Assembly (NCBI RefSeq): GCF_000817735.3
Contig: NZ_JTJC03000005.1
Coordinates: forward strand, 62,001-126,000
DNA length: 64,000 nucleotides
Direction: 5' to 3'
Source: Scytonema millei VB511283
GTDB taxonomy: Bacteria > Cyanobacteriota > Cyanobacteriia > Cyanobacteriales > Chroococcidiopsidaceae
Position numbers and translations under genes: made by a program
Part shown: one piece after another, positions 1 to 64,000 of the stretch
How the letters are laid out: the number at the start of each line of letters is the position of its first letter
Position numbering within the stretch: position 1 is the stretch's first letter
Notes under the pieces: model-generated
What the model was told of the DNA's origin: nothing
Databases searched by the model: none
The model's input: the letters and a program-made list of their open reading frames with translations, nothing else

Positions 1-356
1 CGTTTGCCAAATAGAGTGTAGCGGTTATCGCGAATTTGCTCGTAAGTGCGATCGCCGATCCATTTTAAGCCAGGTAGAGAACGATAAGCATTGACAAATA
101 TTTCACCCATCGGTAATAGTCTGCCAATTTCTTCAGCGGCAGCTGTACCTTGCCAACGACGATTGGGAGTATTAGCATCAATTAAAATCATCCCCAATTC
201 GCAATCTTGAGATGTAATCCCCCACTGTTGCAAGGCAGTTTCATCTTGCATGGATACATAGCGAAATTTTTGTCCTTGGTCTAGTTTTTCTAATAATTGA
301 ACCAGAGTAGTACAAAGATTGCAATTGCCATCAAAGATAACGATATATTGGTTCAT
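1..356 (-). CDS. DCC-family thiol-disulfide oxidoreductase-like protein (DUF393), partial
   Basis: Reading leftward from an ATG at 356, the frame stays open to the window edge, so the C-terminus is missing. The N-terminus reads beta strand, then DGNCNLC, the D-x-x-C-x-x-C signature that names the DCC (DUF393) family. These are small proteins of thioredoxin-like character with a predicted redox CxxC; the physiological substrate is not established. The visible 118 residues, including a late R-x-L-P-G-L-K-W segment, fit the family's usual 120-150 residues, so little is lost. The family call is firm; the function is inferred. Confidence 0.85.
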   Translation of the reverse strand, partial: MNQYIVIFDGNCNLCTTLVQLLEKLDQGQKFRYVSMQDETALQQWGITSQDCELGMILIDANTPNRRWQGTAAAEEIGRLLPMGEIFVNAYRSLPGLKWIGDRTYEQIRDNRYTLFGK

Positions 357-380
357 TGGCGTGGTAATAGGTAATGGGAA

Positions 381-430
381 GTTGTAAGTCGTAAGTTGGA
401 ATTAGCTGATAACTGATAACTGATAACTGA
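381..430. repeat. Heptamer repeats (GTAAGTC and CTGATAA units)
   Basis: Two GTAAGTC-like units are followed by three CTGATAA units in the spacer between the DCC gene and the aspartic protease. The same heptamers recur through the window, so this belongs to the STRR-like short tandem repeat class known from cyanobacteria. Confidence 0.85.
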
Positions 431-431
431 A

Positions 432-884
432 TTAGATCCGAAAAACGGGCTGGTCGGGATGAGCGGGATTGGGAATTAAACGCTGATTTTTACAGTCTAC
501 TAGTAAATCTAATGTTTCTAATACAGTTTGACCAATTAAGACTTCATCCCCAGTTACTAACACCGCTTCAGTTGTTTCCCGTCCCATAATTTCAATAATT
601 ACAGGGCTAGTTATTCCTACCATTTCCTCTCTACCATCAGCATATTTCGCAAGCTGCTGAGCGCGAATTCTTAATCCTAATTGCTGCACGATCGCCATAG
701 GTACAACAGTGCGAACTGCACCAGTGTCTACTAGTGCTTCAATCTCATACACGCGCAATCTATCGGGATTCAGTAATCCTCGACTAATTAAATCTTCATC
801 AACAGCATTCGTAAGCTTGACTGGTACTCGGACTGCTCCCATATGCTCGCTAACTGCAACATCAATTCGATTGAAACTTATCAT
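432..884 (-). CDS. Clan AA (retropepsin-like) aspartic protease
   Basis: The 150-residue product carries one retropepsin-type active-site motif, A-L-V-D-T-G-A, near residue 53, followed by a hydrophobic strand. A later I-G-Q-T-V-L-E-T-L-D-L-L stretch resembles the second conserved element of bacterial single-lobe aspartic proteases. One motif implies action as a homodimer, as in retropepsins. Substrate unknown. Bacterial genes of this type are often next to toxin-antitoxin or uncharacterised loci, but no partner is visible here. Family call is good; proteolytic activity is inferred. Confidence 0.8.
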   Translation of the reverse strand: MISFNRIDVAVSEHMGAVRVPVKLTNAVDEDLISRGLLNPDRLRVYEIEALVDTGAVRTVVPMAIVQQLGLRIRAQQLAKYADGREEMVGITSPVIIEIMGRETTEAVLVTGDEVLIGQTVLETLDLLVDCKNQRLIPNPAHPDQPVFRI

Positions 885-1136
885 AATTTAATTGCCTCTC
901 TCATAAAGACTTTACTTTTTGATGATTTTATGGTAGCTCTGACAAAATATATTAGGCAGACAATTTAGACGAAAAACAAGGTATAAATTAAGTAATTTGC
1001 ATGAGTCTGTGCTGTTCGATTTTAGTGGCGGAAATAACTAAATAGATACTCTTAAAAGTTCGAGAGCTATATAGAAAACTCAGAAATAGAGTGTACGGGC
1101 TGGTCATAGTGTCCTCACAGCAAGCAGAAAAACGAC

Positions 1137-2768
1137 ATGAGCCAAGAAATCCTGGGAATTCACCATGTAACTGCGATCGCCTCAGACCCACAAAAAAATC
1201 TCAATTTCTACGCAGGGTTTTTGGGGCTGCGTCTAGTCAAAGTTACTGTCAATTTTGACGATCCTGAAACGTACCACTTCTATTACGGCGATGAATTAGG
1301 ACGACCTGGTACGATTATGACGTTTTTTGTCTGGTCTGATGCGCCCAAGGGTCGCCAAGGAACGGGACAAGCGACGATTGTATCCTTTGCCATTCCCCAA
1401 GCATCGTTAGGTTATTGGATCGAGCGTTGTATTAAATATGGCATCCGCTATGAAAGTCCTGAAGAACGGTTTGGCGAGTCTGTCTTGAGTTTTAAAGACC
1501 CAGATGGATTGATGTTAGAACTAGTAGCTACAGCCAATCCTCAAACTTCGTCGCCTTGGTCTACTAGCGGCATTCCAGCAGAACACGCGATCCGGGGAAT
1601 TCATACAGTCATGCTATGTGAGGATGGCTACGAACTGACGGCAAAGTTGCTGACAGAAACGCTGGGGTGGAATTTTCAGCAACAAGAAGGGAACATATTT
1701 CGCTACCAAATTGGGGCAGGAGGATCGGGAAAAATTGTCGATGTCAGGTGTGCGCCAGATTTTTGGAAAGGTGCGGTAGCAGTGGGGACAGTCCATCATG
1801 TAGCGTGGCGGACTCGTAACGATGAGGCACAAACAGCTTGGAGAAGCGCGATCGCTAATTTAGGATTTAACGTTACTCCAGTCTTAGATCGTCAGTATTT
1901 CCACTCAGTTTACTTTCAAGAACCAGGGGGAATTATTTTTGAATTAGCTACCGATGCCCCAGGTTTTACCGTTGATGAACCACCAGCAGAATTGGGAACT
2001 CACCTGATGCTACCCCCTTGGCTGGAAAAGAAACGGCAGCGCATTGAAGCAATTTTGCCATCACTATATCTACCGCAAACTGGTACTTCTCCGATTAGTA
2101 GCAGCGATGCCAAAGGCGGTTTGCGAAGCAACCATCGCCCTCAAACCCAACTCGGATTTACTCACCGTTTTATTCCTGCTGCCGAGCCAAATATACCTTA
2201 CACTCTGCTACTGCTACACGGAACAGGAGGCGATGAAACCGATTTACTTTGGCTGGGGGAAGAATTAATCCCAGATGCAGGAATACTCAGCCCACGCGGT
2301 CAAGTTTTAGAAAATGGAATGCCGCGGTTTTTCCGGCGCTTGGCTGAAGGAGTATTCGATCCAGAAGACTTAAAATTCCGCACCCACGAACTTGCTAACT
2401 TTGTTGCCACTGCTGCTGACAGCTACGGATTTGAACCAGATCGAGTTGTTGCTGTAGGCTATTCCAATGGAGCAAATATCGCTGTCAGTATGTTGTTACT
2501 CCGTCCATACACCTTGAGTGCAGCAGTATTATTCCGTCCGATGGTTCCCCTCGAACCGTCACAACTACCTAGTCTTGCTGGTATCTCCATTTTTATTGCA
2601 GCCGGACGCAACGATTCTATTGTCAGTCCAGAAGAAACAGAACGATTAGTCAAAATATTGCAAACTGCTGGTGCTGATGTAACTCTCACTTGGCATCCTG
2701 GCGGACACGCCTTGAGTGGAGAAGACGTGCAAGCAGCTAAGCAATGGCTGTTGACAGTTATCAGTTGA
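1137..2768 (+). CDS. Fused ring-cleaving dioxygenase (MhqO-like) and alpha/beta hydrolase (MhqD-like)
   Basis: Residues 1 to about 310 are two VOC/glyoxalase modules of the ring-cleaving dioxygenase family (MhqO/MhqA type), with metal-ligand candidates in G-I-H-H-V-T near residue 9, V-H-H-V-A-W near 217 and an I-I-F-E-L motif near 267. After a polar linker (about 315-340), residues 345-543 form a phospholipase/carboxylesterase-type alpha/beta hydrolase with L-L-L-H-G-T-G-G-D-E, the nucleophile elbow G-Y-S-N-G, G-R-N-D and a final G-G-H. In Bacillus subtilis these activities are separate proteins, MhqO and MhqD, of the quinone/hydroquinone-responsive regulon; here they are one chain. A role in quinone or electrophile detoxification is inferred. 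The last codons and stop lie inside the heptamer repeat that follows. Confidence 0.85.
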   Translation: MSQEILGIHHVTAIASDPQKNLNFYAGFLGLRLVKVTVNFDDPETYHFYYGDELGRPGTIMTFFVWSDAPKGRQGTGQATIVSFAIPQASLGYWIERCIKYGIRYESPEERFGESVLSFKDPDGLMLELVATANPQTSSPWSTSGIPAEHAIRGIHTVMLCEDGYELTAKLLTETLGWNFQQQEGNIFRYQIGAGGSGKIVDVRCAPDFWKGAVAVGTVHHVAWRTRNDEAQTAWRSAIANLGFNVTPVLDRQYFHSVYFQEPGGIIFELATDAPGFTVDEPPAELGTHLMLPPWLEKKRQRIEAILPSLYLPQTGTSPISSSDAKGGLRSNHRPQTQLGFTHRFIPAAEPNIPYTLLLLHGTGGDETDLLWLGEELIPDAGILSPRGQVLENGMPRFFRRLAEGVFDPEDLKFRTHELANFVATAADSYGFEPDRVVAVGYSNGANIAVSMLLLRPYTLSAAVLFRPMVPLEPSQLPSLAGISIFIAAGRNDSIVSPEETERLVKILQTAGADVTLTWHPGGHALSGEDVQAAKQWLLTVIS

Positions 2769-2870
2769 CAGTTGACAGTTATCAGTTGACAGTTGACAGT
2801 TATCAGTTGACAGTTGACAGTTATCAGTTGACAGTTGACAGTTATCAGTTGACAGTTATCAGTTAACCGT
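2749..2870. repeat. Heptamer array GTTGACA/GTTATCA
   Basis: About sixteen 7-bp units in the order GTTATCA, GTTGACA, GTTGACA repeat as a 21-bp higher-order unit. The array starts inside the last codons of the dioxygenase-hydrolase gene and supplies its TGA stop. It has no unique spacers, so it is not CRISPR. Confidence 0.95.
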
Positions 2871-2972
2871 CAACTGTCAGCCGTCTTCACGTAGCTTGCT
2901 TCCCCGAAGGGGTACTGTAGCGAAGCGTTTACCATCAACAAACAACCATCAACAACAACCATCAACCAAATC

Positions 2973-4640
2973 ATGACAACCAAGCCTGTCATTTTAACAG
3001 TTGACGACGATCCAGAAGTTTTGCAAGCGGTGGCGCGGGACTTGCGACGGGAATATGGCGATCGCTTCCGCGTTTTACGGGCAGAGTCTGGGGCAGTTGC
3101 TTTAGAGGCACTGCAACAGCTTAAACTGCGAAACGAGCCTGTAGCATTGTTTTTAGTAGACCAAAGAATGCCGCAAATGTCTGGGGTAGAGTTTCTGGAA
3201 CAGGCTTTACAGATGTTTCCAGAGACGAAAAAGGCATTACTCACGGCGTATGCAGATACGGACGCAGCGATTCGCGCTATCAATACGACGCGGATCGATT
3301 ATTACTTAATGAAGCCTTGGGACCCACCAGAGGAAAGGTTGTATCCAGTATTAGACGATCTCCTCGATGATTGGTTATCGCAATTCCGTCCGCCTTTTGA
3401 TGGAATTCGGGTTATTGGCAATCGCTGGTCGCCTCATTCGCACGAAATTAAAGATTTTCTTGCCCGCAACCAATTGCCCTATCAGTGGTTAGATATTGAG
3501 TTATCAGAGGAAGCGCGAGATTTAGTTAAATATGCCGACTGCGATAAATTAAGTTTGCCGTTAGTGCTATTTTCGGATGGTTCCAGTTTGCTCAAACCCT
3601 CACCTTTGGAGGTTGCTGCCAAAATTGGGCTACAGACTCAAGCTGGAAAACCATTTTACGATCTGGCGATTGTAGGCGGAGGACCAGGAGGGTTAGCGGC
3701 TGCGGTTTATGGTGCTTCAGAGGGGTTGCACACGGTACTAATCGAACGAGAAGCCCCAGGTGGACAAGCAGGAACGAGTTCGCGGATTGAGAATTACTTG
3801 GGATTTCCCGTAGGTTTGAGTGGCGGTGATTTAGCTAGACGGGCAGTAACGCAGGCTAGACGCTTTGGTGTAGAGATTCTTAATCCCCAAGAAGTACAGG
3901 GAATTCGGATAGAAGATCCCTATCGGATTATAACTCTCGCCGATGGCAGCGAAATCAGCTGTCATGCTTTGATTTTGGCGTTGGGCGTTTCATGGCGACG
4001 GTTGAACGTCCCAGGAATGGATCGGCTGACTGGGGCGGGCGTGTACTATGGTGCGGCGCAAACCGAAGCCCTAGCTTGTCAAGGGGAAGAAGTCTATATC
4101 ATTGGGGGTGCAAACTCCGCCGGACAAGGGGCAATGTATTTTTCGCGCTACGCCCAGCATGTGACGATGTTAGTACGGGGCGAGTCTCTTGCAAGTAGTA
4201 TGTCGCAATACCTAATCGATCAAATTGCCGAGACACCAAATATTACAGTTAAGGTGCATTCCCAGGTGGTGGAGGTAAAAGGGGAGACAAATTTAGAGGC
4301 GATCGCGATTCAAAATACTCAAACAGGTGAAACTGAAGTCGTTCCTGCTAATTCTCTATTTATCTTCATCGGGGCTGTTCCCAGAACAGAATGGCTAGAT
4401 GGAATTGTCACACGCGACGATCGCGGTTTTGTGCTGACTGGCACAGATCTCAGCCAGAACGGACACCGCCCGAAAGGATGGACGTTAGATCGAGAACCCT
4501 TTTTACTAGAAACTAACGTACCTGGGATTTTTGCCGTGGGTGATGTGCGCCACGGTTCGATTAAGCGGGTAGCTTCTAGCGTCGGTGAAGGATCGATTTG
4601 TGTCCAATTCATCCATCGTTATTTGAGTAATGTGCTGTAA
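2973..4640 (+). CDS. Receiver / glutaredoxin-like / thioredoxin-reductase-like flavoprotein fusion
   Basis: Three parts are visible. Residues 5-135 form a CheY-type receiver with the acidic pocket DDD at 11-13, phospho-acceptor Asp63 (L-V-D-Q-R-M-P) and Lys114 (L-M-K-P-W). Residues 145-220 look like a glutaredoxin/thioredoxin fold, but the CxxC position reads S-P-H-S (153-156); a cis-Pro-like S-L-P-L-V-L-F follows. Residues 228-555 match low-molecular-weight thioredoxin reductase, with FAD motif GGGPGG at 235-240, G-G-x-N-S-A-x-Q-G-A for the NADPH domain and a final G-D-V-R-H-G. Where classical enzymes carry CATC, this protein has alanine and glutamine residues, so neither disulfide site is present. 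It may be a redox or pyridine-nucleotide sensor controlled by phosphorylation. The two histidine kinases downstream are candidate partners. Confidence 0.85.
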   Translation: MTTKPVILTVDDDPEVLQAVARDLRREYGDRFRVLRAESGAVALEALQQLKLRNEPVALFLVDQRMPQMSGVEFLEQALQMFPETKKALLTAYADTDAAIRAINTTRIDYYLMKPWDPPEERLYPVLDDLLDDWLSQFRPPFDGIRVIGNRWSPHSHEIKDFLARNQLPYQWLDIELSEEARDLVKYADCDKLSLPLVLFSDGSSLLKPSPLEVAAKIGLQTQAGKPFYDLAIVGGGPGGLAAAVYGASEGLHTVLIEREAPGGQAGTSSRIENYLGFPVGLSGGDLARRAVTQARRFGVEILNPQEVQGIRIEDPYRIITLADGSEISCHALILALGVSWRRLNVPGMDRLTGAGVYYGAAQTEALACQGEEVYIIGGANSAGQGAMYFSRYAQHVTMLVRGESLASSMSQYLIDQIAETPNITVKVHSQVVEVKGETNLEAIAIQNTQTGETEVVPANSLFIFIGAVPRTEWLDGIVTRDDRGFVLTGTDLSQNGHRPKGWTLDREPFLLETNVPGIFAVGDVRHGSIKRVASSVGEGSICVQFIHRYLSNVL

Positions 4641-4668
4641 ATGGTAATGGGTAATAGGGAAGTTGTAG

Positions 4669-4724
4669 GGGCGGGTTTACCAAACAACTCTGACTCCGAC
4701 AAAGATTATCTTGTAAACCCGCCC
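4669..4724. repeat. Inverted repeat GGGCGGGTTTAC/GTAAACCCGCCC
   Basis: Perfect 12-bp arms (4669-4680 and 4713-4724) enclose 32 bp. It lies between the flavoprotein fusion and the antitoxin gene. It could be a transcription terminator without a T-run or a small palindromic repeat element. Confidence 0.75.
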
Positions 4725-4809
4725 GTACGAAAGTCAAAATGATATGCGCTCAATTACCGATTTCCAATTTTTGAGCCAGGATAGAAGTAGAAATAGAGAG
4801 GTTATAGCT

Positions 4810-5040
4810 ATGCGAAAAGTTAATCTTGTTGAAGCATCTCAACACTTATCAGAATTAATTGAAGCTGCAATGCGTGGAGAAGAAGTCATTATTACACAAG
4901 ACGGACAGCCAGTAGTTCAGCTTGTACCAATACCGACAGAAAAAAAACGCTATCCTGCCAAAGCTGGAACTGCTGTAGGTTTAGTTACAATCGCAGAGGA
5001 TTTTGACGATCCTCTGGAAGACTTTAAGGATTATATGTAA
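4810..5040 (+). CDS. Type II antitoxin, Phd/YefM family
   Basis: The 76-residue product opens M-R-K-V-N-L-V-E-A, then H-L-S-E-L-I-E-A and G-E-E-V-I-I-T-x-x-G-x-P-V-V-x-L-V-P, the classic Phd/YefM DNA-binding fold. The C-terminal 30 residues are acidic (D-F-D-D-P-L-E-D-F) and would bind and neutralise the toxin. The ATG at 4810 is chosen over an upstream frame extension because AGAGAGG precedes it and homologues begin here. The stop overlaps the toxin start (TAATG), implying translational coupling. By analogy it represses its own promoter. Confidence 0.93.
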   Translation: MRKVNLVEASQHLSELIEAAMRGEEVIITQDGQPVVQLVPIPTEKKRYPAKAGTAVGLVTIAEDFDDPLEDFKDYM

Positions 5041-5426
5041 TGAGGCTATTGCTGGATACTCATACATTTATTTGGTTTGTTACTAATAGCCCTAAACTTA
5101 GTATTTCAGTTAAAGAGTTTATTGAGGATGAGAATAACGAAAAGTTACTTAGTATAGCTAGTATCTGGGAGATGGCAATTAAACAAAGTACGGGCAAGCT
5201 AAGTTTTAGTCAACCATTTCAAGTATTTATCCAGCAGCAGCTTAGTCTCAATAGCATCAATGTACTGAATATCAATTTAAACCATCTGGCTGTAGTTGCA
5301 TCCTTACCGCTTCACCATCGCGATCCGTTCGATCGCCTGTTAATTTCACAAGCTATGGTAGAACAATTACCAATATTGAGTATCGATTCTGCTTTTGATT
5401 CTTATCCAATTCAGAGGCTTTGGTAA
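5040..5426 (+). CDS. Type II toxin, VapC-like PIN-domain ribonuclease
   Basis: The 128-residue product begins M-R-L-L-L-D-T-H-T-F-I-W, the PIN-domain opening with catalytic Asp6, followed by I-W-E-M-A-I-K (Glu near 44), H-H-R-D-P-F-D-R-L-L and a final S-I-D-S-A-F-D-S-Y. These acidic residues form the Mg2+ site of PIN nucleases. VapC-type toxins cleave tRNA or other RNA and are held inactive by the cognate antitoxin, here the Phd/YefM protein just upstream. Its own TAA overlaps the ATG of the histidine kinase downstream, which is unusual for a toxin-antitoxin cassette. Confidence 0.93.
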   Translation: MRLLLDTHTFIWFVTNSPKLSISVKEFIEDENNEKLLSIASIWEMAIKQSTGKLSFSQPFQVFIQQQLSLNSINVLNINLNHLAVVASLPLHHRDPFDRLLISQAMVEQLPILSIDSAFDSYPIQRLW

Positions 5427-6829
5427 TGAGCGAACAATGCACGCACGCTAAGTTAACCCTACAACAAGTACCAATTTTTGCTCATTTAGATGACAAGCAA
5501 TTACAGTGTTTAACTCAACTCGGGACGGAAATTCAACTCGATGCGGGTACGCAAATTGCCAAACAAGGAGATCCGCCAGATGGGTTTTATGTCATCTTAG
5601 AAGGAGTTACAGAATGGACGCGAACTGTAGACGGACAAGCAGCACATGCCGTCAATTTAGGTTCGGGAGAAGTATTTGCAGAATTGATTTTACTGCTAGA
5701 TGAACCATATCCTACCAGCGGACGCGCCTTAACTCCGGTTACACTCTATAAACTCAATCCAGAAGCTTTTTGGCAAATGCTAGAAATCTGCCCTCAAGTA
5801 TGGCGCAGTATTCTCAAAATTGCCACGCAGCGATCGCAACTTCACGAATCTGTCACCCAACAGCAAGCAAAATTAATTTCTCTTGGTACTTTATCGGCTG
5901 GATTGGCACATGAATTAAATAATCCGGCGGCGGCGGTGAAAAGAAATGTCCAGAATTTAGATGAAATTTTACAACAGTTACCAGCGTTAGCATTACAACT
6001 ACATCAGCAACCTTTAAATAAAGAACAAATCGATTTTTTGTGCGAATTATATAAACAGGCGATCGCCACTGCAAAAACTTGTTCTCGTCGCGATCCAATT
6101 GCCCAAAGTGAAGCAGAAGATGAGGTTACTGATTGGTTGGACGATCGCCATGTTAAAGAAAGTTGGAAACTTGCCCCTACACTAGTTAACGCTGGAATTA
6201 CAACAGAAAAGTTAGATGAAATTACAGCTCATATTACACCTGAATGTTTGAGTAGCGTATTACGATGGTTGGAAGCAACAGTCACGGGAAGCGGATTGTT
6301 ATACGAATTACAACAAAGTTCGGGGCGAATTGGTGAATTAGTTAAAGCGATGAAAGAATATTCCTATATGGATCGCGCCCCCATTCAAGAAGTGGACGTT
6401 CATGAAGGGATTAATAGTACGTTAACGATTCTCAAATATAAATTAAAACAAGGCGTTAGCGTGCATAAAGAGTATGGGAATTTACCTAAAATTAGTGCAT
6501 ATGGAAGTCAATTAAATCAGGTATGGACGAATTTACTTGATAATGCGATCGATGCTACAGGTGGTAAAGGGCAGATTTGGATTAGGACTAGTCAAGAAGG
6601 CGATCGCGTTTTGGTAGAAATTATTGATAATGGGATCGGAATTAAACCAGAAATTCAATCGCGGATTTTCGAGCAGTTTTTTACTACTAAAGAAGTGGGA
6701 AAAGGAACAGGTTTAGGCTTAGATATTGTGCGGCGAATTATTGTCGGACAGCATAAAGGTGATATTAGATTTGAAACGAAACCAGGAGAGACAAAGTTTC
6801 AGGTTAGGTTGCCCATAAATTTGAATTAA
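5426..6829 (+). CDS. Sensor histidine kinase with N-terminal cyclic-nucleotide-binding-like domain (copy 1)
   Basis: The 467-residue soluble protein has a cNMP-binding-type beta roll at about 15-130 (P-D-G-F-Y-V-I-L-E-G, G-E-V-F-A-E-L), a short coiled coil, then H-box G-L-A-H-E-L-N-N-P with His162. Its HATPase domain has the N-box N-L-L-D-N-A-I-D-A, D-N-G-I-G-I and G-K-G-T-G-L-G-L. There are no membrane segments, so it senses a cytosolic signal. The start is the ATG at 5426 because it overlaps the toxin stop as TAATG; a TTG six bases earlier is less likely. It is closely similar to the kinase at 7800, indicating duplication. The receiver domain of the upstream flavoprotein is a plausible phosphotransfer partner; this is inferred from proximity. 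Confidence 0.92.
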   Translation: MSEQCTHAKLTLQQVPIFAHLDDKQLQCLTQLGTEIQLDAGTQIAKQGDPPDGFYVILEGVTEWTRTVDGQAAHAVNLGSGEVFAELILLLDEPYPTSGRALTPVTLYKLNPEAFWQMLEICPQVWRSILKIATQRSQLHESVTQQQAKLISLGTLSAGLAHELNNPAAAVKRNVQNLDEILQQLPALALQLHQQPLNKEQIDFLCELYKQAIATAKTCSRRDPIAQSEAEDEVTDWLDDRHVKESWKLAPTLVNAGITTEKLDEITAHITPECLSSVLRWLEATVTGSGLLYELQQSSGRIGELVKAMKEYSYMDRAPIQEVDVHEGINSTLTILKYKLKQGVSVHKEYGNLPKISAYGSQLNQVWTNLLDNAIDATGGKGQIWIRTSQEGDRVLVEIIDNGIGIKPEIQSRIFEQFFTTKEVGKGTGLGLDIVRRIIVGQHKGDIRFETKPGETKFQVRLPINLN

Positions 6830-6906
6830 AATATTCAGCTAAAAAAGCAGAAATAGAAGGTATTTTACTATCTAAGTAAAGTTCAGAGGGAAACAAGGAG
6901 AGAAAA

Positions 6907-7707
6907 ATGCCTTCAGTTAAGCTAAACAATATTAATATGTACTATGAAGTACATGGAAGTGGAGAGTCTTTAGTTTTAATTCAAGGCTTAGCTCTAGATA
7001 GTAGTGCTTGGACAAATCAGATTTCTGTATTTTCTCAAAAGTACCAAGTGATTGTTTTTGATAATCGCGGTGTAGGGCAATCTGATTCTCCTAATATACC
7101 TTATTCCACTGAAATGATGGCTGACGATACAGTGGAATTGTTAAAATTTTTAAATATTAAAAATGCCCATATTTTAGGTTTTTCAATGGGCGGAGCGATC
7201 GCTCAACAAATTGCTTTAAAATATCCAGAAATTGTGAAAAGTCTGATTTTAGTAACGACAGCTGCTAAGTTTCCAGCTAGAGCTAGATATCTCACTAAAT
7301 TATGGTTAAAAATGCTGGAAGAACAGGTTTCTACAGAAACCCGACTGCAAGAGATTTGTTTATGGGTGTTTACAGATGAATTTTTAGCAGATGAGGCGCG
7401 AGTTACAGCAGCGGTAAAACTGGGGTTGAATCATCCACATCCTCAACCAAAGCACGGCTTTGCAGGACAAATCGTTGCTCTTTTAGAACACAATACGCGA
7501 AATAAACTCAATCAAATCTCCGTTCCTACTTTGGTACTTATTGGTAAAGATGAAATATTTATTCCTTTAAATTTTTCTGAGGAGTTAGCCGCAAATATTC
7601 CTAATGCAGAATTAGTCATATCGGAAAAAGGTGGACATAATTATTGGATGGAATTTCCAGAAATATTTAATCGAGCAGTCATGCAATTTTTAGCTAAAGT
7701 AGCTTAA
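6907..7707 (+). CDS. Alpha/beta-fold hydrolase
   Basis: The 266-residue product has the alpha/beta hydrolase layout: oxyanion-region I-Q-G-L, F-D-N-R-G-V-G-Q-S-D, nucleophile elbow G-F-S-M-G-G with Ser93, a late acid in I-G-K-D-E-I-F and His in G-G-H-N-Y-W. It resembles enol-lactonase, ester hydrolase and BioH-like members, which sequence alone does not separate. AAGGAG lies just before the ATG. The gene sits between two paralogous histidine kinases, same strand, so it may be co-regulated with them. Substrate unknown. Confidence 0.88.
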   Translation: MPSVKLNNINMYYEVHGSGESLVLIQGLALDSSAWTNQISVFSQKYQVIVFDNRGVGQSDSPNIPYSTEMMADDTVELLKFLNIKNAHILGFSMGGAIAQQIALKYPEIVKSLILVTTAAKFPARARYLTKLWLKMLEEQVSTETRLQEICLWVFTDEFLADEARVTAAVKLGLNHPHPQPKHGFAGQIVALLEHNTRNKLNQISVPTLVLIGKDEIFIPLNFSEELAANIPNAELVISEKGGHNYWMEFPEIFNRAVMQFLAKVA

Positions 7708-7799
7708 AAGCGATCGCGATGACAAATATATTAAAAATTTAAGAATTGTTTGTTTCCAAAATTTAATTTTGACCTTTAACTTTTGACTTTTGACTTACT

Positions 7800-9224
7800 A
7801 TGACTAACACTCAAAATCCTCCCCGCCAGCAACTCAATATAAAAGACGCACTCCGCCAAGTACCGCTATTTGTCAAATTACCAGAAACAGAATTGCAGTG
7901 GATGTGCGATCGCGGACAAGAAGTATGGCGAGAACCAGGAGAAGTTCACCGTCAAGAAGGAGATCCAGCCGATTGCGTATTTATCTTACTTGAAGGAGAA
8001 ATTCGGATTACCCAGCAAGTCGGGAACCAGCAACTCGTTTTAGCTACCTACGACACGCAAACCCTATTTGGCGAATTACCCGTGTTAATGGGACAAGATA
8101 CCTATTGGGCAAGTGGAATTTCCGTTAAGCGATCGCGTATTTTTGAATTACCAAAAGACGCATTTTGGCGCTTACTATCTACCTGTTCCTGCGTCACTGC
8201 CTCTATTCTCAGCACGATGGCACAGCGAATGCAAACGGTACAAACTATCGCCCAGCAACGGGAAAAATTAGCCGCTTTGGGGACGTTAGCCGCCGGACTC
8301 GCCCATGAAATGAACAATCCCGCCGCCGCCGTCAGACGCAGTGCCAAACACTTACACGAACTTTGGCAAGATATACCTTGCTTCACTTTAAAGCTGAAGC
8401 AGCAGATGACAAACGAACAACTCGGCTTTTTGATTGATATGCAGTGCGAGGCGGTGCAACGGGCGCAAAATATCTCTGCCCTCGATCCACTAACGCAAAG
8501 CGATCGCGAGGATGAAATAGCTGAGTGGCTGACAACCCATCAAGTAGAAAATAGTTGGCAACTCGCCCCCATTTTAGTTGGAACTGGGTTAGATTCAACT
8601 TGGCTAGAAAGCATCGCCCAGAAAATACCTACCGATGCCCTATCTGGGGCGATCGCGTGGTTGACTGCATCTCTTACAGGTGTTGGGGCAATTGAAGAAA
8701 TCGATCGCTGTGCCGATCGCATTTCTCAGTTAGTCCAGGCAATTAAAGATTACTCTTACATGGATCGCGCCCCCCTACAAGACGTAGACGTACACCAAGG
8801 GCTAGAAAGCACTGTGACAATTTTGAGTCACAAACTCAAAGGTGGCGTAACTGTAATCCGCAACTACGATCGCAACGTGCCGCGAATTGTCGGTTATGGT
8901 GGGGCATTAAATCAAGTGTGGACGAACCTAATTGATAATGCGATCGATGCCATGCAAGGACAGGGTAAGATTTGGCTGCGGACTTGGCAAGAACACGACC
9001 ATATCGTAGTCGAAATTGCCGACAACGGATCGGGCATTCCTTTGAATATTCAGTCCCGCATTTTCGAGCCATTTTTCACCACCAAAGGCGTAGGACAAGG
9101 CACAGGACTGGGTTTGGATGTCACGTATCGGATTATTGTAGGCAAGCACCACGGCGACATCAATTTTACGTCAAAGCCTGGAGACACCTGTTTTCGAGTA
9201 CGTTTACCGATCGCAGCTTCATAA
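7800..9224 (+). CDS. Sensor histidine kinase with N-terminal cyclic-nucleotide-binding-like domain (copy 2)
   Basis: A paralogue of the kinase ending at 6829, with the same domain order: cNMP-type beta roll at about 22-140, H-box G-L-A-H-E-M-N-N-P with His169, then an HATPase domain with N-L-I-D-N-A-I-D-A, D-N-G-S-G-I and G-Q-G-T-G-L-G-L. The region between the H-box and the ATPase, including D-Y-S-Y-M-D-R-A-P, is shared almost word for word with copy 1, so both likely read related signals or dimerise together. Base use is more HIP1-rich than in copy 1. Soluble, 474 residues. Ligand unknown. Confidence 0.92.
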   Translation: MTNTQNPPRQQLNIKDALRQVPLFVKLPETELQWMCDRGQEVWREPGEVHRQEGDPADCVFILLEGEIRITQQVGNQQLVLATYDTQTLFGELPVLMGQDTYWASGISVKRSRIFELPKDAFWRLLSTCSCVTASILSTMAQRMQTVQTIAQQREKLAALGTLAAGLAHEMNNPAAAVRRSAKHLHELWQDIPCFTLKLKQQMTNEQLGFLIDMQCEAVQRAQNISALDPLTQSDREDEIAEWLTTHQVENSWQLAPILVGTGLDSTWLESIAQKIPTDALSGAIAWLTASLTGVGAIEEIDRCADRISQLVQAIKDYSYMDRAPLQDVDVHQGLESTVTILSHKLKGGVTVIRNYDRNVPRIVGYGGALNQVWTNLIDNAIDAMQGQGKIWLRTWQEHDHIVVEIADNGSGIPLNIQSRIFEPFFTTKGVGQGTGLGLDVTYRIIVGKHHGDINFTSKPGDTCFRVRLPIAAS

Positions 9225-9257
9225 TTCCCTAAACCAAAACAAAAGCCCCTTTATAAA

Positions 9258-9345
9258 ACAAGTCAAAAGTCAAAAGTTAAAAGTCAAAAGTTAAAAGTCA
9301 AAACAAAAGCCCCCCTTTTTAAGGGGGGTTGGGGGGATCTAACCT
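9258..9345. repeat. GTCAAAA/GTTAAAA heptamers plus CCCCCCTT-AAGGGGGG hairpin
   Basis: A run of six or more AGTCAAA/AGTTAAA heptamers is followed by a hairpin with 8-bp arms (9310-9317 and 9321-9328) and a TTGGGGGGATCT tail. The same hairpin and tail recur at 63948-63979, so it is a dispersed repeat that may also terminate transcription between the convergent kinase and ftsH genes. Confidence 0.85.
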
Positions 9346-9386
9346 GTGGCAAAAACCAACAGAATCAATGTTACAAAGGTACAAAC

Positions 9387-11273
9387 TTACAGCGTTGGCA
9401 CGTACTGCTGTTTTTCAGGTACGTCGGTGTATTCAGCCACAATCTGACGAAACTCTTCGCCGTCAATGGTTTCTTTTTCGATCAACAAATCGACTAAACG
9501 ATCTGTGACGGTGCGATTGTCGCGGATGAGTTTCTTCGCCAACTCATAGCAATCTTCGACAATAGCGCGAACTTGTGTATCGATGCGAGAAGCGATCGCG
9601 TCTGAGTAATCGGAACGAGTCATCAAGTCACGACCCAAAAACACCTCTGAATTTTGGCTATCCAACGCCAAGGGACCCAAATCTGACATCCCAAATTTTG
9701 TCACCATCTGCCGCGCCATTCCCGTCACCTGTTGCAAGTCGTTACCCGCACCAGTTGTGACTTCCGCCGTACCAAAGATGATATCTTCAGCGGCTCTACC
9801 ACCCAAAGCGCCGCTAATTCTAGCTTTGAGCTGCGATCGCGAGATCAATCCTTGTTCTTCGCTAGGAGTAAACCAAGTCAAACCTTGGGCTTGTCCGCGT
9901 GGTACTAGCGTTACTTTCTGCACCGGATCGTGGTCTTTAATCAGCGTACCGATCAAAGCGTGTCCGATTTCGTGATAAGCAATCAATCGCTTGCTCTTAC
10001 TGTCTACCAACGGCGTGCCTTCCATCCCTGCCACAACGCGGTCTACAGCGTCGTCAATTTCTAACAAGGTGATAGCGTCTTTGCGCCGTCTGGCGGTTAA
10101 AATAGCAGCTTCATTCAGCAAGTTAGCTAAGTCTGCCCCTGTAAAGCCAGGAGTGCGGCGAGAAATTGCTTCTAAAGATACAGTTTCAGCAAGTTTCTTA
10201 TTTCTGGCGTGGACTTTTAAAATCTCCAAACGCCCTTTAATGTCTGGTGCATCTACTGTAACTTGGCGATCGAAACGACCAGGACGTAACAATGCAGCAT
10301 CGAGTACGTCAGGACGGTTGGTAGCAGCGATGATAATAATCCCTGTATTGCCTTCAAACCCGTCCATTTCGGTGAGTAATTGGTTGAGAGTTTGCTCTCT
10401 CTCATCGTTTCCACCACCAATTCCCGCACCTCTTTGTCTGCCTACCGCATCAATTTCATCAATGAAGATCAAACAAGGAGCGTTGTCTTTGGCTTTCTTA
10501 AATAAATCCCGTACCCGCGATGCACCTACACCGACGAACATTTCGACGAATTCGCTACCGGAGATGCTGAAAAACGGGACTCCTGCTTCCCCAGCGATCG
10601 CTTTTGCTAGCAAAGTTTTCCCTGTTCCTGGGGGTCCTACTAACAGTACGCCTTTGGGAATGCGTGCGCCAACAGCGGTGAAGCGTTCTGGCTGTTTGAG
10701 GAAGGTGACAACTTCTTGTAACTCTTCTTTGGCTTCGTCAATTCCCGCTACGTCATCAAATTTTATGCCCGTCTTGGCTTCCATTTGGAATCTAGCACGG
10801 GATTTGCCAAAGTTAAGTGCTTGCCCTGGTCCACCCGGAATATTACTAGAGCGACGGAATAAGAAGAACAGCCCACCAATCAACAGCACGGGGAAAATCA
10901 GATTACCCAGTAAACCCCAAATTGCCCCGTCATTTCGCATCGGGTGAGAATCAAAGCTCACATTTCCCGCTCTGAGTTTAGCAATCACTTCGGGAGCGCT
11001 GTATGGCAGGTCTACCCGCAGCCTTTGAACGCGATTGTCCAGTTCTGGATCGACTGCCTCTACAATTGCCGTCCGTCCGCCTTCATATAGGTCTACACTA
11101 GTGACGCGACCAGCATCTAGATATTCTAGAAAACGACCGTAAGTCATCCGAGTACTGGCGGCGTTCTTGCTCATATCAGCAGGAGCGCCAGCAAATGCCC
11201 CCTGCCAGAAGAAAAAGCCGATCACGAGAGCAGGCAGTGTCCACAGTACTAGGACTCTCCAAGAAAATTTCAT
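9387..11273 (-). CDS. ftsH: ATP-dependent zinc metalloprotease FtsH (PSII-repair type)
   Basis: The 628-residue membrane AAA+ protease has an N-terminal membrane helix (about 5-25), a lumenal/periplasmic domain, a second membrane helix (about 118-140), Walker A GPPGTGKT at 213-220, Walker B in [11 protein letters not shown], the second region of homology R-P-G-R-F-D, and the zinc site H-E-I-G-H near 430. Length and sequence closely resemble cyanobacterial FtsH2 (Slr0228 of Synechocystis), which with FtsH3 degrades photodamaged D1 in photosystem II. That subtype is my recollection of the family, not a search result. The gene stands alone on the minus strand, with TAGAGG upstream of the ATG. 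Confidence 0.96.
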
Positions 11274-11625
11274 CAGTTAGTTGCCTCTAGGTGTAGATAC
11301 AACAAATCAGTTTGACTACAGGCGGGCGCTTTTATCCCGTAAACATATAGTCCTTAAACAGATATTGTTAACTTTTCTTTCAATCAGTAAATCTTCTAGT
11401 GTATGAAGATACTGACAGTAGTTTGATTACTATCTTAATCAAATTTAACGTAATTTTAAGCGATCGCGCTAATTCAGTGACCAGTTATCAGTGACCAGTG
11501 ACTAAACAATGCGCAATGCACGACTAATTCCGATAATTCCGAATTCTTCCCTCACTCCTCGCCCCTCGCTCCTCGCTCCTTAATTCATCTACCATGTAGA
11601 GAGATGTAAACAAATGTAAAGAAAG
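11274..11625. other. Divergent spacer ftsH / SDR with repeats
   Basis: The first 180 bases next to ftsH are AT-rich and should hold its promoter. From 11476 to 11582 there are mosaic repeats (CAGTGAC-type, then CTCCTCGC units). No reading frame or RNA is supported. Confidence 0.6.
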
Positions 11626-12333
11626 ATGCAAGATAAGGTGGTTGTAGTTGTCGGTGCAACTGGGGGTATTGGTTCGGCTTTAACTCGCAAACTAGCTCCA
11701 ACTGGAGCGCGTCTGGTGTTGGCAGCTAGAAACAGCAGCGCGCTGCAAGACTTGGCAACACAGTTGTCAATTAAGTCAGTATTGACTGTTCCCACAGATA
11801 TCACCGCTCGCGCCTCGGTAAATGCCCTAATGGAGCAAACTACGGCTCAGTTTGGAAAAATTGATGCTTTAGTGAATGCAGCTGGTGCAGGAATATTAAA
11901 GCCTTACAATGCTCTAGAACCAGCCGATCTAGAAGCGATGTTAGACCTAAACTTGAAGGGTAGTTTCTACACCTGCCAAGCCGCAGCTGAATTAATGCAA
12001 CGGCAGAAATCTGGTCATATTTGTAACGTAGTGGGAATTTTGGGCAAGCATTCAATGGCAATGGCAGCAGCATACAGCGCTTCCAAGTTTGGTGTAGTTG
12101 GTTTCAGCAAATGCATGGCGGAAGAGTTGAAGCGTTTTGGTGTGAAGTTCACGCTATTCTATTTTGGTGGTGTAGACTCTCCCTTCTGGGACAACGTACA
12201 GCTAAAAGTCGATCGCAAAAAAATGCTCAGTACCGAAACTGCTGCCAATGCTATCTTTTATGCCCTCCAAGCAGAACCACAAGCAGTCCCGATGGAAATT
12301 AATATTCAGCCAGACAGTCACTTGTTTTTTTAG
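11626..12333 (+). CDS. Short-chain dehydrogenase/reductase
   Basis: A 235-residue Rossmann enzyme with the cofactor motif V-V-G-A-T-G-G-I-G (about 8-16), N-A-A-G-A-G near 86, and the catalytic Y-S-A-S-K, preceded by a region where the usual Ser is replaced by a G-I-L-G-K segment. An Arg at the end of beta 2 (A-A-R-N-S) suggests NADP(H). The family resemblance is to FabG-like and 3-ketoacyl reductase-like SDRs, but the substrate cannot be read from the sequence. The repeat array starts directly after the stop codon. Confidence 0.9.
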   Translation: MQDKVVVVVGATGGIGSALTRKLAPTGARLVLAARNSSALQDLATQLSIKSVLTVPTDITARASVNALMEQTTAQFGKIDALVNAAGAGILKPYNALEPADLEAMLDLNLKGSFYTCQAAAELMQRQKSGHICNVVGILGKHSMAMAAAYSASKFGVVGFSKCMAEELKRFGVKFTLFYFGGVDSPFWDNVQLKVDRKKMLSTETAANAIFYALQAEPQAVPMEINIQPDSHLFF

Positions 12334-12445
12334 GGAGCAGGGAGCAGGGGAAGAAAGCAGAGGGAGCAGAGAGGAGCAACTACCAATTACCAAGTACCAA
12401 TAACCACTCTTCACTACTCCCTGCTCCCTACTCCCTACTCCCTAA
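12334..12445. repeat. Mosaic heptamer repeats
   Basis: GGGAGCA, GAGGAGC, ACCAATT/ACCAACT and CTCCCTA units follow one another without unique sequence, filling most of the spacer between the SDR and HPPD genes. Confidence 0.9.
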
Positions 12446-12538
12446 TTATGCAATTCTTGCTTAAGAGCGAATAGTAAATTCAGCAAAACAGGCAAAATTT
12501 ACAAAGAGATAGGCTGTGATGCTGAATTTTCAAAAAAT

Positions 12539-13666
12539 ATGAAAATCGATCGGATTCACTTCTACGTAGAAGATGCAAAAGCTTGGCGTGACTGGTTTGT
12601 CAACAAATTAGGCTTTCAAACTGTAGCTAGTTACAGCCGCGATCGCTACACCGATACAGAAGTGGTGAAGAGTGGTTTCGTCTGCTTCGCTCTATCGTCA
12701 CCGCGATCGCATTTCAGTCCAGTTTGGCAGTTTTTGCGCCACCATCCTCCTGGTGTGGCGGATGTCGCCTTTGTTGTAGAAGATCTCGAAGCGATCGTCC
12801 AAAAGGCGATCGCTCACGACGCAAAAGTCTTACAACCCCCACAATTACAGCAAGGCTACAAGTGGAGCAAAATTTCTGCCTGGGGTTCTCTGGCTCATAC
12901 TTTGATCGAAAGACAGGGGGACAAGGGAGAAGTCAAAAGTCAAAAGTCAAAAGTCAAATTTTCCCGCTCCCGACTCCCGACTCCCGACTCCCGACTCGCC
13001 ATCACAGGTATCGATCACATCGTATTAAACGTTGCTGCGGGGGATTTGGAGACGGCTGTGGCATGGTATGAAGAGATTTTGGGTTTTCGCTCTCAGCAGG
13101 CTTTTACTATTCAAACCGATCGCTCTGCCTTGCATAGTCAGGTAATGGTTTCTAGTAATAGCTGCGTTCAGTTTCCAATCAATCAACCTGCATCGCCTAA
13201 TTCGCAAATTCAGGAATTTTTAGATTGCAATCAAGGTGCGGGAATTCAACACATCGCCCTCAAAACTAGCAACATCATCGAAGCGATCGCGCAATTTCGC
13301 AATAACGGCGTATCTTTTCTTTCAGTTCCTCCTACTTACTACACTCAGCTACAGCAGCGTTTGGGATTACCAATATCATTTCCCATCTCAGTTGACGAGT
13401 TACAAGCGATCGCCCAACAGCAAATTTTAGTTGACTGGCAAGATTCCCACCCCGATGCTTTGCTGCTACAAACTTTTACTCACCCCATTTTTACCCAACC
13501 AACTTTCTTTTTTGAAATTATCGAACGCCGCTCCCAAGCCACGGGTTTTGGCGAAGGTAATTTTCGCGCTCTGTTTGAAGCGATCGAACGAGAACAGATG
13601 AAACGGGGTAGCCTTCAAGATCGGGAGTTGGGAGTTGGAAGTCGGGAGTCGGGGGAAGAGAGCTGA
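12539..13666 (+). CDS. hppD: 4-hydroxyphenylpyruvate dioxygenase (with repeat-derived insert and tail)
   Basis: This VOC-fold non-haem iron dioxygenase converts 4-hydroxyphenylpyruvate to homogentisate, the tocopherol precursor in cyanobacteria. Iron ligands are visible as His160 (G-I-D-H-I-V-L-N), His238 (I-Q-H-I-A-L-K-T) and Glu326 (F-F-F-E-I-I-E-R); the C-terminal gate helix G-N-F-R-A-L-F-E-A-I-E-R-E-Q is intact. Two stretches are odd. Residues about 127-154 (12917-13000), between the two VOC halves, are encoded by GTCAAAA and GACTCCC heptamers, and residues 359-375 after the normal C-terminus come from GGGAGTTG-type repeats. Both lie outside the catalytic core, so activity is expected to survive. 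Stand-alone gene. Confidence 0.92.
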   Translation: MKIDRIHFYVEDAKAWRDWFVNKLGFQTVASYSRDRYTDTEVVKSGFVCFALSSPRSHFSPVWQFLRHHPPGVADVAFVVEDLEAIVQKAIAHDAKVLQPPQLQQGYKWSKISAWGSLAHTLIERQGDKGEVKSQKSKVKFSRSRLPTPDSRLAITGIDHIVLNVAAGDLETAVAWYEEILGFRSQQAFTIQTDRSALHSQVMVSSNSCVQFPINQPASPNSQIQEFLDCNQGAGIQHIALKTSNIIEAIAQFRNNGVSFLSVPPTYYTQLQQRLGLPISFPISVDELQAIAQQQILVDWQDSHPDALLLQTFTHPIFTQPTFFFEIIERRSQATGFGEGNFRALFEAIEREQMKRGSLQDRELGVGSRESGEES

Positions 13667-13725
13667 GGGAGAAAGAGCAACTGTCTTCACGCAGCGTCTA
13701 CCGTCAACTGTCAACTACCAACTAC
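13613..13725. repeat. Mosaic repeats overlapping the hppD 3' end
   Basis: GGGAGTTG/GGGAGTCG units run through the hppD stop into GAGAGCTGAGGG, CAACTGT and ACCAACT units. Confidence 0.85.
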
Positions 13726-13830
13726 CAATGACTAATTAGCATTTCTAAACTCACCCATCAAACATTCAAAATTTCGCCTTATGGCATCTGAGCTAAGGTG
13801 TTAATGAAAGTTAGCATCTTAACTATAAAA

Positions 13831-14529
13831 ATGATTAGATTAATTACTGATTTTGACGGACCCATTATTGATGTGTCGGAGCGATACTACCGCGTATATC
13901 AATTATGTTTAGAGAAAACTCGCCATCCAGAACAAGCTGTAACGCAGTTAAGTAAAGCGGAATTTTGGCAGTTGAAGCGCTCTAAGGTTCCTGAAAAACA
14001 GATTGCTATCCTATCTGGACTAGACGAAACCCAAGCTAAAACATTTGCTAATTTGCGGCGACAAATGGTACACGCTCATCCTTACTTTCAATATGACAAA
14101 CTAGCTCCAGGCGCAGTAGCAGCTTTAGAGCAAATACAGCAAGCTGGTATCGATTTAGCAGTGATGACAATGCGTCGCGTGCGCGAGCTGGACTATGCTT
14201 TCGGACAGCACGATCTAGGCAGATTTTTTCCTGAAAATCGCTGCTATTGCTTGAGCAATGATTATCTGAAAACTCGCGACATTGACGATAAACCTTTGTT
14301 GATGGCAAGGGCTTTAGTAGAATTGCCCCCTGCTAGCGATGTTTGGATGGTTGGTGATACGGAAGCGGATATTATTGCCGCGAAAAAGCACGGGATCAAA
14401 GCGATCGCAGTAGAATGCGGAATTCGCGATCGCGTTCGGCTACAACAGTACCAACCCGATTTGATTGTGAAAGATTTAAATGCAGCAGTCGAGTGCGTTC
14501 TCAACGCTGCATTTGCCCAAGCTAGCTAG
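13831..14529 (+). CDS. HAD-family hydrolase
   Basis: The protein begins M-I-R-L-I-T-D-F-D-G-P-I, HAD motif I with the nucleophile Asp at residue 7. Motif II is probably the Thr of V-M-T-M-R-R, motif III a Lys near K-T-R-D-I-D-D-K, and motif IV is V-G-D-T-E-A-D-I. A helical cap lies between motifs I and II, so it is a subfamily I phosphatase like phosphoglycolate phosphatase, though the D-F-D-G-P-I start is distinctive of an uncharacterised cyanobacterial group. In-frame starts also exist at 13804 (ATG, preceded by AAGG) and 13798 (GTG); I prefer 13831 because HAD proteins normally begin just before motif I. Confidence 0.88.
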   Translation: MIRLITDFDGPIIDVSERYYRVYQLCLEKTRHPEQAVTQLSKAEFWQLKRSKVPEKQIAILSGLDETQAKTFANLRRQMVHAHPYFQYDKLAPGAVAALEQIQQAGIDLAVMTMRRVRELDYAFGQHDLGRFFPENRCYCLSNDYLKTRDIDDKPLLMARALVELPPASDVWMVGDTEADIIAAKKHGIKAIAVECGIRDRVRLQQYQPDLIVKDLNAAVECVLNAAFAQAS

Positions 14530-14544
14530 TATCTCACTCTTTTC

Positions 14545-15168
14545 TCAGCGTAGAAAGCTAGAAATCACCCACAACAACATAAAAGTTAGGATAGTAGAAA
14601 ATTGTTCTACTGTTACAATGCTGGCAATCTGGGTTTGCAACAAACTGCCGATCAGTCCACCACCAATTAAACCAACAATCAAACCCGTGGCTGTTAGCAG
14701 TACTGCTCGACCAAATTTTTGTTCTTTCCGATAGAGAAAATAGAGGCTCGAACAAACACCAACGATTAACAAAAACTGCAAGATTTGAGCGCTGACAGCG
14801 CTATAAAACACTCCAATACAGCTCAACCCTAAGTACAGCACTCCAGGCATGAGAATCTCAGTCAAGCTAGGCTTGTCTTGTATACCTTGCAGCCACGCTG
14901 GGGCTTGGGGTGCAGGCGATGAGACTTCTTTAGGGGGAGATTGGATAGCCGTCTCAGCGAAGCGGATACCTTCTGGAACCTTAATCTTTCCTTCTTGGCG
15001 CAGTCGCAAACGCTCCATTAGAATGGCATCATAAGCTGCTTCCACCGCCTCCAACAACTGCTGGTCGTTGCTGCACTGTTGCACGAGGCGAGTGCGAGCT
15101 TCTTGGATCTCGTCGAATGTCGCGTCTTCTGATACCCCAAGTTTGTCGTAGGGACTTTGCTCGATCAT
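14545..15168 (-). CDS. CPP1-like protein (DUF3353), J-domain-like membrane protein
   Basis: The first 70 residues (S-P-Y-D-K-L-G-V, then A-T-F-D-E-I-Q-E-A-R and a Lys-rich K-I-K-V-P-E-G-I) match the J-like domain of CPP1, the plastid chaperone-like protein of protochlorophyllide oxidoreductase. The HPD motif of true J-proteins is absent, as in that family. Residues about 105-205 carry three to four hydrophobic segments, anchoring it in a membrane. A role in stabilising POR or other pigment enzymes is inferred from the plant homologue. It is convergent with the HAD gene, with only 15 bp between stops. Confidence 0.88.
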   Translation of the reverse strand: MIEQSPYDKLGVSEDATFDEIQEARTRLVQQCSNDQQLLEAVEAAYDAILMERLRLRQEGKIKVPEGIRFAETAIQSPPKEVSSPAPQAPAWLQGIQDKPSLTEILMPGVLYLGLSCIGVFYSAVSAQILQFLLIVGVCSSLYFLYRKEQKFGRAVLLTATGLIVGLIGGGLIGSLLQTQIASIVTVEQFSTILTFMLLWVISSFLR

Positions 15169-15866
15169 GTGAATTTATCGCCTTAGCGGAGTCAGGGGCG
15201 AATATAGAAAAATGTACAACGAGGCGTATGCTGTCAGCCTAGCCTATTTGGATCTATTCTAATAGACTATTGCAGTTACCGGTTGTCGTCGTACTTAACC
15301 AGAATATCACTTATTCGTTTTTTACTGTCATGTCTGCTAAGCAATGCGATCGCTGACCCTGGTTTGTACCTCAAATTTACTGAGATCGGGCACTTGCTTT
15401 ACTGTTTTTGACCAGAACTGCTAAGCTTCTCTGCTCTACCTCGGTAATTGTACGAAAACGTAACATAAGTTGTAACACCGAGCCATGCTGTCGTAAATAG
15501 CACGACTGAGTTCAAGCAGAATTGAGCGATCGGCAGTCGAGCAAAAAATTTTGGTGGCACAATCTGCCGTCAGTGAGGCAATCGCAACAGTAAGCAATTG
15601 CGTAATTGGCAATTTTTGACGTTTTGCCACTGTGACTCGATTGGATGGAGAACTTCTGAAGTTATTGTGGGCTAATTGATTTGCGCGCCCGTACTGGCGA
15701 TAAAATCCCAGGGGAAATTCTACTAGTATATTAGAACACCAGGGTCGATCTCAGAGTTGGCATTCCTGAATTATCGATTAATAATTGTGGTAGTTTCGAT
15801 CTGCTTGTTCTAGCGCTACCACCCAGGTTGCTGAATAGGCTTTTTATTCCTTCTCTGCTCAAAGTA
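15169..15866. other. Long spacer upstream of OmpR-type regulator
   Basis: About 700 bp without a convincing gene. It must contain the promoters of the CPP1-like gene (leftward) and of the response regulator (rightward). The sequence is non-repetitive, unlike most spacers here, which hints at regulatory content or an untranslated leader, but I see no recognisable riboswitch. Confidence 0.5.
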
Positions 15867-16583
15867 ATGCCTATGGCTGTTGCCAAAATTCTAGTTGTTG
15901 ATGACGATCCATCAATTCGTAATTTAATTCAACGCTTTTTAACCAAGCACAACTATCAGGTAGAGGCTGCCGAAGATGGTAAGACTGCCTTGGTTCTATT
16001 CGAGCAATTTAACCCCGATCTAGTCATCCTAGATGTAAATCTACCAGATACGCTTGGTTACAATCTCTGCCAAGAGATGCAAAACCGCACTAAAGTTTTT
16101 GTTCTCATGCTAACAAGTCGAGCTGATGAGGCAGACAAAATCAGAGGGTTTTCTCAAGGTGCGGATGACTATTTGACCAAACCATTTAGTTTAGGAGAGT
16201 TAGAAGTCCGAGTTGGAGCAATTTTGAAACGTCAACGAGTAGTCACGACTGCGGAAAAACAGCGTCTGGTGTTCGATAAACTGACAATCGATCCAGAACG
16301 GCGAGAAGTGACAATTAACAATGAATTGATTCCCTTAACTGCGTTGGAATTTGATTTGTTACGCTTTCTTGCTAGCCATCCAGGTCGAGTTTGGCGGCGT
16401 GCCGAGCTAATTCAAGAAGTTTGGGACTATGAATATGTAGGAGATCAGCGGGTGGTAGACGTGCATATCGGTCAGATTCGCAAAAAAATTGAAATTGATG
16501 CGGCTCAACCGATCCTGATTCAGACAGTACGTGGTGTCGGGTATAAATTTGAAGCTCCTAGTAAAGCTGGGAAAAGTCAATAG
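15867..16583 (+). CDS. OmpR/PhoB-family response regulator
   Basis: Receiver domain at about 5-120 with acidic D-D-D-P, phospho-acceptor Asp in V-I-L-D-V-N-L-P, Thr/Ser in M-L-T-S-R and Lys in Y-L-T-K-P-F. A winged-helix OmpR domain fills about 135-235, with L-T-x-L-E-F-D-L-L, a recognition-helix region Q-R-V-V-D-V-H-I and the wing R-G-V-G-Y-K-F-E. It lacks the RpaA/RpaB signature openings, so I give no symbol. No kinase is adjacent. Starts at 15867 (ATG) and 15873 (ATG) are nearly equivalent; neither has a strong ribosome-binding site. Confidence 0.92.
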   Translation: MPMAVAKILVVDDDPSIRNLIQRFLTKHNYQVEAAEDGKTALVLFEQFNPDLVILDVNLPDTLGYNLCQEMQNRTKVFVLMLTSRADEADKIRGFSQGADDYLTKPFSLGELEVRVGAILKRQRVVTTAEKQRLVFDKLTIDPERREVTINNELIPLTALEFDLLRFLASHPGRVWRRAELIQEVWDYEYVGDQRVVDVHIGQIRKKIEIDAAQPILIQTVRGVGYKFEAPSKAGKSQ

Positions 16584-16650
16584 CGCGCCACTCTCAATTA
16601 CAAAATCAGAGCTAGAAGGCTAAACTCTTGCTGCTGAGGGAAAAACTATA

Positions 16651-16685
16651 GGGTCTTCATGCGGTTGAAGACCCCTTTGTTTTGT
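16651..16685 (+). terminator. Rho-independent terminator after the response regulator
   Basis: GGGTCTTCA pairs perfectly with TGAAGACCC across a 6-base loop, followed by CTTTGTTTTG. Confidence 0.85.
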
Positions 16686-16687
16686 CA

Positions 16688-16840
16688 GAAAATAGGGAGC
16701 AGGGAGCAGGGATAAGAGAGCTGGGGGAGCGATCGGGAGCTGAGGGAGAAAGAGCAACTGTCTTCACGCAGTGTTGCGCAGCGTCAACTGTCAACCGTCA
16801 ACTGTCAACCAACAACTACCAACTACCAACGACTACTCAT
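16688..16840. repeat. Mosaic heptamer repeats
   Basis: GGGAGCA, GAGAGCTGGGGGAGC, CAACTGT, CAACCGT and ACCAACT units in series between convergent genes. Confidence 0.9.
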
Positions 16841-16846
16841 TCTCCA

Positions 16847-17044
16847 TCAAGAGTGATGAAATAGGGTTTCTAGATAGACTCTAGCGGCACGGCGATCGCC
16901 ATTACTGTTTTGTAGCAAAAATAGCGATAATGCTGCTGCAAACACTCGGTCTTGATCCCAATCAGGATGGGTTTCTAAGTAATTTTGCATTGATTCGTGT
17001 AATGACTCGGGAATTTCAGTCAAAATGCTAACGGTGGCGGACAT
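16847..17044 (-). CDS. DUF2811 family protein
   Basis: A 65-residue protein of the small cyanobacterial DUF2811 family, recognisable from T-V-S-I-L-T-E-I-P-E-S-L-H, T-H-P-D-W-D-Q-D-R-V-F-A-A-A-L-S-L-F-L-L-Q-N. It is predicted to be mostly helical with an acidic N-terminal half, resembling ribbon-helix-helix-sized proteins; no function is established. AGAGAGG is well placed before the ATG. The C-terminus lies against a repeat array. Confidence 0.85.
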   Translation of the reverse strand: MSATVSILTEIPESLHESMQNYLETHPDWDQDRVFAAALSLFLLQNSNGDRRAARVYLETLFHHS

Positions 17045-17481
17045 GGAGAACCTCTCTTCAAACAGTTACATGAATGGGATAAGCTGACTTCCACGACATA
17101 AAAAACGCAAGTTAAAAATCCAGTTTAAAGATGCAATGCCTTCGGCAGTTCGTGCAGCAACCATAATTGCACCTGTGGCACTGAAAAATCCTCGTTGCTA
17201 AAGCATAATCATCACTTCGATGGAGCGCGATCGCCCGATCGTTTTCTCGGCAGGTTTTATAAAGGGAAGTCGCATCATTGTGCGACAAGTTTCACTGTCC
17301 CGTCAATGCTGCGAAATATTACAACGGTTCTAAACACAAAAAAATCAATACGATAGAATCTGGGTTTTGCCCACATTTTTGTCACACATCTTTACAAAAT
17401 CTCTCAGATTCTCAGCAGAGAGAAAGCGATGTGAGAAATTCACAACTAGAGCAGTAAACCCAGATATCTGAAGTCATCTCT

Positions 17482-17554
17482 TGTGGAAAAACTCAAGCCT
17501 GCTGTGGAAAAACCCAGACTACCTGTGGAAACAGTGGGGAATACCTGGGGAAAA
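17482..17554 (+). promoter_or_regulatory. Phased array of DnaA-box-like motifs (TGTGGAAAA)
   Basis: TGTGGAAAA at 17482 and 17503, TGTGGAAAC at 17524 and TGGGGAAAA at 17546 are direct copies spaced 21, 21 and 22 bp, about two helical turns. The complement TTTTCCACA is the DnaA-box form reported for Synechococcus. The array could be an origin or DnaA-controlled region; another phased protein-binding array is possible. Confidence 0.6.
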
Positions 17555-17594
17555 CTCGACAGAAAAATAAGAATTGCAAAGCTCTCTGAATTTA

Positions 17595-17756
17595 GGGATG
17601 AGAAATGAGGAGCGAGCAGCGAGGGAGAGGACAAGGGGGACAAGGAAGACAAAGGAGACAAGAGAGAGCGGGGAGCAAATTCTTCGAGTGTTCTCCCATA
17701 CTTCCCACACCACGCTCCACTCTCTTTCCCTCACTCCTCACTCCTCGCCCCTTGTT
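17595..17756. repeat. Mosaic purine-rich repeats
   Basis: GAGGAGCGAG, GACAAGG/GACAAAGGA and CTCACTCCTC units in series; no stable reading frame with coding character. Confidence 0.8.
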
Positions 17757-17799
17757 TAGCGCTAAGATGCTAGATTAGTCAACTAAAGTTGTAAGGTTA

Positions 17800-18783
17800 A
17801 TGGCAGAAACGTTATTCTTTAATGCCCTGAAAGAAGCCATCGACGAGGAAATGGCGCGGGATTCTACTGTATTCGTTTTGGGTGAAGATGTCGGTCACTA
17901 CGGCGGCTCGTATAAAGTTACAAAAGATTTGTATAAGAAATATGGCGAGTTAAGGGTACTAGACACCCCCATTGCCGAAAATAGCTTCACGGGTATGGCA
18001 GTAGGAGCAGCGATGACCGGCTTGCGACCGATCGTCGAAGGGATGAATATGGGGTTTTTGCTGCTGGCTTTTAACCAAATTTCCAACAATGCCGGAATGC
18101 TGCGCTATACCTCTGGCGGTAACTTTAAAATTCCGATGGTGATTCGCGGACCTGGGGGAGTAGGCAGACAATTGGGTGCAGAACACTCGCAGCGCTTAGA
18201 AGCATATTTTCAAGCCGTGCCTGGATTGAAGATAGTCGCTTGTTCTACTCCCTATAACGCTAAAGGATTGCTGAAATCAGCAATTCGCAACGACAATCCA
18301 GTGTTGTTCTTTGAACACGTACTGCTTTACAACCTCAAGGAAAACCTACCAGAACACGAATACCTAGTCCCGTTAGACAAAGCAGAAATCGTGCGACGTG
18401 GCGAAGACGTGACAATTTTGACCTACTCGCGAATGCGCCACCACGTCATGCAAGCAGTCAAACCGCTAGAGAAAGAGGGATACGATCCAGAAGTTATCGA
18501 TCTCATTTCTCTAAAACCCCTAGATATAGAAACCATTGCTACTTCCGTCCGCAAAACACATCGCGTCATTATCGTGGAAGAGTGCATGAAAACTGGGGGT
18601 ATAGCCGCAGAATTGACCGCATTAATTAACGATCGCCTCTTCGACGAATTAGATGCGCCTGTCTTGCGTCTATCTTCTCAAGACATTCCCACTCCCTACA
18701 ACGGCAGTCTCGAAAGACTCACCATCGTACAACCGGAGCAAATTGTCGAAGCCGTGAAAAAGATGGTAGCCGTTCAGGTGTAA
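17800..18783 (+). CDS. pdhB: Pyruvate dehydrogenase E1 component, beta subunit
   Basis: The 327-residue protein matches the transketolase pyrimidine-binding and C-terminal domains of E1-beta: [30 protein letters not shown], and [10 protein letters not shown]. It works with E1-alpha (not in this window) to decarboxylate pyruvate in the complex that makes acetyl-CoA. Length is normal. It is followed by secD-secF on the same strand, an arrangement known in cyanobacteria, but a strong hairpin separates it from secD. Confidence 0.97.
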
Positions 18784-18788
18784 GTTTA

Positions 18789-18817
18789 GGGACGCTTGAG
18801 CTAAGCTCAAGCGTCCC
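18789..18817 (+). terminator. Hairpin between pdhB and secD
   Basis: Perfect 13-bp stem GGGACGCTTGAGC/GCTCAAGCGTCCC with loop TAA. There is no T-run, so it may attenuate or stabilise the 3' end rather than stop all transcription. Confidence 0.7.
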
Positions 18818-18867
18818 CAGCCTCTCAAAAAGAGGTTAGTATAGCACTTGTTGCCGCAACATGTAGT

Positions 18868-20292
18868 ATGCAAAAACAGCGATCGCTATTAGCTTTAATT
18901 GTCGTTCTCATCATCGCCGCAATTGTCGTAATTGTGAAATTTCCCGTGCCTTTGGGGTTAGACCTCCAGGGGGGTTCGCAACTGACAATTCAGGTCAAGC
19001 CTAACGAGGAAATCAAACGCATCACCGAACGCGAGTTAGAAGCAGTGCAAACTGTGGTGGAAAACCGCGTCAACGGACTAGGGGTATCGGAACCCGTGAT
19101 TCAAACGGTAGGACAAGACCAAATTCTCGTCCAACTCCCAGGAGTCAACGATCCAGAACAGGCAGAAAGGGTACTGGGTGGTACAGCTCAACTGGATTTT
19201 CGCCGCGAGAATGCAGAAAGTAGAGCTTTTGTCAATAATAGGCAGCAACAAATTCAGGGATTGCTGGCAGAACAACAAAAGTTACAAAGTGCGAAGGAAC
19301 GAGACGAAAAGGCGATCGCGGCAAATAATGCCCAAATAGAAGCCAAAATCAAAGAGATTACCGAGCTAGAAGCAAAGCTATTCGAGCGCACGGGGTTGAC
19401 AGGGAAAAATCTCAAGTACGCTCAGGCGACACCTACACAAGGCAGCAACTGGAGTGTAGCTTTAGAATTTGATGCCAAAGGCGGCGAATTATTTGCTCAA
19501 CTGACAAAAGAATTGGCAGGCACGGGCAGACGTTTGGGAATTTTTCTCGACGATAAGCCAATTAGTACGCCCGTAGTTGGTCAAGAATTTGAAAAAACAG
19601 GGATAGCAGGCGGACGAGCAGAAATTACGGGAACCTTTGATTTCGAGTCTGCGAACGAATTAGCACTGCAATTGCGGGGTGGTGCTTTACCCGTACCCGT
19701 GGAAATCGTTGAAAATCGAACTGTGGGTGCAACTTTGGGACGCGATAGCATTCAACGCAGTATTTATGCTGGGGTTGGAGGGCTGTCTTTAGTCTTGATC
19801 TTTATGGTGGTTTACTACCGTCTGCCTGGACTCATAGCCGATCTAGCGTTGGTAATTTATGCTTTGCTGACATGGGCAACTTTTGCTTTGTTGGGTGTCA
19901 CCCTGACGCTGCCAGGTATCGCTGGATTTATCCTCAGTATTGGGATGGCAGTGGATGCCAACGTGCTGATTTTCGAGCGGACGCGGGAAGAATTACGGGC
20001 GGGTAAATCGCTCTATCGTTCGGTGGAATCAGGTTTTTACCGTGCCTTTTCTAGCATTTTAGATAGTAACGTTACGACTTGGATTGCTTGTGCGGCGCTG
20101 TTTTGGCTCGGTTCTGGATTGGTGAAAGGTTTTGCTCTGACGCTGGCGTTAGGGGTTGCCATGAGTATGTTTACCGCAATTACCTGTAGTCGTACCTTCT
20201 TAATGTTGGCGATCGCAATTCCCAGTTTGCGCAAACCAGAGTTATACTGTCCGAGCTTGCCAGCATCGAATAAGGCACAGGGGGCGACATGA
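18868..20292 (+). CDS. secD: Protein translocase subunit SecD
   Basis: A 474-residue SecD with an N-terminal membrane helix (about 7-27), the D1 motif L-G-L-D-L-Q-G-G-S near 31-40, a large periplasmic region with P1 domain, and a block of five membrane helices from about 290 to 455 containing the RND-type [13 protein letters not shown]. It uses the proton-motive force with SecF to help complete Sec-dependent export. Its TGA overlaps the secF ATG (ATGA), implying coupled translation. A Gln/Lys-rich coiled segment (about 128-170) lies in the periplasmic part. Confidence 0.97.
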
Positions 20293-21257
20293 AACTCAAT
20301 ATCAACAAACAGCGATCGCTTTGGTGGGGAGTTTCCCTAATCGTGATTCTGGCTGGTTTAGTGGCGATGGGGATTTCTTGGCAGAAATATGGTGCGCCAC
20401 TGCGTCCGAGCCTCGATTTTGTGGGTGGAACGCGATTGCAACTCCAGCGCGACTGCTCTAAACCAGAAAACTGCGCCAAACCAATTGATATCAATGCCGT
20501 CCGTCAAGTCATGTCCGAGCGCGGATTAGGCAATAGTAGCATTCAACTGCTCAGTGACGAACGCGGACAACAACAAGGGATTTTGATTCGGACAAAGACT
20601 CTCAATGTTGACGAGAGGACGCAGTTACAGCAAACACTGACTCAAGAAATTGGCGCGTTCGATCCCAAAGCAACCCAAATCGACACAGTAGGTCCAACCA
20701 TCGGACAACAGTTGTTATCTTCGGGTTTAATTGCTCTCCTCGTCTCCTTTGCCGGAATTGTCGTTTATTTAAGTCTACGTTTCCAGTTAGACTACGCCAT
20801 ATTTGCGATCGTGGCTCTGTTCCACGATGTTTTGATTACCACCGGGATTTTCGGGATTCTTGGCTTAGTCCAAGGCACTGAAGTTGATAGTTTATTTATC
20901 GTTGCGTTGCTAACAATTACGGGTTTTTCTGTCAATGACACGGTGGTAATTTACGATCGCATTCGCGAAACTCTGAAAATTAGCCCCGATTTACCAATAG
21001 ACCAAGTGGTAGACAATGCGGTAAATCAAACCTTGGGGCGATCGATCAACACCACCTTAACCGTCTTGCTGACTTTGCTCACCTTATTCATCTTTGGTGG
21101 CGAAACGCTGAAAAACTTTGCCTTAGCACTCATGATCGGTTTCGCTGCTGGGGCATACTCTAGTATTTTTATCGCCAGTACCCTACTTTCCTTGTGGCGA
21201 GAACGTACAGGTCAATCTCAAAACAGCAACCAGTTATCAGCAACCAGTGACCAGTGA
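20289..21257 (+). CDS. secF: Protein translocase subunit SecF
   Basis: A 322-residue SecF: first membrane helix at about 12-32, L-D-F-V-G-G-T-R-L near 40, then five helices from about 145 with the paired signature [16 protein letters not shown] short Cys-containing stretch (C-S-K-P-E-N-C) in the periplasmic loop may form a disulfide. The C-terminal tail after W-R-E-R-T-G is low-complexity and runs into a CAGTTATCAG/CAGTGAC repeat region, so the last dozen residues may be repeat-derived. Confidence 0.97.
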
Positions 21258-21345
21258 ACAGTTATCAGTGACTAGCGGTTAGTGACTAGTGACTAGATAA
21301 AGAATTCAGCCACTAGCCACCAGCCACTAGCCCCTCACCGACTCT
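21228..21345. repeat. CAGTTATCAG / CAGTGACTAG repeats
   Basis: Units of CAGTTATCAG, GTGACTAG and CCACTAGC begin within the secF 3' end and continue through the spacer. Confidence 0.85.
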
Positions 21346-21360
21346 CGACTCCCCCATCAG

Positions 21361-21762
21361 ATGCAGCCAGAAGATCCGCCCTTTGTGCCGATAGAACTTG
21401 ACCCAACTTTTGAGCGACAAGTACAAAAGCTGTATCTGCTTATTGCCTATTGTAGATGGTTGGTTGTGGGATGTTTGTGGTTGAGTGTTGGTGTTTTAAG
21501 TCTTTGGGGACTGCGTTATGAAATTAGTTTATTGTTGCAATATTTCACTTGGGTAGCCGTACGATACGGGCTTTATTATAAGCCTCTACCCACTTTTGGT
21601 TTGGCTTGTTGCGCGGTCATGACAATTTCTAATCTCCTTTGGCAGGGGCGCATTTTACTATTTGGACTACCGCCAAAGGAGTTACGGCGCTTAACGAAAC
21701 AAGTACAGCAAATTCGCCAGCAAGGTAAAAGCCATCCTTTGTGGAAATGGGTTTGTCAGTAG
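21361..21762 (+). CDS. Conserved hypothetical membrane protein
   Basis: A 133-residue protein with an acidic, proline-rich N-terminus, an E-R-Q-V-Q-K-L-Y amphipathic segment, one membrane segment at about 35-53, a hydrophobic region at about 55-90 and a basic C-terminal helix (R-R-L-T-K-Q-V-Q-Q-I-R). I do not recognise a named family. It is likely of cyanobacterial distribution and sits 3' of secDF but behind a repeat block, so operon membership is uncertain. Convergent with the degenerate kinase gene, 30 bp apart. Confidence 0.75.
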   Translation: MQPEDPPFVPIELDPTFERQVQKLYLLIAYCRWLVVGCLWLSVGVLSLWGLRYEISLLLQYFTWVAVRYGLYYKPLPTFGLACCAVMTISNLLWQGRILLFGLPPKELRRLTKQVQQIRQQGKSHPLWKWVCQ

Positions 21763-21792
21763 AAGTGTGAGGGGTAAGAGACGAAATTCTTT

Positions 21793-22776
21793 CTAGTTTT
21801 CTGTTGCTTCCGAGACGGTTTCAGGTTCGAGAATTACCAAAGGGATCGTTAATTGCAGTCGCGTGTAAGATTCATGCTCTTCGTCTATTGATGTTGAGTT
21901 TGGTATTGATAAGATTTCTAGCCGACATTGCATTAAGTCTAGAAGAGTCTGCGCTAAAAGCAAAATCATTCCTGGTGAAAATGCAAAATCTTCGATCGCT
22001 AATGGTGATAAACGATCGCTCTGAGATAAATCGATTGAGTCCGACCAAATCTGATGTGGGAGTTCGGCATCTAGCCAAATTGCCATCTCGTTAGTAGCAA
22101 GATAGGGATGGGTAGAAACGAGAATTTTTCCTTCTGGCATTTGAGTCAAACAAATGTCAAGTAGATCGATCGCGACTTGCCGCAACCAGCGCGGGTCGGC
22201 TAAGACATAAGTTTCGATTTCAGGTAGGGAGAGTTGTAACCGCAAATTGCGATTAGCAGCAATCAGATAAGTAGAATTATAAACGTCTGTCAATAGCGCG
22301 GCTAAATTAATTGGCTGAATTTCTAGCTGAGACCTGCCATGTTCTAGTCGAGAAACGTCGATCGCCCGATCCATTAAATTCATAAGCTTCAAAGCTGACT
22401 GATGAGCTTGGGCAATAAATGTCCTCTCTTCCGCAGGGTCATCGCATAGATCGGATAAAATCAATTGGTGTAGACCGATTAAACTATTGAGCGGCGATCG
22501 CAATTCATGGGCAGTTCTGGTCAAAAATCCTGCTTTAAACTGGCACATCTTCCGTGCTAGCTGATAGGCAATCTGGCTTTGCTGTAGCTGACTTTGTAGA
22601 GCCAGAATCTCATTTCTATCCGCTGTGGAAGGTTTCTGCTCAGTTGTGGGAGCGTTAGCAATATTAGCATTCACAAGCGATCGCTTAGACTTGCCTAGAA
22701 ACCAGCTTCCACTTATACCTAAGCTCAGTCCTAACAACAGCCCCAAGAATAAATACACCCATTCATTCCAGCTCAT
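21793..22776 (-). CDS. Histidine-kinase-like protein with degenerate ATPase domain
   Basis: From the ATG at 22776 the 327-residue product has a membrane helix (about 5-25), a coiled coil, and a good HisKA domain with T-A-H-E-L-R-S-P-L-N-S-L-I-G-L. The HATPase domain is degenerate: the N-box position reads V-A-I-D-L-L-D-I-C, and no D-x-G-x-G or G-L-G-L motif is seen. It could be a pseudokinase that acts as a phosphatase, a scaffold or a dimer partner. A longer frame to 22923 would overlap tsaC, so the internal ATG is preferred. It ends a minus-strand run with tsaC. Confidence 0.85.
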   Translation of the reverse strand: MSWNEWVYLFLGLLLGLSLGISGSWFLGKSKRSLVNANIANAPTTEQKPSTADRNEILALQSQLQQSQIAYQLARKMCQFKAGFLTRTAHELRSPLNSLIGLHQLILSDLCDDPAEERTFIAQAHQSALKLMNLMDRAIDVSRLEHGRSQLEIQPINLAALLTDVYNSTYLIAANRNLRLQLSLPEIETYVLADPRWLRQVAIDLLDICLTQMPEGKILVSTHPYLATNEMAIWLDAELPHQIWSDSIDLSQSDRLSPLAIEDFAFSPGMILLLAQTLLDLMQCRLEILSIPNSTSIDEEHESYTRLQLTIPLVILEPETVSEATEN

Positions 22777-22880
22777 AACTTCCCAAAGACTCACACCACA
22801 AAAAATTGAAATCTTATCCTGAGTTTGGTAGTATTGAGCTTCTCTCGACCAAGATAGTTCCGTAGTTAACAGACTGATAA

Positions 22881-23459
22881 TTATATCTCTAAAACTACCG
22901 CTCCTTGGCGCAAAATTACCCAACCACTACCCATCCACTTAGCTACAGTAGAAGGAACGCCGATTCCAGAAACATCTGAGATTTGTAGGGATAAAACATC
23001 GGGAAACTGAGCTGCAATCTCTGTCATAGTCTCTAATGGCGGTTGTCCCGATAAATTAGCGCTGGTGGTAGCTAGAGGTCCAGTTTGAGCTAGAATCTCT
23101 CGCGCGATCGCGCTTTGAGGGACGCGCACGCCTATAGTCGTCGGATCGGTAGGGTTCATGGCTTTAGGGACGCGATCGCTTGCTGGCAGTACCAAAGTCA
23201 AAGCCCCAGCCCAGTATCGTGCCGCTACCTGTTGCCAAACTTGCCAATCTGCTTCCGTTCCCACCACGTAATCCCACACATCTTCTGCCTTTGCTCCCAT
23301 CAAAATCAACGGCTTATCTTGACTGCGCTGTTTGGTGGCAAAAATTAGCTCGGCTCGTTCGGGTAAAGCTGCCAATGCAGGAACGGTATCAGTAGGAAAG
23401 CTAACCACGCAACCAGCGCGGACACCAGCAACCAGTTCTGTAATTGAAACTTGGGGCAT
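22881..23459 (-). CDS. tsaC: L-threonylcarbamoyladenylate synthase (TsaC/Sua5/YrdC)
   Basis: A 192-residue YrdC-domain protein with F-P-T-D-T-V-P-A-L-A, the basic K-Q-R-S-Q-D-K-P-L and T-S-A-N-L-S-G substrate motifs. It makes threonylcarbamoyl-AMP from threonine, bicarbonate and ATP for the universal t6A37 modification of tRNAs. It is the short TsaC form without the Sua5 domain. A mosaic repeat block separates it from plsY upstream. Confidence 0.94.
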   Translation of the reverse strand: MPQVSITELVAGVRAGCVVSFPTDTVPALAALPERAELIFATKQRSQDKPLILMGAKAEDVWDYVVGTEADWQVWQQVAARYWAGALTLVLPASDRVPKAMNPTDPTTIGVRVPQSAIAREILAQTGPLATTSANLSGQPPLETMTEIAAQFPDVLSLQISDVSGIGVPSTVAKWMGSGWVILRQGAVVLEI

Positions 23460-23461
23460 GA

Positions 23462-23653
23462 AAGAAGGGAGTAGGGAGCAGGGAGCAGGGAGTCGGGGAA
23501 AGAGAGCAGAGGAGCAGAGGGGCAGAGGAGCAGAGGAGCAGAGGGGAAAATCAATTCAATATCCAAAATCCCCACACCACACCCCACACCCTACACCCCA
23601 CACCCTATCTACTACTAGCCACCAACCACTAGCCACTGATAACTGATAACTGT
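23462..23653. repeat. Mosaic heptamer/octamer repeats
   Basis: GGGAGCA and GAGGAGCA units, then CCCCACAC/CACCCTA and ACTGATA units fill the entire tsaC-plsY spacer. Confidence 0.92.
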
Positions 23654-24325
23654 TCACTGATTCGCGGTAGATGATTTTTGTCCTATTTGAGGTTCCGTAC
23701 CATCTAGTAAGCGTTGAATATTGCTCTTGTGACGCAGAATGACGTAGATACCACCTACTATCCCAAACAGTACATAAGGTAAAGGTTGATGAAACAGCAG
23801 CATCAACAGCGAAACTGCGATCGCGCCTGCGATCGAACTGAGCGAAACGATCCGCGAGATGGCGATCGCAACACCAAATACCCCGACAGTTGCTAAAGCA
23901 ACCTGCCAACTCATCGCCAATAATACGCCCAAACTCGTAGCGACAGATTTACCCCCACTAAACCCTAACCAAATCGACTTGCTATGTCCCAAAATGGCTG
24001 CTAACCCCGATAACGTTACCATCCAAGACAGCCATAGTGCAGGGTCAACAGTAGGAGGTAGAAGATTTTGTCCAGTAGCAAAGCTAAACGGCCAAGGTAC
24101 GAGGGCGATCGCTAAAACTCCTTTGAGAGCATCAATAACTAATACAAATGCTCCTGGTCCCTTGCCTAAGGTTCTCAAAACATTTGTTGCTCCAGTTGAA
24201 CCAGAACCGTGTTCGCGAATATCAATTCCTTTTAAAAGTTTTGCTAGCGTGTAACCAGTGGGCGTAGAGCCAATTAGATACGCTACTAGTAAAGTTACTA
24301 CGCACAGAGTGAGCCAGATAGTCAT
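23654..24325 (-). CDS. plsY: Glycerol-3-phosphate acyltransferase PlsY
   Basis: From the ATG at 24325 this is a 223-residue, multi-helix membrane protein with the PlsY motifs G-S-T-P-T-G-Y, S-G-S-T-G-A-T-N-V-L-R near 40, and a central G-F-S-G-G-K-S-V-A-T near 125. It transfers acyl groups from acyl-phosphate to glycerol-3-phosphate, the first step of membrane lipid synthesis. A longer frame to 24421 is repeat-encoded and rejected. It lies in a minus-strand lipid/envelope cluster with the MlaE permease, DUF3119 and DUF3086. Confidence 0.95.
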   Translation of the reverse strand: MTIWLTLCVVTLLVAYLIGSTPTGYTLAKLLKGIDIREHGSGSTGATNVLRTLGKGPGAFVLVIDALKGVLAIALVPWPFSFATGQNLLPPTVDPALWLSWMVTLSGLAAILGHSKSIWLGFSGGKSVATSLGVLLAMSWQVALATVGVFGVAIAISRIVSLSSIAGAIAVSLLMLLFHQPLPYVLFGIVGGIYVILRHKSNIQRLLDGTEPQIGQKSSTANQ

Positions 24326-24344
24326 GTGTGAGGGGTTAGGGTGA

Positions 24345-24433
24345 GGAAAAGAACGGGCAAGGGAAAAGTTGTAAGTCGTAAGTCGTAAGTCGTAAGTGAC
24401 AAAACAATTACCAATTACCAACTACCAACTACC
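24345..24433. repeat. GTAAGTC and ACCAACT heptamers
   Basis: Four GTAAGTC units are followed by ACCAATT/ACCAACT units between plsY and the DUF3086 gene. Confidence 0.9.
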
Positions 24434-24436
24434 CAA

Positions 24437-25717
24437 TTAATAATCAAAATCTCTTTCTCTAAGAGTTTGGGGATCGGGGGCAAAGGCTAGTAATAGAGGG
24501 AATTGTAGCAGAGAGAGGCTAATTTTTTCCTCAGAGTCATCAATGATAATCAGTGGCATTTGATTGGCTTCGATCGCTCTTTCGGCTCTGACGGCAGCTG
24601 CTTCTGCATCTTCAAACAAGGTTACACCGCGATCGGGTCCAAAATCCGTGCGAGAAATGCCAAGACAATCTTGCAAGCCCCGCCGCCAATCTCCCAGCCG
24701 TTCGGGAGTATTAGCTAACACCAAGATGCGGAGGCGAGTATCGTACAAGGTGTATAGAATTGAAATAATCGCCGAGCTAATTAAAATATTTTGCAGGCGA
24801 CTACCTGTAGTTCGTAAAGCACCTCGTCCTCCTTGCTTGAAAAACCAATTGGATACTCGTTCCGCCTGCACTGGTTCAAAGGTGCGGCGCAGTTGCCAAG
24901 GGGGACCGTAATAATCTGGTTGGTTGCGGTATTGGTCGAGCAGGCGGCGAATTTGTTTTGTGGTAGCTTGAAATCTCTGTTCGGTAAATTGAGGCGCGGC
25001 GGGTTGCTCCGGCTCTTGAGGTTTGGGTTGTCTGACTGCTGGTTGCGGCTCTGGTCTAGTTTTTGGTGCTAGCTCTAATTGCTCTACTGCTGTTGCCAAA
25101 TCTTGCAAGCTGCCTGTGAGATAGTCTTTAAAACCCTGCACTCGAATTGCTAAATCTTGGGAAACTCCAGCAAAACTTGTCCGCATCTCCGACCGAATGC
25201 GTTCTTGCCGCCGTTCTAACTGCTCGATTGAAATTTGTAATGCTTGCTTGCGTTGCTCCATTTGAGCAAGACCTTCTTGTACCACTTTACTCATAGCAGA
25301 TTGAGTTTGCGCTAACTGAGCAGATAGCTGTTTGTATGTTGCTTGGAGACTGGCAATTTCTTGTCTTAAGGCTTGTTCCTGCTGTTGCAGTTGAGACAAG
25401 TTGGATGGTTTTGCCAGTGGAATTAGCGGCGTTTCCGCTGGAGTTTCTCGTGCAGAATTTGGCGTTACTAACTCTTGCAAAAACTCATCTTCTGCTTCTT
25501 CGGATGGCGAGGCAAAAAAGTTAAAGTTTTCTAAATCTAAGTCCGTATCTGTATCTTTATCTGTATTAGATTCAGATTGAGATTCATCAAGTAAATTTAT
25601 TTCTTCTAATTTTCCATTTGGTTCATCCGTCGAGAAGTTTAGAGGTTTGTCTTGTTCCTCTGAATCTTCCCAAGGTTGATTATCTGGTTTTGGTGTTTGG
25701 GATTCATCTGAAGTCAT
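24437..25717 (-). CDS. DUF3086 domain-containing protein
   Basis: The 426-residue product has three parts: a strongly acidic, low-complexity N-terminus (1-110, many D/E/S/T), a Gln-rich coiled coil at about 110-200, and a conserved C-terminal DUF3086 region from about 245 (Y-G-P-P-W-Q-L-R-R-T-F-E, T-L-Y-D-T-R-L-R-I-L). A Pro/Gln-rich linker joins the last two. Function is unknown; the family appears restricted to cyanobacteria and relatives. Neighbours (DUF3119, MlaE permease, PlsY) suggest an envelope or lipid-linked role, by context only. Confidence 0.88.
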   Translation of the reverse strand: MTSDESQTPKPDNQPWEDSEEQDKPLNFSTDEPNGKLEEINLLDESQSESNTDKDTDTDLDLENFNFFASPSEEAEDEFLQELVTPNSARETPAETPLIPLAKPSNLSQLQQQEQALRQEIASLQATYKQLSAQLAQTQSAMSKVVQEGLAQMEQRKQALQISIEQLERRQERIRSEMRTSFAGVSQDLAIRVQGFKDYLTGSLQDLATAVEQLELAPKTRPEPQPAVRQPKPQEPEQPAAPQFTEQRFQATTKQIRRLLDQYRNQPDYYGPPWQLRRTFEPVQAERVSNWFFKQGGRGALRTTGSRLQNILISSAIISILYTLYDTRLRILVLANTPERLGDWRRGLQDCLGISRTDFGPDRGVTLFEDAEAAAVRAERAIEANQMPLIIIDDSEEKISLSLLQFPLLLAFAPDPQTLRERDFDY

Positions 25718-25720
25718 AAT

Positions 25721-25915
25721 CAGTTATCAGTTATCAGTTATCAATTATCAGTGACTAGTGGCTGGTGACTAGTGGCTGGTGACTAGTGATTAGAATTGCT
25801 CCTCTGCGCCTCCGCCTCCTTGTCTCTCTCTGCTCCCATTCTTCGAGAAAGGCTATCCTCCGAGAAGCTACCCTTCGGGTGTCCACGCCTTACTACAGCT
25901 TCGCGACGCTCTCTT
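25721..25915. repeat. CAGTTAT, GTGACTAGTGGCTG and TAGCGAAGC-like repeats
   Basis: CAGTTAT heptamers, then GACTAGTGGCTGGT units, then degenerate CTTCGAGAA/GCTTCGCGACGC sequence fill the spacer up to the DUF3119 stop codon. Confidence 0.88.
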
Positions 25916-26308
25916 CTAGCCTCTAGCTCCTAGTCTTGGACAGCGTTGCTCTAGACAAGTTTGTAGCATTTTGGGGTCGAAGAGAATGGGCAAAAAGTGA
26001 ATGCTTTTCACTTCTCGAAAGTAGAACAGGATTGGGACTTGATGCCAAAAAATTTCCCAATGTTGCCATTCTTGATAGGGAAAGTGCCGGATGATAGTTT
26101 CTCCTCTGTAGATATCTAAGGCAGTTTCAGTGAATTGTAGCCGTAGGGTTGTAGCTTGAAACATCAGAAACAAACCAAATAAGGCAATTATGCCACCTAT
26201 CCAAGCTGAAATGAGTATTAAAGGAATTGCCCCTAAGACTATGAATAAAGGCAGCTTATAGCTGGGAGCAAGCTGAACGGTTGATGTCACAGATGGGGAA
26301 GTCGTCAC
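25916..26308 (-). CDS. DUF3119 family protein
   Basis: A 130-residue protein with two adjacent membrane segments (about 18-50) and a C-terminal PH-like beta-rich part (L-D-I-Y-R-G-E-T-I-I, F-P-Y-Q-E-W-Q-H-W) matching DUF3119. No function is assigned. It follows the MlaE-type permease gene on the same strand, so a link to lipid transport is reasonable. The C-terminal residues P-R-L-G-A-R-G and the TAG lie at a repeat boundary. Confidence 0.87.
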   Translation of the reverse strand: MTTSPSVTSTVQLAPSYKLPLFIVLGAIPLILISAWIGGIIALFGLFLMFQATTLRLQFTETALDIYRGETIIRHFPYQEWQHWEIFWHQVPILFYFREVKSIHFLPILFDPKMLQTCLEQRCPRLGARG

Positions 26309-26669
26309 TGTTTTTGTCCTGCCTGAACAATAGACTCTAACACTCTTATTTTAAGGTTCAGTAGGAATAGGCATGAGGGGTTAGAGACTGGGGACTCGGT
26401 GCTGGAGTAAGAATATGGGGATGAGGGAGGCTAAGGGTTAGTATTACAACACTGCATCCTGTATTGCTCGGCGCAGCACCGCCCGTGCCAGCAAGCGCGT
26501 GGAATCGAGGGTTGGCAACGACTTGGGCAATGTGCAGCCAAGGTAACGGCGATCGCGGTTCAATGTTAGATAGTGCCTGGTGGATAGTGTTGTCAGGATA
26601 GATCGGGCGATCGGTAAGTAAGTTGTGCAGCACTGCTCGGTAGTATCTCTTTTCTAGCCTCTCTTCGGT
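26309..26669. other. Spacer between DUF3119 and the MlaE permease
   Basis: About 360 bp. The part near the DUF3119 gene is repeat-like. The 26450-26660 part is non-repetitive and contains a leftward open frame continuing in phase after the permease stop codon; I do not call it a gene. Confidence 0.45.
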
Positions 26670-27458
26670 TCACAACGTCGATCGCCCCAAGCCTTGAAAC
26701 ATGACCCAAGATAAGAAAAAGTTCATGATGAAGATCGATAGTAGCGCCGTGACTACAGCAGCTGTAGTTGATTGTCCGACTCCCTTTGCTCCTCCTGTGG
26801 TTGTCAAACCCCAACTGCATCCAATAATTGCGATCGTTGCTCCGAAAACAGCACCTTTGATTAAGGCACTGGTAACATCCCAGACATCTAAGAAATTGCG
26901 GGCTGAATCAATAAATACGCTCTGAGATAGGCGATACAAGTTGGTTGCGATCGCTAAGCCGCCAATCATACCTGTAATTGCAGATAATAGGGTCAAAATT
27001 GGCAGCATGACGCAGCAGGCTAACACGCGCGGAATGACCAGATAATCAATTGGATCGGTTTTGAGCATATAAAGAGCGTCAATCTGCTCTGTGACACGCA
27101 TCGTACCAATTTCCGCCGCAAATGCGGAACCAACTCGCCCTGCAAGAACTACAGCTGTTAATACAGGTGCGAGTTCCCGAGTTAAGGCAAGAGCTAAGAC
27201 CCCGCCAACTGTTGTCCCAGCTCCAAATCGAATAAATTCCCGCGCTACTTGAATTGTAAAAACTGCGCCGACAAACACTGCTGTGATGAGGGCGATTAGC
27301 AATGAGTCCGGTCCCACTGCTGCCATCTGTTCTACAGTATTTCGGCGATGAATCCTACCTTGGAGCAAGTGAATTAGGACTTGCCCGCCTAGTAAAATTG
27401 CTGCCAGCAATCGCTGACTCCATACCCCCAGGAAAGAACTTGGTCTGACTTCGCTCAA
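26670..27458 (-). CDS. MlaE/YrbE-family lipid ABC transporter permease
   Basis: A 262-residue integral membrane protein with the MlaE (Ycf63-like) signature, including L-A-R-E-L-A-P-V-L-T-A-V-V-L-A-G-R-V-G-S-A and A-E-I-G-T-M-R-V-T-E-Q-I-D-A-L. It is the permease of an MCE-type lipid transporter; the ATPase and MCE protein are not in this window. In chloroplasts the homologous TGD1 imports lipid. The start appears to be TTG at 27458, supported by AGAGGA just upstream; no ATG gives a full N-terminus. Four 15-16-bp direct repeats lie directly upstream. Confidence 0.9.
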   Translation of the reverse strand: MSEVRPSSFLGVWSQRLLAAILLGGQVLIHLLQGRIHRRNTVEQMAAVGPDSLLIALITAVFVGAVFTIQVAREFIRFGAGTTVGGVLALALTRELAPVLTAVVLAGRVGSAFAAEIGTMRVTEQIDALYMLKTDPIDYLVIPRVLACCVMLPILTLLSAITGMIGGLAIATNLYRLSQSVFIDSARNFLDVWDVTSALIKGAVFGATIAIIGCSWGLTTTGGAKGVGQSTTAAVVTALLSIFIMNFFLSWVMFQGLGRSTL

Positions 27459-27486
27459 TTTTCCTCTGCTCGATAAACTCTGTGTC

Positions 27487-27546
27487 CAGAATAACTAAGT
27501 TCAGAATAACGTAGGTTCAGAATAACTAGGCTCAGAATAACTAGAT
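27487..27546. repeat. Four direct repeats of CAGAATAACTAG upstream of the permease
   Basis: CAGAATAAC occurs at 27487, 27502, 27518 and 27533, spacings 15, 16 and 15 bp, ending about 30 bp before the TTG start of the permease gene. It may be an operator array or a simple slippage repeat. Confidence 0.8.
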
Positions 27547-27941
27547 TTCACTCTAGTCATAGATAGATTTGTGCCTTATTGTGTCGTTCGATCGCACCGT
27601 CTTGTCAAGGTTCGCTTCGTCAATGTTTACCAATTTTTAAGCGAATCTGAGAAATTTGTCGGTCAACTCAAGTAGGAAGTCGTTGTTAGGGACGGATGCT
27701 GCGATCGCCTACCGTGTCTTACTTACTAGCAATAAAAATACGTTACAGTCTCGCCACGCTCCGCTAGAAAAATTTAATCTAATTCCCCAATCGTTAATAT
27801 CGCTTTGAAGTTGTAGACAAAACTTTTAACGATCGCTTAAGATTTTTGAAATTTGCGGCAACGGTAGGCGATCGCTCTTATTGTAGAAAGTGGCACTCGT
27901 ATCGGATTTTCATTGTCAACCGATTGACTAGAGTACGCTTC
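27547..27941. other. Divergent spacer, permease / small membrane protein
   Basis: About 395 bp with several GCGATCGC-like sites. Promoters for both flanking genes should lie here, but I see no clear -35/-10 pair or structured RNA. Confidence 0.5.
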
Positions 27942-28235
27942 ATGAGCATTCTGCCTAACTTTCTCCGTTCTCTATTACTGACAATTATTCTGAGCTTTGT
28001 CGTCCCCACATTTCTCATTGGTGGGGGTTTAGCAAGCGTGTCTCTGCTAAAGTTCATACCTGGCTTGCAAGGAATCGGTCAGGCAATTGCTTCTGCTATG
28101 CAACAGTTCTTAGCTACGTTTGGCAGTGGTAGTGCTTGGCGAGGGCTGTGTATCATCGGTATGACTTGTAGTTTAGTCGGAGCGCTGTTCGATACATATG
28201 CGTTCTACCGCTATCAAAATCTGCGGGGCGACTGA
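27942..28235 (+). CDS. Small conserved membrane protein
   Basis: From the ATG at 27942, 97 residues with two hydrophobic helices (about 8-38 and 66-85) separated by a glycine-rich loop. The longer frame from 27846 adds a polar, unlike N-terminus and is not preferred. Family not recognised. It is followed by a strong terminator, so it is probably monocistronic. Confidence 0.72.
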   Translation: MSILPNFLRSLLLTIILSFVVPTFLIGGGLASVSLLKFIPGLQGIGQAIASAMQQFLATFGSGSAWRGLCIIGMTCSLVGALFDTYAFYRYQNLRGD

Positions 28236-28274
28236 TAACTGATAACTGATAATTGATAACTGATTAAAATAGCA

Positions 28275-28310
28275 AACCCGCCTCAGTTATTTATGGGAGG
28301 CGGGTTATTC
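28275..28310 (+). terminator. Terminator after the small membrane protein
   Basis: AACCCGCCTC pairs perfectly with GAGGCGGGTT (10 bp) across a 12-base loop, followed by ATTC. Confidence 0.8.
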
Positions 28311-28725
28311 AGAGAGTTTGGATTTAGTTAAAAGCAGCAAAAACTAGATGAACTCAAATAGGGTGGACAAATTCGCAATTTACCTGACAATCAAACTTGG
28401 CTTGTATTTGTCGCTCAATCGGGACTCTTTAGTAAACCGGACACCTCCTTTTATCTGCTAGAAAGTAGAAATATTTAGGCAAGAACGTTTCTTTCACTCA
28501 ACGTTTCTTCTACTACAAGTGAGGTATTGTCAAGTTCAGGTACTTTGCGGTAGGACTAGAGCGGGAGGCACAGGCTCTAATCTCTAAGAGTTTTTTCTCT
28601 TAAGAATCTCCTTTTGTGCCTTCATTTAAAGTAGCATGGCTTTCTTCGGGCAGAGCTTGCTAATTTATTAAAGTTTATGAGGTTTCATGGGTTGTAATAA
28701 TTGCTAAAAACTGTTTACAAACAAG
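28311..28725. other. Spacer between convergent genes
   Basis: About 415 bp. An imperfect long hairpin spans 28566-28621 (AGGCACA with TGTGCCT, inner AAGAG with CTCTT over six T). No coding frame is credible. A small RNA or a bidirectional terminator is possible. Confidence 0.45.
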
Positions 28726-29991
28726 TCATCGATCGCCGATTGCTGTTTCCGGTCCAACCATAGAAATATAGGGTTCGAGTAAATAACGGCAAGCTGCTTG
28801 TTGTGTTGCTTCAGCACTCACTTGGGCAATTTCTTGTTGAAAGGAGCGATCGAATTCAATTCCCAAACCTAAAATTTCATACCAACCATATACTTGAGCA
28901 ATTTGTCCGTTCGTTTGTTTGCCAAGGGCATATTGACCGAGAAGCTTATTTTTGGCTGTTTGTAAGTCTTCCGTGCTGAGTTGTGCTTGACAGAGTAACT
29001 CGACTTCCGTTTGCAAGCGATCGCGGGCGATCGCGGTATTTTCTGGTGCAGTCCCGATGTAGGCGACAAATGTAGCGGGTGACATGCGAGTGGGGTAAAA
29101 TGCCGAAACTTCGTAAGCTAAGCCCAACTTTTCGCGCAGTTCGACAAACAAGCGGCTAGATAGCCCGTTACCTAAATGGGTAGAAAGTAGTTTTAAGGCT
29201 GGATAGTCCGATTGATGGACTGAGGGAGCTAAGTAGCCCAGCATGATAATCGATTGCTGAGTCGGCTGAGCAGTCTTGAGCTGTTGAGGGGCGGGAGTCA
29301 GATTAGGTAGTTGCAATGGTGGTATGGGCGATCGCGGCGCTTCCCAGTCGCCAAAAACTTTTTCGATTTGGGCGATCGCGGTATCAGCTGTAATTCGACC
29401 TGCTAAGCTAATGACAACATTATCGGGACGAAAGTAAGTTTGGTGATATTGTTGTAAGTCAGTTCGCTCGACTTTAGCTACCGTTTCTTCCCATCCCAAA
29501 CCAGAAGAAGCATAGGGATGATTTTGGTAAATTGCTTGTCGGAGTTGGTCAAAAGCAATTGTAAATGGCTGTTCTTGCTGGGAACGAATGTGTTGGATTG
29601 TCAGCCGTCGTTCGAGTTCCACTTCAGCAGCAGGAAATGAGGGCGATCGCAACAGTTCCCCTGCTAATGCCAAGATTTCGGGAAAATCTGCCGAAACAGT
29701 TTTCATGCTCAACAGAAAATAATCTGAGGCTGCATCGACGCTCAGGCTTGCACCAACGGACTCTACCCGTTCGGCAATTTCCATCGAGGAGAGTTCTGTG
29801 GTTCCCTTGGTCATCACCGCAGACAGCAGATGCGCTAATCCAGCTTGCTGTTGTGGTTCCCAGCAACTCCCGGCTTTGAGAAAAATACGGGTGGCAACAA
29901 TATCTGCGGCTGGGTTTTCAATCGCCAGAACTACCATGCCATTTGGTAAAACTGTGCGATGGATCTGTTGAGTCGGTAAAGAGGTTGTCAC
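28726..29991 (-). CDS. M16 peptidase-like protein, non-catalytic subunit
   Basis: The 421-residue product has the two M16 half-domains, but the zinc motif HxxEH reads A-H-L-L-S-A, so it cannot bind zinc normally. It keeps the substrate-side R and Y residues in L-R-E-K-L-G-L-A-Y-E-V. Bacterial M16B peptidases often work as a pair of one zinc-bearing and one R/Y-bearing subunit, encoded side by side. The gene at 30190-31455 supplies the zinc subunit, so this is its likely partner. The two are separated by a repeat block of about 190 bp. Confidence 0.92.
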   Translation of the reverse strand: MTTSLPTQQIHRTVLPNGMVVLAIENPAADIVATRIFLKAGSCWEPQQQAGLAHLLSAVMTKGTTELSSMEIAERVESVGASLSVDAASDYFLLSMKTVSADFPEILALAGELLRSPSFPAAEVELERRLTIQHIRSQQEQPFTIAFDQLRQAIYQNHPYASSGLGWEETVAKVERTDLQQYHQTYFRPDNVVISLAGRITADTAIAQIEKVFGDWEAPRSPIPPLQLPNLTPAPQQLKTAQPTQQSIIMLGYLAPSVHQSDYPALKLLSTHLGNGLSSRLFVELREKLGLAYEVSAFYPTRMSPATFVAYIGTAPENTAIARDRLQTEVELLCQAQLSTEDLQTAKNKLLGQYALGKQTNGQIAQVYGWYEILGLGIEFDRSFQQEIAQVSAEATQQAACRYLLEPYISMVGPETAIGDR

Positions 29992-29996
29992 GGGAA

Positions 29997-30188
29997 ATCA
30001 GTTATCAGTTATCAGTTATCAGTTGTCAGTGAAGAAAGGGTGTGGGGTGTGAGGTGTAGGGGGTTTAGGGTTTAGGGTGTAGGGTTTAGGGTGTAGAGAT
30101 TTTAAATTTCTTTCTCCCGATCGCTTCCTCAGCTCCCTCAGCTCCCGATCGCTCCCTCAGCTCTCTTTGCCTGCTCCCTACTCCCTAA
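29997..30188. repeat. Mosaic heptamer repeats between the M16 genes
   Basis: CAGTTAT units, then GTAGGGT/TTAGGGT units, then CTCCCGATCG and CTCCCTA units. Confidence 0.9.
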
Positions 30189-30189
30189 G

Positions 30190-31455
30190 TTAACAAGGTT
30201 TGACAACTGTTACCGCGTAGGAATAAGGAGAAAGGTATTGTTGGGCAATTTGTTGGAGTTCGACGGAATCGAAGGATTTGATTTGCTGGGGATAAGTTGT
30301 GGCTAACTCTGGTTCGCCTAGAGTTTGATAGTAACCATACAACCCTGCCAGTTGTTCTGGTGTTTCGGTAGAAAAAGCATAGTCGTTACACAGAACTCGC
30401 TGAGCGCGCGCGAGTTCTTCCGGGGCGATCGCCTCTGTCTGTAACTGTTCTAAATGGGCGCAAATTAATTCTTCTACTTTTTCTAAATGTTGCGGCTCTA
30501 ACCAAACACTAATGGTAAATAAACTAGCATCTTGCAGTAGGGAAAACTGGCTGCTGAGTGCTTGGACTAATTGTTTATCTTCCCTGAGAGTGCGGATTAA
30601 GCGAGAAGAACGTCCCGCGCCCAATATAACTGAAATCAGATCTAAACCATAAGCACTGCGCCATTGGTCGATCCCTGGTGCGATCCAAGCCATGAGTAGC
30701 CGTGCTTGTTCCAGTCTTGGTAAATATAATTCTTGGCGGCGAATTCCAGCTAGTAGTGGTTTTTTGACTTCCTCTACAGGTGGTAATTCTATTCGTGGTA
30801 AAAATCGGTCGAAACTGCGGTTGACGATTTCAATCGCTCGTTCTGTTTCAATTCCACCCGCGATTGCTACCGTCATATTTTCGGGTTGGTAATGAGCGCG
30901 ATGAAAGCACCGCATTGCTTCCGGCGAGTGCTGCATTAACTCTATTTCCGTACCCAGAACCGATCGCCCGTAAGGATGCTGTTGGTAGATACTTTCACTC
31001 AGGGTTTGAAATCCAATCCAGTCTGGATCGTCGTAACAAGCATGAATTTCTTCTAAGACAACTTCCCGCTCTCGATCGAATTCGTCTTCGGGAATAGCGG
31101 CATTTAATAACAATTCTGACAAGTACGGTAGCGTATCTTCCCAGTAAGGAGCGGCTGTTGTCAAATAAAAGTGAGCGTAGTCGTGGCTAGTAGCAGCATT
31201 TGTCATTCCACCTCTATTTTCCACGACGCGATCGAACACTCCTGGCGGGATCGTCTCCGTCCCTTTAAATATCATATGTTCCAGAAAGTGAGCCATCCCG
31301 TACCATGCTTCCGGCTCTGCGATCGCACCTGCCCGCAACCAAATATCTGTGACTACCACTGTAGTTGCAGGAAGGTATTGATGTATGAGAGTTATACCAG
31401 AATCTAATTGAAGAATAGTCGGCGAGTGACTCGGTGCTATCAGTAGAGGCGACAA
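30190..31455 (-). CDS. M16 zinc peptidase (processing-peptidase-like), catalytic subunit
   Basis: A 421-residue M16 peptidase with intact zinc motif H-F-L-E-H near residue 56 and the downstream Glu of E-R-E-V-V-L-E-E-I-H. Its second half lacks the R/Y pair (L-R-E-D-K-Q-L-V-Q-A-L), which the 28726-29991 protein provides; together they fit a heterodimer. Substrates are probably small unfolded peptides. The best start is TTG at 31455, with an in-frame stop just upstream and no ATG before the conserved domain; this should be treated as tentative. Confidence 0.93.
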   Translation of the reverse strand: MSPLLIAPSHSPTILQLDSGITLIHQYLPATTVVVTDIWLRAGAIAEPEAWYGMAHFLEHMIFKGTETIPPGVFDRVVENRGGMTNAATSHDYAHFYLTTAAPYWEDTLPYLSELLLNAAIPEDEFDREREVVLEEIHACYDDPDWIGFQTLSESIYQQHPYGRSVLGTEIELMQHSPEAMRCFHRAHYQPENMTVAIAGGIETERAIEIVNRSFDRFLPRIELPPVEEVKKPLLAGIRRQELYLPRLEQARLLMAWIAPGIDQWRSAYGLDLISVILGAGRSSRLIRTLREDKQLVQALSSQFSLLQDASLFTISVWLEPQHLEKVEELICAHLEQLQTEAIAPEELARAQRVLCNDYAFSTETPEQLAGLYGYYQTLGEPELATTYPQQIKSFDSVELQQIAQQYLSPYSYAVTVVKPC

Positions 31456-31617
31456 ACGCTTAAGCCCAAATTAAGACTACATTAAGTTTATTTATATTAC
31501 TGTTAGCACAAATAATGAATTGCATAAATTGATACAAAAATTTATTGGTAATGGGTAATGGGTAGTTGGTAGTTGGTGAGCTAGGCTAGAGGCAACTGAT
31601 AACTGACCAAAATCAAA
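31456..31617. other. Promoter region of the M16 gene with short repeats
   Basis: AT-rich sequence upstream of the M16 gene, then GGTAATGGGTAGTTGGTAGTTGGT repeat-like units (about 31548-31605) up to the ncRNA terminator. Confidence 0.5.
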
Positions 31618-31646
31618 AACTCCTTCAGCCATTAGCCAAAGGAGTT
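31612..31646 (-). terminator. Rho-independent terminator of the ncRNA downstream of purK
   Basis: On the minus strand AACTCCTT pairs with AAGGAGTT across a 13-base loop and runs into TTTGATTTTGG. It follows the 6S-like RNA and is far from any protein stop on this strand. Confidence 0.8.
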
Positions 31647-31840
31647 CATGCTTATAAGTTCACCGCAACGCCGTCTTACCTCAGTTTTGACCTGGAAAAT
31701 CCAGGTGGGAATCGATTAGCTTAACTTAAAGTTTCCGAGTACTTGCTCGGTCTACTGCCGTTAGCAATTTTGACTCCCTTAAATGTTTAAGCATAGATCA
31801 AAAACATTATTGGCAGTCACCAACGCCGCAGTTGAACTCC
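31641..31840 (-). ncRNA. ssaA: Probable 6S RNA
   Basis: A protein-free stretch on the minus strand has its own promoter, a terminator and a closing stem: 5' GGAGTTCA (31840-31833) is exactly complementary to 3' TGAACTCC (31648-31641). A second pairing, ATGCTTA with TAAGCAT, lies inside, and local hairpins CCGAG-CTCGG and ACCTGG-CCAGGT occupy the middle. The length of about 200 nt and the position directly downstream of purK match the 6S (6Sa) RNA gene of cyanobacteria, which is known to adjoin purK. 6S RNA binds RNA polymerase holoenzyme and mimics an open promoter. ncRNA status is well supported; the 6S identity rests on location, size and end pairing. Confidence 0.68.
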
Positions 31841-31844
31841 AACC

Positions 31845-31872
31845 ATTATAACTTTTTAGGGAAAATCGACAA
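31845..31872 (-). promoter_or_regulatory. Sigma70-type promoter of the 6S-like RNA
   Basis: On the minus strand TTGTCG (31872-31867), a 16-bp spacer and perfect TATAAT (31850-31845) precede GGTT and then GGAGTTCA, placing the start of transcription at the first base of the closing stem. Confidence 0.72.
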
Positions 31873-31983
31873 GCAAACGGGAATCGGGAATCGGGAGTCG
31901 GGGACAAGGAGACAAGGAGGACAAGGGAGACAAGGGAGCTATTCTGGTTCCACTAGCCACCAGTCACTAGCCACTAGTCACTG
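31873..31983. repeat. Mosaic repeats downstream of purK
   Basis: GGGAATCG, GACAAGG/GACAAGGGA, CCACTAG and CAACTGT units occupy the interval between the ncRNA promoter and the purK stop. Confidence 0.85.
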
Positions 31984-33204
31984 TCAACTGTCAACTGAAT
32001 ACCAAATTGATTCAATCTGTTGAGCGATCGCCTCTGCTGTGTGACGATTGCGATCGTTTAATAATACGGTGACGTGTCCTAGTTTGCGTCCTGGGCGAGA
32101 TGCGGTTTTGCCGTACCAGCGAACGTATGCTTGAGGAATTTGGGCAATTTTTTGACGTTGGGCGAGATAGTCGCGTCCAGAAGAAGTTTCGTAACCTAAT
32201 AAATTCACCATCAACGCCCCAGCACTGCGGAGGGTAGGATTTCCCAATGGTAAACCGCAGATAGCGCGAAGATGTTGTTCAAATTGCGAAACTGCACAAG
32301 CATCTAGGGTAAAGTGTCCAGAATTATGCGTGCGGGGAGCAATTTCATTGACCAATACCTTACCTTCTGAGGTGAGGAATAATTCGATCCCAAATATACC
32401 AACAGCTTGTAGACTTTCTAAAAACGTGCGGGCGATCGCTTCGATGTCTCGAACTAATTCTGCACTAAGATCGGCAGGGGCAAATACTCGCCGACAAACT
32501 TGCTCTTGCTGCTGCGTCTCGACAATGGGATAAATTGCTATCTCACCTGTGACGGAACGAGCAGCAATGACTGCCAATTCGCGATCGAAAGGGATAAATT
32601 CTTCTAATAGATACTGAGACTGTTTTTCTGGACGTTGAGATGCAGATAATTTTTCTTCTAAAGTCTTGGCATCCTGAATAATAAAAGTCCCTTGTCCGTC
32701 ATATCCGTGACGACGAGCTTTGAGTACGACAGGAAAAGTGGTGAGTGGTGCGTTGTAAGTGGTGCGTGATGAGATAAAAGCTTCTTCGTTTTCCTTCTGC
32801 TCCCTGCTCCCTGCTCCCTGCTCCCGACTCCCTAAAGCATCTAAAGCGATAAACTTGGGGACAGGTAAACCAATTTGCTGTAAATAGCAGCGTTGCTCGT
32901 ATTTATCAAGAATGTGAGCTAAGACATCTAGCCCGGGACGAAAGCAGGCTCCTTGCTCGACTAAAGTTGATAAAGCGGTTAGATTGACAAATTCATTTTC
33001 AAAAGTCACGATCTCGCAATCTTCAGCTAGTGCTTTTGTTGCTTCGGCATCGTCGATCGCGGCGATAATTGTTTCTGTAGCGATCGCCACTGCTGGATCG
33101 CTCTTATTTGGTGTTTGTACTACCAGTTCGATCCCTAACTTCTTGGCTCCATCAGCCATCATCCAGGCTAACTGTCCGCCACCAATAACACCGACACGCT
33201 TCAT
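31984..33204 (-). CDS. purK: 5-(carboxyamino)imidazole ribonucleotide synthase (with repeat-derived insert)
   Basis: An ATP-grasp enzyme of purine biosynthesis that carboxylates AIR to N5-CAIR. It opens M-K-R-V-G-V-I-G-G-G-Q-L-A-W-M and has the K-A-R-R-H-G-Y-D-G and N-E-I-A-P-R-T-H-N-S-G-H motifs. Residues about 124-156 (32737-32835) are an insertion encoded by GGGAGCA heptamers and related repeats, seen as G-S-R-E-Q-G-A-G-S-R-E-Q, placed between the N-terminal domain and the ATP-grasp core. The flanking motifs are intact and in frame. The start is ATG at 33204, overlapping the stop of the pentapeptide gene upstream as ATGA. Confidence 0.94.
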   Translation of the reverse strand: MKRVGVIGGGQLAWMMADGAKKLGIELVVQTPNKSDPAVAIATETIIAAIDDAEATKALAEDCEIVTFENEFVNLTALSTLVEQGACFRPGLDVLAHILDKYEQRCYLQQIGLPVPKFIALDALGSREQGAGSREQKENEEAFISSRTTYNAPLTTFPVVLKARRHGYDGQGTFIIQDAKTLEEKLSASQRPEKQSQYLLEEFIPFDRELAVIAARSVTGEIAIYPIVETQQQEQVCRRVFAPADLSAELVRDIEAIARTFLESLQAVGIFGIELFLTSEGKVLVNEIAPRTHNSGHFTLDACAVSQFEQHLRAICGLPLGNPTLRSAGALMVNLLGYETSSGRDYLAQRQKIAQIPQAYVRWYGKTASRPGRKLGHVTVLLNDRNRHTAEAIAQQIESIWYSVDS

Positions 33205-33698
33205 TGACACCCCAAAGATTCGCGAGTTGCAATACCTGTTTTTGAGTTAATCCCACTTGCTCGTTGGCACAATTCTTTTACCTGCGCCCCGTCTAAAATC
33301 GCGTCGCTAAAATCCGCACCTGTAATATCAACATTAGTAAAGATAGTACGGAGTAAAAGGGCTTCTTGCAATACAGCATCGCTCAGATCGGCTCCCGTCA
33401 TTTTTACCTGATCGACCATAGCAATACTCAGATCTGCACCGTGCAAGTTTGTCTGTGTCATCACTGAAGCACTCATGACTGCCCCGCGCAAGTCAGCATC
33501 AGCAAAATTAACCTGCTCTAAATTGGCATTAGAAAACTCTGCGGCTCTTAAAATTTGTCTCGAAAAGTCTTTACCTGTCAGCTCTGCATTGCTGTAGGAG
33601 AGCGGCGGCGGATAATCTAAAGCTTGGGCAGGTAAAGTCCAGATCGCGAATAGAGCGATCGCGATACATAATCCTGCCAGTTGCCGCAAAAATACCAT
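33201..33698 (-). CDS. Exported pentapeptide-repeat protein
   Basis: From ATG at 33698, 165 residues: a signal peptide (about 1-26, ending A-Q-A-L-D) and then tandem A(D/N)LXX pentapeptides from about 38 to 140 (for example A-N-L-E-Q-V, A-D-L-R-G-A, A-D-L-S-I-A, A-D-F-S-D-A), forming a right-handed quadrilateral beta helix. A short Cys-containing C-terminus (L-C-Q ... G-C-Q) could be disulfide-linked. Export to periplasm or thylakoid lumen is predicted. Cyanobacteria have many such proteins, mostly without known function. Translation is coupled to purK by a 4-bp overlap. Confidence 0.88.
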   Translation of the reverse strand: MVFLRQLAGLCIAIALFAIWTLPAQALDYPPPLSYSNAELTGKDFSRQILRAAEFSNANLEQVNFADADLRGAVMSASVMTQTNLHGADLSIAMVDQVKMTGADLSDAVLQEALLLRTIFTNVDITGADFSDAILDGAQVKELCQRASGINSKTGIATRESLGCQ

Positions 33699-33909
33699 GT
33701 GAGATCTCAATGCTACTCTTTTCAGCTTATCGCATTCACTCTCAAAGGCAGGGGGTAGAAACTAGAGGGCAGAAGCCACAACCCATACTTTTCAGCTCGT
33801 TGCCTAAAATTAGCAAATCGAGAGTGGCAAATTTATCAACAGACAAATGCCACTGTGGTATTTATTAAATAAGTACGAATATCATCTTGTCATTTCAGTA
33901 GAAACTATC

Positions 33910-34263
33910 ATGGTACATTTCCTGTTGACTTGGCTCGTGACCGCAGTTTCTTTACTAATTACGGCAAACATAGTTAATGGCTTTATAGTTACGAACTTTG
34001 CCGCAGCTTTAATCGCCGCGGTTATTATTGGTTTAGTTAATGCTGTCATCAGACCGATTTTGATTGTGTTGACCCTACCGCTCACAATCTTGACTTTAGG
34101 ATTATTTTTATTTGTAGTAAATGGTATTAGTATTTGGATTGCAGGAGCTTTATCACCTGGCTTTACTGTCACGGGATTGTTACCAGGTTTAGTTGGTTCA
34201 ATTGTGTTAACACTAGTTGCAGGCATCATTAATTTTTTAGTTGAGCGAGTCGTACAGAGCTAA
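33910..34263 (+). CDS. Phage-holin-4-like (YvlD-type) membrane protein
   Basis: From ATG at 33910, 117 residues almost wholly hydrophobic, with about four helices and the family's A-L-I-A-A-V-I-I-G-L-V-N-A-V-I-R-P-I and L-P-L-T-I-L-T-L-G-L segments. Pfam names it after a phage holin, but chromosomal members such as YvlD are ordinary bacterial membrane proteins; no other phage gene is near. Function unknown, possibly stress-related. A longer frame from 33847 is not preferred. Confidence 0.85.
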   Translation: MVHFLLTWLVTAVSLLITANIVNGFIVTNFAAALIAAVIIGLVNAVIRPILIVLTLPLTILTLGLFLFVVNGISIWIAGALSPGFTVTGLLPGLVGSIVLTLVAGIINFLVERVVQS

Positions 34264-34388
34264 ATTGCAAAATCTTGAAAGTGAAGAAATTGAGAGTCAT
34301 TGATTAGCTGTCTCCATTCAAAATTGCTCTCAAACACAAGAAAAAACCTTAGCTTCCTACAAATATCTTCAGATTGAAATCTAAAACT

Positions 34389-35174
34389 TCAATTACTCAA
34401 TTTACCTGAAACTTTGAAAATTTCTCTAGCTAACTCACAGAAGCCTTGTCCTTCAATCGCTTTTGTAATGTAACTAGGTTGATAATTTAGCCGATCGGCG
34501 TACTCAAGCGCATTTGCAACTCCAATAGAAAAGGGAAAACACTGAGGATTAAATAAACTCTCATCATTAGGACTATCGCCAACAGTTAATACCTGTTCTG
34601 GCAGACATTGAAAGTAATCTTGTAAAATCTGCATTAAACCATTTGCTTTATCTTGATTGAGCGGCTTAATATGGCATTGAACGTTGCTGTAAGTGAAACC
34701 CCAACCTAATTCTTGACAAATATTACTGAGTTGGTTTAACTGTTCTACACCTAATCCTCGTACAGCAAAAGTCCAATCAGTAATCCGAAAGCAATTGTCG
34801 CTGGACTCACGAATTTGAGGAAAGTATTGTTGAAGTTTTTGAAAAACCGCTGCTAATTCTTGCCGATGTTCTACTCTATTAGAAATGGATGTAAGCGCGA
34901 TCGCCTCTTCATTTCCCGCTGAATAAAACAAACCGCCATTTTCCGCGATCGCCCCAGCGATCGGTAAATAATTGACTAATCCACTCACCCAACCAGCCGA
35001 ACGTCCAGTCACGATCAAAACTTGAATATCTGCCACAGCCAACTTTTCAAACATCAGCAACAAATCTGACGTGAACTTCCCTTTCTGCGTCAGAGTCCCA
35101 TCCATATCAGTAGCAATTATCTTAATATTTTTTAAAAAATTGCCATCAATCTGTTCGAGTGGAGTAAAACCCAT
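34389..35174 (-). CDS. HAD-IIB family phosphatase (Cof/sucrose-phosphatase-like)
   Basis: A 261-residue HAD hydrolase with motif I I-I-A-T-D-M-D-G-T-L near residue 20, motif II V-T-G-R-S, a C2B-type cap, a Lys motif N-Q-D-K-A-N-G-L and motif IV G-D-S-P-N-D-E-S-L. C2B members include sucrose-6-phosphate phosphatase, mannosyl-3-phosphoglycerate phosphatase and Cof-type sugar phosphatases; the exact substrate cannot be fixed, though osmolyte phosphatase roles would suit a stress-tolerant cyanobacterium. Start ATG at 35174. Confidence 0.88.
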   Translation of the reverse strand: MGFTPLEQIDGNFLKNIKIIATDMDGTLTQKGKFTSDLLLMFEKLAVADIQVLIVTGRSAGWVSGLVNYLPIAGAIAENGGLFYSAGNEEAIALTSISNRVEHRQELAAVFQKLQQYFPQIRESSDNCFRITDWTFAVRGLGVEQLNQLSNICQELGWGFTYSNVQCHIKPLNQDKANGLMQILQDYFQCLPEQVLTVGDSPNDESLFNPQCFPFSIGVANALEYADRLNYQPSYITKAIEGQGFCELAREIFKVSGKLSN

Positions 35175-35425
35175 AATCAATAACTTAAAAATCTTTTATC
35201 TGAAAAATTCTACTTTAAAAATATCTAAACCCTTTTCTTAGCTTCCTTTACTTAACTTTCTCCACAAAAAACACTTTGCGTCTACTCTTCGAGAACGCTG
35301 CGCGTATGCGGCTTTGCGTGGCATAAAAATCTTTTTCTTGACTCGCTTGCGAATTCTGCCAACAGAGGGAGGTAATAAAACACGAATAGCCAAGTAATAG
35401 ATACTAGTGATAGTTTACTTTCGGT

Positions 35426-36232
35426 ATGGCTCCAATAGTACTGATTACAGGCGCATCCCAAGGAATCGGCGAAGCAACTGCTTTGCTTTTTGCCAGCAAA
35501 GGTTACGATCTCGTGCTGGCTGCGCGACATAGAGATCGCCTCGCGGTTGTAGCGGAGGAGATCCAAAAACTAGATCGCCAAGCCTTGGTAGTCCCTACAG
35601 ATGTTAGAGATCCAGACCAAGTAAAAAATCTGATCGACAAAGCACTAGAACATTATGGCGCAATTGATGTCCTCATCAACAATGCCGGAATATACGTCTC
35701 AGGTCCGGTAGAAAGCTTTTCCCTAGAAGAGTGGCATCATACAATCGATACCAACCTCTGCGGCTACGTTCATACAATCCACAGCGTTTTACCGCACATG
35801 TTGGCACGTAGACAAGGCGCGATCGTCAATATCAGTTCGATTGGGGGTAAAGTACCAATTCCTTACCTAGCTCCCTACACTGCCACTAAATTCGGCGTTG
35901 CTGGCATGACAGCAGCCATGCATTCAGAACTTAAGCCTAAAGGAATTCACGTCTGCGGCATCTATCCCAACATCATCAAAACCAGTTTTACAGAACGGGC
36001 AATTTTTACAGGTCATGATGATGCAGATGCCCAATCGCGCCGACAACAGTTAGAAGAAATATTACATACCCCTTTTGTAGAAAAGCCGGAAGATGTAGCG
36101 AAAGCAATTTGGGAAGGAGTTAAACACCAACGGGCTGAAGTCGTAGTTGGTTCTGCTAATTTCGCTCAAGCTGCATACAATGTATTCCCTGGGGTCGTGC
36201 AATGGTTGTCTCGGCAAACATTTAAAAAATAA
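35426..36232 (+). CDS. Short-chain dehydrogenase/reductase
   Basis: A 268-residue classical SDR: T-G-A-S-Q-G-I-G (8-15), A-A-R-H-R indicating NADP(H), N-N-A-G-I near 90, S-S-I-G near 139 and Y-T-A-T-K near 153. The C-terminal half (K-P-E-D-V-A-K-A-I-W-E-G-V) resembles the cyanobacterial SDRs related to DltE/YqjQ-type reductases. Substrate unknown. The stop is followed within a few bases by GTAAGTC heptamers. Confidence 0.9.
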   Translation: MAPIVLITGASQGIGEATALLFASKGYDLVLAARHRDRLAVVAEEIQKLDRQALVVPTDVRDPDQVKNLIDKALEHYGAIDVLINNAGIYVSGPVESFSLEEWHHTIDTNLCGYVHTIHSVLPHMLARRQGAIVNISSIGGKVPIPYLAPYTATKFGVAGMTAAMHSELKPKGIHVCGIYPNIIKTSFTERAIFTGHDDADAQSRRQQLEEILHTPFVEKPEDVAKAIWEGVKHQRAEVVVGSANFAQAAYNVFPGVVQWLSRQTFKK

Positions 36233-36260
36233 GTTGTAAGTCGTAAGTCGTAAGTCGTAA
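36230..36260. repeat. GTAAGTC heptamer array (left copy)
   Basis: Four units of GTCGTAA lie between the SDR and the four-helix-bundle gene. An inverted array of the same heptamer lies at 36650-36682. Confidence 0.92.
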
Positions 36261-36261
36261 G

Positions 36262-36618
36262 TTATTTTGCCTTCAGTTTTTGAGTGGAGGTGACTAAAAT
36301 TTTTCCAATTTCGTTAGCTTCATCTAATAACGGTTGAAATCTTTTAGGATTAACCATGCCAGATTCAATTAAGATTTCTAGCCAGTATTGTGTTTCTCTA
36401 GCTTCTTTCAATGCTATTTCCATTTTGTGTAAAAAATCTTTATCAGATTGAGCAGATTTACTTTCCCGAATATTTGCGCCTATAGATGTACCGGAACGTA
36501 GGAGTTGTTTTGATAGTGTCCTGTAAATGCCTGGCTTTTCATCTAAAAAGTGAGATGCTTTGATAATTCTGATAGCAAATTGCTTGGTTCTCTCAGTAAT
36601 TGGAACAACTTTACTCAT
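36262..36618 (-). CDS. Four-helix-bundle protein (23S rRNA intervening-sequence-type)
   Basis: About 118 residues, all helical, with the family signature F-A-I-R-I-I-K, L-L-R-S-G-T-S-I-G-A-N-I-R-E-S, F-L-H-K-M-E-I-A-L-K-E-A-R-E-T-Q-Y-W-L. These proteins were first found encoded in 23S rRNA intervening sequences and are now known scattered in many genomes, often next to mobile or repetitive DNA; related avd proteins assist diversity-generating retroelements. No reverse transcriptase is near. The gene is bracketed by inverted GTAAGTC arrays. M-S-K start chosen; an M-C-M start six bases earlier is possible. Confidence 0.9.
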   Translation of the reverse strand: MSKVVPITERTKQFAIRIIKASHFLDEKPGIYRTLSKQLLRSGTSIGANIRESKSAQSDKDFLHKMEIALKEARETQYWLEILIESGMVNPKRFQPLLDEANEIGKILVTSTQKLKAK

Positions 36619-36649
36619 ACACATACTTAAAGTATATGTATAAAATATA

Positions 36650-36682
36650 ACACTTACGACTTACGACTTACGACTTACGACT
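36650..36682. repeat. CTTACGA heptamer array (right copy, inverted)
   Basis: Four units of the reverse-complement heptamer, directly after the lpxD gene; the lpxD stop codon TAA is itself supplied by the array. Confidence 0.92.
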
Positions 36683-37715
36683 TGCCGCGCTGAAGTTGCT
36701 TGAAAAATTCGTATATCTCTGGCAGTCGCTTGTAAATAGCTGAGTTTTTGAGATAGATTTTGTGGGGAATAGCAGGATAACCGGAAACAATGTCTTTCGG
36801 TTTAACGTTGTGATAAATCCCTGTTTTTGCAGAAGCGATCGCCCCATTTCCCATTTTGACTTCGTTGGCAATTCCCACCTGTCCGCCAAGAATGACTCCA
36901 TCTCCCAATTCGACGGCTCCCGCTAAACCAACTTGCGCCGCCATGGCACAGTTAGCACCGATTTTGCAACCGTGACCGATGTGTACCAGATTATCGAGTT
37001 TGGTATTGCGACCGATGCGGGTTTCTCCTACAGCAGGACGATCGATCGTGCTGTTACATCCTACTTCTACGCCATCTTCTAGCACCACAAAGCCAGACTG
37101 TGGCATTTTGACCCAACCAGTTGCCGTAGGCACGAAGCCAAACCCTTCTGCACCAATGACAACCCCGCTGTGAATCACGCAATCCTTACCAATCCGACTG
37201 CGTTCTTGGATCGTACAGTTAGCGTGTAACACCGTGCGATCGCCAATTTCTACATCTGGATAAATGACTACATTAGGATGAATGCAAGCGCGATCGCCAA
37301 TTTTTCCACCAGCTTCAATAACAACATGTGCGCCAATTGCCACTTCCGCACCTAACTGTACCGAAGAATGAATCACAGCCGTGGGATGAATCGCTGGTTT
37401 GGGACGATAGGGCTGATAGAACAACGCCAGCGTCTGAGCAAACATCAATTTGGGTTGAGACGTAGAGATCCACGCAACTCCCCGTTGTTGCGCTTGCTCC
37501 TTTAAAGTTTCATCTTGAGGCAAAATCAGGGCACTAGCGCCAGTTTCATGAATGTAAGCAGCAAACTTGTCCCCGTCGATGTAGCTGATATTTTCAGTTG
37601 TCGCTAGATCGACTGCGGCTATACCCGTAATTTCAGGATCGCAGTCTGGCTTAGTAGCAAGGCTGTTATTGCTAGCCGCCTCACCCAATTTACTCACAAT
37701 TTCGCTAAATTTCAT
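36675..37715 (-). CDS. lpxD: UDP-3-O-acylglucosamine N-acyltransferase
   Basis: A 346-residue LpxD with an N-terminal uridine-binding domain (1-105) and a left-handed beta helix of hexapeptide repeats (about 110-320), including H-S-G-V-V-I-G-A-E-G-F-G-F and N-L-V-H-I-G-H-G-C-K-I-G with the catalytic His. It adds the second acyl chain in lipid A synthesis. Neighbouring lpxA/lpxC are not in the window. The last residues (G-K-S) and the stop are read from the GTCGTAA repeat, so the C-terminus has been set by repeat invasion. Confidence 0.95.
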   Translation of the reverse strand: MKFSEIVSKLGEAASNNSLATKPDCDPEITGIAAVDLATTENISYIDGDKFAAYIHETGASALILPQDETLKEQAQQRGVAWISTSQPKLMFAQTLALFYQPYRPKPAIHPTAVIHSSVQLGAEVAIGAHVVIEAGGKIGDRACIHPNVVIYPDVEIGDRTVLHANCTIQERSRIGKDCVIHSGVVIGAEGFGFVPTATGWVKMPQSGFVVLEDGVEVGCNSTIDRPAVGETRIGRNTKLDNLVHIGHGCKIGANCAMAAQVGLAGAVELGDGVILGGQVGIANEVKMGNGAIASAKTGIYHNVKPKDIVSGYPAIPHKIYLKNSAIYKRLPEIYEFFKQLQRGKS

Positions 37716-37725
37716 TTTCAGAGTT

Positions 37726-37812
37726 ACAGAGTTGGTAATTAGTAGTTGATGAGTAGCTGGTGGCTGGTGGCTAGTTGCTAGAATTCATCCATTCACCAGT
37801 CACTAGTCACTG
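37726..37812. repeat. GTAATTAGTAGTTG, GCTGGTGGCTG and CACTAGTC repeats
   Basis: Short repeat units between lpxD and the flavoprotein gene. Confidence 0.8.
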
Positions 37813-39180
37813 AGAACTGTTTCCCATCGCCTGTCCAGCCAACCATGCAGTTGTCCAGGCACTTTGAAAGTTGAAGCCTCCAGTTACGCCATCAATATCG
37901 AGGATTTCGCCAGCAAAGTAAAGCCCTGGGACGAGACGGCTTTGCATGGTTTTAAAGTCAACCTCTTTCAATTTGACCCCGCCACAGGTGACAAATTCTT
38001 CTTTGAAAGCTCCTTTGCCTTGGATGAGGTATTCAGCTTGAGCAATTTCTTGGATCAGGCGATCGATCTCCTTATTAGAGATTCCCGCCCAACGGTCTTC
38101 TGGCGCAATTCCCGCCCGTACAATTAGGTATTGCCAGAGACGGTGCGGCAAAACATTCACGCCACGATAAGAAGCGATCGCTTTTTTTGGTTGTGCTGTT
38201 TTGACGGAGAGAATTTGCGATCGCAGCGTTTCCCGATCCAATTCTGGCAACCAGTTAACCAATAGTTTCGCTTGATAATGACAGTCATGCAATGCCCTTG
38301 CCCCCCACGCCGAAAGCTTGAGGACGGCGGGACCGCTTAAACCCCAATGGGTAATTAGCAAAGCGCCTGTTTGTTCTAATTTTGTCTTACTATCCGTCAG
38401 CAATCGGAGATGCACGGGGTTCATGCTCACCCCTGCTAACTCCCGCAAACTCTTATCCAAAACATTGAAAGTAAACAAAGACGGGACTGGCGGCTCGATC
38501 TGATGTCCCAGCGATCGCGCTATGCGATAACCCGCCATATTACTACCCGTCGCTAATAGCAGGCGATCGCATTCTAGGACTTCGCCAGATTTGAGTTCGA
38601 CTTCAAATTTTGAATTGGTAGTTGGTTGACAGTTGACGGTTGACATCTGACGGTTGAAAACTTCTTCCTCAACCTCCTCAGCTTTCTCAGCTCTCTGTTC
38701 CCCGTTCCCCGTTCCCCGTTTCCTTTCTTCACTGATAACTGATAACTGACAACTGACAACTGAAACAGCAGCCACCGCTGCATTTGTCCTTACCTTCACA
38801 CCTGCTTTTGCGGCTGCATGGATCAGACATTCGATGATGGTTTCGGAATTATCGGTGATGGGAAACATCCGCCCGTCTGCTTCAGTTTTTAACTGTACGC
38901 CACGACGAGCAAACCAATCGACAGTATCTTGACTTTGAAACCGCGTAAATGCACCCCGCAAGGCTTTTCCGCCTCTGGGGTAATTTTGAACTAATGCGGC
39001 TGGATCGAAACAAGCATGGGTGACATTACAGCGCCCTCCGCCGGAGATTAGCACTTTCGTCAATGGTTGACGACCAGCTTCTAGTAAAGTGACTTCCGTA
39101 TGGGGATGGTTTTCCGCACAGGCGATCGCGCTAAAAAAACCCGCCGCCCCACCGCCGATAACTATGACTTTCAATTGCAA
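37807..39180 (-). CDS. BaiN/HI0933-type FAD-dependent oxidoreductase (with repeat-derived insert)
   Basis: The 457-residue flavoprotein has the dinucleotide motif I-G-G-G-A-A-G-F near 8-15, G-G-G-R-C-N-V-T-H near 47, A-T-G-S-N, and a C-terminal D-I-D-G-V-T-G-G-F-N-F-Q, typical of the HI0933/YhiN group. A 52-residue insertion (about 139-190; 38611-38766) is encoded by GTCAGTTAT, GGGAACG and TGACAGT-like heptamers, seen as V-V-S-C-Q-L-S-V-I-S. It sits where the family has a surface loop. The start is TTG (39180 or 39174), since no ATG precedes the Rossmann motif. The reaction is uncertain. Confidence 0.9.
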   Translation of the reverse strand: MQLKVIVIGGGAAGFFSAIACAENHPHTEVTLLEAGRQPLTKVLISGGGRCNVTHACFDPAALVQNYPRGGKALRGAFTRFQSQDTVDWFARRGVQLKTEADGRMFPITDNSETIIECLIHAAAKAGVKVRTNAAVAAVSVVSCQLSVISEERKRGTGNGEQRAEKAEEVEEEVFNRQMSTVNCQPTTNSKFEVELKSGEVLECDRLLLATGSNMAGYRIARSLGHQIEPPVPSLFTFNVLDKSLRELAGVSMNPVHLRLLTDSKTKLEQTGALLITHWGLSGPAVLKLSAWGARALHDCHYQAKLLVNWLPELDRETLRSQILSVKTAQPKKAIASYRGVNVLPHRLWQYLIVRAGIAPEDRWAGISNKEIDRLIQEIAQAEYLIQGKGAFKEEFVTCGGVKLKEVDFKTMQSRLVPGLYFAGEILDIDGVTGGFNFQSAWTTAWLAGQAMGNSSQ

Positions 39181-39182
39181 GG

Positions 39183-39262
39183 TAGTTGGTTGTTGGTTGT
39201 TGGTTGACGGTTGACAGTTGACAGTCGCTCAATCGCTGACAACTGATAACTGACAACTGATT
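39183..39262. repeat. GTTGGTT/GTTGACA/CTGATAA heptamers
   Basis: Repeat array filling the spacer between the uvrB stop and the flavoprotein start. Confidence 0.88.
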
Positions 39263-41259
39263 TAATGTCCCAGCAATTTATCCCGCAGATGCTTGATGCG
39301 ATCGCGATATTTTGCTGCTTCTTCAAATTCTAGATTTTTTGCCGCTTCTTTCATCTGCGCTTCCAGTTGGGTAATCAATTCTGGAATCTGTTCTAAGGGT
39401 AAATCGCTGGCTTGTTCGTAGACGGTTTCTAATTCTTGGGTGTTTAAGCGGCGCGACACGGCTAAGAAGGATAAAATCGCGTTACTCGATTTTTTCACGA
39501 TCTGCTGGGGCGTAATTCCGTGCTTTTCGTTATATTCGATTTGGATTGCCCGTCGTCGTTCTGTTTCAGAGATCGCCTTTGCCATGCTATCTGTGAGGTT
39601 ATCGGCGTACAAAATCGCCTGTCCCCGCACGTTTCGGGCTGCCCTACCGATAGTTTGAATCAGCGATCGCTCTGCCCGCAAGAATCCTTCTTTATCCGCG
39701 TCTAAAATTGCCACTAGGGAGACTTCGGGTAAGTCTAATCCTTCCCGTAACAAGTTCACTCCTACCAGGACATCAAAACTACCTTCGCGCAAATCTTGCA
39801 AAATTTCGATCCGCTCGATCGAGTTAATTTCAGAGTGGAGGTAGCGGACGCGAATACCGTGGTCTTGAAGATATTCTGTCAGGTCTTCTGCCATCCGCTT
39901 TGTCAGTGTTGTTACTAGCGTCCGTTCGCGCCGATCCACCCGCTGTTTAATTTCACCTAAAAGATCGTCAATTTGCCCCTCGGTAGGACGGACGAAAATC
40001 TCTGGATCGACTACACCTGTAGGACGAATCACTTGTTCTACTACTCGTCCCTCTGAAACTTCTAATTCCCAATTACCAGGGGTAGCAGAAACGAATACAC
40101 ACTGATTCACTTTTGTCCAAAATTCTTCTGATTTTAACGGGCGGTTATCGGCGGCGCTGGGTAGGCGGAAACCATGATCGATCAAGACTAACTTACGGGC
40201 GCGATCGCCGTTGTACATCCCCCGGATCTGGGGTACGGTGACGTGAGACTCATCTACAACCAACAGCCAATCGTTCGGGAAATAATCGATCAAACACTCT
40301 GGCGGTTCCCCTGCTTGTCTTCCCGCTAGGTGACGGGAATAGTTTTCTACGCCATTGCAATAGCCGACTTCACGCAACATTTCTAAGTCATAGCGCGTCC
40401 GCTGGTCGATGCGTTGCGCTTCAAGCAACTTATTCTCTGCTTCTAATTCAGCTTTACGCTGTTTTAGTTCCGCCGCGATCGCCTCAAGCGCGACTTCTAA
40501 CTGTTCTTCTGGAGTGACGAAGTGTCGCGCTGGATAGATATTCAACGCTTCCAAACTCTGAAGGATTTCCCCTGTCACTGGATCGACATATCGAATTGCG
40601 TCGATCTCGTCCCCAAAGAATTCTACTCTGACGATTCGGTCTTCGTAAGCGGGTCCAATTTCTAATACATCACCCCGCACGCGGAATTTTCCCCGCCCCA
40701 TTTCTACATCGTTGCGGTTGTACTGTACGGATGCTAAGCTGCGTAAAATTTCCCGCTGGTTCACTTCCATTCCCACTTGTAAGGGAATCGAGGCGCGGAG
40801 GTACTCGGCTGGCATTCCCAAGCCATAAATACAACTGATAGAAGCAACGACGATCGCGTCTCGCCGTTCAAAAAGCGATCGCGTAGCGGAGTGGCGCAGC
40901 ATATCGATCTCGTCGTTGATCGAAGCACTTTTTTCAATAAATGTATCGGTGACAGGGATGTAGGCTTCTGGTTGGTAGTAATCGTAATAACTGACAAAGT
41001 ACTCTACCGCATTATTGGGGAAAAACTCCCGCAACTCGTTACAAAGTTGGGCAGCAAGGGTTTTATTGTGAGCGAGTACCAGCGTTGGCTTGCCAATCTT
41101 TTCAATCACCGCAGCCATTGTAAACGTCTTACCCGTTCCCGTAGCTCCAAGTAAAGTTTGATAACGATGTCCGGCTTGAATGGACTTTACAAGTTGAGCG
41201 ATCGCCTGCGGTTGATCGCCTGTAGGTGTAAACGGCGCTTGAAGGCTAAATTGCATCAT
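39262..41259 (-). CDS. uvrB: UvrABC excinuclease subunit B
   Basis: A 665-residue UvrB: Walker A G-A-T-G-T-G-K-T at 38-45, the damage-binding beta-hairpin with [10 protein letters not shown], helicase motifs including V-D-E-S-H-V-T and R-A-A-R-N-V-R-G, and a C-terminal UVR motif ([14 protein letters not shown]). It hands damaged DNA from UvrA to UvrC in nucleotide excision repair. Full length, no anomalies. Two adjacent ATGs (41259, 41256) are possible starts. Confidence 0.97.
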
Positions 41260-41267
41260 AAAGAAGG

Positions 41268-41378
41268 GGCTAGGGGCTGGGGGCTAGGAGTTAGGGTAAG
41301 AAGAGAGCTGAGGGGAATGAGGAGACTGAGGGAACAACTATCAATTACCAATTACCAATTACCAACTACCAACTGCGT
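41268..41378. repeat. Mosaic repeats upstream of uvrB
   Basis: GGGGCTAG/GGGCTAGG, GAGGAGACTGAGG and ACCAATT/ACCAACT units; the uvrB promoter must lie in or beyond this block. Confidence 0.85.
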
Positions 41379-41551
41379 TTAATATATCTTAACATATTTA
41401 AGTTTTTCTATGTTTAGCCCGTTAAGATACCTATAACTATATAATCTTTTTTAACGTTAAACTCAGATAGCAGTAATTAACCGATAAAAAGCACTCGGAA
41501 TTTTCTCTGGCTATTTGCTATTGCTCGATAGAAACTTAGAGGTTTGCGATT

Positions 41552-42082
41552 ATGACTAATGCCAGTAATGCTAGAAAAAATGGTAATGGTTCCACCAGCC
41601 GCAGATCGCGTGCCAAGAGTACTGATTCCAAGGCAGAGAACCAAGTGGTGACTGGCGAGATTGAAACTTCAGCTATAACTGTCTCTGCCGATGGCAAGCC
41701 ACTTGCTGGTGGTAGCGTTGTCAACGTGGCAGGACTGCGCCCCATCGCCGCAAGTAGTATGGTGGTGCGAGAAGAAGTGAACATGCATGGGATTCGCCCC
41801 ATCATGGCTAGCGATTTTGAGGTATTTGACACGGTAAATCTTTCCGGTATCCGCCCGATTGAAGCAAACCATTTAGAAATTGTAGACACGATCAACTCAG
41901 CCGGATTGCGTCCAATTATGGCAGACGAGTTCAAGTACTCCAACATTATCCCCTTGATGGGCGATCGCCCCATCGCCGAAGATGCCTTCGATTTCTCCAA
42001 CACATATGTATCTTCTGGAATGCGTCCAATTGCTTCTAATGAAATCGATAACTATCCATATTTAATGGGTTATATCGATTAA
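41552..42082 (+). CDS. Protein with six exact 19-residue G-x-R-P-I repeats, unknown function
   Basis: The 176-residue protein has a basic, Ser/Asn/Lys-rich disordered start (1-30), a short linker, then six tandem repeats of exactly 19 residues at 57-75, 76-94, 95-113, 114-132, 133-151 and 152-170, ending L-M-G-Y-I-D. The consensus is [V/I]-N-x-x-G-[I/L]-R-P-I-x-A-x-x-[F/M/L]-x-[V/F/Y]-x-[D/N]-T. Regular length and alternating hydrophobic positions suggest a solenoid or repeated beta-hairpin. I do not recognise a named domain. AGAGG lies before the ATG, and a terminator follows. It stands alone upstream of the CsbD gene. Confidence 0.88.
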   Translation: MTNASNARKNGNGSTSRRSRAKSTDSKAENQVVTGEIETSAITVSADGKPLAGGSVVNVAGLRPIAASSMVVREEVNMHGIRPIMASDFEVFDTVNLSGIRPIEANHLEIVDTINSAGLRPIMADEFKYSNIIPLMGDRPIAEDAFDFSNTYVSSGMRPIASNEIDNYPYLMGYID

Positions 42083-42110
42083 AAAATCAAAATACAATCG
42101 TGCCTTTACC

Positions 42111-42142
42111 AACCTAGTTGTTTAATGCAGCTAGGTTTTTTG
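42111..42142 (+). terminator. Terminator after the R-P-I repeat protein
   Basis: A 10-bp stem (AACCTAGTTG with CAGCTAGGTT, one G-T pair) over a short loop, followed by TTTTTTG. Confidence 0.88.
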
Positions 42143-42170
42143 TTAGTAAGTGGTAATTGGTAATCGATGG

Positions 42171-42203
42171 AAGTAGGGTGGGCAATGTTCACCCTACTTT
42201 TCT
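42171..42203. repeat. Palindromic element AAGTAGGGTG/CACCCTACTT
   Basis: Perfect 10-bp arms around 9 bp, followed by TTTT; possibly a second terminator. Confidence 0.75.
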
Positions 42204-42268
42204 AGCTTTGCACTTTACTTTGAATCAACCCATTTCTACGTAATAAAATTTTGATTAGTTACGCCAGC

Positions 42269-42305
42269 GCGTCACGCACCAAAAACTGAGAGTGATGCGT
42301 GACGC
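42269..42305. repeat. Palindromic element GCGTCACGCA/TGCGTGACGC
   Basis: Perfect 10-bp arms around a 17-base loop, flanked by GCTAACGCATCCTACG, a sequence common in cyanobacterial intergenic repeats. Confidence 0.75.
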
Positions 42306-42566
42306 GATCGTGCTAACGCATCCTACGTAAATTTCAAAAATTAAATATGAGTTCTAAGTTCCAAAATTCACGTTTTTGACTTTTATCTTTTAAATTTTGA
42401 CTTAACTTAACATTCCTCTCTTTCTTTTTATAGAGAACTCGAATCAGTCTTGTGGCAGAAGGCTAAAACTATTATTTTCAGATAGATTGTTCAATGTGAG
42501 AGATAAAAGCTCTCCCAAGTTGACAATCAACTTAGAAGCTAATTTGAATTCACAAGGAGAAATAGC

Positions 42567-42746
42567 ATGAGCGCAGAAGATAGAGCAAAAGCTACTGCTA
42601 AAAATATTGAAGGAAAAGCCCAAGAAGCTTTAGGAAACATTACAGGCGATCCTGAAGATAAAGCAGCAGGTAAAGCTAAGCAAGCAGAAGGTCAAACACG
42701 TCATGCTGCTGAAGACGTGAAAGATGAAGTGAAGAAGAACCTCTAA
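42567..42746 (+). CDS. CsbD family stress-response protein
   Basis: A 59-residue, highly charged, Ala/Lys/Glu-rich protein (A-K-N-I-E-G-K-A-Q-E-A-L-G, then G-K-A-K-Q-A-E-G-Q) matching CsbD, a small stress protein controlled by sigma-B in Bacillus and general stress in many bacteria. It lacks hydrophobic core segments and is probably largely helical or disordered. AAGGAG is ideally placed seven bases before the ATG. It starts a run of three apparently stress-type genes on the same strand. Confidence 0.93.
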   Translation: MSAEDRAKATAKNIEGKAQEALGNITGDPEDKAAGKAKQAEGQTRHAAEDVKDEVKKNL

Positions 42747-42859
42747 TCAAATTTCAGAAAATTGGGAAGGTAAAAATAAGCAAAATTGTGTAATTTTACC
42801 TTCCTCACTTTTTTTTCAAAAACAGAATTGAAATCAATAATTTTAGGGAGGAAACGGAA

Positions 42860-43297
42860 GTGAATTTCATGCAGCACTTTCGTAGAATTGCGATTGTTCT
42901 TTCAGCAATTTTCTTACTGACAACAACAGTTGCTTGTAGTAGCAGCGTACAAGCAAGGCAACCCAATGCGAATGTACCAACAGTTAGTCGCAGCGCCGAT
43001 TACGGACAAATTGCCCGCGGAAATACACCAGTTGGGCAAGATTTCGGGACTTGGGTAACTCGCACGGGTAAAGGACTGGTTCAAGACGCATATGTAAGAG
43101 ACAACAATAAGCTAGGCGTAGTTATTACCCCAGATGTTCGTCCGAATGAAGTGAAGCCATTAGCGAAATCTTTGGCACAAGGGTTTCATAAAAACTTCCC
43201 TAATCAGGACTTGACAGTTTTAATGTACGCTCCTGACAAGAAACTGATTTTGACAGCACAATACGATGTGCAAACAAATCAGATTCAATACAAGTAG
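42860..43297 (+). CDS. Predicted lipoprotein, unknown function
   Basis: A 145-residue protein with a type II signal peptide: a basic start, hydrophobic core and lipobox T-T-V-A-C near residue 26, so it should be anchored in a membrane. The mature part has the conserved-looking segment D-Y-G-Q-I-A-R-G-N-T-P-V-G-Q-D-F-G and a C-terminal half rich in K and D (K-P-L-A-K-S-L-A-Q-G-F-H-K). The start is GTG at 42860, placed 9 bases after AGGGAGG; an ATG three codons later is too far from that site. Family not recognised. Confidence 0.82.
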   Translation: MNFMQHFRRIAIVLSAIFLLTTTVACSSSVQARQPNANVPTVSRSADYGQIARGNTPVGQDFGTWVTRTGKGLVQDAYVRDNNKLGVVITPDVRPNEVKPLAKSLAQGFHKNFPNQDLTVLMYAPDKKLILTAQYDVQTNQIQYK

Positions 43298-43376
43298 TGT
43301 CATTTGTCATTTGTCATTTGTTAAGTTGCTAACGATCGATGCCAAGTGAACGGTTTAAAAAAAGGAGATTGGAGTT

Positions 43377-43904
43377 ATGACTAGCAGCGACAAATACAGA
43401 AGGGAAATCATGAACGATCTAGCGCAAGGTAACACGGAAAACCTTGACGCATATTCCTCAAATAATCCAGAACAAGAGTACGAAAACTTTGACGATTTCG
43501 CTCAAAGATCGTCATACGATCAGCGCCGTCAAATGTTCGGTAATTCTTTACAGCACGAGCGCATTCCTCCAGCGCAAATGGAGCCAGAATTGCAGAAAGC
43601 GATCGCCCAAATTAAACCCAACGAACGGGATGATGTGGCGCGTGCTTTCTTTAAGCATTTAAGTAAGAAAGGACTCCACGATCGCGATTTAGAACAACAA
43701 CTGGGACTTTCTACTCACAATCCCAATCGCATGAGCGCTGATGATGTAAGCAAATTGGCTGCTTATGCATATCACAACCATCCAGACATCTTTCAAGAAG
43801 TCATGGCAGAACAACCTGCTATTATCAAGTTCCTGAGCAATCCTCTAGTAGCAGCCGTATTGGGTATCGCTGCGGCTAAGTGGCTAGGTAGCCATCGGAA
43901 ATAA
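43377..43904 (+). CDS. Conserved hypothetical protein with C-terminal hydrophobic segment
   Basis: A 175-residue protein: an acidic, Asn/Gln-rich first third, a central helical region with M-E-P-E-L-Q-K-A-I-A-Q-I and D-V-A-R-A-F-F-K-H-L-S-K-K-G-L, and a C-terminal hydrophobic stretch (about 150-168) ending in basic residues. AAAGGAG is placed well before the ATG. I do not recognise a named domain. Its position after csbD and the lipoprotein suggests co-induction under stress; this is by neighbourhood only. Confidence 0.78.
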   Translation: MTSSDKYRREIMNDLAQGNTENLDAYSSNNPEQEYENFDDFAQRSSYDQRRQMFGNSLQHERIPPAQMEPELQKAIAQIKPNERDDVARAFFKHLSKKGLHDRDLEQQLGLSTHNPNRMSADDVSKLAAYAYHNHPDIFQEVMAEQPAIIKFLSNPLVAAVLGIAAAKWLGSHRK

Positions 43905-43945
43905 CATCTAGGCATAGAGATGTATTGTGGTGCAATAGCATCATA

Positions 43946-43971
43946 TAGGGGCGCACAGCTGTGCGCCCCTA
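43946..43971. terminator. 26-bp perfect palindrome between convergent genes
   Basis: TAGGGGCGCACAGCTGTGCGCCCCTA is printed here in two parts: TAGGGGCGCACAG and CTGTGCGCCCCTA are perfect reverse complements with no loop. It overlaps the stop codon of the unknown minus-strand gene, and similar palindromes are dispersed in cyanobacterial genomes. A bidirectional terminator is the simplest reading. Confidence 0.75.
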
Positions 43972-45009
43972 CAGATTCAAAACTCGTATCTCTGGTGAAA
44001 GCGACATCTTAACTGCTAGTTTTTCCCAGGCTTTAATTGTCGATCGCAGGGGTTGAACTATGATTTGCATCACTCGATCTACCGTAGAATGAAACTTTTT
44101 TAATCTGTGCTTATTACATTCATATCCTGCCTGTTCGCTGCGATCGCGAAAAATATAAATATCTTTCCCATCAGAATATAGGCATTCATATTCAGGGTTC
44201 TCATCAAAATTTGAATAATGTTTTATACACGTACAAGCTTTATCAATTTTACCTACAGATAGTCTAAATATTAGCCTTATTGTATTTTTAGCATAAGCTA
44301 TATAATTATTGAGAATACAGTTGAGATGCTGCCGCTCTTGGGGTAAAGACTTCACCTTTTCATGTAGAAGCAATAGATGTAAGTTTGCTGCGAATGTAAA
44401 AGCTCCCAATCCTAGTAATCCTAAACTTTGTGCTTGTTGAACTAAATCTTTAAGTGCATCATCTAAATCGGTTTGTAGAGTTATTTCACAGCAATTTGCT
44501 ACAGATGAAAACGATTGAATAAAATAGTTATCGAGTAGTTCTTTCAGCAGCTCGATTTGGGTTTCAAGTGTTGCGATCGCCCCTAAATCTGCTGGCTGTC
44601 TGACAATCGTACTAATATCATTAATAGTATTGTTTGTAATTTGTTGATAATCTAATTCTTGAAAGATAAACTGAAGCTGCTTCAAATCTTTTTGTTCTTC
44701 TACTAAAGCATCTGTAGTTTTCTTGAGAAGCGATTGCCATGTAATTGCGAAAACATTATTGGAATGAGGCTCGGAAGAACTACGCTCGCCAAAGTAAGTA
44801 GAGCGATCGCTTGGCGTAACGTCGGCAAACTCTGGAGGTGGCATTTTACTAACTTCTACTTCCAGAGGATCGCCAATAGACACGATCTTGACATCTTGCA
44901 TGATGTCTCCCACTAACTGTCTCTGCTTGGGACTGAGTTTTTTCCAACTACTACCCCAAAGCTTAGCAACTTTTTGATTTTGGATATCGCGCTCGTTTTC
45001 TGAGGTCAT
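43969..45009 (-). CDS. Hypothetical protein, unknown function
   Basis: A 346-residue protein (350 if an upstream ATG at 45021 is used). The N-terminal third is polar with K-L-S-P-K-Q-R-Q-L-V-G-D-I and a Pro/Glu-rich stretch; a middle helical region (about 100-260) carries A-Q-S-L-G-L-L-G-L-G-A-F-T-F-A-A-N-L-H-L, possibly amphipathic; the last 90 residues hold several Cys (A-C-T-C, Y-E-C, Y-E-C-N-K-H) and a basic tail. No family recognised. Base composition is more AT-rich than its neighbours, suggesting transfer. Its stop codon lies inside a palindrome. Confidence 0.75.
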   Translation of the reverse strand: MTSENERDIQNQKVAKLWGSSWKKLSPKQRQLVGDIMQDVKIVSIGDPLEVEVSKMPPPEFADVTPSDRSTYFGERSSSEPHSNNVFAITWQSLLKKTTDALVEEQKDLKQLQFIFQELDYQQITNNTINDISTIVRQPADLGAIATLETQIELLKELLDNYFIQSFSSVANCCEITLQTDLDDALKDLVQQAQSLGLLGLGAFTFAANLHLLLLHEKVKSLPQERQHLNCILNNYIAYAKNTIRLIFRLSVGKIDKACTCIKHYSNFDENPEYECLYSDGKDIYIFRDRSEQAGYECNKHRLKKFHSTVDRVMQIIVQPLRSTIKAWEKLAVKMSLSPEIRVLNL

Positions 45010-45348
45010 AAGACAACTCATGAGTCAAAATTGTAGATGCAGCTTGGCAAAAATCAACAGCGTTTTTCTCACTGATTAAACTTTTTGATGGGAAAGTGCG
45101 ATCGCTTTGTTAAGGTTGTTGCAATTGGATTGTGCTTGTTGGTTTGTCTCTTTTGTTAAGCTCGTTAACATTGACAAGTATGCAACTAAGCAATCAATAG
45201 ACTCTGAATGTTTCTGAGTTTACAGCTATGAGAATAGACATGCTTCAAGTAGTATATCTACTGAGCTAAAATGTGACTGTACGGTAGCGGACGTAGACTC
45301 AAAAAAACTCAACAGTTAATGAAGCGGCGAATTAATTGGGATTGCGTG
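45010..45348. other. Spacer between the hypothetical and Crp/Fnr genes
   Basis: About 340 bp, AT-rich, unique. The promoter for the leftward hypothetical gene must lie here; no structured element is evident. Confidence 0.5.
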
Positions 45349-46077
45349 TTAAATATTGTGTGTTAAACGTATCAAGCGATCGAACTCATTTTTGACGACT
45401 TTGTAACACTCACAGGCAGTAGATTGCAGCAGTTGGCGATCGACTATAGCAATTTTGCCCCGGGAATAACGAATCATTCCCGCTTGTTGTAAAGCTGTAG
45501 CTGCTACAGTTACCCCAGAACGGCGGATACCTAACATTTGAGCGATAAATTCTTGAGTCAGTAATAATTGCTCCGACTCAATTCGATCTTCGATTGATAA
45601 CAACCATCGTGCCAAACGTTGCTCTACAGTGTGGCGGCTGTTACAAGCAGCTGTTTGAGCCACTTGAGTAAATAAAGCTTGGGTATAGAGCAGTATGAGC
45701 CGATATAGCACTCCGTGGCGATCGAACTCGGCTTTGAGGCGATCGGCTGTTATTCTTATGGCACTACCAGGAATCTGCACGATCGCCTGAGTTGTGGCGC
45801 TGCCACCTCCCCAGCAGACTGGTAAACCTACTATGCCATCTCTTCCTATCACACCTACTTCTAAAGTCGCTCCGTCCTCCATCAGCGATACCATTGAGAC
45901 TAATGCTTGAGTGGGAAAATAAATGTATTCGATTATCTCGTTAATTTCATGCAAAATCTGCCGATGAGATAAAGAGACAACTTCTAAGTGAGGTAGTAGG
46001 CGCTGGTATTCCTCCGTTGGTAAAGCAGCCAGCAAGTGATTTTTTCGATAAAGCTCGTTAGCTTCAGAGTCCGACAC
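45349..46077 (-). CDS. Crp/Fnr-family transcription regulator (copy 1)
   Basis: About 242 residues: a cyclic-nucleotide-binding-like beta roll (about 15-120, with Y-I-Y-F-P-T-Q and E-V-G-V-I-G-R-D-G) and a C-terminal Crp-type helix-turn-helix (L-T-Q-E-F-I-A-Q-M-L-G-I-R-R-S-G-V). The E-x(2)-R-x(6)-R-S/T ligand signature of CRP is not clear, so the effector is unknown. The start is taken as GTG at 46077, preceded by TGGAGGA and matching the paralogue's length; an ATG at 46158 would add a basic, unlike extension. Divergent from a paralogue at 46597. Confidence 0.9.
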   Translation of the reverse strand: MSDSEANELYRKNHLLAALPTEEYQRLLPHLEVVSLSHRQILHEINEIIEYIYFPTQALVSMVSLMEDGATLEVGVIGRDGIVGLPVCWGGGSATTQAIVQIPGSAIRITADRLKAEFDRHGVLYRLILLYTQALFTQVAQTAACNSRHTVEQRLARWLLSIEDRIESEQLLLTQEFIAQMLGIRRSGVTVAATALQQAGMIRYSRGKIAIVDRQLLQSTACECYKVVKNEFDRLIRLTHNI

Positions 46078-46596
46078 GTAAAGCTTCCTCCACCGAGTTA
46101 AATGAAAATATTTGAGGATAAACTTGCTTGAATAACGCAAGACAACTTTTGACATCACTCCAGCGTTAGTTCCGAGGATGTCGGTACTGCCACCTATCGA
46201 GCGTTGTAGGAAGATGAAAATGAGGGGAAATCAAATATTTGAGCTATTTACTACCAGCTTGCTTTTACCAAGTAATAGCATTGACACAGCAACCAATATC
46301 GAATGTGAAGAATGAAGATCTGGTATTGGATTGGAGCGATAAATCGATAATATTTTGACTTCATGCAATCGGGGTTACGGACATGGATCGACTTTTCACT
46401 TCAAAATAGTACACAAACCTTACGCAAACCAAAGTACGATACCGTACATACACGACCTGTTATACTGAATTTGTATGTATTCTTAAGTAGTATTTAAGAT
46501 TTACTTCTCGGTGGGAAATATAATTAGCAAAAGCACTTCCCTGTCCTCTGCCACACCTTTTCCTTATAAAAAACAAATGGCTAAGGACATCTGCCA
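46078..46596. other. Divergent spacer between the two Crp/Fnr genes
   Basis: About 520 bp. It contains GTA-N8-TAC at 46434-46447 and TATACT at 46461-46466. Both regulators could bind here and control each other. Confidence 0.55.
46434..46447 (+). promoter_or_regulatory. NtcA/Crp-type palindrome GTA-N8-TAC
   Basis: GTACGATACCGTAC fits the NtcA consensus GTA-N8-TAC. A TATACT -10-like element begins 14 bases later, closer than in classical NtcA-activated promoters, so repression or a Crp/Fnr paralogue site is also possible. Confidence 0.45.
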
Positions 46597-47322
46597 ATGA
46601 GTGGATTTGGACTCGATCGATTAGTTAATCAAAAAGATTTAAACAATCGCTTACTATCTGCCTTGTCTCAAGAAGCCTATTGCAGCCTCCAATCTCATCT
46701 CGAAATTGTTTCTTTGGCATTCAAGCAAGTTTTGTTTCAGCCACAAGAGCGAATACCTTATGTCTATTTTCCAACTAGTTGTTTGGTTTCCCTCTTAACC
46801 GTCATGACAGACGGTATGGCAGTAGAGGTAGGTGTGGTAGGCAACGAAGGTATGGCGGGTATTCCTTTATTTTTGGGAACAGACATATCCAGCTTTAAGG
46901 CGATCGTCCAAATTCCCGGGGAAGCAATACGGCTGAGAGCAGATGTTTTCAAGCAAGCGATCGCTCAAGTCGATACTCTATCTCTCTGGATACAACGGTA
47001 TATCAATCTGCTCCTAATCCAAATTGCTCAAACATCTGCCTGCAACAGCCGCCATACCGTCGAACAACGATGCTGTCGCTGGTTGCTGATGATGCACGAT
47101 AGTGCCAGAGACGATAAATTTGAGTTGACCCAAGAGTTTTTAGCTCAAATGCTTTGCGTGCGCCGTGCTAGCGTGACAGAGGTGGCATTAAAACTGCAAA
47201 AAATGGGTTTACTTCAATATAACCGCGGTAAGATGACGATTTGCGATCGCCAAGGTTTAGAGGCGACAGCCTGCGAGTGTTACAGTTTGCTACGAGCAGA
47301 GCGCGATCGCTTGTTTAGTTGA
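46597..47322 (+). CDS. Crp/Fnr-family transcription regulator (copy 2)
   Basis: A 241-residue paralogue of the leftward regulator, alike from the first helix on (L-S-A-L-S-Q-E-A-Y, V-Y-F-P-T-S-C-L-V-S-L, E-V-G-V-V-G-N-E-G-M-A-G) to the C-terminal A-C-E-C-Y. Helix-turn-helix at about 175-200 (L-T-Q-E-F-L-A-Q-M-L-C-V-R-R-A-S-V-T). AAGGA lies ten bases before the ATG. A Cys in the recognition region (M-L-C-V-R-R) is absent in copy 1 and might allow redox sensing; that is speculative. A terminator follows. Confidence 0.92.
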   Translation: MSGFGLDRLVNQKDLNNRLLSALSQEAYCSLQSHLEIVSLAFKQVLFQPQERIPYVYFPTSCLVSLLTVMTDGMAVEVGVVGNEGMAGIPLFLGTDISSFKAIVQIPGEAIRLRADVFKQAIAQVDTLSLWIQRYINLLLIQIAQTSACNSRHTVEQRCCRWLLMMHDSARDDKFELTQEFLAQMLCVRRASVTEVALKLQKMGLLQYNRGKMTICDRQGLEATACECYSLLRAERDRLFS

Positions 47323-47365
47323 CGGTTCGCAGTTGCAATTCAATCCTCAGCGATTAAAAAACAGA

Positions 47366-47395
47366 AGAAACCCGCATAAGCGGAGTTTCTTGACT
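47366..47395 (+). terminator. Terminator between Crp/Fnr copy 2 and chaB
   Basis: AGAAACCCGC pairs with GCGG-A-GTTTCT (one bulge) over ATAA, followed by TGACTTT; usable from both sides. Confidence 0.72.
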
Positions 47396-47493
47396 TTAGT
47401 TTTCTTAACCTTAGTTTTGTTTAAATTCGTGCCAGTTCATGTTAGACAGTTTTGCGATCGCTGAGTCTGAGTACCGAATGTTAAAACTATCTA

Positions 47494-47739
47494 CTAATTG
47501 CCACCAGATACGGTAGACTTATCGTGTACTGCGGTATCTTCTGGTTTCTGATACCACTTACCATCTTCTCCTTGTTCGTATTCTTGGCTAACGCTGTTCC
47601 AAGCAACATTCGTTGCAGCGTCTTCACTCATCCCATCTGACTGGGCGGCATTAAATGCGGCTAAAAAGATCTGCTGTCCGTGTTGGGGTAATTTTTCGGT
47701 AATTTCTGCTGGTAATTCTTCTACTTTGTTGTAAGCCAC
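47494..47739 (-). CDS. ChaB family protein
   Basis: An 81-residue protein with the ChaB signature L-P-A-E-I-T-E-K-L-P-Q-H-G-Q-Q-I-F-L-A-A-F-N-A-A and D-A-A-T-N-V-A-W-N-S-V, then a charged linker G-E-D-G-K-W-Y-Q-K-P-E. ChaB was named for cation transport regulation in E. coli but its role is unsettled; many family members are stress-induced. Single gene near a stress-type cluster. Confidence 0.9.
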   Translation of the reverse strand: MAYNKVEELPAEITEKLPQHGQQIFLAAFNAAQSDGMSEDAATNVAWNSVSQEYEQGEDGKWYQKPEDTAVHDKSTVSGGN

Positions 47740-47996
47740 GATCTATTTTCCCTTACTTTCATTATTAGTTCAATCCTAGAGAGGAAATAGAGAGGCTTCC
47801 TCTTTCCACAAGCATAAATACAACAGCAGGTAGTTTTTTCAATCGAGTATTCTAAATTACTACACTAATTATCTAGAAGTATTTTTTCACAATTTCTTTC
47901 GTGAGATAGAGGGAGCTAGTATAAGAATTCAGCAATCAGAAATCAGAAGTCAGAAGTCAAAAAACGAGCGAACAATTACTTTTGTTACGATAAAGC

Positions 47997-48578
47997 TTAA
48001 GCAAACGAGCAAGAGCTGTTCCAGGCGAGACGGAGTAAGGAACGATATTCTTTCTCGCTGACTGTGTAAGCCCCAAACCTTGCTAAGTGAGGGTTCATAA
48101 TTTGAGCGTCGAAGAAAACAAAATGACGATCGCGCAATCTTTCAACTAACTTCACCATTGCAACTTTAGAAGCTTCAGGAAGGCGATAAAACATTGACTC
48201 ACCGATAAAAGCACCACCAATCGCAATTCCTAAAATTCCTCCTGCTAATTCATCTCCTTGCCAAGTTTCAAAACTATAGGCATAGCCAGATTGATAGAGC
48301 AACCAGTAAATTTCTTGTAATTGAGGGGAAATCCACGTTGTTTTGCGGTTAGCACATCCAGCTACCACAGCTTTGAAATCGCGATTAATCGCAACAGTAA
48401 AACGGTTAGAGTTTAAAACTCGCTGTAAAGACTTAGGATAATGAAATCTTTCATCCAAGGGAATGAAAGCGCGATCGCCGCAAGAATACCAACTCAAATT
48501 TTCACCTGTCTCGTCAGCCATCAGGAAATAGCCCTGGGCATATCCCTCTACGATTGCAGACACGTCATATTTGGTCAT
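47997..48578 (-). CDS. aat: Leucyl/phenylalanyl-tRNA--protein transferase
   Basis: A 193-residue Aat from ATG at 48578: [40 protein letters not shown] and S-M-F-Y at 130. It adds Leu or Phe from charged tRNA to N-terminal Lys/Arg for N-end-rule degradation by ClpSAP. The longer frame from 48644 is repeat-encoded and rejected. Slightly shorter than the E. coli enzyme (234) but typical for cyanobacteria. Confidence 0.93.
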
Positions 48579-48589
48579 TGGTCGTTGGT

Positions 48590-48752
48590 GAGTGGCTAGT
48601 GAAAGCGTGGCTAGTGACAAGAATTGAGTCCAGCCACTAGCCACTAGTCACTAATAACTGATAACTGAGACTTTTGATTCTGAACCGAAAATATAGAATA
48701 ATATACTAAATTCTCTTAGCCTAGCCCCCAGCCCCTAGCTCCTAACCCCTAG
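48590..48752. repeat. GTGGCTAGTGA and CCCCTAGC repeats
   Basis: GGCTAGTGA/CCACTAGTCACTA units, a CTGATAA pair, then CCCCAGCCCCTAGCTCC-like units between aat and the next gene. Confidence 0.8.
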
Positions 48753-48754
48753 TT

Positions 48755-49084
48755 ATGGCTGAACCAATTCCGCCAGTCACATTGCCACCAGCTAAAGATC
48801 CTCTACAAGAGGGGGAATGGTTGCAAGCAGCCCTGCAACAATGGCTCGATACAGAATTTCTGCCAGAGCCAGCTAATCAACAAATATCTCGTCGCGCTGC
48901 TCAAATATTCGTCCGGCAGCGAATGGAGGGAGAGAACGATCTAGGTTCACTAGCGATCGCGATCGTCACAGAAATGCAAGAATTTGATTTTTCTAAAAGC
49001 TTTTACAGCGAATTTGCTGTTGCTAATGCAGTCAGCGATCTGCTCCTAGATAGCTTGGGCATCGATCGCTGTTGCGGTCAATAA
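48755..49084 (+). CDS. Conserved hypothetical protein
   Basis: A 109-residue acidic, mostly helical protein with a proline-rich start, G-E-W-L-Q-A-A-L-Q-Q-W-L-D-T-E-F-L-P-E and R-A-A-Q-I-F-V-R-Q-R-M-E-G-E-N-D-L-G-S. It ends with two adjacent cysteines (R-C-C-G-Q). I think it belongs to a cyanobacterial family without assigned function. Convergent with rpsN, 3 bp apart. Confidence 0.78.
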   Translation: MAEPIPPVTLPPAKDPLQEGEWLQAALQQWLDTEFLPEPANQQISRRAAQIFVRQRMEGENDLGSLAIAIVTEMQEFDFSKSFYSEFAVANAVSDLLLDSLGIDRCCGQ

Positions 49085-49087
49085 AAC

Positions 49088-49390
49088 CTACCAGCTCGAC
49101 TTAACGACTCCTGGTAATAGCCCTTCGTGCGCCCATTCTCTCAGCACGTTGCGAGACAGCCCAAAGTCTCTGTAATACCCTCTAGGACGACCCGTAACCC
49201 AGCAACGATTGTGGAGGCGGGTACGAGAGCTACTGCGGGGTAAGCGTTGTATTTGCCGATGGATTTCTAGTTTCTCGACTTGAGATTCGGCATTATGAAA
49301 ATCTTCAAGCAATGCCTCACGTTTGTCAGCATACTTTGCAACTATCTTTTGGCGCTTTTTCTCGCGCTCGATCATGCTCTTTTTAGCCAT
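49088..49390 (-). CDS. rpsN: 30S ribosomal protein S14, zinc-free type
   Basis: A 100-residue S14 with [25 protein letters not shown] and the end L-P-G-V-V-K-S-S-W. Only one cysteine is present, so this is the zinc-independent form, as in plastids. It is the last gene of a minus-strand run serS-rseP-nth-rpsN, separated from nth by a repeat block. Confidence 0.97.
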
Positions 49391-49439
49391 AAATGCTGAA
49401 AGCTATTGTTCCCTAAAGACACCGTTTTCCATTGTATCT

Positions 49440-49645
49440 CATTAGGAAGGAGTGAGGAGTGAGGAACGAGGAGCGAGGGAAAGAGAGTGGTGCGATCGAT
49501 GCGGGTGTGGGGTGTGGGGTGTAGGGAAATTTTGAATGCGTGAATGCGTGAATGCGTGAATTTTGAGTTGCTCCCTCAGCTCCCGATCGCTCCCTCAGCT
49601 CTCTTTCTCTCCCTTGTCCCCTACTCCCTACTCCCTACTCCCTTA
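49440..49645. repeat. Mosaic repeats between nth and rpsN
   Basis: GGAGTGAGGAGTGAGGA, GTGTGGGG, TGAATGCG (four units of GTGAATGC-type), CTCCCGATCG and CTCCCTA units. Confidence 0.92.
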
Positions 49646-50294
49646 CATTAGCCGAGGGACACAAATCGGAGAGCAAACATGCCTCACATGCAGGATTGCG
49701 TGCTTTGCAAATGGCTCGTCCGTGATAAATAATCCGAATTGAAAAGTTTTCCCAGTCATCTGAGGGGAGCAACCGAATCAAATCGCGCTCGATGTGAATG
49801 GGATCTGTATTTTTCGTCAATCCTAAACGATAGCTCAAGCGTTTGACGTGGGTATCTACCGTGACTCCAGCATTAATTCCAAAGGCATGAGCCAGCACCA
49901 CATTTGCCGTTTTTCGCGCCACTCCTGGCAAGCGTAGGAGTTGTTCCATGCTGGGAGGGACTTTTCCTCCATATTCCGCTACCAAGATCCGGCAGGCGGC
50001 TTGAATGTTCTTAGCTTTGTTGCGATAGAACCCTGTCGAACGGATGAGATTTTCAATCTCAACTGGTTCCGCCTTAGCTAGTGCTTCAGCATCGGGAAAT
50101 TGCCCGAATAAAGCAGGCGTGACTAAGTTCACGCGCTCGTCCGTACACTGAGCTGAAAGTATAGTTGCAACCAGAAGCTGAACAGGCGTTGCATAATTGA
50201 GCGTACAAGGGGCATTGGGGTACAGCCGCTTTAGGCGCACTAGAATTTCCAATGCCCGTTGTTTTTTCGATGCCCACTTCCGAGTTATGTTCAC
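49635..50294 (-). CDS. nth: Endonuclease III
   Basis: A 219-residue DNA glycosylase/AP lyase for oxidised pyrimidines: helix-hairpin-helix L-P-G-V-A-R-K-T-A-N-V-V with the catalytic Lys, V-D-T-H-V-K-R with the catalytic Asp, and the 4Fe-4S loop C-K-A-R-N-P-A-C-E-A-C-L-L-S-D-L-C. The start is GTG at 50294, whose GTGA overlaps the rseP stop, implying coupled translation. The C-terminal N-V-R-E and stop abut repeats. Confidence 0.95.
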   Translation of the reverse strand: MNITRKWASKKQRALEILVRLKRLYPNAPCTLNYATPVQLLVATILSAQCTDERVNLVTPALFGQFPDAEALAKAEPVEIENLIRSTGFYRNKAKNIQAACRILVAEYGGKVPPSMEQLLRLPGVARKTANVVLAHAFGINAGVTVDTHVKRLSYRLGLTKNTDPIHIERDLIRLLPSDDWENFSIRIIYHGRAICKARNPACEACLLSDLCPSANVRE

Positions 50295-51382
50295 TGAAAG
50301 AACTTTTGCACCCAAGGTAGGTTAGCAGTATCGCGCACGATCAGAAAAATTCCCAATCCTAACAATAGCATTAGCCCTGTTTGCATTACGCCGTCCTGAA
50401 TATGAGTCGGTAGGGGCTTGCCGCGCAGTCCTTCCACGAACAAGAACGCCAATTGACCACCATCTAGAGCTGGTAGAGGCAAGATGTTGATGATAGCAAG
50501 GTTGATGCTGATTAAAGCGGCAAATTGAAGTAAATTAGCTGGATTCGACTGAGCAATATTTGCGCCAAATTCTACAATTTTGACTGGTCCTGCAACTTGG
50601 TTGGCAGTTTGGCTGAAGTTACTAATCAGTTGGACGAATCCCTGACCCGTGAGAACGACAATTTTTTGGAATTCGTTTGCTCCCAGGTTGAAAGCTTGCA
50701 GAATATTTGCAGCACGGCGAGTTTCTAGTTTACCGTTGGGGTTGAGTTGAACGCCGATCCGTCCTTGACCTTCAGGGCTGCGCTCTGGCGTAATAGTTAA
50801 ATCTAGAGTTCGATCGCCCCGTTGAAGTTGTAGTTCTAAAGGTTGGTTGGGATGCGTTGCGATTGTTTGCTTGACGTATTCCAAAGTCCCAGGAACAGCC
50901 TCTAATCGCTTTCCCTCGATCGCTAAAATCACATCTCCTGGTTGAATGCCAGCCTTAGCAGCCACAGAACTCACATCTGTAGCCACGACAGGAACGAGTA
51001 CCCCAGGTTCGGGAACGAATTTTTGCACGCCTACAGTTCCTACTTGAGTTACCAAAAGCAAGTAGGCAAAAATTAAGTTGGCAATTACCCCAGCACTAAT
51101 GACAATTGCGCGATCGAGAATCGGGCGATTGCGTAAAAGATTGGGGTCATTAGGAGGAATCGTACTATCGGGATCGTCGTCAGGAAATCCCACGAAACCA
51201 CCCAAGGGAAAAGCACGAACCGCGTATTCGGTTTCCGGTCCCTGATATTTCCACAAAATCGGTCCAAAGCCCAAGGAAAAACGATTGACATGAATCCCCT
51301 GTGACCGTGCGGCTATAAAGTGTCCTAGCTCGTGTACCAAAATTAAAACGGCTAAGACTGCGATCGCTGCCAAAACTGACAT
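50291..51382 (-). CDS. rseP: RIP metalloprotease RseP (site-2 protease)
   Basis: A 363-residue M50 membrane protease: H-E-L-G-H at 17-21 in the first membrane helix, one PDZ domain at about 115-200 (K-A-G-I-Q-P-G-D-V-I-L-A-I), and the second zinc ligand region N-I-L-P-L-P-A-L-D-G-G near 295. It cleaves membrane-bound regulators within the bilayer. A single PDZ is shorter than E. coli RseP (two PDZ) but usual in cyanobacteria. Operon with nth (4-bp overlap), serS upstream. Confidence 0.96.
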   Translation of the reverse strand: MSVLAAIAVLAVLILVHELGHFIAARSQGIHVNRFSLGFGPILWKYQGPETEYAVRAFPLGGFVGFPDDDPDSTIPPNDPNLLRNRPILDRAIVISAGVIANLIFAYLLLVTQVGTVGVQKFVPEPGVLVPVVATDVSSVAAKAGIQPGDVILAIEGKRLEAVPGTLEYVKQTIATHPNQPLELQLQRGDRTLDLTITPERSPEGQGRIGVQLNPNGKLETRRAANILQAFNLGANEFQKIVVLTGQGFVQLISNFSQTANQVAGPVKIVEFGANIAQSNPANLLQFAALISINLAIINILPLPALDGGQLAFLFVEGLRGKPLPTHIQDGVMQTGLMLLLGLGIFLIVRDTANLPWVQKFFQ

Positions 51383-51426
51383 AGAATCAATTCTCGATAA
51401 ATTTAGCTACATATTTCTTCATTCTA

Positions 51427-51559
51427 CTGATTAGGGAGCAGGGAGCAGGGAGCAGGGAGCAGAGGAATTTCAACTTACGACTTACGACTTACGACTTCCC
51501 GACTTTAGCTCTCAGCTTCCTCAGCTCTGTTCATTCCCTCGCTCCTCACTCCTCGCTCC
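51427..51559. repeat. Mosaic repeats between serS and rseP
   Basis: Four GGGAGCA units, then CTTACGA units (four), then CTCAGCTTC and CTCCTCAC/CTCCTCGC units. Confidence 0.92.
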
Positions 51560-52846
51560 TCACCCCTCCCCAATCACTTCTCGCCTTAAGTAAGGTTGCA
51601 ACACCTCCGGTACTCTTACCGTGCCATCTGGCTGCTGGTAATTTTCTAAAATTGCTGCCATTGTCCGACCTACAGCTAAACCGGAACCGTTGAGGGTGTG
51701 GACGTACTGGGTTCCTTTTTTGCCTGCTTCCTTAAACCGAATGCTCCCCCTGCGAGCTTGAAAATCCTTGCAGTTGGAACAACTGGAAATTTCTCGATAT
51801 TTTTCCGATGAGGGTAGCCACACTTCTAAGTCATAGGTTTTTGTAGAGGAAAAACCAAGATCGCCCGTACACAGTTCTAGTACTCTGTAAGGCAGTTGTA
51901 ATGCCTGTAAGATCGCTTCTGCGTCGTGCAATAGTTTTTGATGCTCTTGTTCTGAGGTGTCGGGATGGACGAATTTGAATAATTCGACTTTGTTAAATTG
52001 GTGCAGTCGAATGAGTCCTCGCGTATCTCTACCGTAGCTACCAGCTTCACGGCGAAAACACGGTGTATGAGCGCAATAATAAATTGGCAAATCTTCGGCT
52101 GCTAAAATTTCTCCTCGATATAAATTCGCGATCGGAACTTCAGCTGTGGGACTGAGCCACAGATCGTCATTGGCGCACTTAAAGCTTTCTTCGGCAAATT
52201 TGGGTAGTTGACCGGAGGCTGTGAGGGATTGAGAATTAATCAAAAAGGGTGGGATGATTTCTACATAACCTGCGGCGGTTTGGCGATCGAGCATGAATTG
52301 AATTAATGCTCTTTCCAACTGCGCCCCAATACCAATTAAACTGACAAAACGGCTTTGGGCTATTTTTGTCGATCGCTCGAAATTGAGCAGCCCTAGCTTT
52401 TCACCAATTTCCCAGTGAGGCAGAATATTCGCGTTTTGGGGCAGATACTCATCTCCCCAACGCCGCACTTCAATGTTGTCTTCCTCGTTTTTACCAATCG
52501 GGGTAGAATCGCTTGGTAAGTTGGGAATTGTGAGCAAGAAAGTTTCGATTTGTTCTTTTAGCTCTCTTTCTTGCGGTTCGAGTTCGCTCAACCGAGTTTT
52601 GATCGTGTTGCCTTCTTCTCGCAAATCTTGCACTTCTGGAGAGTCAGGACTGCTACCAGATTTAATTTTTTGTCCGACGAGTTTACCAATTTCGTTACTA
52701 CGGGCTTGGAGTTGCGATCGCGCTTGTTCTAAGTCCCGTTGTTGACGGTCTAACTCCAACAATGGTTGCAAGTCATAGTCGCCACGACGCTGCAACCGTT
52801 CTTGCACGGCTTGGGGATTTTCTCTAATTTGCTTGATATCCAGCAC
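51560..52846 (-). CDS. serS: Serine--tRNA ligase
   Basis: A 428-residue class II synthetase with the N-terminal tRNA-binding coiled coil (about 25-105, helices rich in Q/R/E) and the catalytic core: motif 2 [21 protein letters not shown] and motif 3 [13 protein letters not shown]. Charges tRNA-Ser and tRNA-Sec-type acceptors. Length is normal. First gene of a minus-strand group with rseP, nth and rpsN. Confidence 0.97.
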
Positions 52847-52894
52847 GGATCTGTTTAGCTTCTTCTAGTTCTGGTTACAACACTATCACGAGCG

Positions 52895-52978
52895 GTCATT
52901 GGTCATTGGTAGTTGCTCCCTCAGCTCCCGATCGCTCCCTCAGCTCAAGAGCAGCTCTCTTCTCCCCGACTCCCTCAA
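52895..52978. repeat. Mosaic repeats between DUF3611 and serS
   Basis: GGTCATT units and CTCCCTCAGCTCCCGATCG blocks. Confidence 0.85.
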
Positions 52979-53553
52979 CTCCGATTAATCCGATTGAGTA
53001 GCCATAAAGCGCTGGATAATCCCAGAAAGTGAGCAAAAATGGTATTTGTATTTGCTTGCACTGCTAATATGTCCAATCCGCCGATGACTCTGTTGGGGTC
53101 GAATATTCCTGCTGCTAGCGCTTGCGGCGTTATTGCTCTAGCAAATAGAGTCCCAATAATCGCATAAGCTCCAAACAGGCTCAAGAGCATTCCTACCAAG
53201 TTAACGACTAAAGCAAATTTGATAACTTGAATCGTATAAACTTTGCGCGGACGGTTAGCAGGATTCGATGACCGGAGTTGTCTGCCTAGTCTGGTGTATC
53301 GAAAAGCACAGTAGACGCTCATGCCAAGGGCAATCAATCCACAGACAGCGAGAAAAATGCCAAATCCAGTCCCAGGATTGTTACTAGGACTGCCAGTTCG
53401 CTGACTGAATACGGCAAATAGCAACAAAACTACGGCAGAAACAACACCCAAAACGATCTGCGACCAAAAGCCAATCCAACCAGTCAGCCGAAACTGGTTA
53501 GCAATGGATTCAAGCGATGCCGGAGGAGGCTTCGTACCCGACTTATCAAACAT
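52975..53553 (-). CDS. DUF3611 family membrane protein
   Basis: A 192-residue protein with four membrane helices (about 30-50, 68-88, 110-132, 165-185) and the DUF3611 signature F-R-L-T-G-W-I-G-F-W-S-Q and Y-T-R-L-G-R-Q-L-R. Family members occur in cyanobacteria and plastids (envelope protein), without assigned function. Upstream of serS on the same strand. Confidence 0.88.
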   Translation of the reverse strand: MFDKSGTKPPPASLESIANQFRLTGWIGFWSQIVLGVVSAVVLLLFAVFSQRTGSPSNNPGTGFGIFLAVCGLIALGMSVYCAFRYTRLGRQLRSSNPANRPRKVYTIQVIKFALVVNLVGMLLSLFGAYAIIGTLFARAITPQALAAGIFDPNRVIGGLDILAVQANTNTIFAHFLGLSSALWLLNRINRS

Positions 53554-53910
53554 ATTTATCTCCAGTTTGGATTTATTAAACAGATACTTATCGCTCTTAA
53601 AATAGAATTCATAATTCGTAACTTGTAATAATTCTTACATCTAAAATCCTCAAACCCTACTCCACAGCCCTTCCTGTAAGAGATCTTGTCGCGTTGGCTA
53701 AGACAACAAGCAAAAATGTAATGAATTTTGAATGAAGTTTAGCAGACAACTTATGGTTCTGCGTTTAAAATTGCCTCAATCGCATTCCGGTGCGATCGGC
53801 GAAGTTTTGCAGAGCGATCGCGGCTGAGTGCAAGAAACAAGGATTTCGTCAGAGATGATTGTCAAAAGTGCTGTTTTTTGTGATTTATGGATGAGAAGTA
53901 AACTAAAGCT
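53554..53910. other. Divergent spacer, DUF3611 / PadR
   Basis: About 355 bp with two HIP1 octamers near 53810; promoters for both genes should lie here. No RNA or coding frame supported. Confidence 0.5.
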
Positions 53911-54258
53911 ATGAGAATTGAGGATATTTATCAGTTTTTCCAAAATCCTCCTCCGACCTATTTGAGCCAAGAACTTGCAGTATGTTACGTGCTGTCAGTT
54001 TTGTTAAAAGGAGAATCCTACGGCACGGAACTGATTCAAAAGCTGGAGAGCGAATACCCTAATTATCGCCTTTCCGATACAGTCCTTTACAGCGCACTTA
54101 AGTTCCTGGAAGATGAAAAGGCAATTCTCGGTTACTGGAAGAAGGTTGAGGGCAGAGGGCGACCGCGACGGATGTATCAGATAAGCCCAGAATGGCAAGT
54201 ACAGGCACAGGAGTTATCTCGACTGTGGCAAGAATATATTAATAAGGTGGTACGCTAA
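53911..54258 (+). CDS. PadR-family transcription regulator
   Basis: A 115-residue PadR protein: winged helix from about 22 to 95 with Y-G-T-E-L-I-Q-K-L, D-T-V-L-Y-S-A-L-K-F-L-E and G-R-G-R-P-R-R-M-Y-Q-I, plus a C-terminal dimerisation helix. The circadian modifier Pex of Synechococcus also belongs to this family, but the relation is not proven. It is followed within 70 bp by a cytochrome b6f assembly gene on the same strand, a pairing worth noting. Confidence 0.88.
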   Translation: MRIEDIYQFFQNPPPTYLSQELAVCYVLSVLLKGESYGTELIQKLESEYPNYRLSDTVLYSALKFLEDEKAILGYWKKVEGRGRPRRMYQISPEWQVQAQELSRLWQEYINKVVR

Positions 54259-54327
54259 TGGCTTATCGATCGTGCAAAAATCGATTGTGAAACAATCGAA
54301 CTGGCACTGTTCAAACGCAAGATAGCT

Positions 54328-54858
54328 ATGACTCCGATTCTCTCATCGACCCTACTGCTGACTTTATTGCTGTCAGTGGGTCTATTTTTCTTCATTCGAG
54401 CCTCTACTAAAGACCGAACGCAAACGATTCACCTGGTATCCGCACAGCCAGAGGCTTCGTTGATGGCGCAACTACAACAGTATTTGCGCTCGCGTTCCTA
54501 TACTGTGTCTGAGGTGGATGCTGAGAAAAATTCTGTTACGTTTGAGGGATTTATCCGACCGAGCTTGTTTCTAGCTGTGTTTCTCTCAATGCTTGCCACG
54601 GTGGGAATTCTTTGCCTGATCTTGGTTTGGTCGTTACTATTTCCAAACTGGACGGCGGCTTTCTCGATCCTGATTTTGCTAGCTCCAACAGCAGGTATTT
54701 TCTATTGGAAAAAAGCAGGCAGGAAAGAACGGGTATCTCTTAAATTAGAGGCAAATACGGGCGATCGCATCTCGCCACAAAGCCTGCTCACAGTCACCGC
54801 TCATCGGGATGAGTTAATTCAATTGCAGCGATCGCTGAATTTGAAGCCAGCAGAATAA
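54328..54858 (+). CDS. Cofactor assembly of complex C subunit B (CCB2/CCB4-like)
   Basis: A 176-residue protein: N-terminal membrane helix (about 5-24), a soluble segment, two central helices (about 75-120), and a soluble C-terminal domain with T-A-H-R-D-E-L. It matches the CCB2/CCB4-like group that attaches haem c_n to cytochrome b6 in the b6f complex. A role in b6f biogenesis is known from the Chlamydomonas homologues. Terminator follows. Confidence 0.85.
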   Translation: MTPILSSTLLLTLLLSVGLFFFIRASTKDRTQTIHLVSAQPEASLMAQLQQYLRSRSYTVSEVDAEKNSVTFEGFIRPSLFLAVFLSMLATVGILCLILVWSLLFPNWTAAFSILILLAPTAGIFYWKKAGRKERVSLKLEANTGDRISPQSLLTVTAHRDELIQLQRSLNLKPAE

Positions 54859-54903
54859 AGAGAGCGAAATCTGGAATCCGCGTAGCCTTGCGTGTAGCAA
54901 TAT

Positions 54904-54935
54904 TTTAGGGGAAGTATGTACTTCCCCTAAATTTC
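54904..54935. terminator. Terminator after the CCB-like gene
   Basis: TTTAGGGGAAGTA pairs perfectly (13 bp) with TACTTCCCCTAAA over a TG loop, then TTTCATCTT; the left flank (ATATT) makes it usable in both directions. Confidence 0.88.
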
Positions 54936-55046
54936 ATCTTCGCTTTGCCCAAACGTGACTCACTCGCGTTTGACTATAACGCCGATGATTTCAAAATCTC
55001 CAATACCTAGCTTTTGGCTGTCATTGAGCTTCGGTAACGCCTTAGG

Positions 55047-55361
55047 CTACCTGTGTGCGGCAACGAGTTCCTTTTCAGGAGGATTTTCTAGTACCCGTAG
55101 ACTAGGGAACAAGAAATGATTCTCTTCTACATACTGCGCCCCAAACAAACCTTTTTCTGCCCAGAAGTAGCGATCTGTAGTGTGCTCGTTTCGCTTAACC
55201 AGCAGCAATGCAGGCGGAGCAATTCCCTCCGCTTGAATAAACTTCCGAGCAGCAGTCACGGGTTTATCTTCGCCACTTTCAATGCTATATTGAGGCACAT
55301 GCTCGAGGATGCGACGTCCTTCCTGGCGACGACGACTTTTGCGCTTGCGTCTTCTTGCCAA
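55047..55361 (-). CDS. DUF3155 domain-containing protein
   Basis: A 104-residue protein with a very basic start (A-R-R-R-K-R-K-S-R-R-R-Q) and conserved H-V-P-Q-Y-S-I-E-S-G-E-D-K-P-V-T-A-A-R-K-F-I, the DUF3155 signature. The basic tail suggests nucleic-acid or ribosome contact; no function known. The start codon is TTG at 55361, supported by AAAGGAGG nine bases upstream and by the conserved N-terminus; no ATG would keep it. Confidence 0.9.
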   Translation of the reverse strand: MARRRKRKSRRRQEGRRILEHVPQYSIESGEDKPVTAARKFIQAEGIAPPALLLVKRNEHTTDRYFWAEKGLFGAQYVEENHFLFPSLRVLENPPEKELVAAHR

Positions 55362-55772
55362 CCTGTCTCCCTCCTTTTTTTAACCAGAAAATTGTATTTA
55401 TATTTACAAAATCCGTCGTCAGTATATCGATTTGAGTTAGAAAAATCAACTTATGTTAAGCGTTTGCAACAAAAAACCCGCTAATGTTGAAAATATGATT
55501 AATAAAACGACACAAGCGATCGCAGTCAATTTAAGATTCTTAATCCACTAAAATCAGTTGTCAGTTATCAGTTATCAGTGAAGAATGGGGTGCGTGGTGC
55601 GATCGATGTAGGGTGTAGGGTGTAGGGTGTAGGGTGTAGAGATTTTAAATTTCTTTCTGCGCGACTCTCCCTCAGCTCCCTTAGCTCCCCCAGCTCCCCC
55701 AGCTCCCTCAGCTCCCTCAGCTCCCTCAGCTTTCTTCCCCCGACTCCCAAATTCTTGCCGTAGCCCTTCATA
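55362..55772. other. Spacer between DUF3155 and the Hik2-like kinase
   Basis: The left half is AT-rich and holds the DUF3155 promoter. The right half (55556-55762) is a repeat block. No gene seen. Confidence 0.55.
55556..55762. repeat. Mosaic repeats upstream of the Hik2-like kinase
   Basis: CAGTTAT units, four GTAGGGT units, then a long run of CTCAGCTCC/CCCAGCTCC nonamers. Confidence 0.93.
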
Positions 55773-57134
55773 ATGCCTGCCAGTGCTGAGTTTATTTCAT
55801 TGTGTCGCTCTCAAGTTGCCTTGCTAACCCAAGGAATGGGGGCGGCTTTGAGCGTGGTATATCTGACGGAAAGATTAGTGGAGGAAGGAACAGCACAGGA
55901 GAAGCTGATCCCTGTCGTAGCCTATCCAGAGACCGCAGCGAGGTGGAAGGGACTAGAGTTAAATAGTGCAGCATTTCCTGCTACAACAAGTCGCCCTCAG
56001 CCACCGCGATTGCAAGCAAAAGCCACTGCAAAAAATATAGATACTGTATCTTTACCGGAACTACCGACCGAGGCAAATGTAGCTGAACCGCCAGAAACGG
56101 CAGATAAAGCCCTAGTACCGAGCCAACAGATTGTTTTACCACTGCTTAATGAAGGAGCATTAATTGGACTACTCGTGACTAGTCGGGAGGATAGAGCATG
56201 GAACGAGCGAGAACGGCATGAAATCGAACGGGTGGCGCAAACGCTAACGCTGGCAAGACTTTTAGATCGGCGACGAGAGCGATCGGAGCAGCAGCTCAGT
56301 CAGCAAAAGCAACTACAAGCCCAGCAGCGAGAGTTATTAGATAACTTACTTCACCAGTTTCGCAACCCACTGACGGCGTTGCGGACGTTCGGCAAATTGC
56401 TGCTCAAGCGCCTGCTACCTGGAGATGCAAACCGAGCTGTGGCAGACAATATCGTGCGAGAAAGCGATCGCTTGCAAGAATTGCTGCAACAATTCGATCG
56501 AGTCATCGACATGACAGAGGAAGATTTAGAACCAACCAAATCCCTTCCTCCAGCCACAGAGGTGCGATCGGCAATACCTATACTCAATGCCCCTTTACCA
56601 CTGCTGCCCAATCGCGAAGGCACTCAGAGCGAGATCTGCACGATTGAGGACGTGCTAAAACCCTTGCTAGCTTCTGCTTGGGCGATCGCTCAAGAACGCA
56701 ACTTAGATCTGCAAGCAGATCTGCCACCAAATTTACCAACAGTGCGCGCTCATCTAAGAGAATTGCGTGAGGTATTAAGCAATTTGCTTGACAATGCGAT
56801 TAAATATACTCCGCCTGGAGGCAAAATTTACGTCCAAGCAGGGTTAGAGCGAGATAACTTCCAGGGCATCGCCATTAGCGACACCGGGGTAGGTATCCCC
56901 CCGCAAGATAAGGAGCGAATTTTCGATCGCCACTACCGAGGTAGACAAGCAGATTCAGATATTCCTGGTACGGGTTTGGGACTAGCAATTGCTAAGGCAC
57001 TGATCGAACAAATGCAAGGCACGATTGAAGTTTTTAGTCCTGCTTTGTGGCATCCCACCCCAGAAAGTAGCGGGGGAACTACGTTTATTGTTTGGTTGTT
57101 GGTTGATGCTGGTGCTGCACTGCGTGAAGGTTGA
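55773..57134 (+). CDS. GAF-domain sensor histidine kinase (Hik2/CSK-like)
   Basis: A 453-residue soluble kinase: an N-terminal GAF-like domain (about 5-160, interrupted by a Pro/Ala-rich stretch at 70-115), H-box L-L-H-Q-F-R-N-P-L-T-A-L with His194, N-box N-L-L-D-N-A-I-K-Y, D-T-G-V-G-I and G-T-G-L-G-L. The unusual H-Q-F-R-N-P H-box and domain order resemble Hik2, the cyanobacterial relative of chloroplast sensor kinase CSK, which reports on plastoquinone redox state. That identity is an inference by memory of the family. No response regulator is adjacent. Confidence 0.88.
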   Translation: MPASAEFISLCRSQVALLTQGMGAALSVVYLTERLVEEGTAQEKLIPVVAYPETAARWKGLELNSAAFPATTSRPQPPRLQAKATAKNIDTVSLPELPTEANVAEPPETADKALVPSQQIVLPLLNEGALIGLLVTSREDRAWNERERHEIERVAQTLTLARLLDRRRERSEQQLSQQKQLQAQQRELLDNLLHQFRNPLTALRTFGKLLLKRLLPGDANRAVADNIVRESDRLQELLQQFDRVIDMTEEDLEPTKSLPPATEVRSAIPILNAPLPLLPNREGTQSEICTIEDVLKPLLASAWAIAQERNLDLQADLPPNLPTVRAHLRELREVLSNLLDNAIKYTPPGGKIYVQAGLERDNFQGIAISDTGVGIPPQDKERIFDRHYRGRQADSDIPGTGLGLAIAKALIEQMQGTIEVFSPALWHPTPESSGGTTFIVWLLVDAGAALREG

Positions 57135-57186
57135 CGGTTGATGCTCCCCTGCTCCCTGCTCCCTGCTCCCTATCAACTGATAACTG
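57132..57186. repeat. CTCCCTG / CTGATAA heptamers
   Basis: CTCCCTG units then an AACTGATAACTGA run between the convergent kinase and DAO genes; the DAO stop lies in the latter. Confidence 0.85.
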
Positions 57187-58315
57187 AACGAGCAAAGCGC
57201 TGCGCTAGGGGTGGGATGATGACGAGGGGATTGCTGAATCCAGAGAAGGTGTGGATGCCTGTTTTGCCAGGGATGCTACCAACTAGAGGCAGGCGAGAAC
57301 TTTGTTCGGCTGCGCTAACGCGGCTGAAACTAACTAAACAGTGATGCCAAGTTCCTGGTAGGTCTTGGAGTGCTGGTAAAATTTGCCCTATACCCGCTCG
57401 GATTGTGGCTTCGCTGGCTTCGGGATTAATGGTGGCTTGGATATCGGTCAAAGCGCGGCTCAACTGCCCTAAACGCAGGCTACCATCAAGAAATTGAATC
57501 GCTCCAGTATCTAAAATTGGGGGTGCGAGTTCTAATCCTTGTTCGTCCCACAAGCGATCGTTTGTCGTCGATGTGGCTTCTAGTTGAAAGCGTTGAAGTC
57601 GAGCTGGCATCACGAGCGATCGCAATTTTATGTCTGTGGGTGGAATGTCAATTAACTCAGCATGAGTAAAGTACAGTTTGACCGAAATACCTGCTGCTTT
57701 GAGTAAAGCGCGGCTCAATCCACCCGCGCAGATCGCCGTGTTGGCACTGCAATACGTCTCGCTAGCAGTTTTTACCCCTTCTACCTTGTCGCCTTGTTGC
57801 CAGAGTTTGAGTACTTGAGCAAACTGAAGATCGCCCCCTGCCCGTAAAAAGGCTTGGATGTAAGCTTGAGCGGTTTTTTCAGCGTTGATATGACCGTGTT
57901 TTACCGTCAATGCTCCGGCGATCGCGTCAGGGTTTAATAATGGTTCTAATTCGCAGGCTTCTGAAATGCTGAGGAGTTGCGGCGGAATGGCAAAATTGGC
58001 ATAGGTAGCGGCGGCGGCTGCGGGGTCATCATCAGCGGCAATTGTCAGCACTAAGTCTAGTTCCCGAAATTGAGTGTCGGCGGCTAATTCTTCTGAGAGA
58101 ATGCGATGACGGGCGATTCCTTCAGCGCATAATTGGCGCATTATGTCGGTAGTCCCAGACCAAAAAGCTAAACCACCATAGCTGTAGCGAGTTGCATTTT
58201 GCCCTGTTGGATCTTGTTCTAGCAGCAGGACGGAAAAGCCTTGCCGAACTAATTCGTAGCTCAAAGCTGCGCCAGTAATACCTCCACCTACCACAATCCA
58301 ATCGTATATTTTCAT
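57173..58315 (-). CDS. FAD-dependent amine/amino-acid oxidase (DAO family)
   Basis: A 380-residue flavoenzyme with the dinucleotide motif V-V-G-G-G-I-T-G-A-A near 7-16, and C-terminal G-I-H-T-F-S-G-F-S-N-P. It belongs to the DAO superfamily, which includes glycine oxidase, sarcosine oxidase and D-amino-acid dehydrogenase; the substrate cannot be told. H-G-H-I-N-A-E-K-T-A-Q-A-Y near 140 is typical. The C-terminal R-S-V-I-S and its stop are read from the AACTGATAACTGA repeat. Convergent with the kinase gene. Confidence 0.9.
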   Translation of the reverse strand: MKIYDWIVVGGGITGAALSYELVRQGFSVLLLEQDPTGQNATRYSYGGLAFWSGTTDIMRQLCAEGIARHRILSEELAADTQFRELDLVLTIAADDDPAAAAATYANFAIPPQLLSISEACELEPLLNPDAIAGALTVKHGHINAEKTAQAYIQAFLRAGGDLQFAQVLKLWQQGDKVEGVKTASETYCSANTAICAGGLSRALLKAAGISVKLYFTHAELIDIPPTDIKLRSLVMPARLQRFQLEATSTTNDRLWDEQGLELAPPILDTGAIQFLDGSLRLGQLSRALTDIQATINPEASEATIRAGIGQILPALQDLPGTWHHCLVSFSRVSAAEQSSRLPLVGSIPGKTGIHTFSGFSNPLVIIPPLAQRFARSVIS

Positions 58316-58424
58316 ACTTCACATACGCTGCGCGATCGCTCATCCAGATCCTATCGCAGCTGCTAAGTAAGTCAAAAGTTAAAAGTCAAAAGTCAGAATT
58401 AGAAATTATGCTGTTGATTAATAA

Positions 58425-58907
58425 TTAATGCCCTTTATGTGGTGGATATTTGGCATTGGTGCGTCTGACTAACCAGTAACAAATAGAAAGGGCAATAATC
58501 GCAGTTGCAAGTGCTAATAATTGAGAATCAGTAATTTTGCCAAGATCGAGAATGATAATTTTGCGAGCAACTGCAATTAGAGATGTTACAATCACCATCT
58601 CGATTTGAATGATATGACTGCTCAGATAAGAAGTAATATTCTGCGTAATTTCTAGAGCAATAAGAATATTTAAAAATAAACCAAAGATTTTGAGTAAGCC
58701 AGCAGAAAAATTCCCTAGTTCAGAGACAAGTAGCAGTTCTTTAGCTAAAGTTACGCCCAAATCTATAATGGCAAATAAAATAACTCCTAACATTGCTAGC
58801 GTTAAGAGTTTGGCAAAAAAATCTTCTACTTTATCAACAAAAACTAAAAAATCTGGATTCGTGTTTTTATCTACTAGAGGTGATATTAGTTTTCGCAATA
58901 ACTTCAT
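58425..58907 (-). CDS. PsiE-family (phosphate-starvation-inducible) membrane protein
   Basis: A 160-residue protein with four membrane helices (about 30-55, 70-92, 100-120, 130-148) and the PsiE-like I-A-L-E-I-T-Q-N-I-T-S-Y-L. PsiE is induced by phosphate limitation in E. coli; function unknown. No Pho-box seen upstream. Flanked on both sides by GTCAAAA heptamers (58370-58395 and 58915-58945). Confidence 0.87.
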   Translation of the reverse strand: MKLLRKLISPLVDKNTNPDFLVFVDKVEDFFAKLLTLAMLGVILFAIIDLGVTLAKELLLVSELGNFSAGLLKIFGLFLNILIALEITQNITSYLSSHIIQIEMVIVTSLIAVARKIIILDLGKITDSQLLALATAIIALSICYWLVRRTNAKYPPHKGH

Positions 58908-58911
58908 TGGT

Positions 58912-58946
58912 TAAAAGTCAAAAGTTAAAAGTTAAAAGTCAAAAGA
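58912..58946. repeat. GTCAAAA/GTTAAAA heptamers
   Basis: Five AAAGTCAA/AAAGTTAA units directly upstream of the PsiE gene; the same array type occurs at its 3' side (58370-58395). Confidence 0.9.
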
Positions 58947-59046
58947 CTGCAAGCTAACTACACCAAGCAAATTAAATGTCGAATAACTAATGCTGATGAG
59001 AAGATCGTACCAGAGATCGGGCAAGACAGAAGCTTTTTGCTAAACG

Positions 59047-59706
59047 CTAAAGTTCAAGCAAGCCAGGTGGCGGCGCAATTTCAATTCTTCTTGCCTCTAA
59101 ATCTACAACAGGTGCGATCGCTTTCACAAATGGAATCAGAACTTTTTTTGGGGGAGTCGGGAGTTGGGAAGCGGGAGTCGGGAGTGGAGGATCGCTAATT
59201 TTGACTTCTGACTTTTGACTTTTGACTTCTTGAAACAACTGCACTTCTAACAAGTCGTTCCCAGCAGGAATTACGTCTGACACCATACCGATGCTCTCGC
59301 CAGTTTCTTGTAAAAAGACTTCTAAACCGATCAGATCGACGACATGATATTCATCTTCTCCTAATTGGGGGCGATCGCTTTCTGGTACGAGCAAGACGCA
59401 ATCTCGCAGTGCTTCAGCTTGGCTGCGATCTTCAATTCCCTCTAACGCTATTACGTAAAGTCCTTTACCTGGAATATCTCGACCTTCGACCAATTCTATA
59501 GGTTCTGGTTCTGTTTTCCCTGGACGCAGTAACCAGCGCTGTCCTGGTTCGACAAATCGTTCGGGAAAGTCTGAATCGGGGTAAACTCTAACTTCTCCAT
59601 CTAACCCTTGAGGTGCAACAATTGTGCCAATTGCTAACCAGCCATCGGGAATTTGTGGTTTTGAGTTTTGAGTTTTAGGTTTTTCGGGTGTTTTCTGAGG
59701 TTTCAT
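59047..59706 (-). CDS. rimM: Ribosome maturation factor RimM (with repeat-derived insert)
   Basis: A 219-residue RimM with the N-terminal barrel ([15 protein letters not shown]) and C-terminal PRC barrel ([12 protein letters not shown]). It assists 30S maturation at the head of 16S rRNA. Residues about 159-187 (59146-59232) are a repeat-derived insert (V-K-S-Q-K-S-E-V-K then [13 protein letters not shown]), from GTCAAAA and GACTCCC heptamers, placed in a loop of the PRC barrel. The N-terminal [12 protein letters not shown] is also low-complexity. Conserved motifs on both sides remain in frame. Confidence 0.93.
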
Positions 59707-59867
59707 AAAGATTTAATGTCGCGCAAAGACGCAAAGGCGCAAAGCGGATTCTTGTATGGCGAAGCCTTTCTCAAAGAATAGAATAGACGCTAGCTTTAGA
59801 AACGATGTGTTGTAATTATTTGGCTTGTGCTGTGTAGGCAGTAGTTTGGTAAAGAAGTACTATTTCA

Positions 59868-61148
59868 TCACCCGGCAATTTTAGCCTTTGCATAAACTCT
59901 TTCGGCTACCTTGGCGAGACGCTGCATTCCCACGGCAATTTCTTCATTGCTTGCGGTCAAACTAATTCGCAAACACTGCTGTTTGTGAATCCAATTTTCG
60001 CGTAAACCAGGGAAGAAGGAACTACCAGGAACGACAATGACATTTTCTTGTTTTAGTTGTTGATAAAATTCCCAATCGGTTAAAGGTAAATCTTTTAACC
60101 ATAACCAAGCAAAAATTGCTCCTTCGCCACGATGCAAAAACCAAGGTATATCAGGCATCGCCTGTTCTAAAGTAGATTCTAATACCTCAAACTTTTGCCG
60201 ATAAAAAGGTCGAATGACATTGCTAGAAATCTCTGCCAAAGCACCAGAATTAATCGCTAAAGCCGCGATCGCCTGTCCGTAGCGCGAGGGATGGATGCAC
60301 ATATTTGTCTGGAACGATTCCAGAATTTGAATTAATTTTTCATCTCCAATCGCCACTCCAATTCTTTCACCTGGCAATCCGGCTTTTGATAAACTCATGC
60401 AATGGAGAATATTGTCTCCAAATACAGGCGACATTTCGGTAAAATTCAAAGCTGGAAAGGGAGGAGCATAAGCAGAATCAATAATAACTGGAACATTAAA
60501 AGGTGCAGCCAAAGCCGCAATTTTCTTCACCTCCTCATCCGTTAAAACGTTACCCGTAGGATTGCAGGGGCGAGAAAATACGACGCATCCCGTCTCTTCG
60601 TTAATTTTGAGTTGACTAAAATCGGGGCGATATTTGAATCTATGGGCGGCTGAATCGATATCTAGTGCAGGCTTATAGGCAATCAAAGCTTCTGGGGCAA
60701 GACTCACGCCACCATAACCCGTGTAATCTGGACTGAGGGGTAGAACGATCTGCCTTAACTCACCATCAAGACAGTAGCCACCAAAAGCATTTGCAGCGTA
60801 GAAATAGAGAGTTTGGCTACCAGGAGTAATGAGGATATTGCGCTCGCTCAAGTTTAACCCGTAGCGGCGATTGAAATCAGCTGCGATCGCGCTAATGAGT
60901 GGTGCGTAACCTTGGCTCGAACCGTAACGACAGACGACTTCACCATAGTCAGAACTGGCTAACAACTGCGCCGTACAGTCTCGCCATAACTGCTCTACCT
61001 CTGGCAAAATCAGCGGATTTCCCGCACTTAAATTGATAAACTCCTTACCTGCACCTGCTTGCAGCGTTTCAATAATATCTTTCATAATTGCCCGCACCCC
61101 CGTCAGGTGGGACATTTGAGCGCCAATTTTCGTTAGGGCAGGATTCAT
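59868..61148 (-). CDS. Valine--pyruvate-type aminotransferase (class I PLP)
   Basis: From ATG at 61148, 426 residues of a fold-type I aminotransferase: F-I-N-L-S-A-G-N-P, G-S-S-Q-G-Y near 75, R-P-C-N-P-T-G-N-V-L, and the PLP Lys in M-S-L-S-K-A-G-L-P-G-E-R. This pattern with S-L-S-K-x-G-L-P-G-x-R resembles AvtA, valine-pyruvate transaminase. The longer frame to 61343 is repeat-encoded and rejected. Amino donor specificity is inferred. Confidence 0.9.
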   Translation of the reverse strand: MNPALTKIGAQMSHLTGVRAIMKDIIETLQAGAGKEFINLSAGNPLILPEVEQLWRDCTAQLLASSDYGEVVCRYGSSQGYAPLISAIAADFNRRYGLNLSERNILITPGSQTLYFYAANAFGGYCLDGELRQIVLPLSPDYTGYGGVSLAPEALIAYKPALDIDSAAHRFKYRPDFSQLKINEETGCVVFSRPCNPTGNVLTDEEVKKIAALAAPFNVPVIIDSAYAPPFPALNFTEMSPVFGDNILHCMSLSKAGLPGERIGVAIGDEKLIQILESFQTNMCIHPSRYGQAIAALAINSGALAEISSNVIRPFYRQKFEVLESTLEQAMPDIPWFLHRGEGAIFAWLWLKDLPLTDWEFYQQLKQENVIVVPGSSFFPGLRENWIHKQQCLRISLTASNEEIAVGMQRLAKVAERVYAKAKIAG

Positions 61149-61597
61149 AAGCAGATGTGTAGGAGACTTTCTTAATTTAACCAAATGTGGTGGTGAGGGG
61201 CGAGGAGTGTTAGCAAAGCGGGACGAAGTCCGGAGTGAGGAGTGAGGGAGACAAGGGAGAGGGGGAGACAAGGGAGCAGAGGGGAAGAGAGCTGGGGGAG
61301 CTGGGGAAGAAAAAACAACCGTCAACCACCTACCAACTACCATCCGTTACCAATTACTAAACTTAACATCTAGCAAAATTTTGTTAAAACATCCTTTATT
61401 TAATTTGACACTGAAATCTAGAAAAAGTGTAAATAAAAATCTTAAAGTAGACATACCCCGTGTATGCTAAAAATCCTAACTGGGATGATGTTGGCAAGGA
61501 TAAATTACCCAGGTTTCTATTACCGAGTCGAGTTTTAATTGGTTTATATTGCCATCGGTTTTAGAGCAGAGAGTTCACAAGAGAGTACTGGAATAAT
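61149..61597. other. Divergent spacer, aminotransferase / glucan phosphorylase
   Basis: Left part (61190-61345) is repeat; the right part (61350-61597) is AT-rich and should hold the phosphorylase promoter. No gene. Confidence 0.55.
61190..61345. repeat. Mosaic repeats upstream of the aminotransferase
   Basis: GGGGCGAGGAGT, GTGAGGA, GACAAGGGAGA, GAGAGCTGGGGG and ACCTACCAACTACC units. Confidence 0.9.
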
Positions 61598-63811
61598 ATG
61601 ACGAATAAATCTGCGATCGCCCCAGCACAAAAGCTGAGCGAAAAATTACCCCTGCCACTCAAAAGATTGGCAGATCTGGCTTATAACTATTGGTGGAGTT
61701 GGACGAGCGAACGAGTTTTCCTATTTCAAAATATTTCGCCGGAAGCTTGGGAGCGTTACGGGCATAACCCTGTAGCCGTGTTGGAATCAGCTTCTTACGA
61801 ACGCCTGACCCAGTTAGCAGAAGACCCTTTCTACATCAAACATTTATCCCAGGTGGTAGCTGAGTTTGATGCTTATATAAACCAGCAAGATACTTGGGTG
61901 AGTCGAGTTGCACCGCAAATTTCATGGCAAAATCCGATCGCCTATTTTTGTGCTGAATTTGGCATTCACGAATCTCTCCCCGTATATTCTGGCGGTTTGG
62001 GTATCCTGGCTGGAGATCACCTCAAATCTGCTTCCGATCTGGGCGTACCCCTAATTGGCGTAGGATTGTTGTATCGTCAAGGCTATTTCCGGCAGCGACT
62101 TAACCGCAGCGGTTGGCAGGAAGATTACTACATCGACAATGTTTTCCAGCAAATGCCGCTGGAATTGATGCTGAACGAGCGGGGAGAAGCCCTGACGATC
62201 GAACTGCAAGTTAGACAGCGGATGGTCAAAATCCAAGTTTGGCGGGCGCAAGTGGGTAGGGTGAGTCTCTACTTACTGGATACAGACCGTGAAGACAACG
62301 ACCCGATCGATCGCTGGCTCACAGGACACCTCTACGGGGGCAACCAAGACACGCGGATCGCCCAAGAGGTGGTTTTAGGTATTGGCGGAGTCAAGGCGCT
62401 TACAGCCTTGGGAATTCAGCCCTCAATTCACCACTTGAACGAGGGACACGCTGCGTTTTGCACCCTAGAGATTGCTTGGCAAGAAATGGAGCGGACGGGC
62501 AAACCTTTTTACGATGTGGAAGCGAGCGTACGCAATCGCTGCGTCTTTACCACTCATACCCCCGTACCCGCCGGACACGATGTCTTCTCGCCCGATTTGA
62601 TGGACTCGCATTTTGCGCAATATTGGACGCAGTTGCGGCTGTCGCGAGAGCAGTTTTTAGCCTTGGGTGCGAAAAGACTGGGCGATCCTTGGGAGCCTTT
62701 TGGCATGACTGTCTTAGCCCTGCGGATGTGTCGCGCTGCTAATGGGGTGAGCGAATTGCATGGCAGAGTTTCGCGGCAGATGTGGACTGCTTTGTATCCC
62801 GATCGCCCCGAAGACCGCGTACCCATCGGTCACATCACCAACGGCGTTCACGCCCCAACGTGGACGGCTCCGTTGATGGCTGACCTTTACACTCAGTATT
62901 TGGGTGCAGACTGGCAGACGCGGGCGATCGATCCGGCAATGTGGGCAGATGTCGATCGCATTCCCGATGCGGAATTATGGCAGCGACATCAAGTTTTGAA
63001 AGAGCGCTTGATTGCCTTTACCCGTTACAGAATCAAAAAAGCGAGAACGGATCGGGGTGAAGTTGGCGATCGGATTCATGCTGCCGATCTGTTGCTCGAT
63101 CCCAATGCTCTCACGATTGGTTTTGCCCGTCGCTTCTCCCAATACAAACGGGGTAATTTGTTGCTACGGGATGCAGAAAGAGCGTTGAAAATCTTTGGTA
63201 ATGCTCAACGTCCAGTGCAAATTGTCTTTGCTGGTAAAGCTCACCCCGCCGATGAGGAAGGCAAGCGGATCATCCAAAAATTGATGGAGTGGTGTCAGCA
63301 CTCAGCAATTCAGCATCGAGTGGCGTTTATTGAAGACTACGACATTTACGTAGCACAGAAGTTAGTGCAAGGCGTGGATGTTTGGTTGAATAATCCCCGT
63401 CGTCCCCTAGAGGCTTCCGGTACGAGCGGACAAAAAGTCTGTTTTAATGGCGGGATCAACTGTAGCGTCCTCGATGGTTGGTGGTGCGAGGGCTATCAAG
63501 TTGGGATGGATGGCAAGGGAATCAACGGTTGGGCGATCGGTGAAGATGCTCATACGAGCAATCAAGAGTTGCAGGATCGAATCGATTCTGAATCCCTCTA
63601 CAAGTTATTGGAAGAGGAGATCGCACCTCTATACTACGATCGCGACAACAACGGCATTCCGCACCGCTGGATTCAAATGATGAAGGCATCGATTAAGACG
63701 AACGCACCTCTGTTTAATACGGATCGGATGATCGCCGATTACGTGACGCGCATCTATGCTCCTGGCTGTTCGACAATCTCTACACCAAGTTTGGCTCAAG
63801 TGATTGTCTAA
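61598..63811 (+). CDS. glgP: Alpha-glucan phosphorylase (GT35, TIGR02094 type)
   Basis: A 737-residue phosphorylase that releases glucose-1-phosphate from glycogen. It has A-Y-F-C-A-E-F-G-I-H-E-S-L-P-x-Y-S-G-G-L-G near 120-140, H-L-N-E-G-H-A-A-F near 275, the PLP site region E-A-S-G-T-S-G-Q-K-V-C-F-N-G-G near 610, and R-R-F-S-Q-Y-K-R. It is the shorter alpha-glucan phosphorylase type, lacking the N-terminal allosteric region of classical GlgP, so control is likely transcriptional. Stand-alone gene; triple tandem hairpins follow. Confidence 0.95.
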   Translation: MTNKSAIAPAQKLSEKLPLPLKRLADLAYNYWWSWTSERVFLFQNISPEAWERYGHNPVAVLESASYERLTQLAEDPFYIKHLSQVVAEFDAYINQQDTWVSRVAPQISWQNPIAYFCAEFGIHESLPVYSGGLGILAGDHLKSASDLGVPLIGVGLLYRQGYFRQRLNRSGWQEDYYIDNVFQQMPLELMLNERGEALTIELQVRQRMVKIQVWRAQVGRVSLYLLDTDREDNDPIDRWLTGHLYGGNQDTRIAQEVVLGIGGVKALTALGIQPSIHHLNEGHAAFCTLEIAWQEMERTGKPFYDVEASVRNRCVFTTHTPVPAGHDVFSPDLMDSHFAQYWTQLRLSREQFLALGAKRLGDPWEPFGMTVLALRMCRAANGVSELHGRVSRQMWTALYPDRPEDRVPIGHITNGVHAPTWTAPLMADLYTQYLGADWQTRAIDPAMWADVDRIPDAELWQRHQVLKERLIAFTRYRIKKARTDRGEVGDRIHAADLLLDPNALTIGFARRFSQYKRGNLLLRDAERALKIFGNAQRPVQIVFAGKAHPADEEGKRIIQKLMEWCQHSAIQHRVAFIEDYDIYVAQKLVQGVDVWLNNPRRPLEASGTSGQKVCFNGGINCSVLDGWWCEGYQVGMDGKGINGWAIGEDAHTSNQELQDRIDSESLYKLLEEEIAPLYYDRDNNGIPHRWIQMMKASIKTNAPLFNTDRMIADYVTRIYAPGCSTISTPSLAQVIV

Positions 63812-63818
63812 TTCGATT

Positions 63819-63979
63819 GGAGATCCCCCAACCCCCTTCACAAGGGGGCTTTCTGTTGGAGATCCCCCAACCCCCTTCACAAGGGGGCTTTCTGTTGGAG
63901 ATCCCCAACCCCCTTCACAAGGGGGCTTTCTGTTGGGGGTTCATTTCCCCCCTTTTTAAGGGGGGCTAGGGGGGATCTA
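63819..63979. repeat. Three 39-bp tandem repeats with hairpins, plus CCCCCC/GGGGGG element
   Basis: A 39-bp unit (two exact copies at 63819 and 63858, a third of 38 bp at 63897) each contains CCCCCTT-cac-AAGGGGG, a 7-bp hairpin followed by CTTTCTGTT. A CCCCCCTTTTTAAGGGGGG hairpin with TAGGGGGGATCT tail follows; the same kind is at 9310. They likely stop glgP transcription in series. Confidence 0.92.
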
Positions 63980-64000
63980 GTCTTAAGGTTCTCCCCTAGA

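Follow-up and report, generated by a model that had tools for sequence, protein, structure and literature searches.

The gene at positions 41552–42082 on the forward strand of the window (the whole 64,000-nucleotide stretch of the Scytonema millei VB511283 genome analysed here) begins with an ATG preceded by a GAGG-like ribosome-binding site and encodes a protein of 176 amino acids followed by a stop codon. Comparison with its relatives indicates that this GxRPI protein is a member of an old single-gene family that is unrecognised by Pfam and NCBIfam. Tentatively, we favour its being a cytosolic scaffold or docking protein: a β-solenoid with coils of 19 residues that would bear an Arg-Pro ladder and a C-terminal docking peptide.

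The repeat array, its C-terminal tail and the family

The protein contains six 19-residue units (41720–42061, forward strand), which from V57 onwards read VNVAGLRPIAASSMVVREE, VNMHGIRPIMASDFEVFDT, VNLSGIRPIEANHLEIVDT, INSAGLRPIMADEFKYSNI, IPLMGDRPIAEDAFDFSNT and YVSSGMRPIASNEIDNYPY. Their RP dipeptides fall at residues 63, 82, 101, 120, 139 and 158, a spacing of 19 throughout, and each has a glycine two residues before the arginine and an isoleucine after the proline. An earlier note on this DNA had reported six exact units here, and both their coordinates and their spacing are indeed exact. When the protein was shuffled 100,000 times the highest count of G-x-R-P was three, which together with the orthologues found across the phylum (see below) rules out a chance or low-complexity artefact. 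Two same-genus genomes carry orthologues at 93% and 96% identity. The units share only 4–11 of their 19 residues, and synonymous variation is seen in the codons for their G, R, P and I. These features, and the orthology of units by position described below, rule out a recent tandem duplication of DNA.

To compare species, the units of 31 representative core proteins were numbered from the C-terminus; units with the same number are 44–55% identical between species, versus 28–35% for units with different numbers. The median dN/dS across 20 Nostocales sequences is 0.15 for the repeats plus tail, versus 0.36 for the N-terminal part. Among diverse members 133 of 155 unit spacings are 19 and ten are 20; other values are rarer and some of them reflect missed units. 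The G, R and P columns of the unit are 100% conserved in these proteins because they define the search pattern, while I or V occurs in about 99% of units, Ser or Asn at position +8 in about 83% and Thr or Ser at position +15 in about 64%, a column pattern that looks typical of stacked solenoid rows. The suggestion of the earlier note that the array reflects structural selection and not recent duplication is supported by the positional identities, the low dN/dS, the constant spacing and the single coil predicted for each unit in two structural models. The comparisons indicate that the array is old and under purifying selection.

The C-terminal tail (…DNYPYLMGYID-COOH, 42041–42079, forward strand) is conserved to its last residue across the family, a feature absent from the earlier description. 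All but two of 134 distinct family open reading frames (132) terminate exactly in [FY]-[LIVM]-D-stop, and the C-terminus of the uvrB-linked core form is [MI]G[FY][LIM]D. It is unusual for conservation to extend as far as the free carboxylate, which suggests that the C-terminus itself is recognised, and the free end may be read by a putative partner. At the other end of the protein, residues 1–56 (41552–41719, forward strand) form a low-complexity region that is probably disordered (pLDDT below 50 for residues 1–54) and net positive in this species. The basic N-terminus described earlier is a property of the window protein, whose first 30 residues carry a charge of +5; it is not a family trait, the family mean being about 0. 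No 19-residue segment of the window protein is strongly hydrophobic (the highest mean hydropathy is 1.25), making a cytosolic location likely.

Within the phylum, a tblastn-type search of 292 genomes detects relatives in 95, and a family profile built from 15 diverse members matches 122 of 386 genomes. The profile-positive genomes comprise 101 of the 105 sampled in the window's own order and 21 elsewhere in the class; the small-genome family f25 has no match listed in this search. Eighty named loci come from the Nostocales and allies, including Anabaena, Nostoc, Fischerella and Calothrix. Plasmid-borne copies, which are divergent, are confined to nine plasmids of Nostoc, Calothrix and Aulosira. 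Phages and viral contigs gave no family match and Rfam no hit, and on these grounds we rejected a phage origin and a regulatory RNA, respectively. Pfam, NCBIfam and PHROGs searches name no family for the protein, the family profile run against PDB sequences returned zero relatives, and we found no paper that contains the motif strings or describes a cyanobacterial 19-residue RPI repeat. The earlier remark that no named family with this pattern was known to its author is supported at the level of Pfam and NCBIfam, but a 19-residue β-helix repeat with a similar register has already been described in AIDA-I/TibA (PMC3835316).

The family has two forms. The window protein represents the core form, in which units approximate to [IVL]N[LI]SG[NIL]RP[IV]AASxLxVxxT and the proteins end in LMG[FY][LI]D. 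The second form is more acidic (mean repeat charge about −13) and has D-G-x-R-P-I units; LMG is missing from it, although a terminal [FY][VI]D is usually retained. The window's own genome possesses one acidic-form paralogue with six D-G-x-R-P-I units (L002; G000 contig 11, 10200–10526, outside the window), which lies directly downstream of psaB, a location shared by the two same-genus genomes. At L027 (G062 contig 6) the protein has nine units, is strongly acidic, shows a higher-order pattern of three units and gives a marginal bactofilin match. Family proteins range in length from 100 to 270 amino acids and have no β-barrel domain, and exact matches to G.RP[IVLMT] number from about 2 to 9 depending on the lineage. 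Retention in about 96% of the sampled genomes of one order, combined with an invariant tail, suggests that this family without a Pfam or NCBIfam entry probably has a basic cell role.

Predicted fold and candidate function

AlphaFold2 models of the window protein (43 sequences) and of a Fischerella relative (49 sequences) give the same picture of the repeats, with two strands per 19 residues and zero helix. Both models have a pLDDT of about 70–75 in the central coils, falling below 50 at either end (means 52.5 and 57.6). In the window model units 5 and 6 and the tail are below 50, which leaves units 1–4 as the confident portion. Structure prediction for a solenoid had been proposed in the earlier note, and both models return a β-solenoid with one coil per unit at moderate pLDDT. 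Foldseek found nothing at E 0.001 or better for either model. On a second look with VIA, the window model fits a bactofilin best (Z 10.1 with an rmsd of 2.0 over 91 residues), and the best matches of the Fischerella-relative model are pectate lyases, a bactofilin (Z 9.2), pentapeptide solenoids and other β-helices. AlphaFold tends to render regular repeats as solenoids. Solenoid-type repeats also reach Z values of 9–10 easily through their common arrangement, so we take these values as support only for a β-solenoid with one coil per unit, a prediction that is moderately supported.

The repeats, their periodicity, the conservation of repeats and tail, and the genome context are direct observations, from which we infer how a scaffold might work. 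Each 19-residue coil would consist of a strand of about five residues, a two-residue turn, a second strand of about five residues and a seven-residue GxRPI loop. Stacking of the coils would align the invariant Gly, Arg and Pro residues in one row, creating an Arg-Pro ladder along one edge, with rows of Asn, Ser and Thr inside or beside it. The disordered N-terminus could act as a loose tether of the solenoid rod, and the C-terminal [FY]-[LIV]-D-COOH peptide would dock to a putative partner that reads the free C-terminus. In this reading the arginine ladder would serve as a binding surface and the tail as a docking signal. We are more doubtful of a broader version, according to which the protein would be a near-universal cyanobacterial core solenoid that uses the Arg-Pro ladder and the free [FY][LIV]D to scaffold a putative conserved complex, possibly one related to light or the thylakoid. 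The invariant C-terminal peptide and the arginine row offer two direct handles toward the partner of the GxRPI protein.

The main rival of the scaffold reading is a disordered multivalent array, in which the GxRPI sequences would be short motifs each bound by the same partner pocket, stringing several partner molecules together. GxRPI would pass equally well for a linear motif of an unstructured chain. Such an array would account for an invariant GxRP amid mostly variable positions, for the lineage-dependent number of exact motifs and for the long low-confidence ends of the models. We nevertheless consider it unlikely, because flexible linkers tolerate changes in length and the strict spacing of 19 fits a folded coil better, as do the hydrophobic alternation within the unit (L/I at +10, V/I at +12) and the Thr/Ser at +15.

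It is improbable that the protein is instead a bactofilin-like polymer, a cytoskeletal filament or patch that small β-solenoids would build by end-to-end stacking. Bactofilins are cytoplasmic and consist of a small β-helix with disordered ends; they rank first among the structural matches to the window model and near the top for the second. A nine-repeat paralogue in another genome also has a marginal match to the bactofilin family PF04519 (E 0.038, 14.7 bits against a gathering threshold of 27.9). However, Z values of 9–10 lie within the range that repeats give by common arrangement, and PF04519 has no match in the window protein or anywhere in its own genome. We know of no GxRPI in bactofilins, nor of any comparable conservation of their tails.

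Genomic context and candidate regulation

The divergent neighbour of the repeat gene is uvrB (39262–41259, reverse strand), identified by its Pfam UvrB domains and separated from it by 293 bases. The two genes are adjacent in 76 of 80 Nostocales loci and for 18 of 43 repeat open reading frames from diverse lineages, and the orientation is always divergent. Several lineages carry the repeat gene away from uvrB, with other neighbours, showing that the link is not obligatory.

Between the two genes lies a candidate regulatory region of about 70 bases (41404–41470, forward strand, approximately −148 to −82), which is alignable across the Nostocales relatives even where uvrB is absent. The HLR1 site, KTTACAWW-N2-KTTACAWW, is bound by RpaB (PMC13421787). 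An HLR1-like site just upstream of the block in the window is weak (3 mismatches, P 0.13), while five Nostocales relatives (L115, L119, L125, L129 and L131) have the perfect consensus at a steady position about 150–170 bases upstream. Control of the repeat gene by HLR1 and RpaB is thus only a lead, suggestive in relatives and weak in the window.

An accessory role in DNA repair linked to UvrB, such as that of a UV or light-stress factor, would explain both the divergent adjacency in the Nostocales and several other lineages and the HLR1-like sites of some relatives. This is nonetheless the least probable of the functions considered here, because the gene stands apart from uvrB in several lineages and because the upstream block accompanies the repeat gene at L052, a locus without uvrB.

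An intrinsic-terminator-like hairpin of 11 pairs followed by a T run (42111–42137, forward strand) lies just 3′ of the stop codon; two such hairpins were found in the region, against 0.9 expected by chance. Three genes follow downstream: one CsbD-like (PF05532), one lipoprotein-like and one unnamed, whose product carries an ENFDDFAQR motif. The description of the repeat gene as followed by stress-type genes is accurate in that the CsbD gene is real, but the hairpin intervenes, and the genes probably do not form an operon with it. An operon extending into the CsbD and lipoprotein genes is accordingly unlikely, yet these neighbours are conserved in several relatives. We find no support for the suggested connection with stress, desiccation or nitrogen, the repeat gene having its own apparent terminator and its most conserved neighbour, uvrB, being on the other side. 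The lipoprotein-like and ENFDDFAQR-motif genes (42860–43904) are kept together 3′ of the repeat gene in several relatives and match no Pfam or NCBIfam family above cut-off. Facing the stress-type genes, on the reverse strand, are an unnamed 350-amino-acid gene and a Crp-family regulator (43969–46158).

Comparison with known systems

As modelled, the GxRPI protein would be, like the bactofilins, a small solenoid with disordered flanks, but the PF04519 profile is unmatched in the window protein. Solenoids of the pentapeptide-repeat (Rfr) type, among them MfpA and cyanobacterial Rfr proteins, have about 20 residues per coil and give Z values of about 8.7–8.9 to the second model. The tandem A(D/N)LXX of pentapeptide-repeat proteins (PF00805) is, however, absent from the GxRPI protein, which has no Pfam match. 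β-Helical ice-binding and antifreeze proteins provide the top Foldseek rows of the second model, none of them significant (best E 0.04, TM-scores about 0.2), and, unlike them, the GxRPI family is general in cyanobacteria and not cold-specific.

The unit itself resembles that of the AIDA-I/TibA autotransporters, whose passengers carry an imperfect 19-residue repeat (PMC3835316); the TibA passenger structure is a β-helix (PDB 4Q1Q, PMC4358343). TibA is the sole PDB sequence match up to E 10 of the nine-repeat paralogue, with a gap-free alignment over 90 residues whose E of 1.1 is not significant alone. When the cyanobacterial unit profile was placed on the TibA units, one of 19 registers scored positive (+6.9, versus −3.5 for the next best), a score matched by none of 150 column-permuted controls. 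The NCBIfam AIDA-I model (NF033176) touches 4 of 15 family members far under its cut-off (best E 0.0017; 14.4 bits against 1200), and no AIDA family is among the Pfam matches of GxRPI proteins. The two groups share an imperfect 19-residue unit with the register I-N-x-x-G-x-[QR]-x-[VI]-x-S. They differ in that AIDA-I and TibA are large secreted outer-membrane proteins without GxRPI, whereas the GxRPI protein is small and does not have the autotransporter architecture of signal peptide and C-terminal β-barrel: its 176 residues end right after repeat 6 and include no strong hydrophobic stretch. Profile and register comparisons therefore indicate that the GxRPI unit resembles the AIDA-I/TibA coil but that the protein is not a member of that family. 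We count the resemblance in favour of the β-solenoid reading. If the solenoid prediction is true, a soluble β-solenoid with 19-residue coils would tie the coil of secreted adhesins to a cytosolic core gene.
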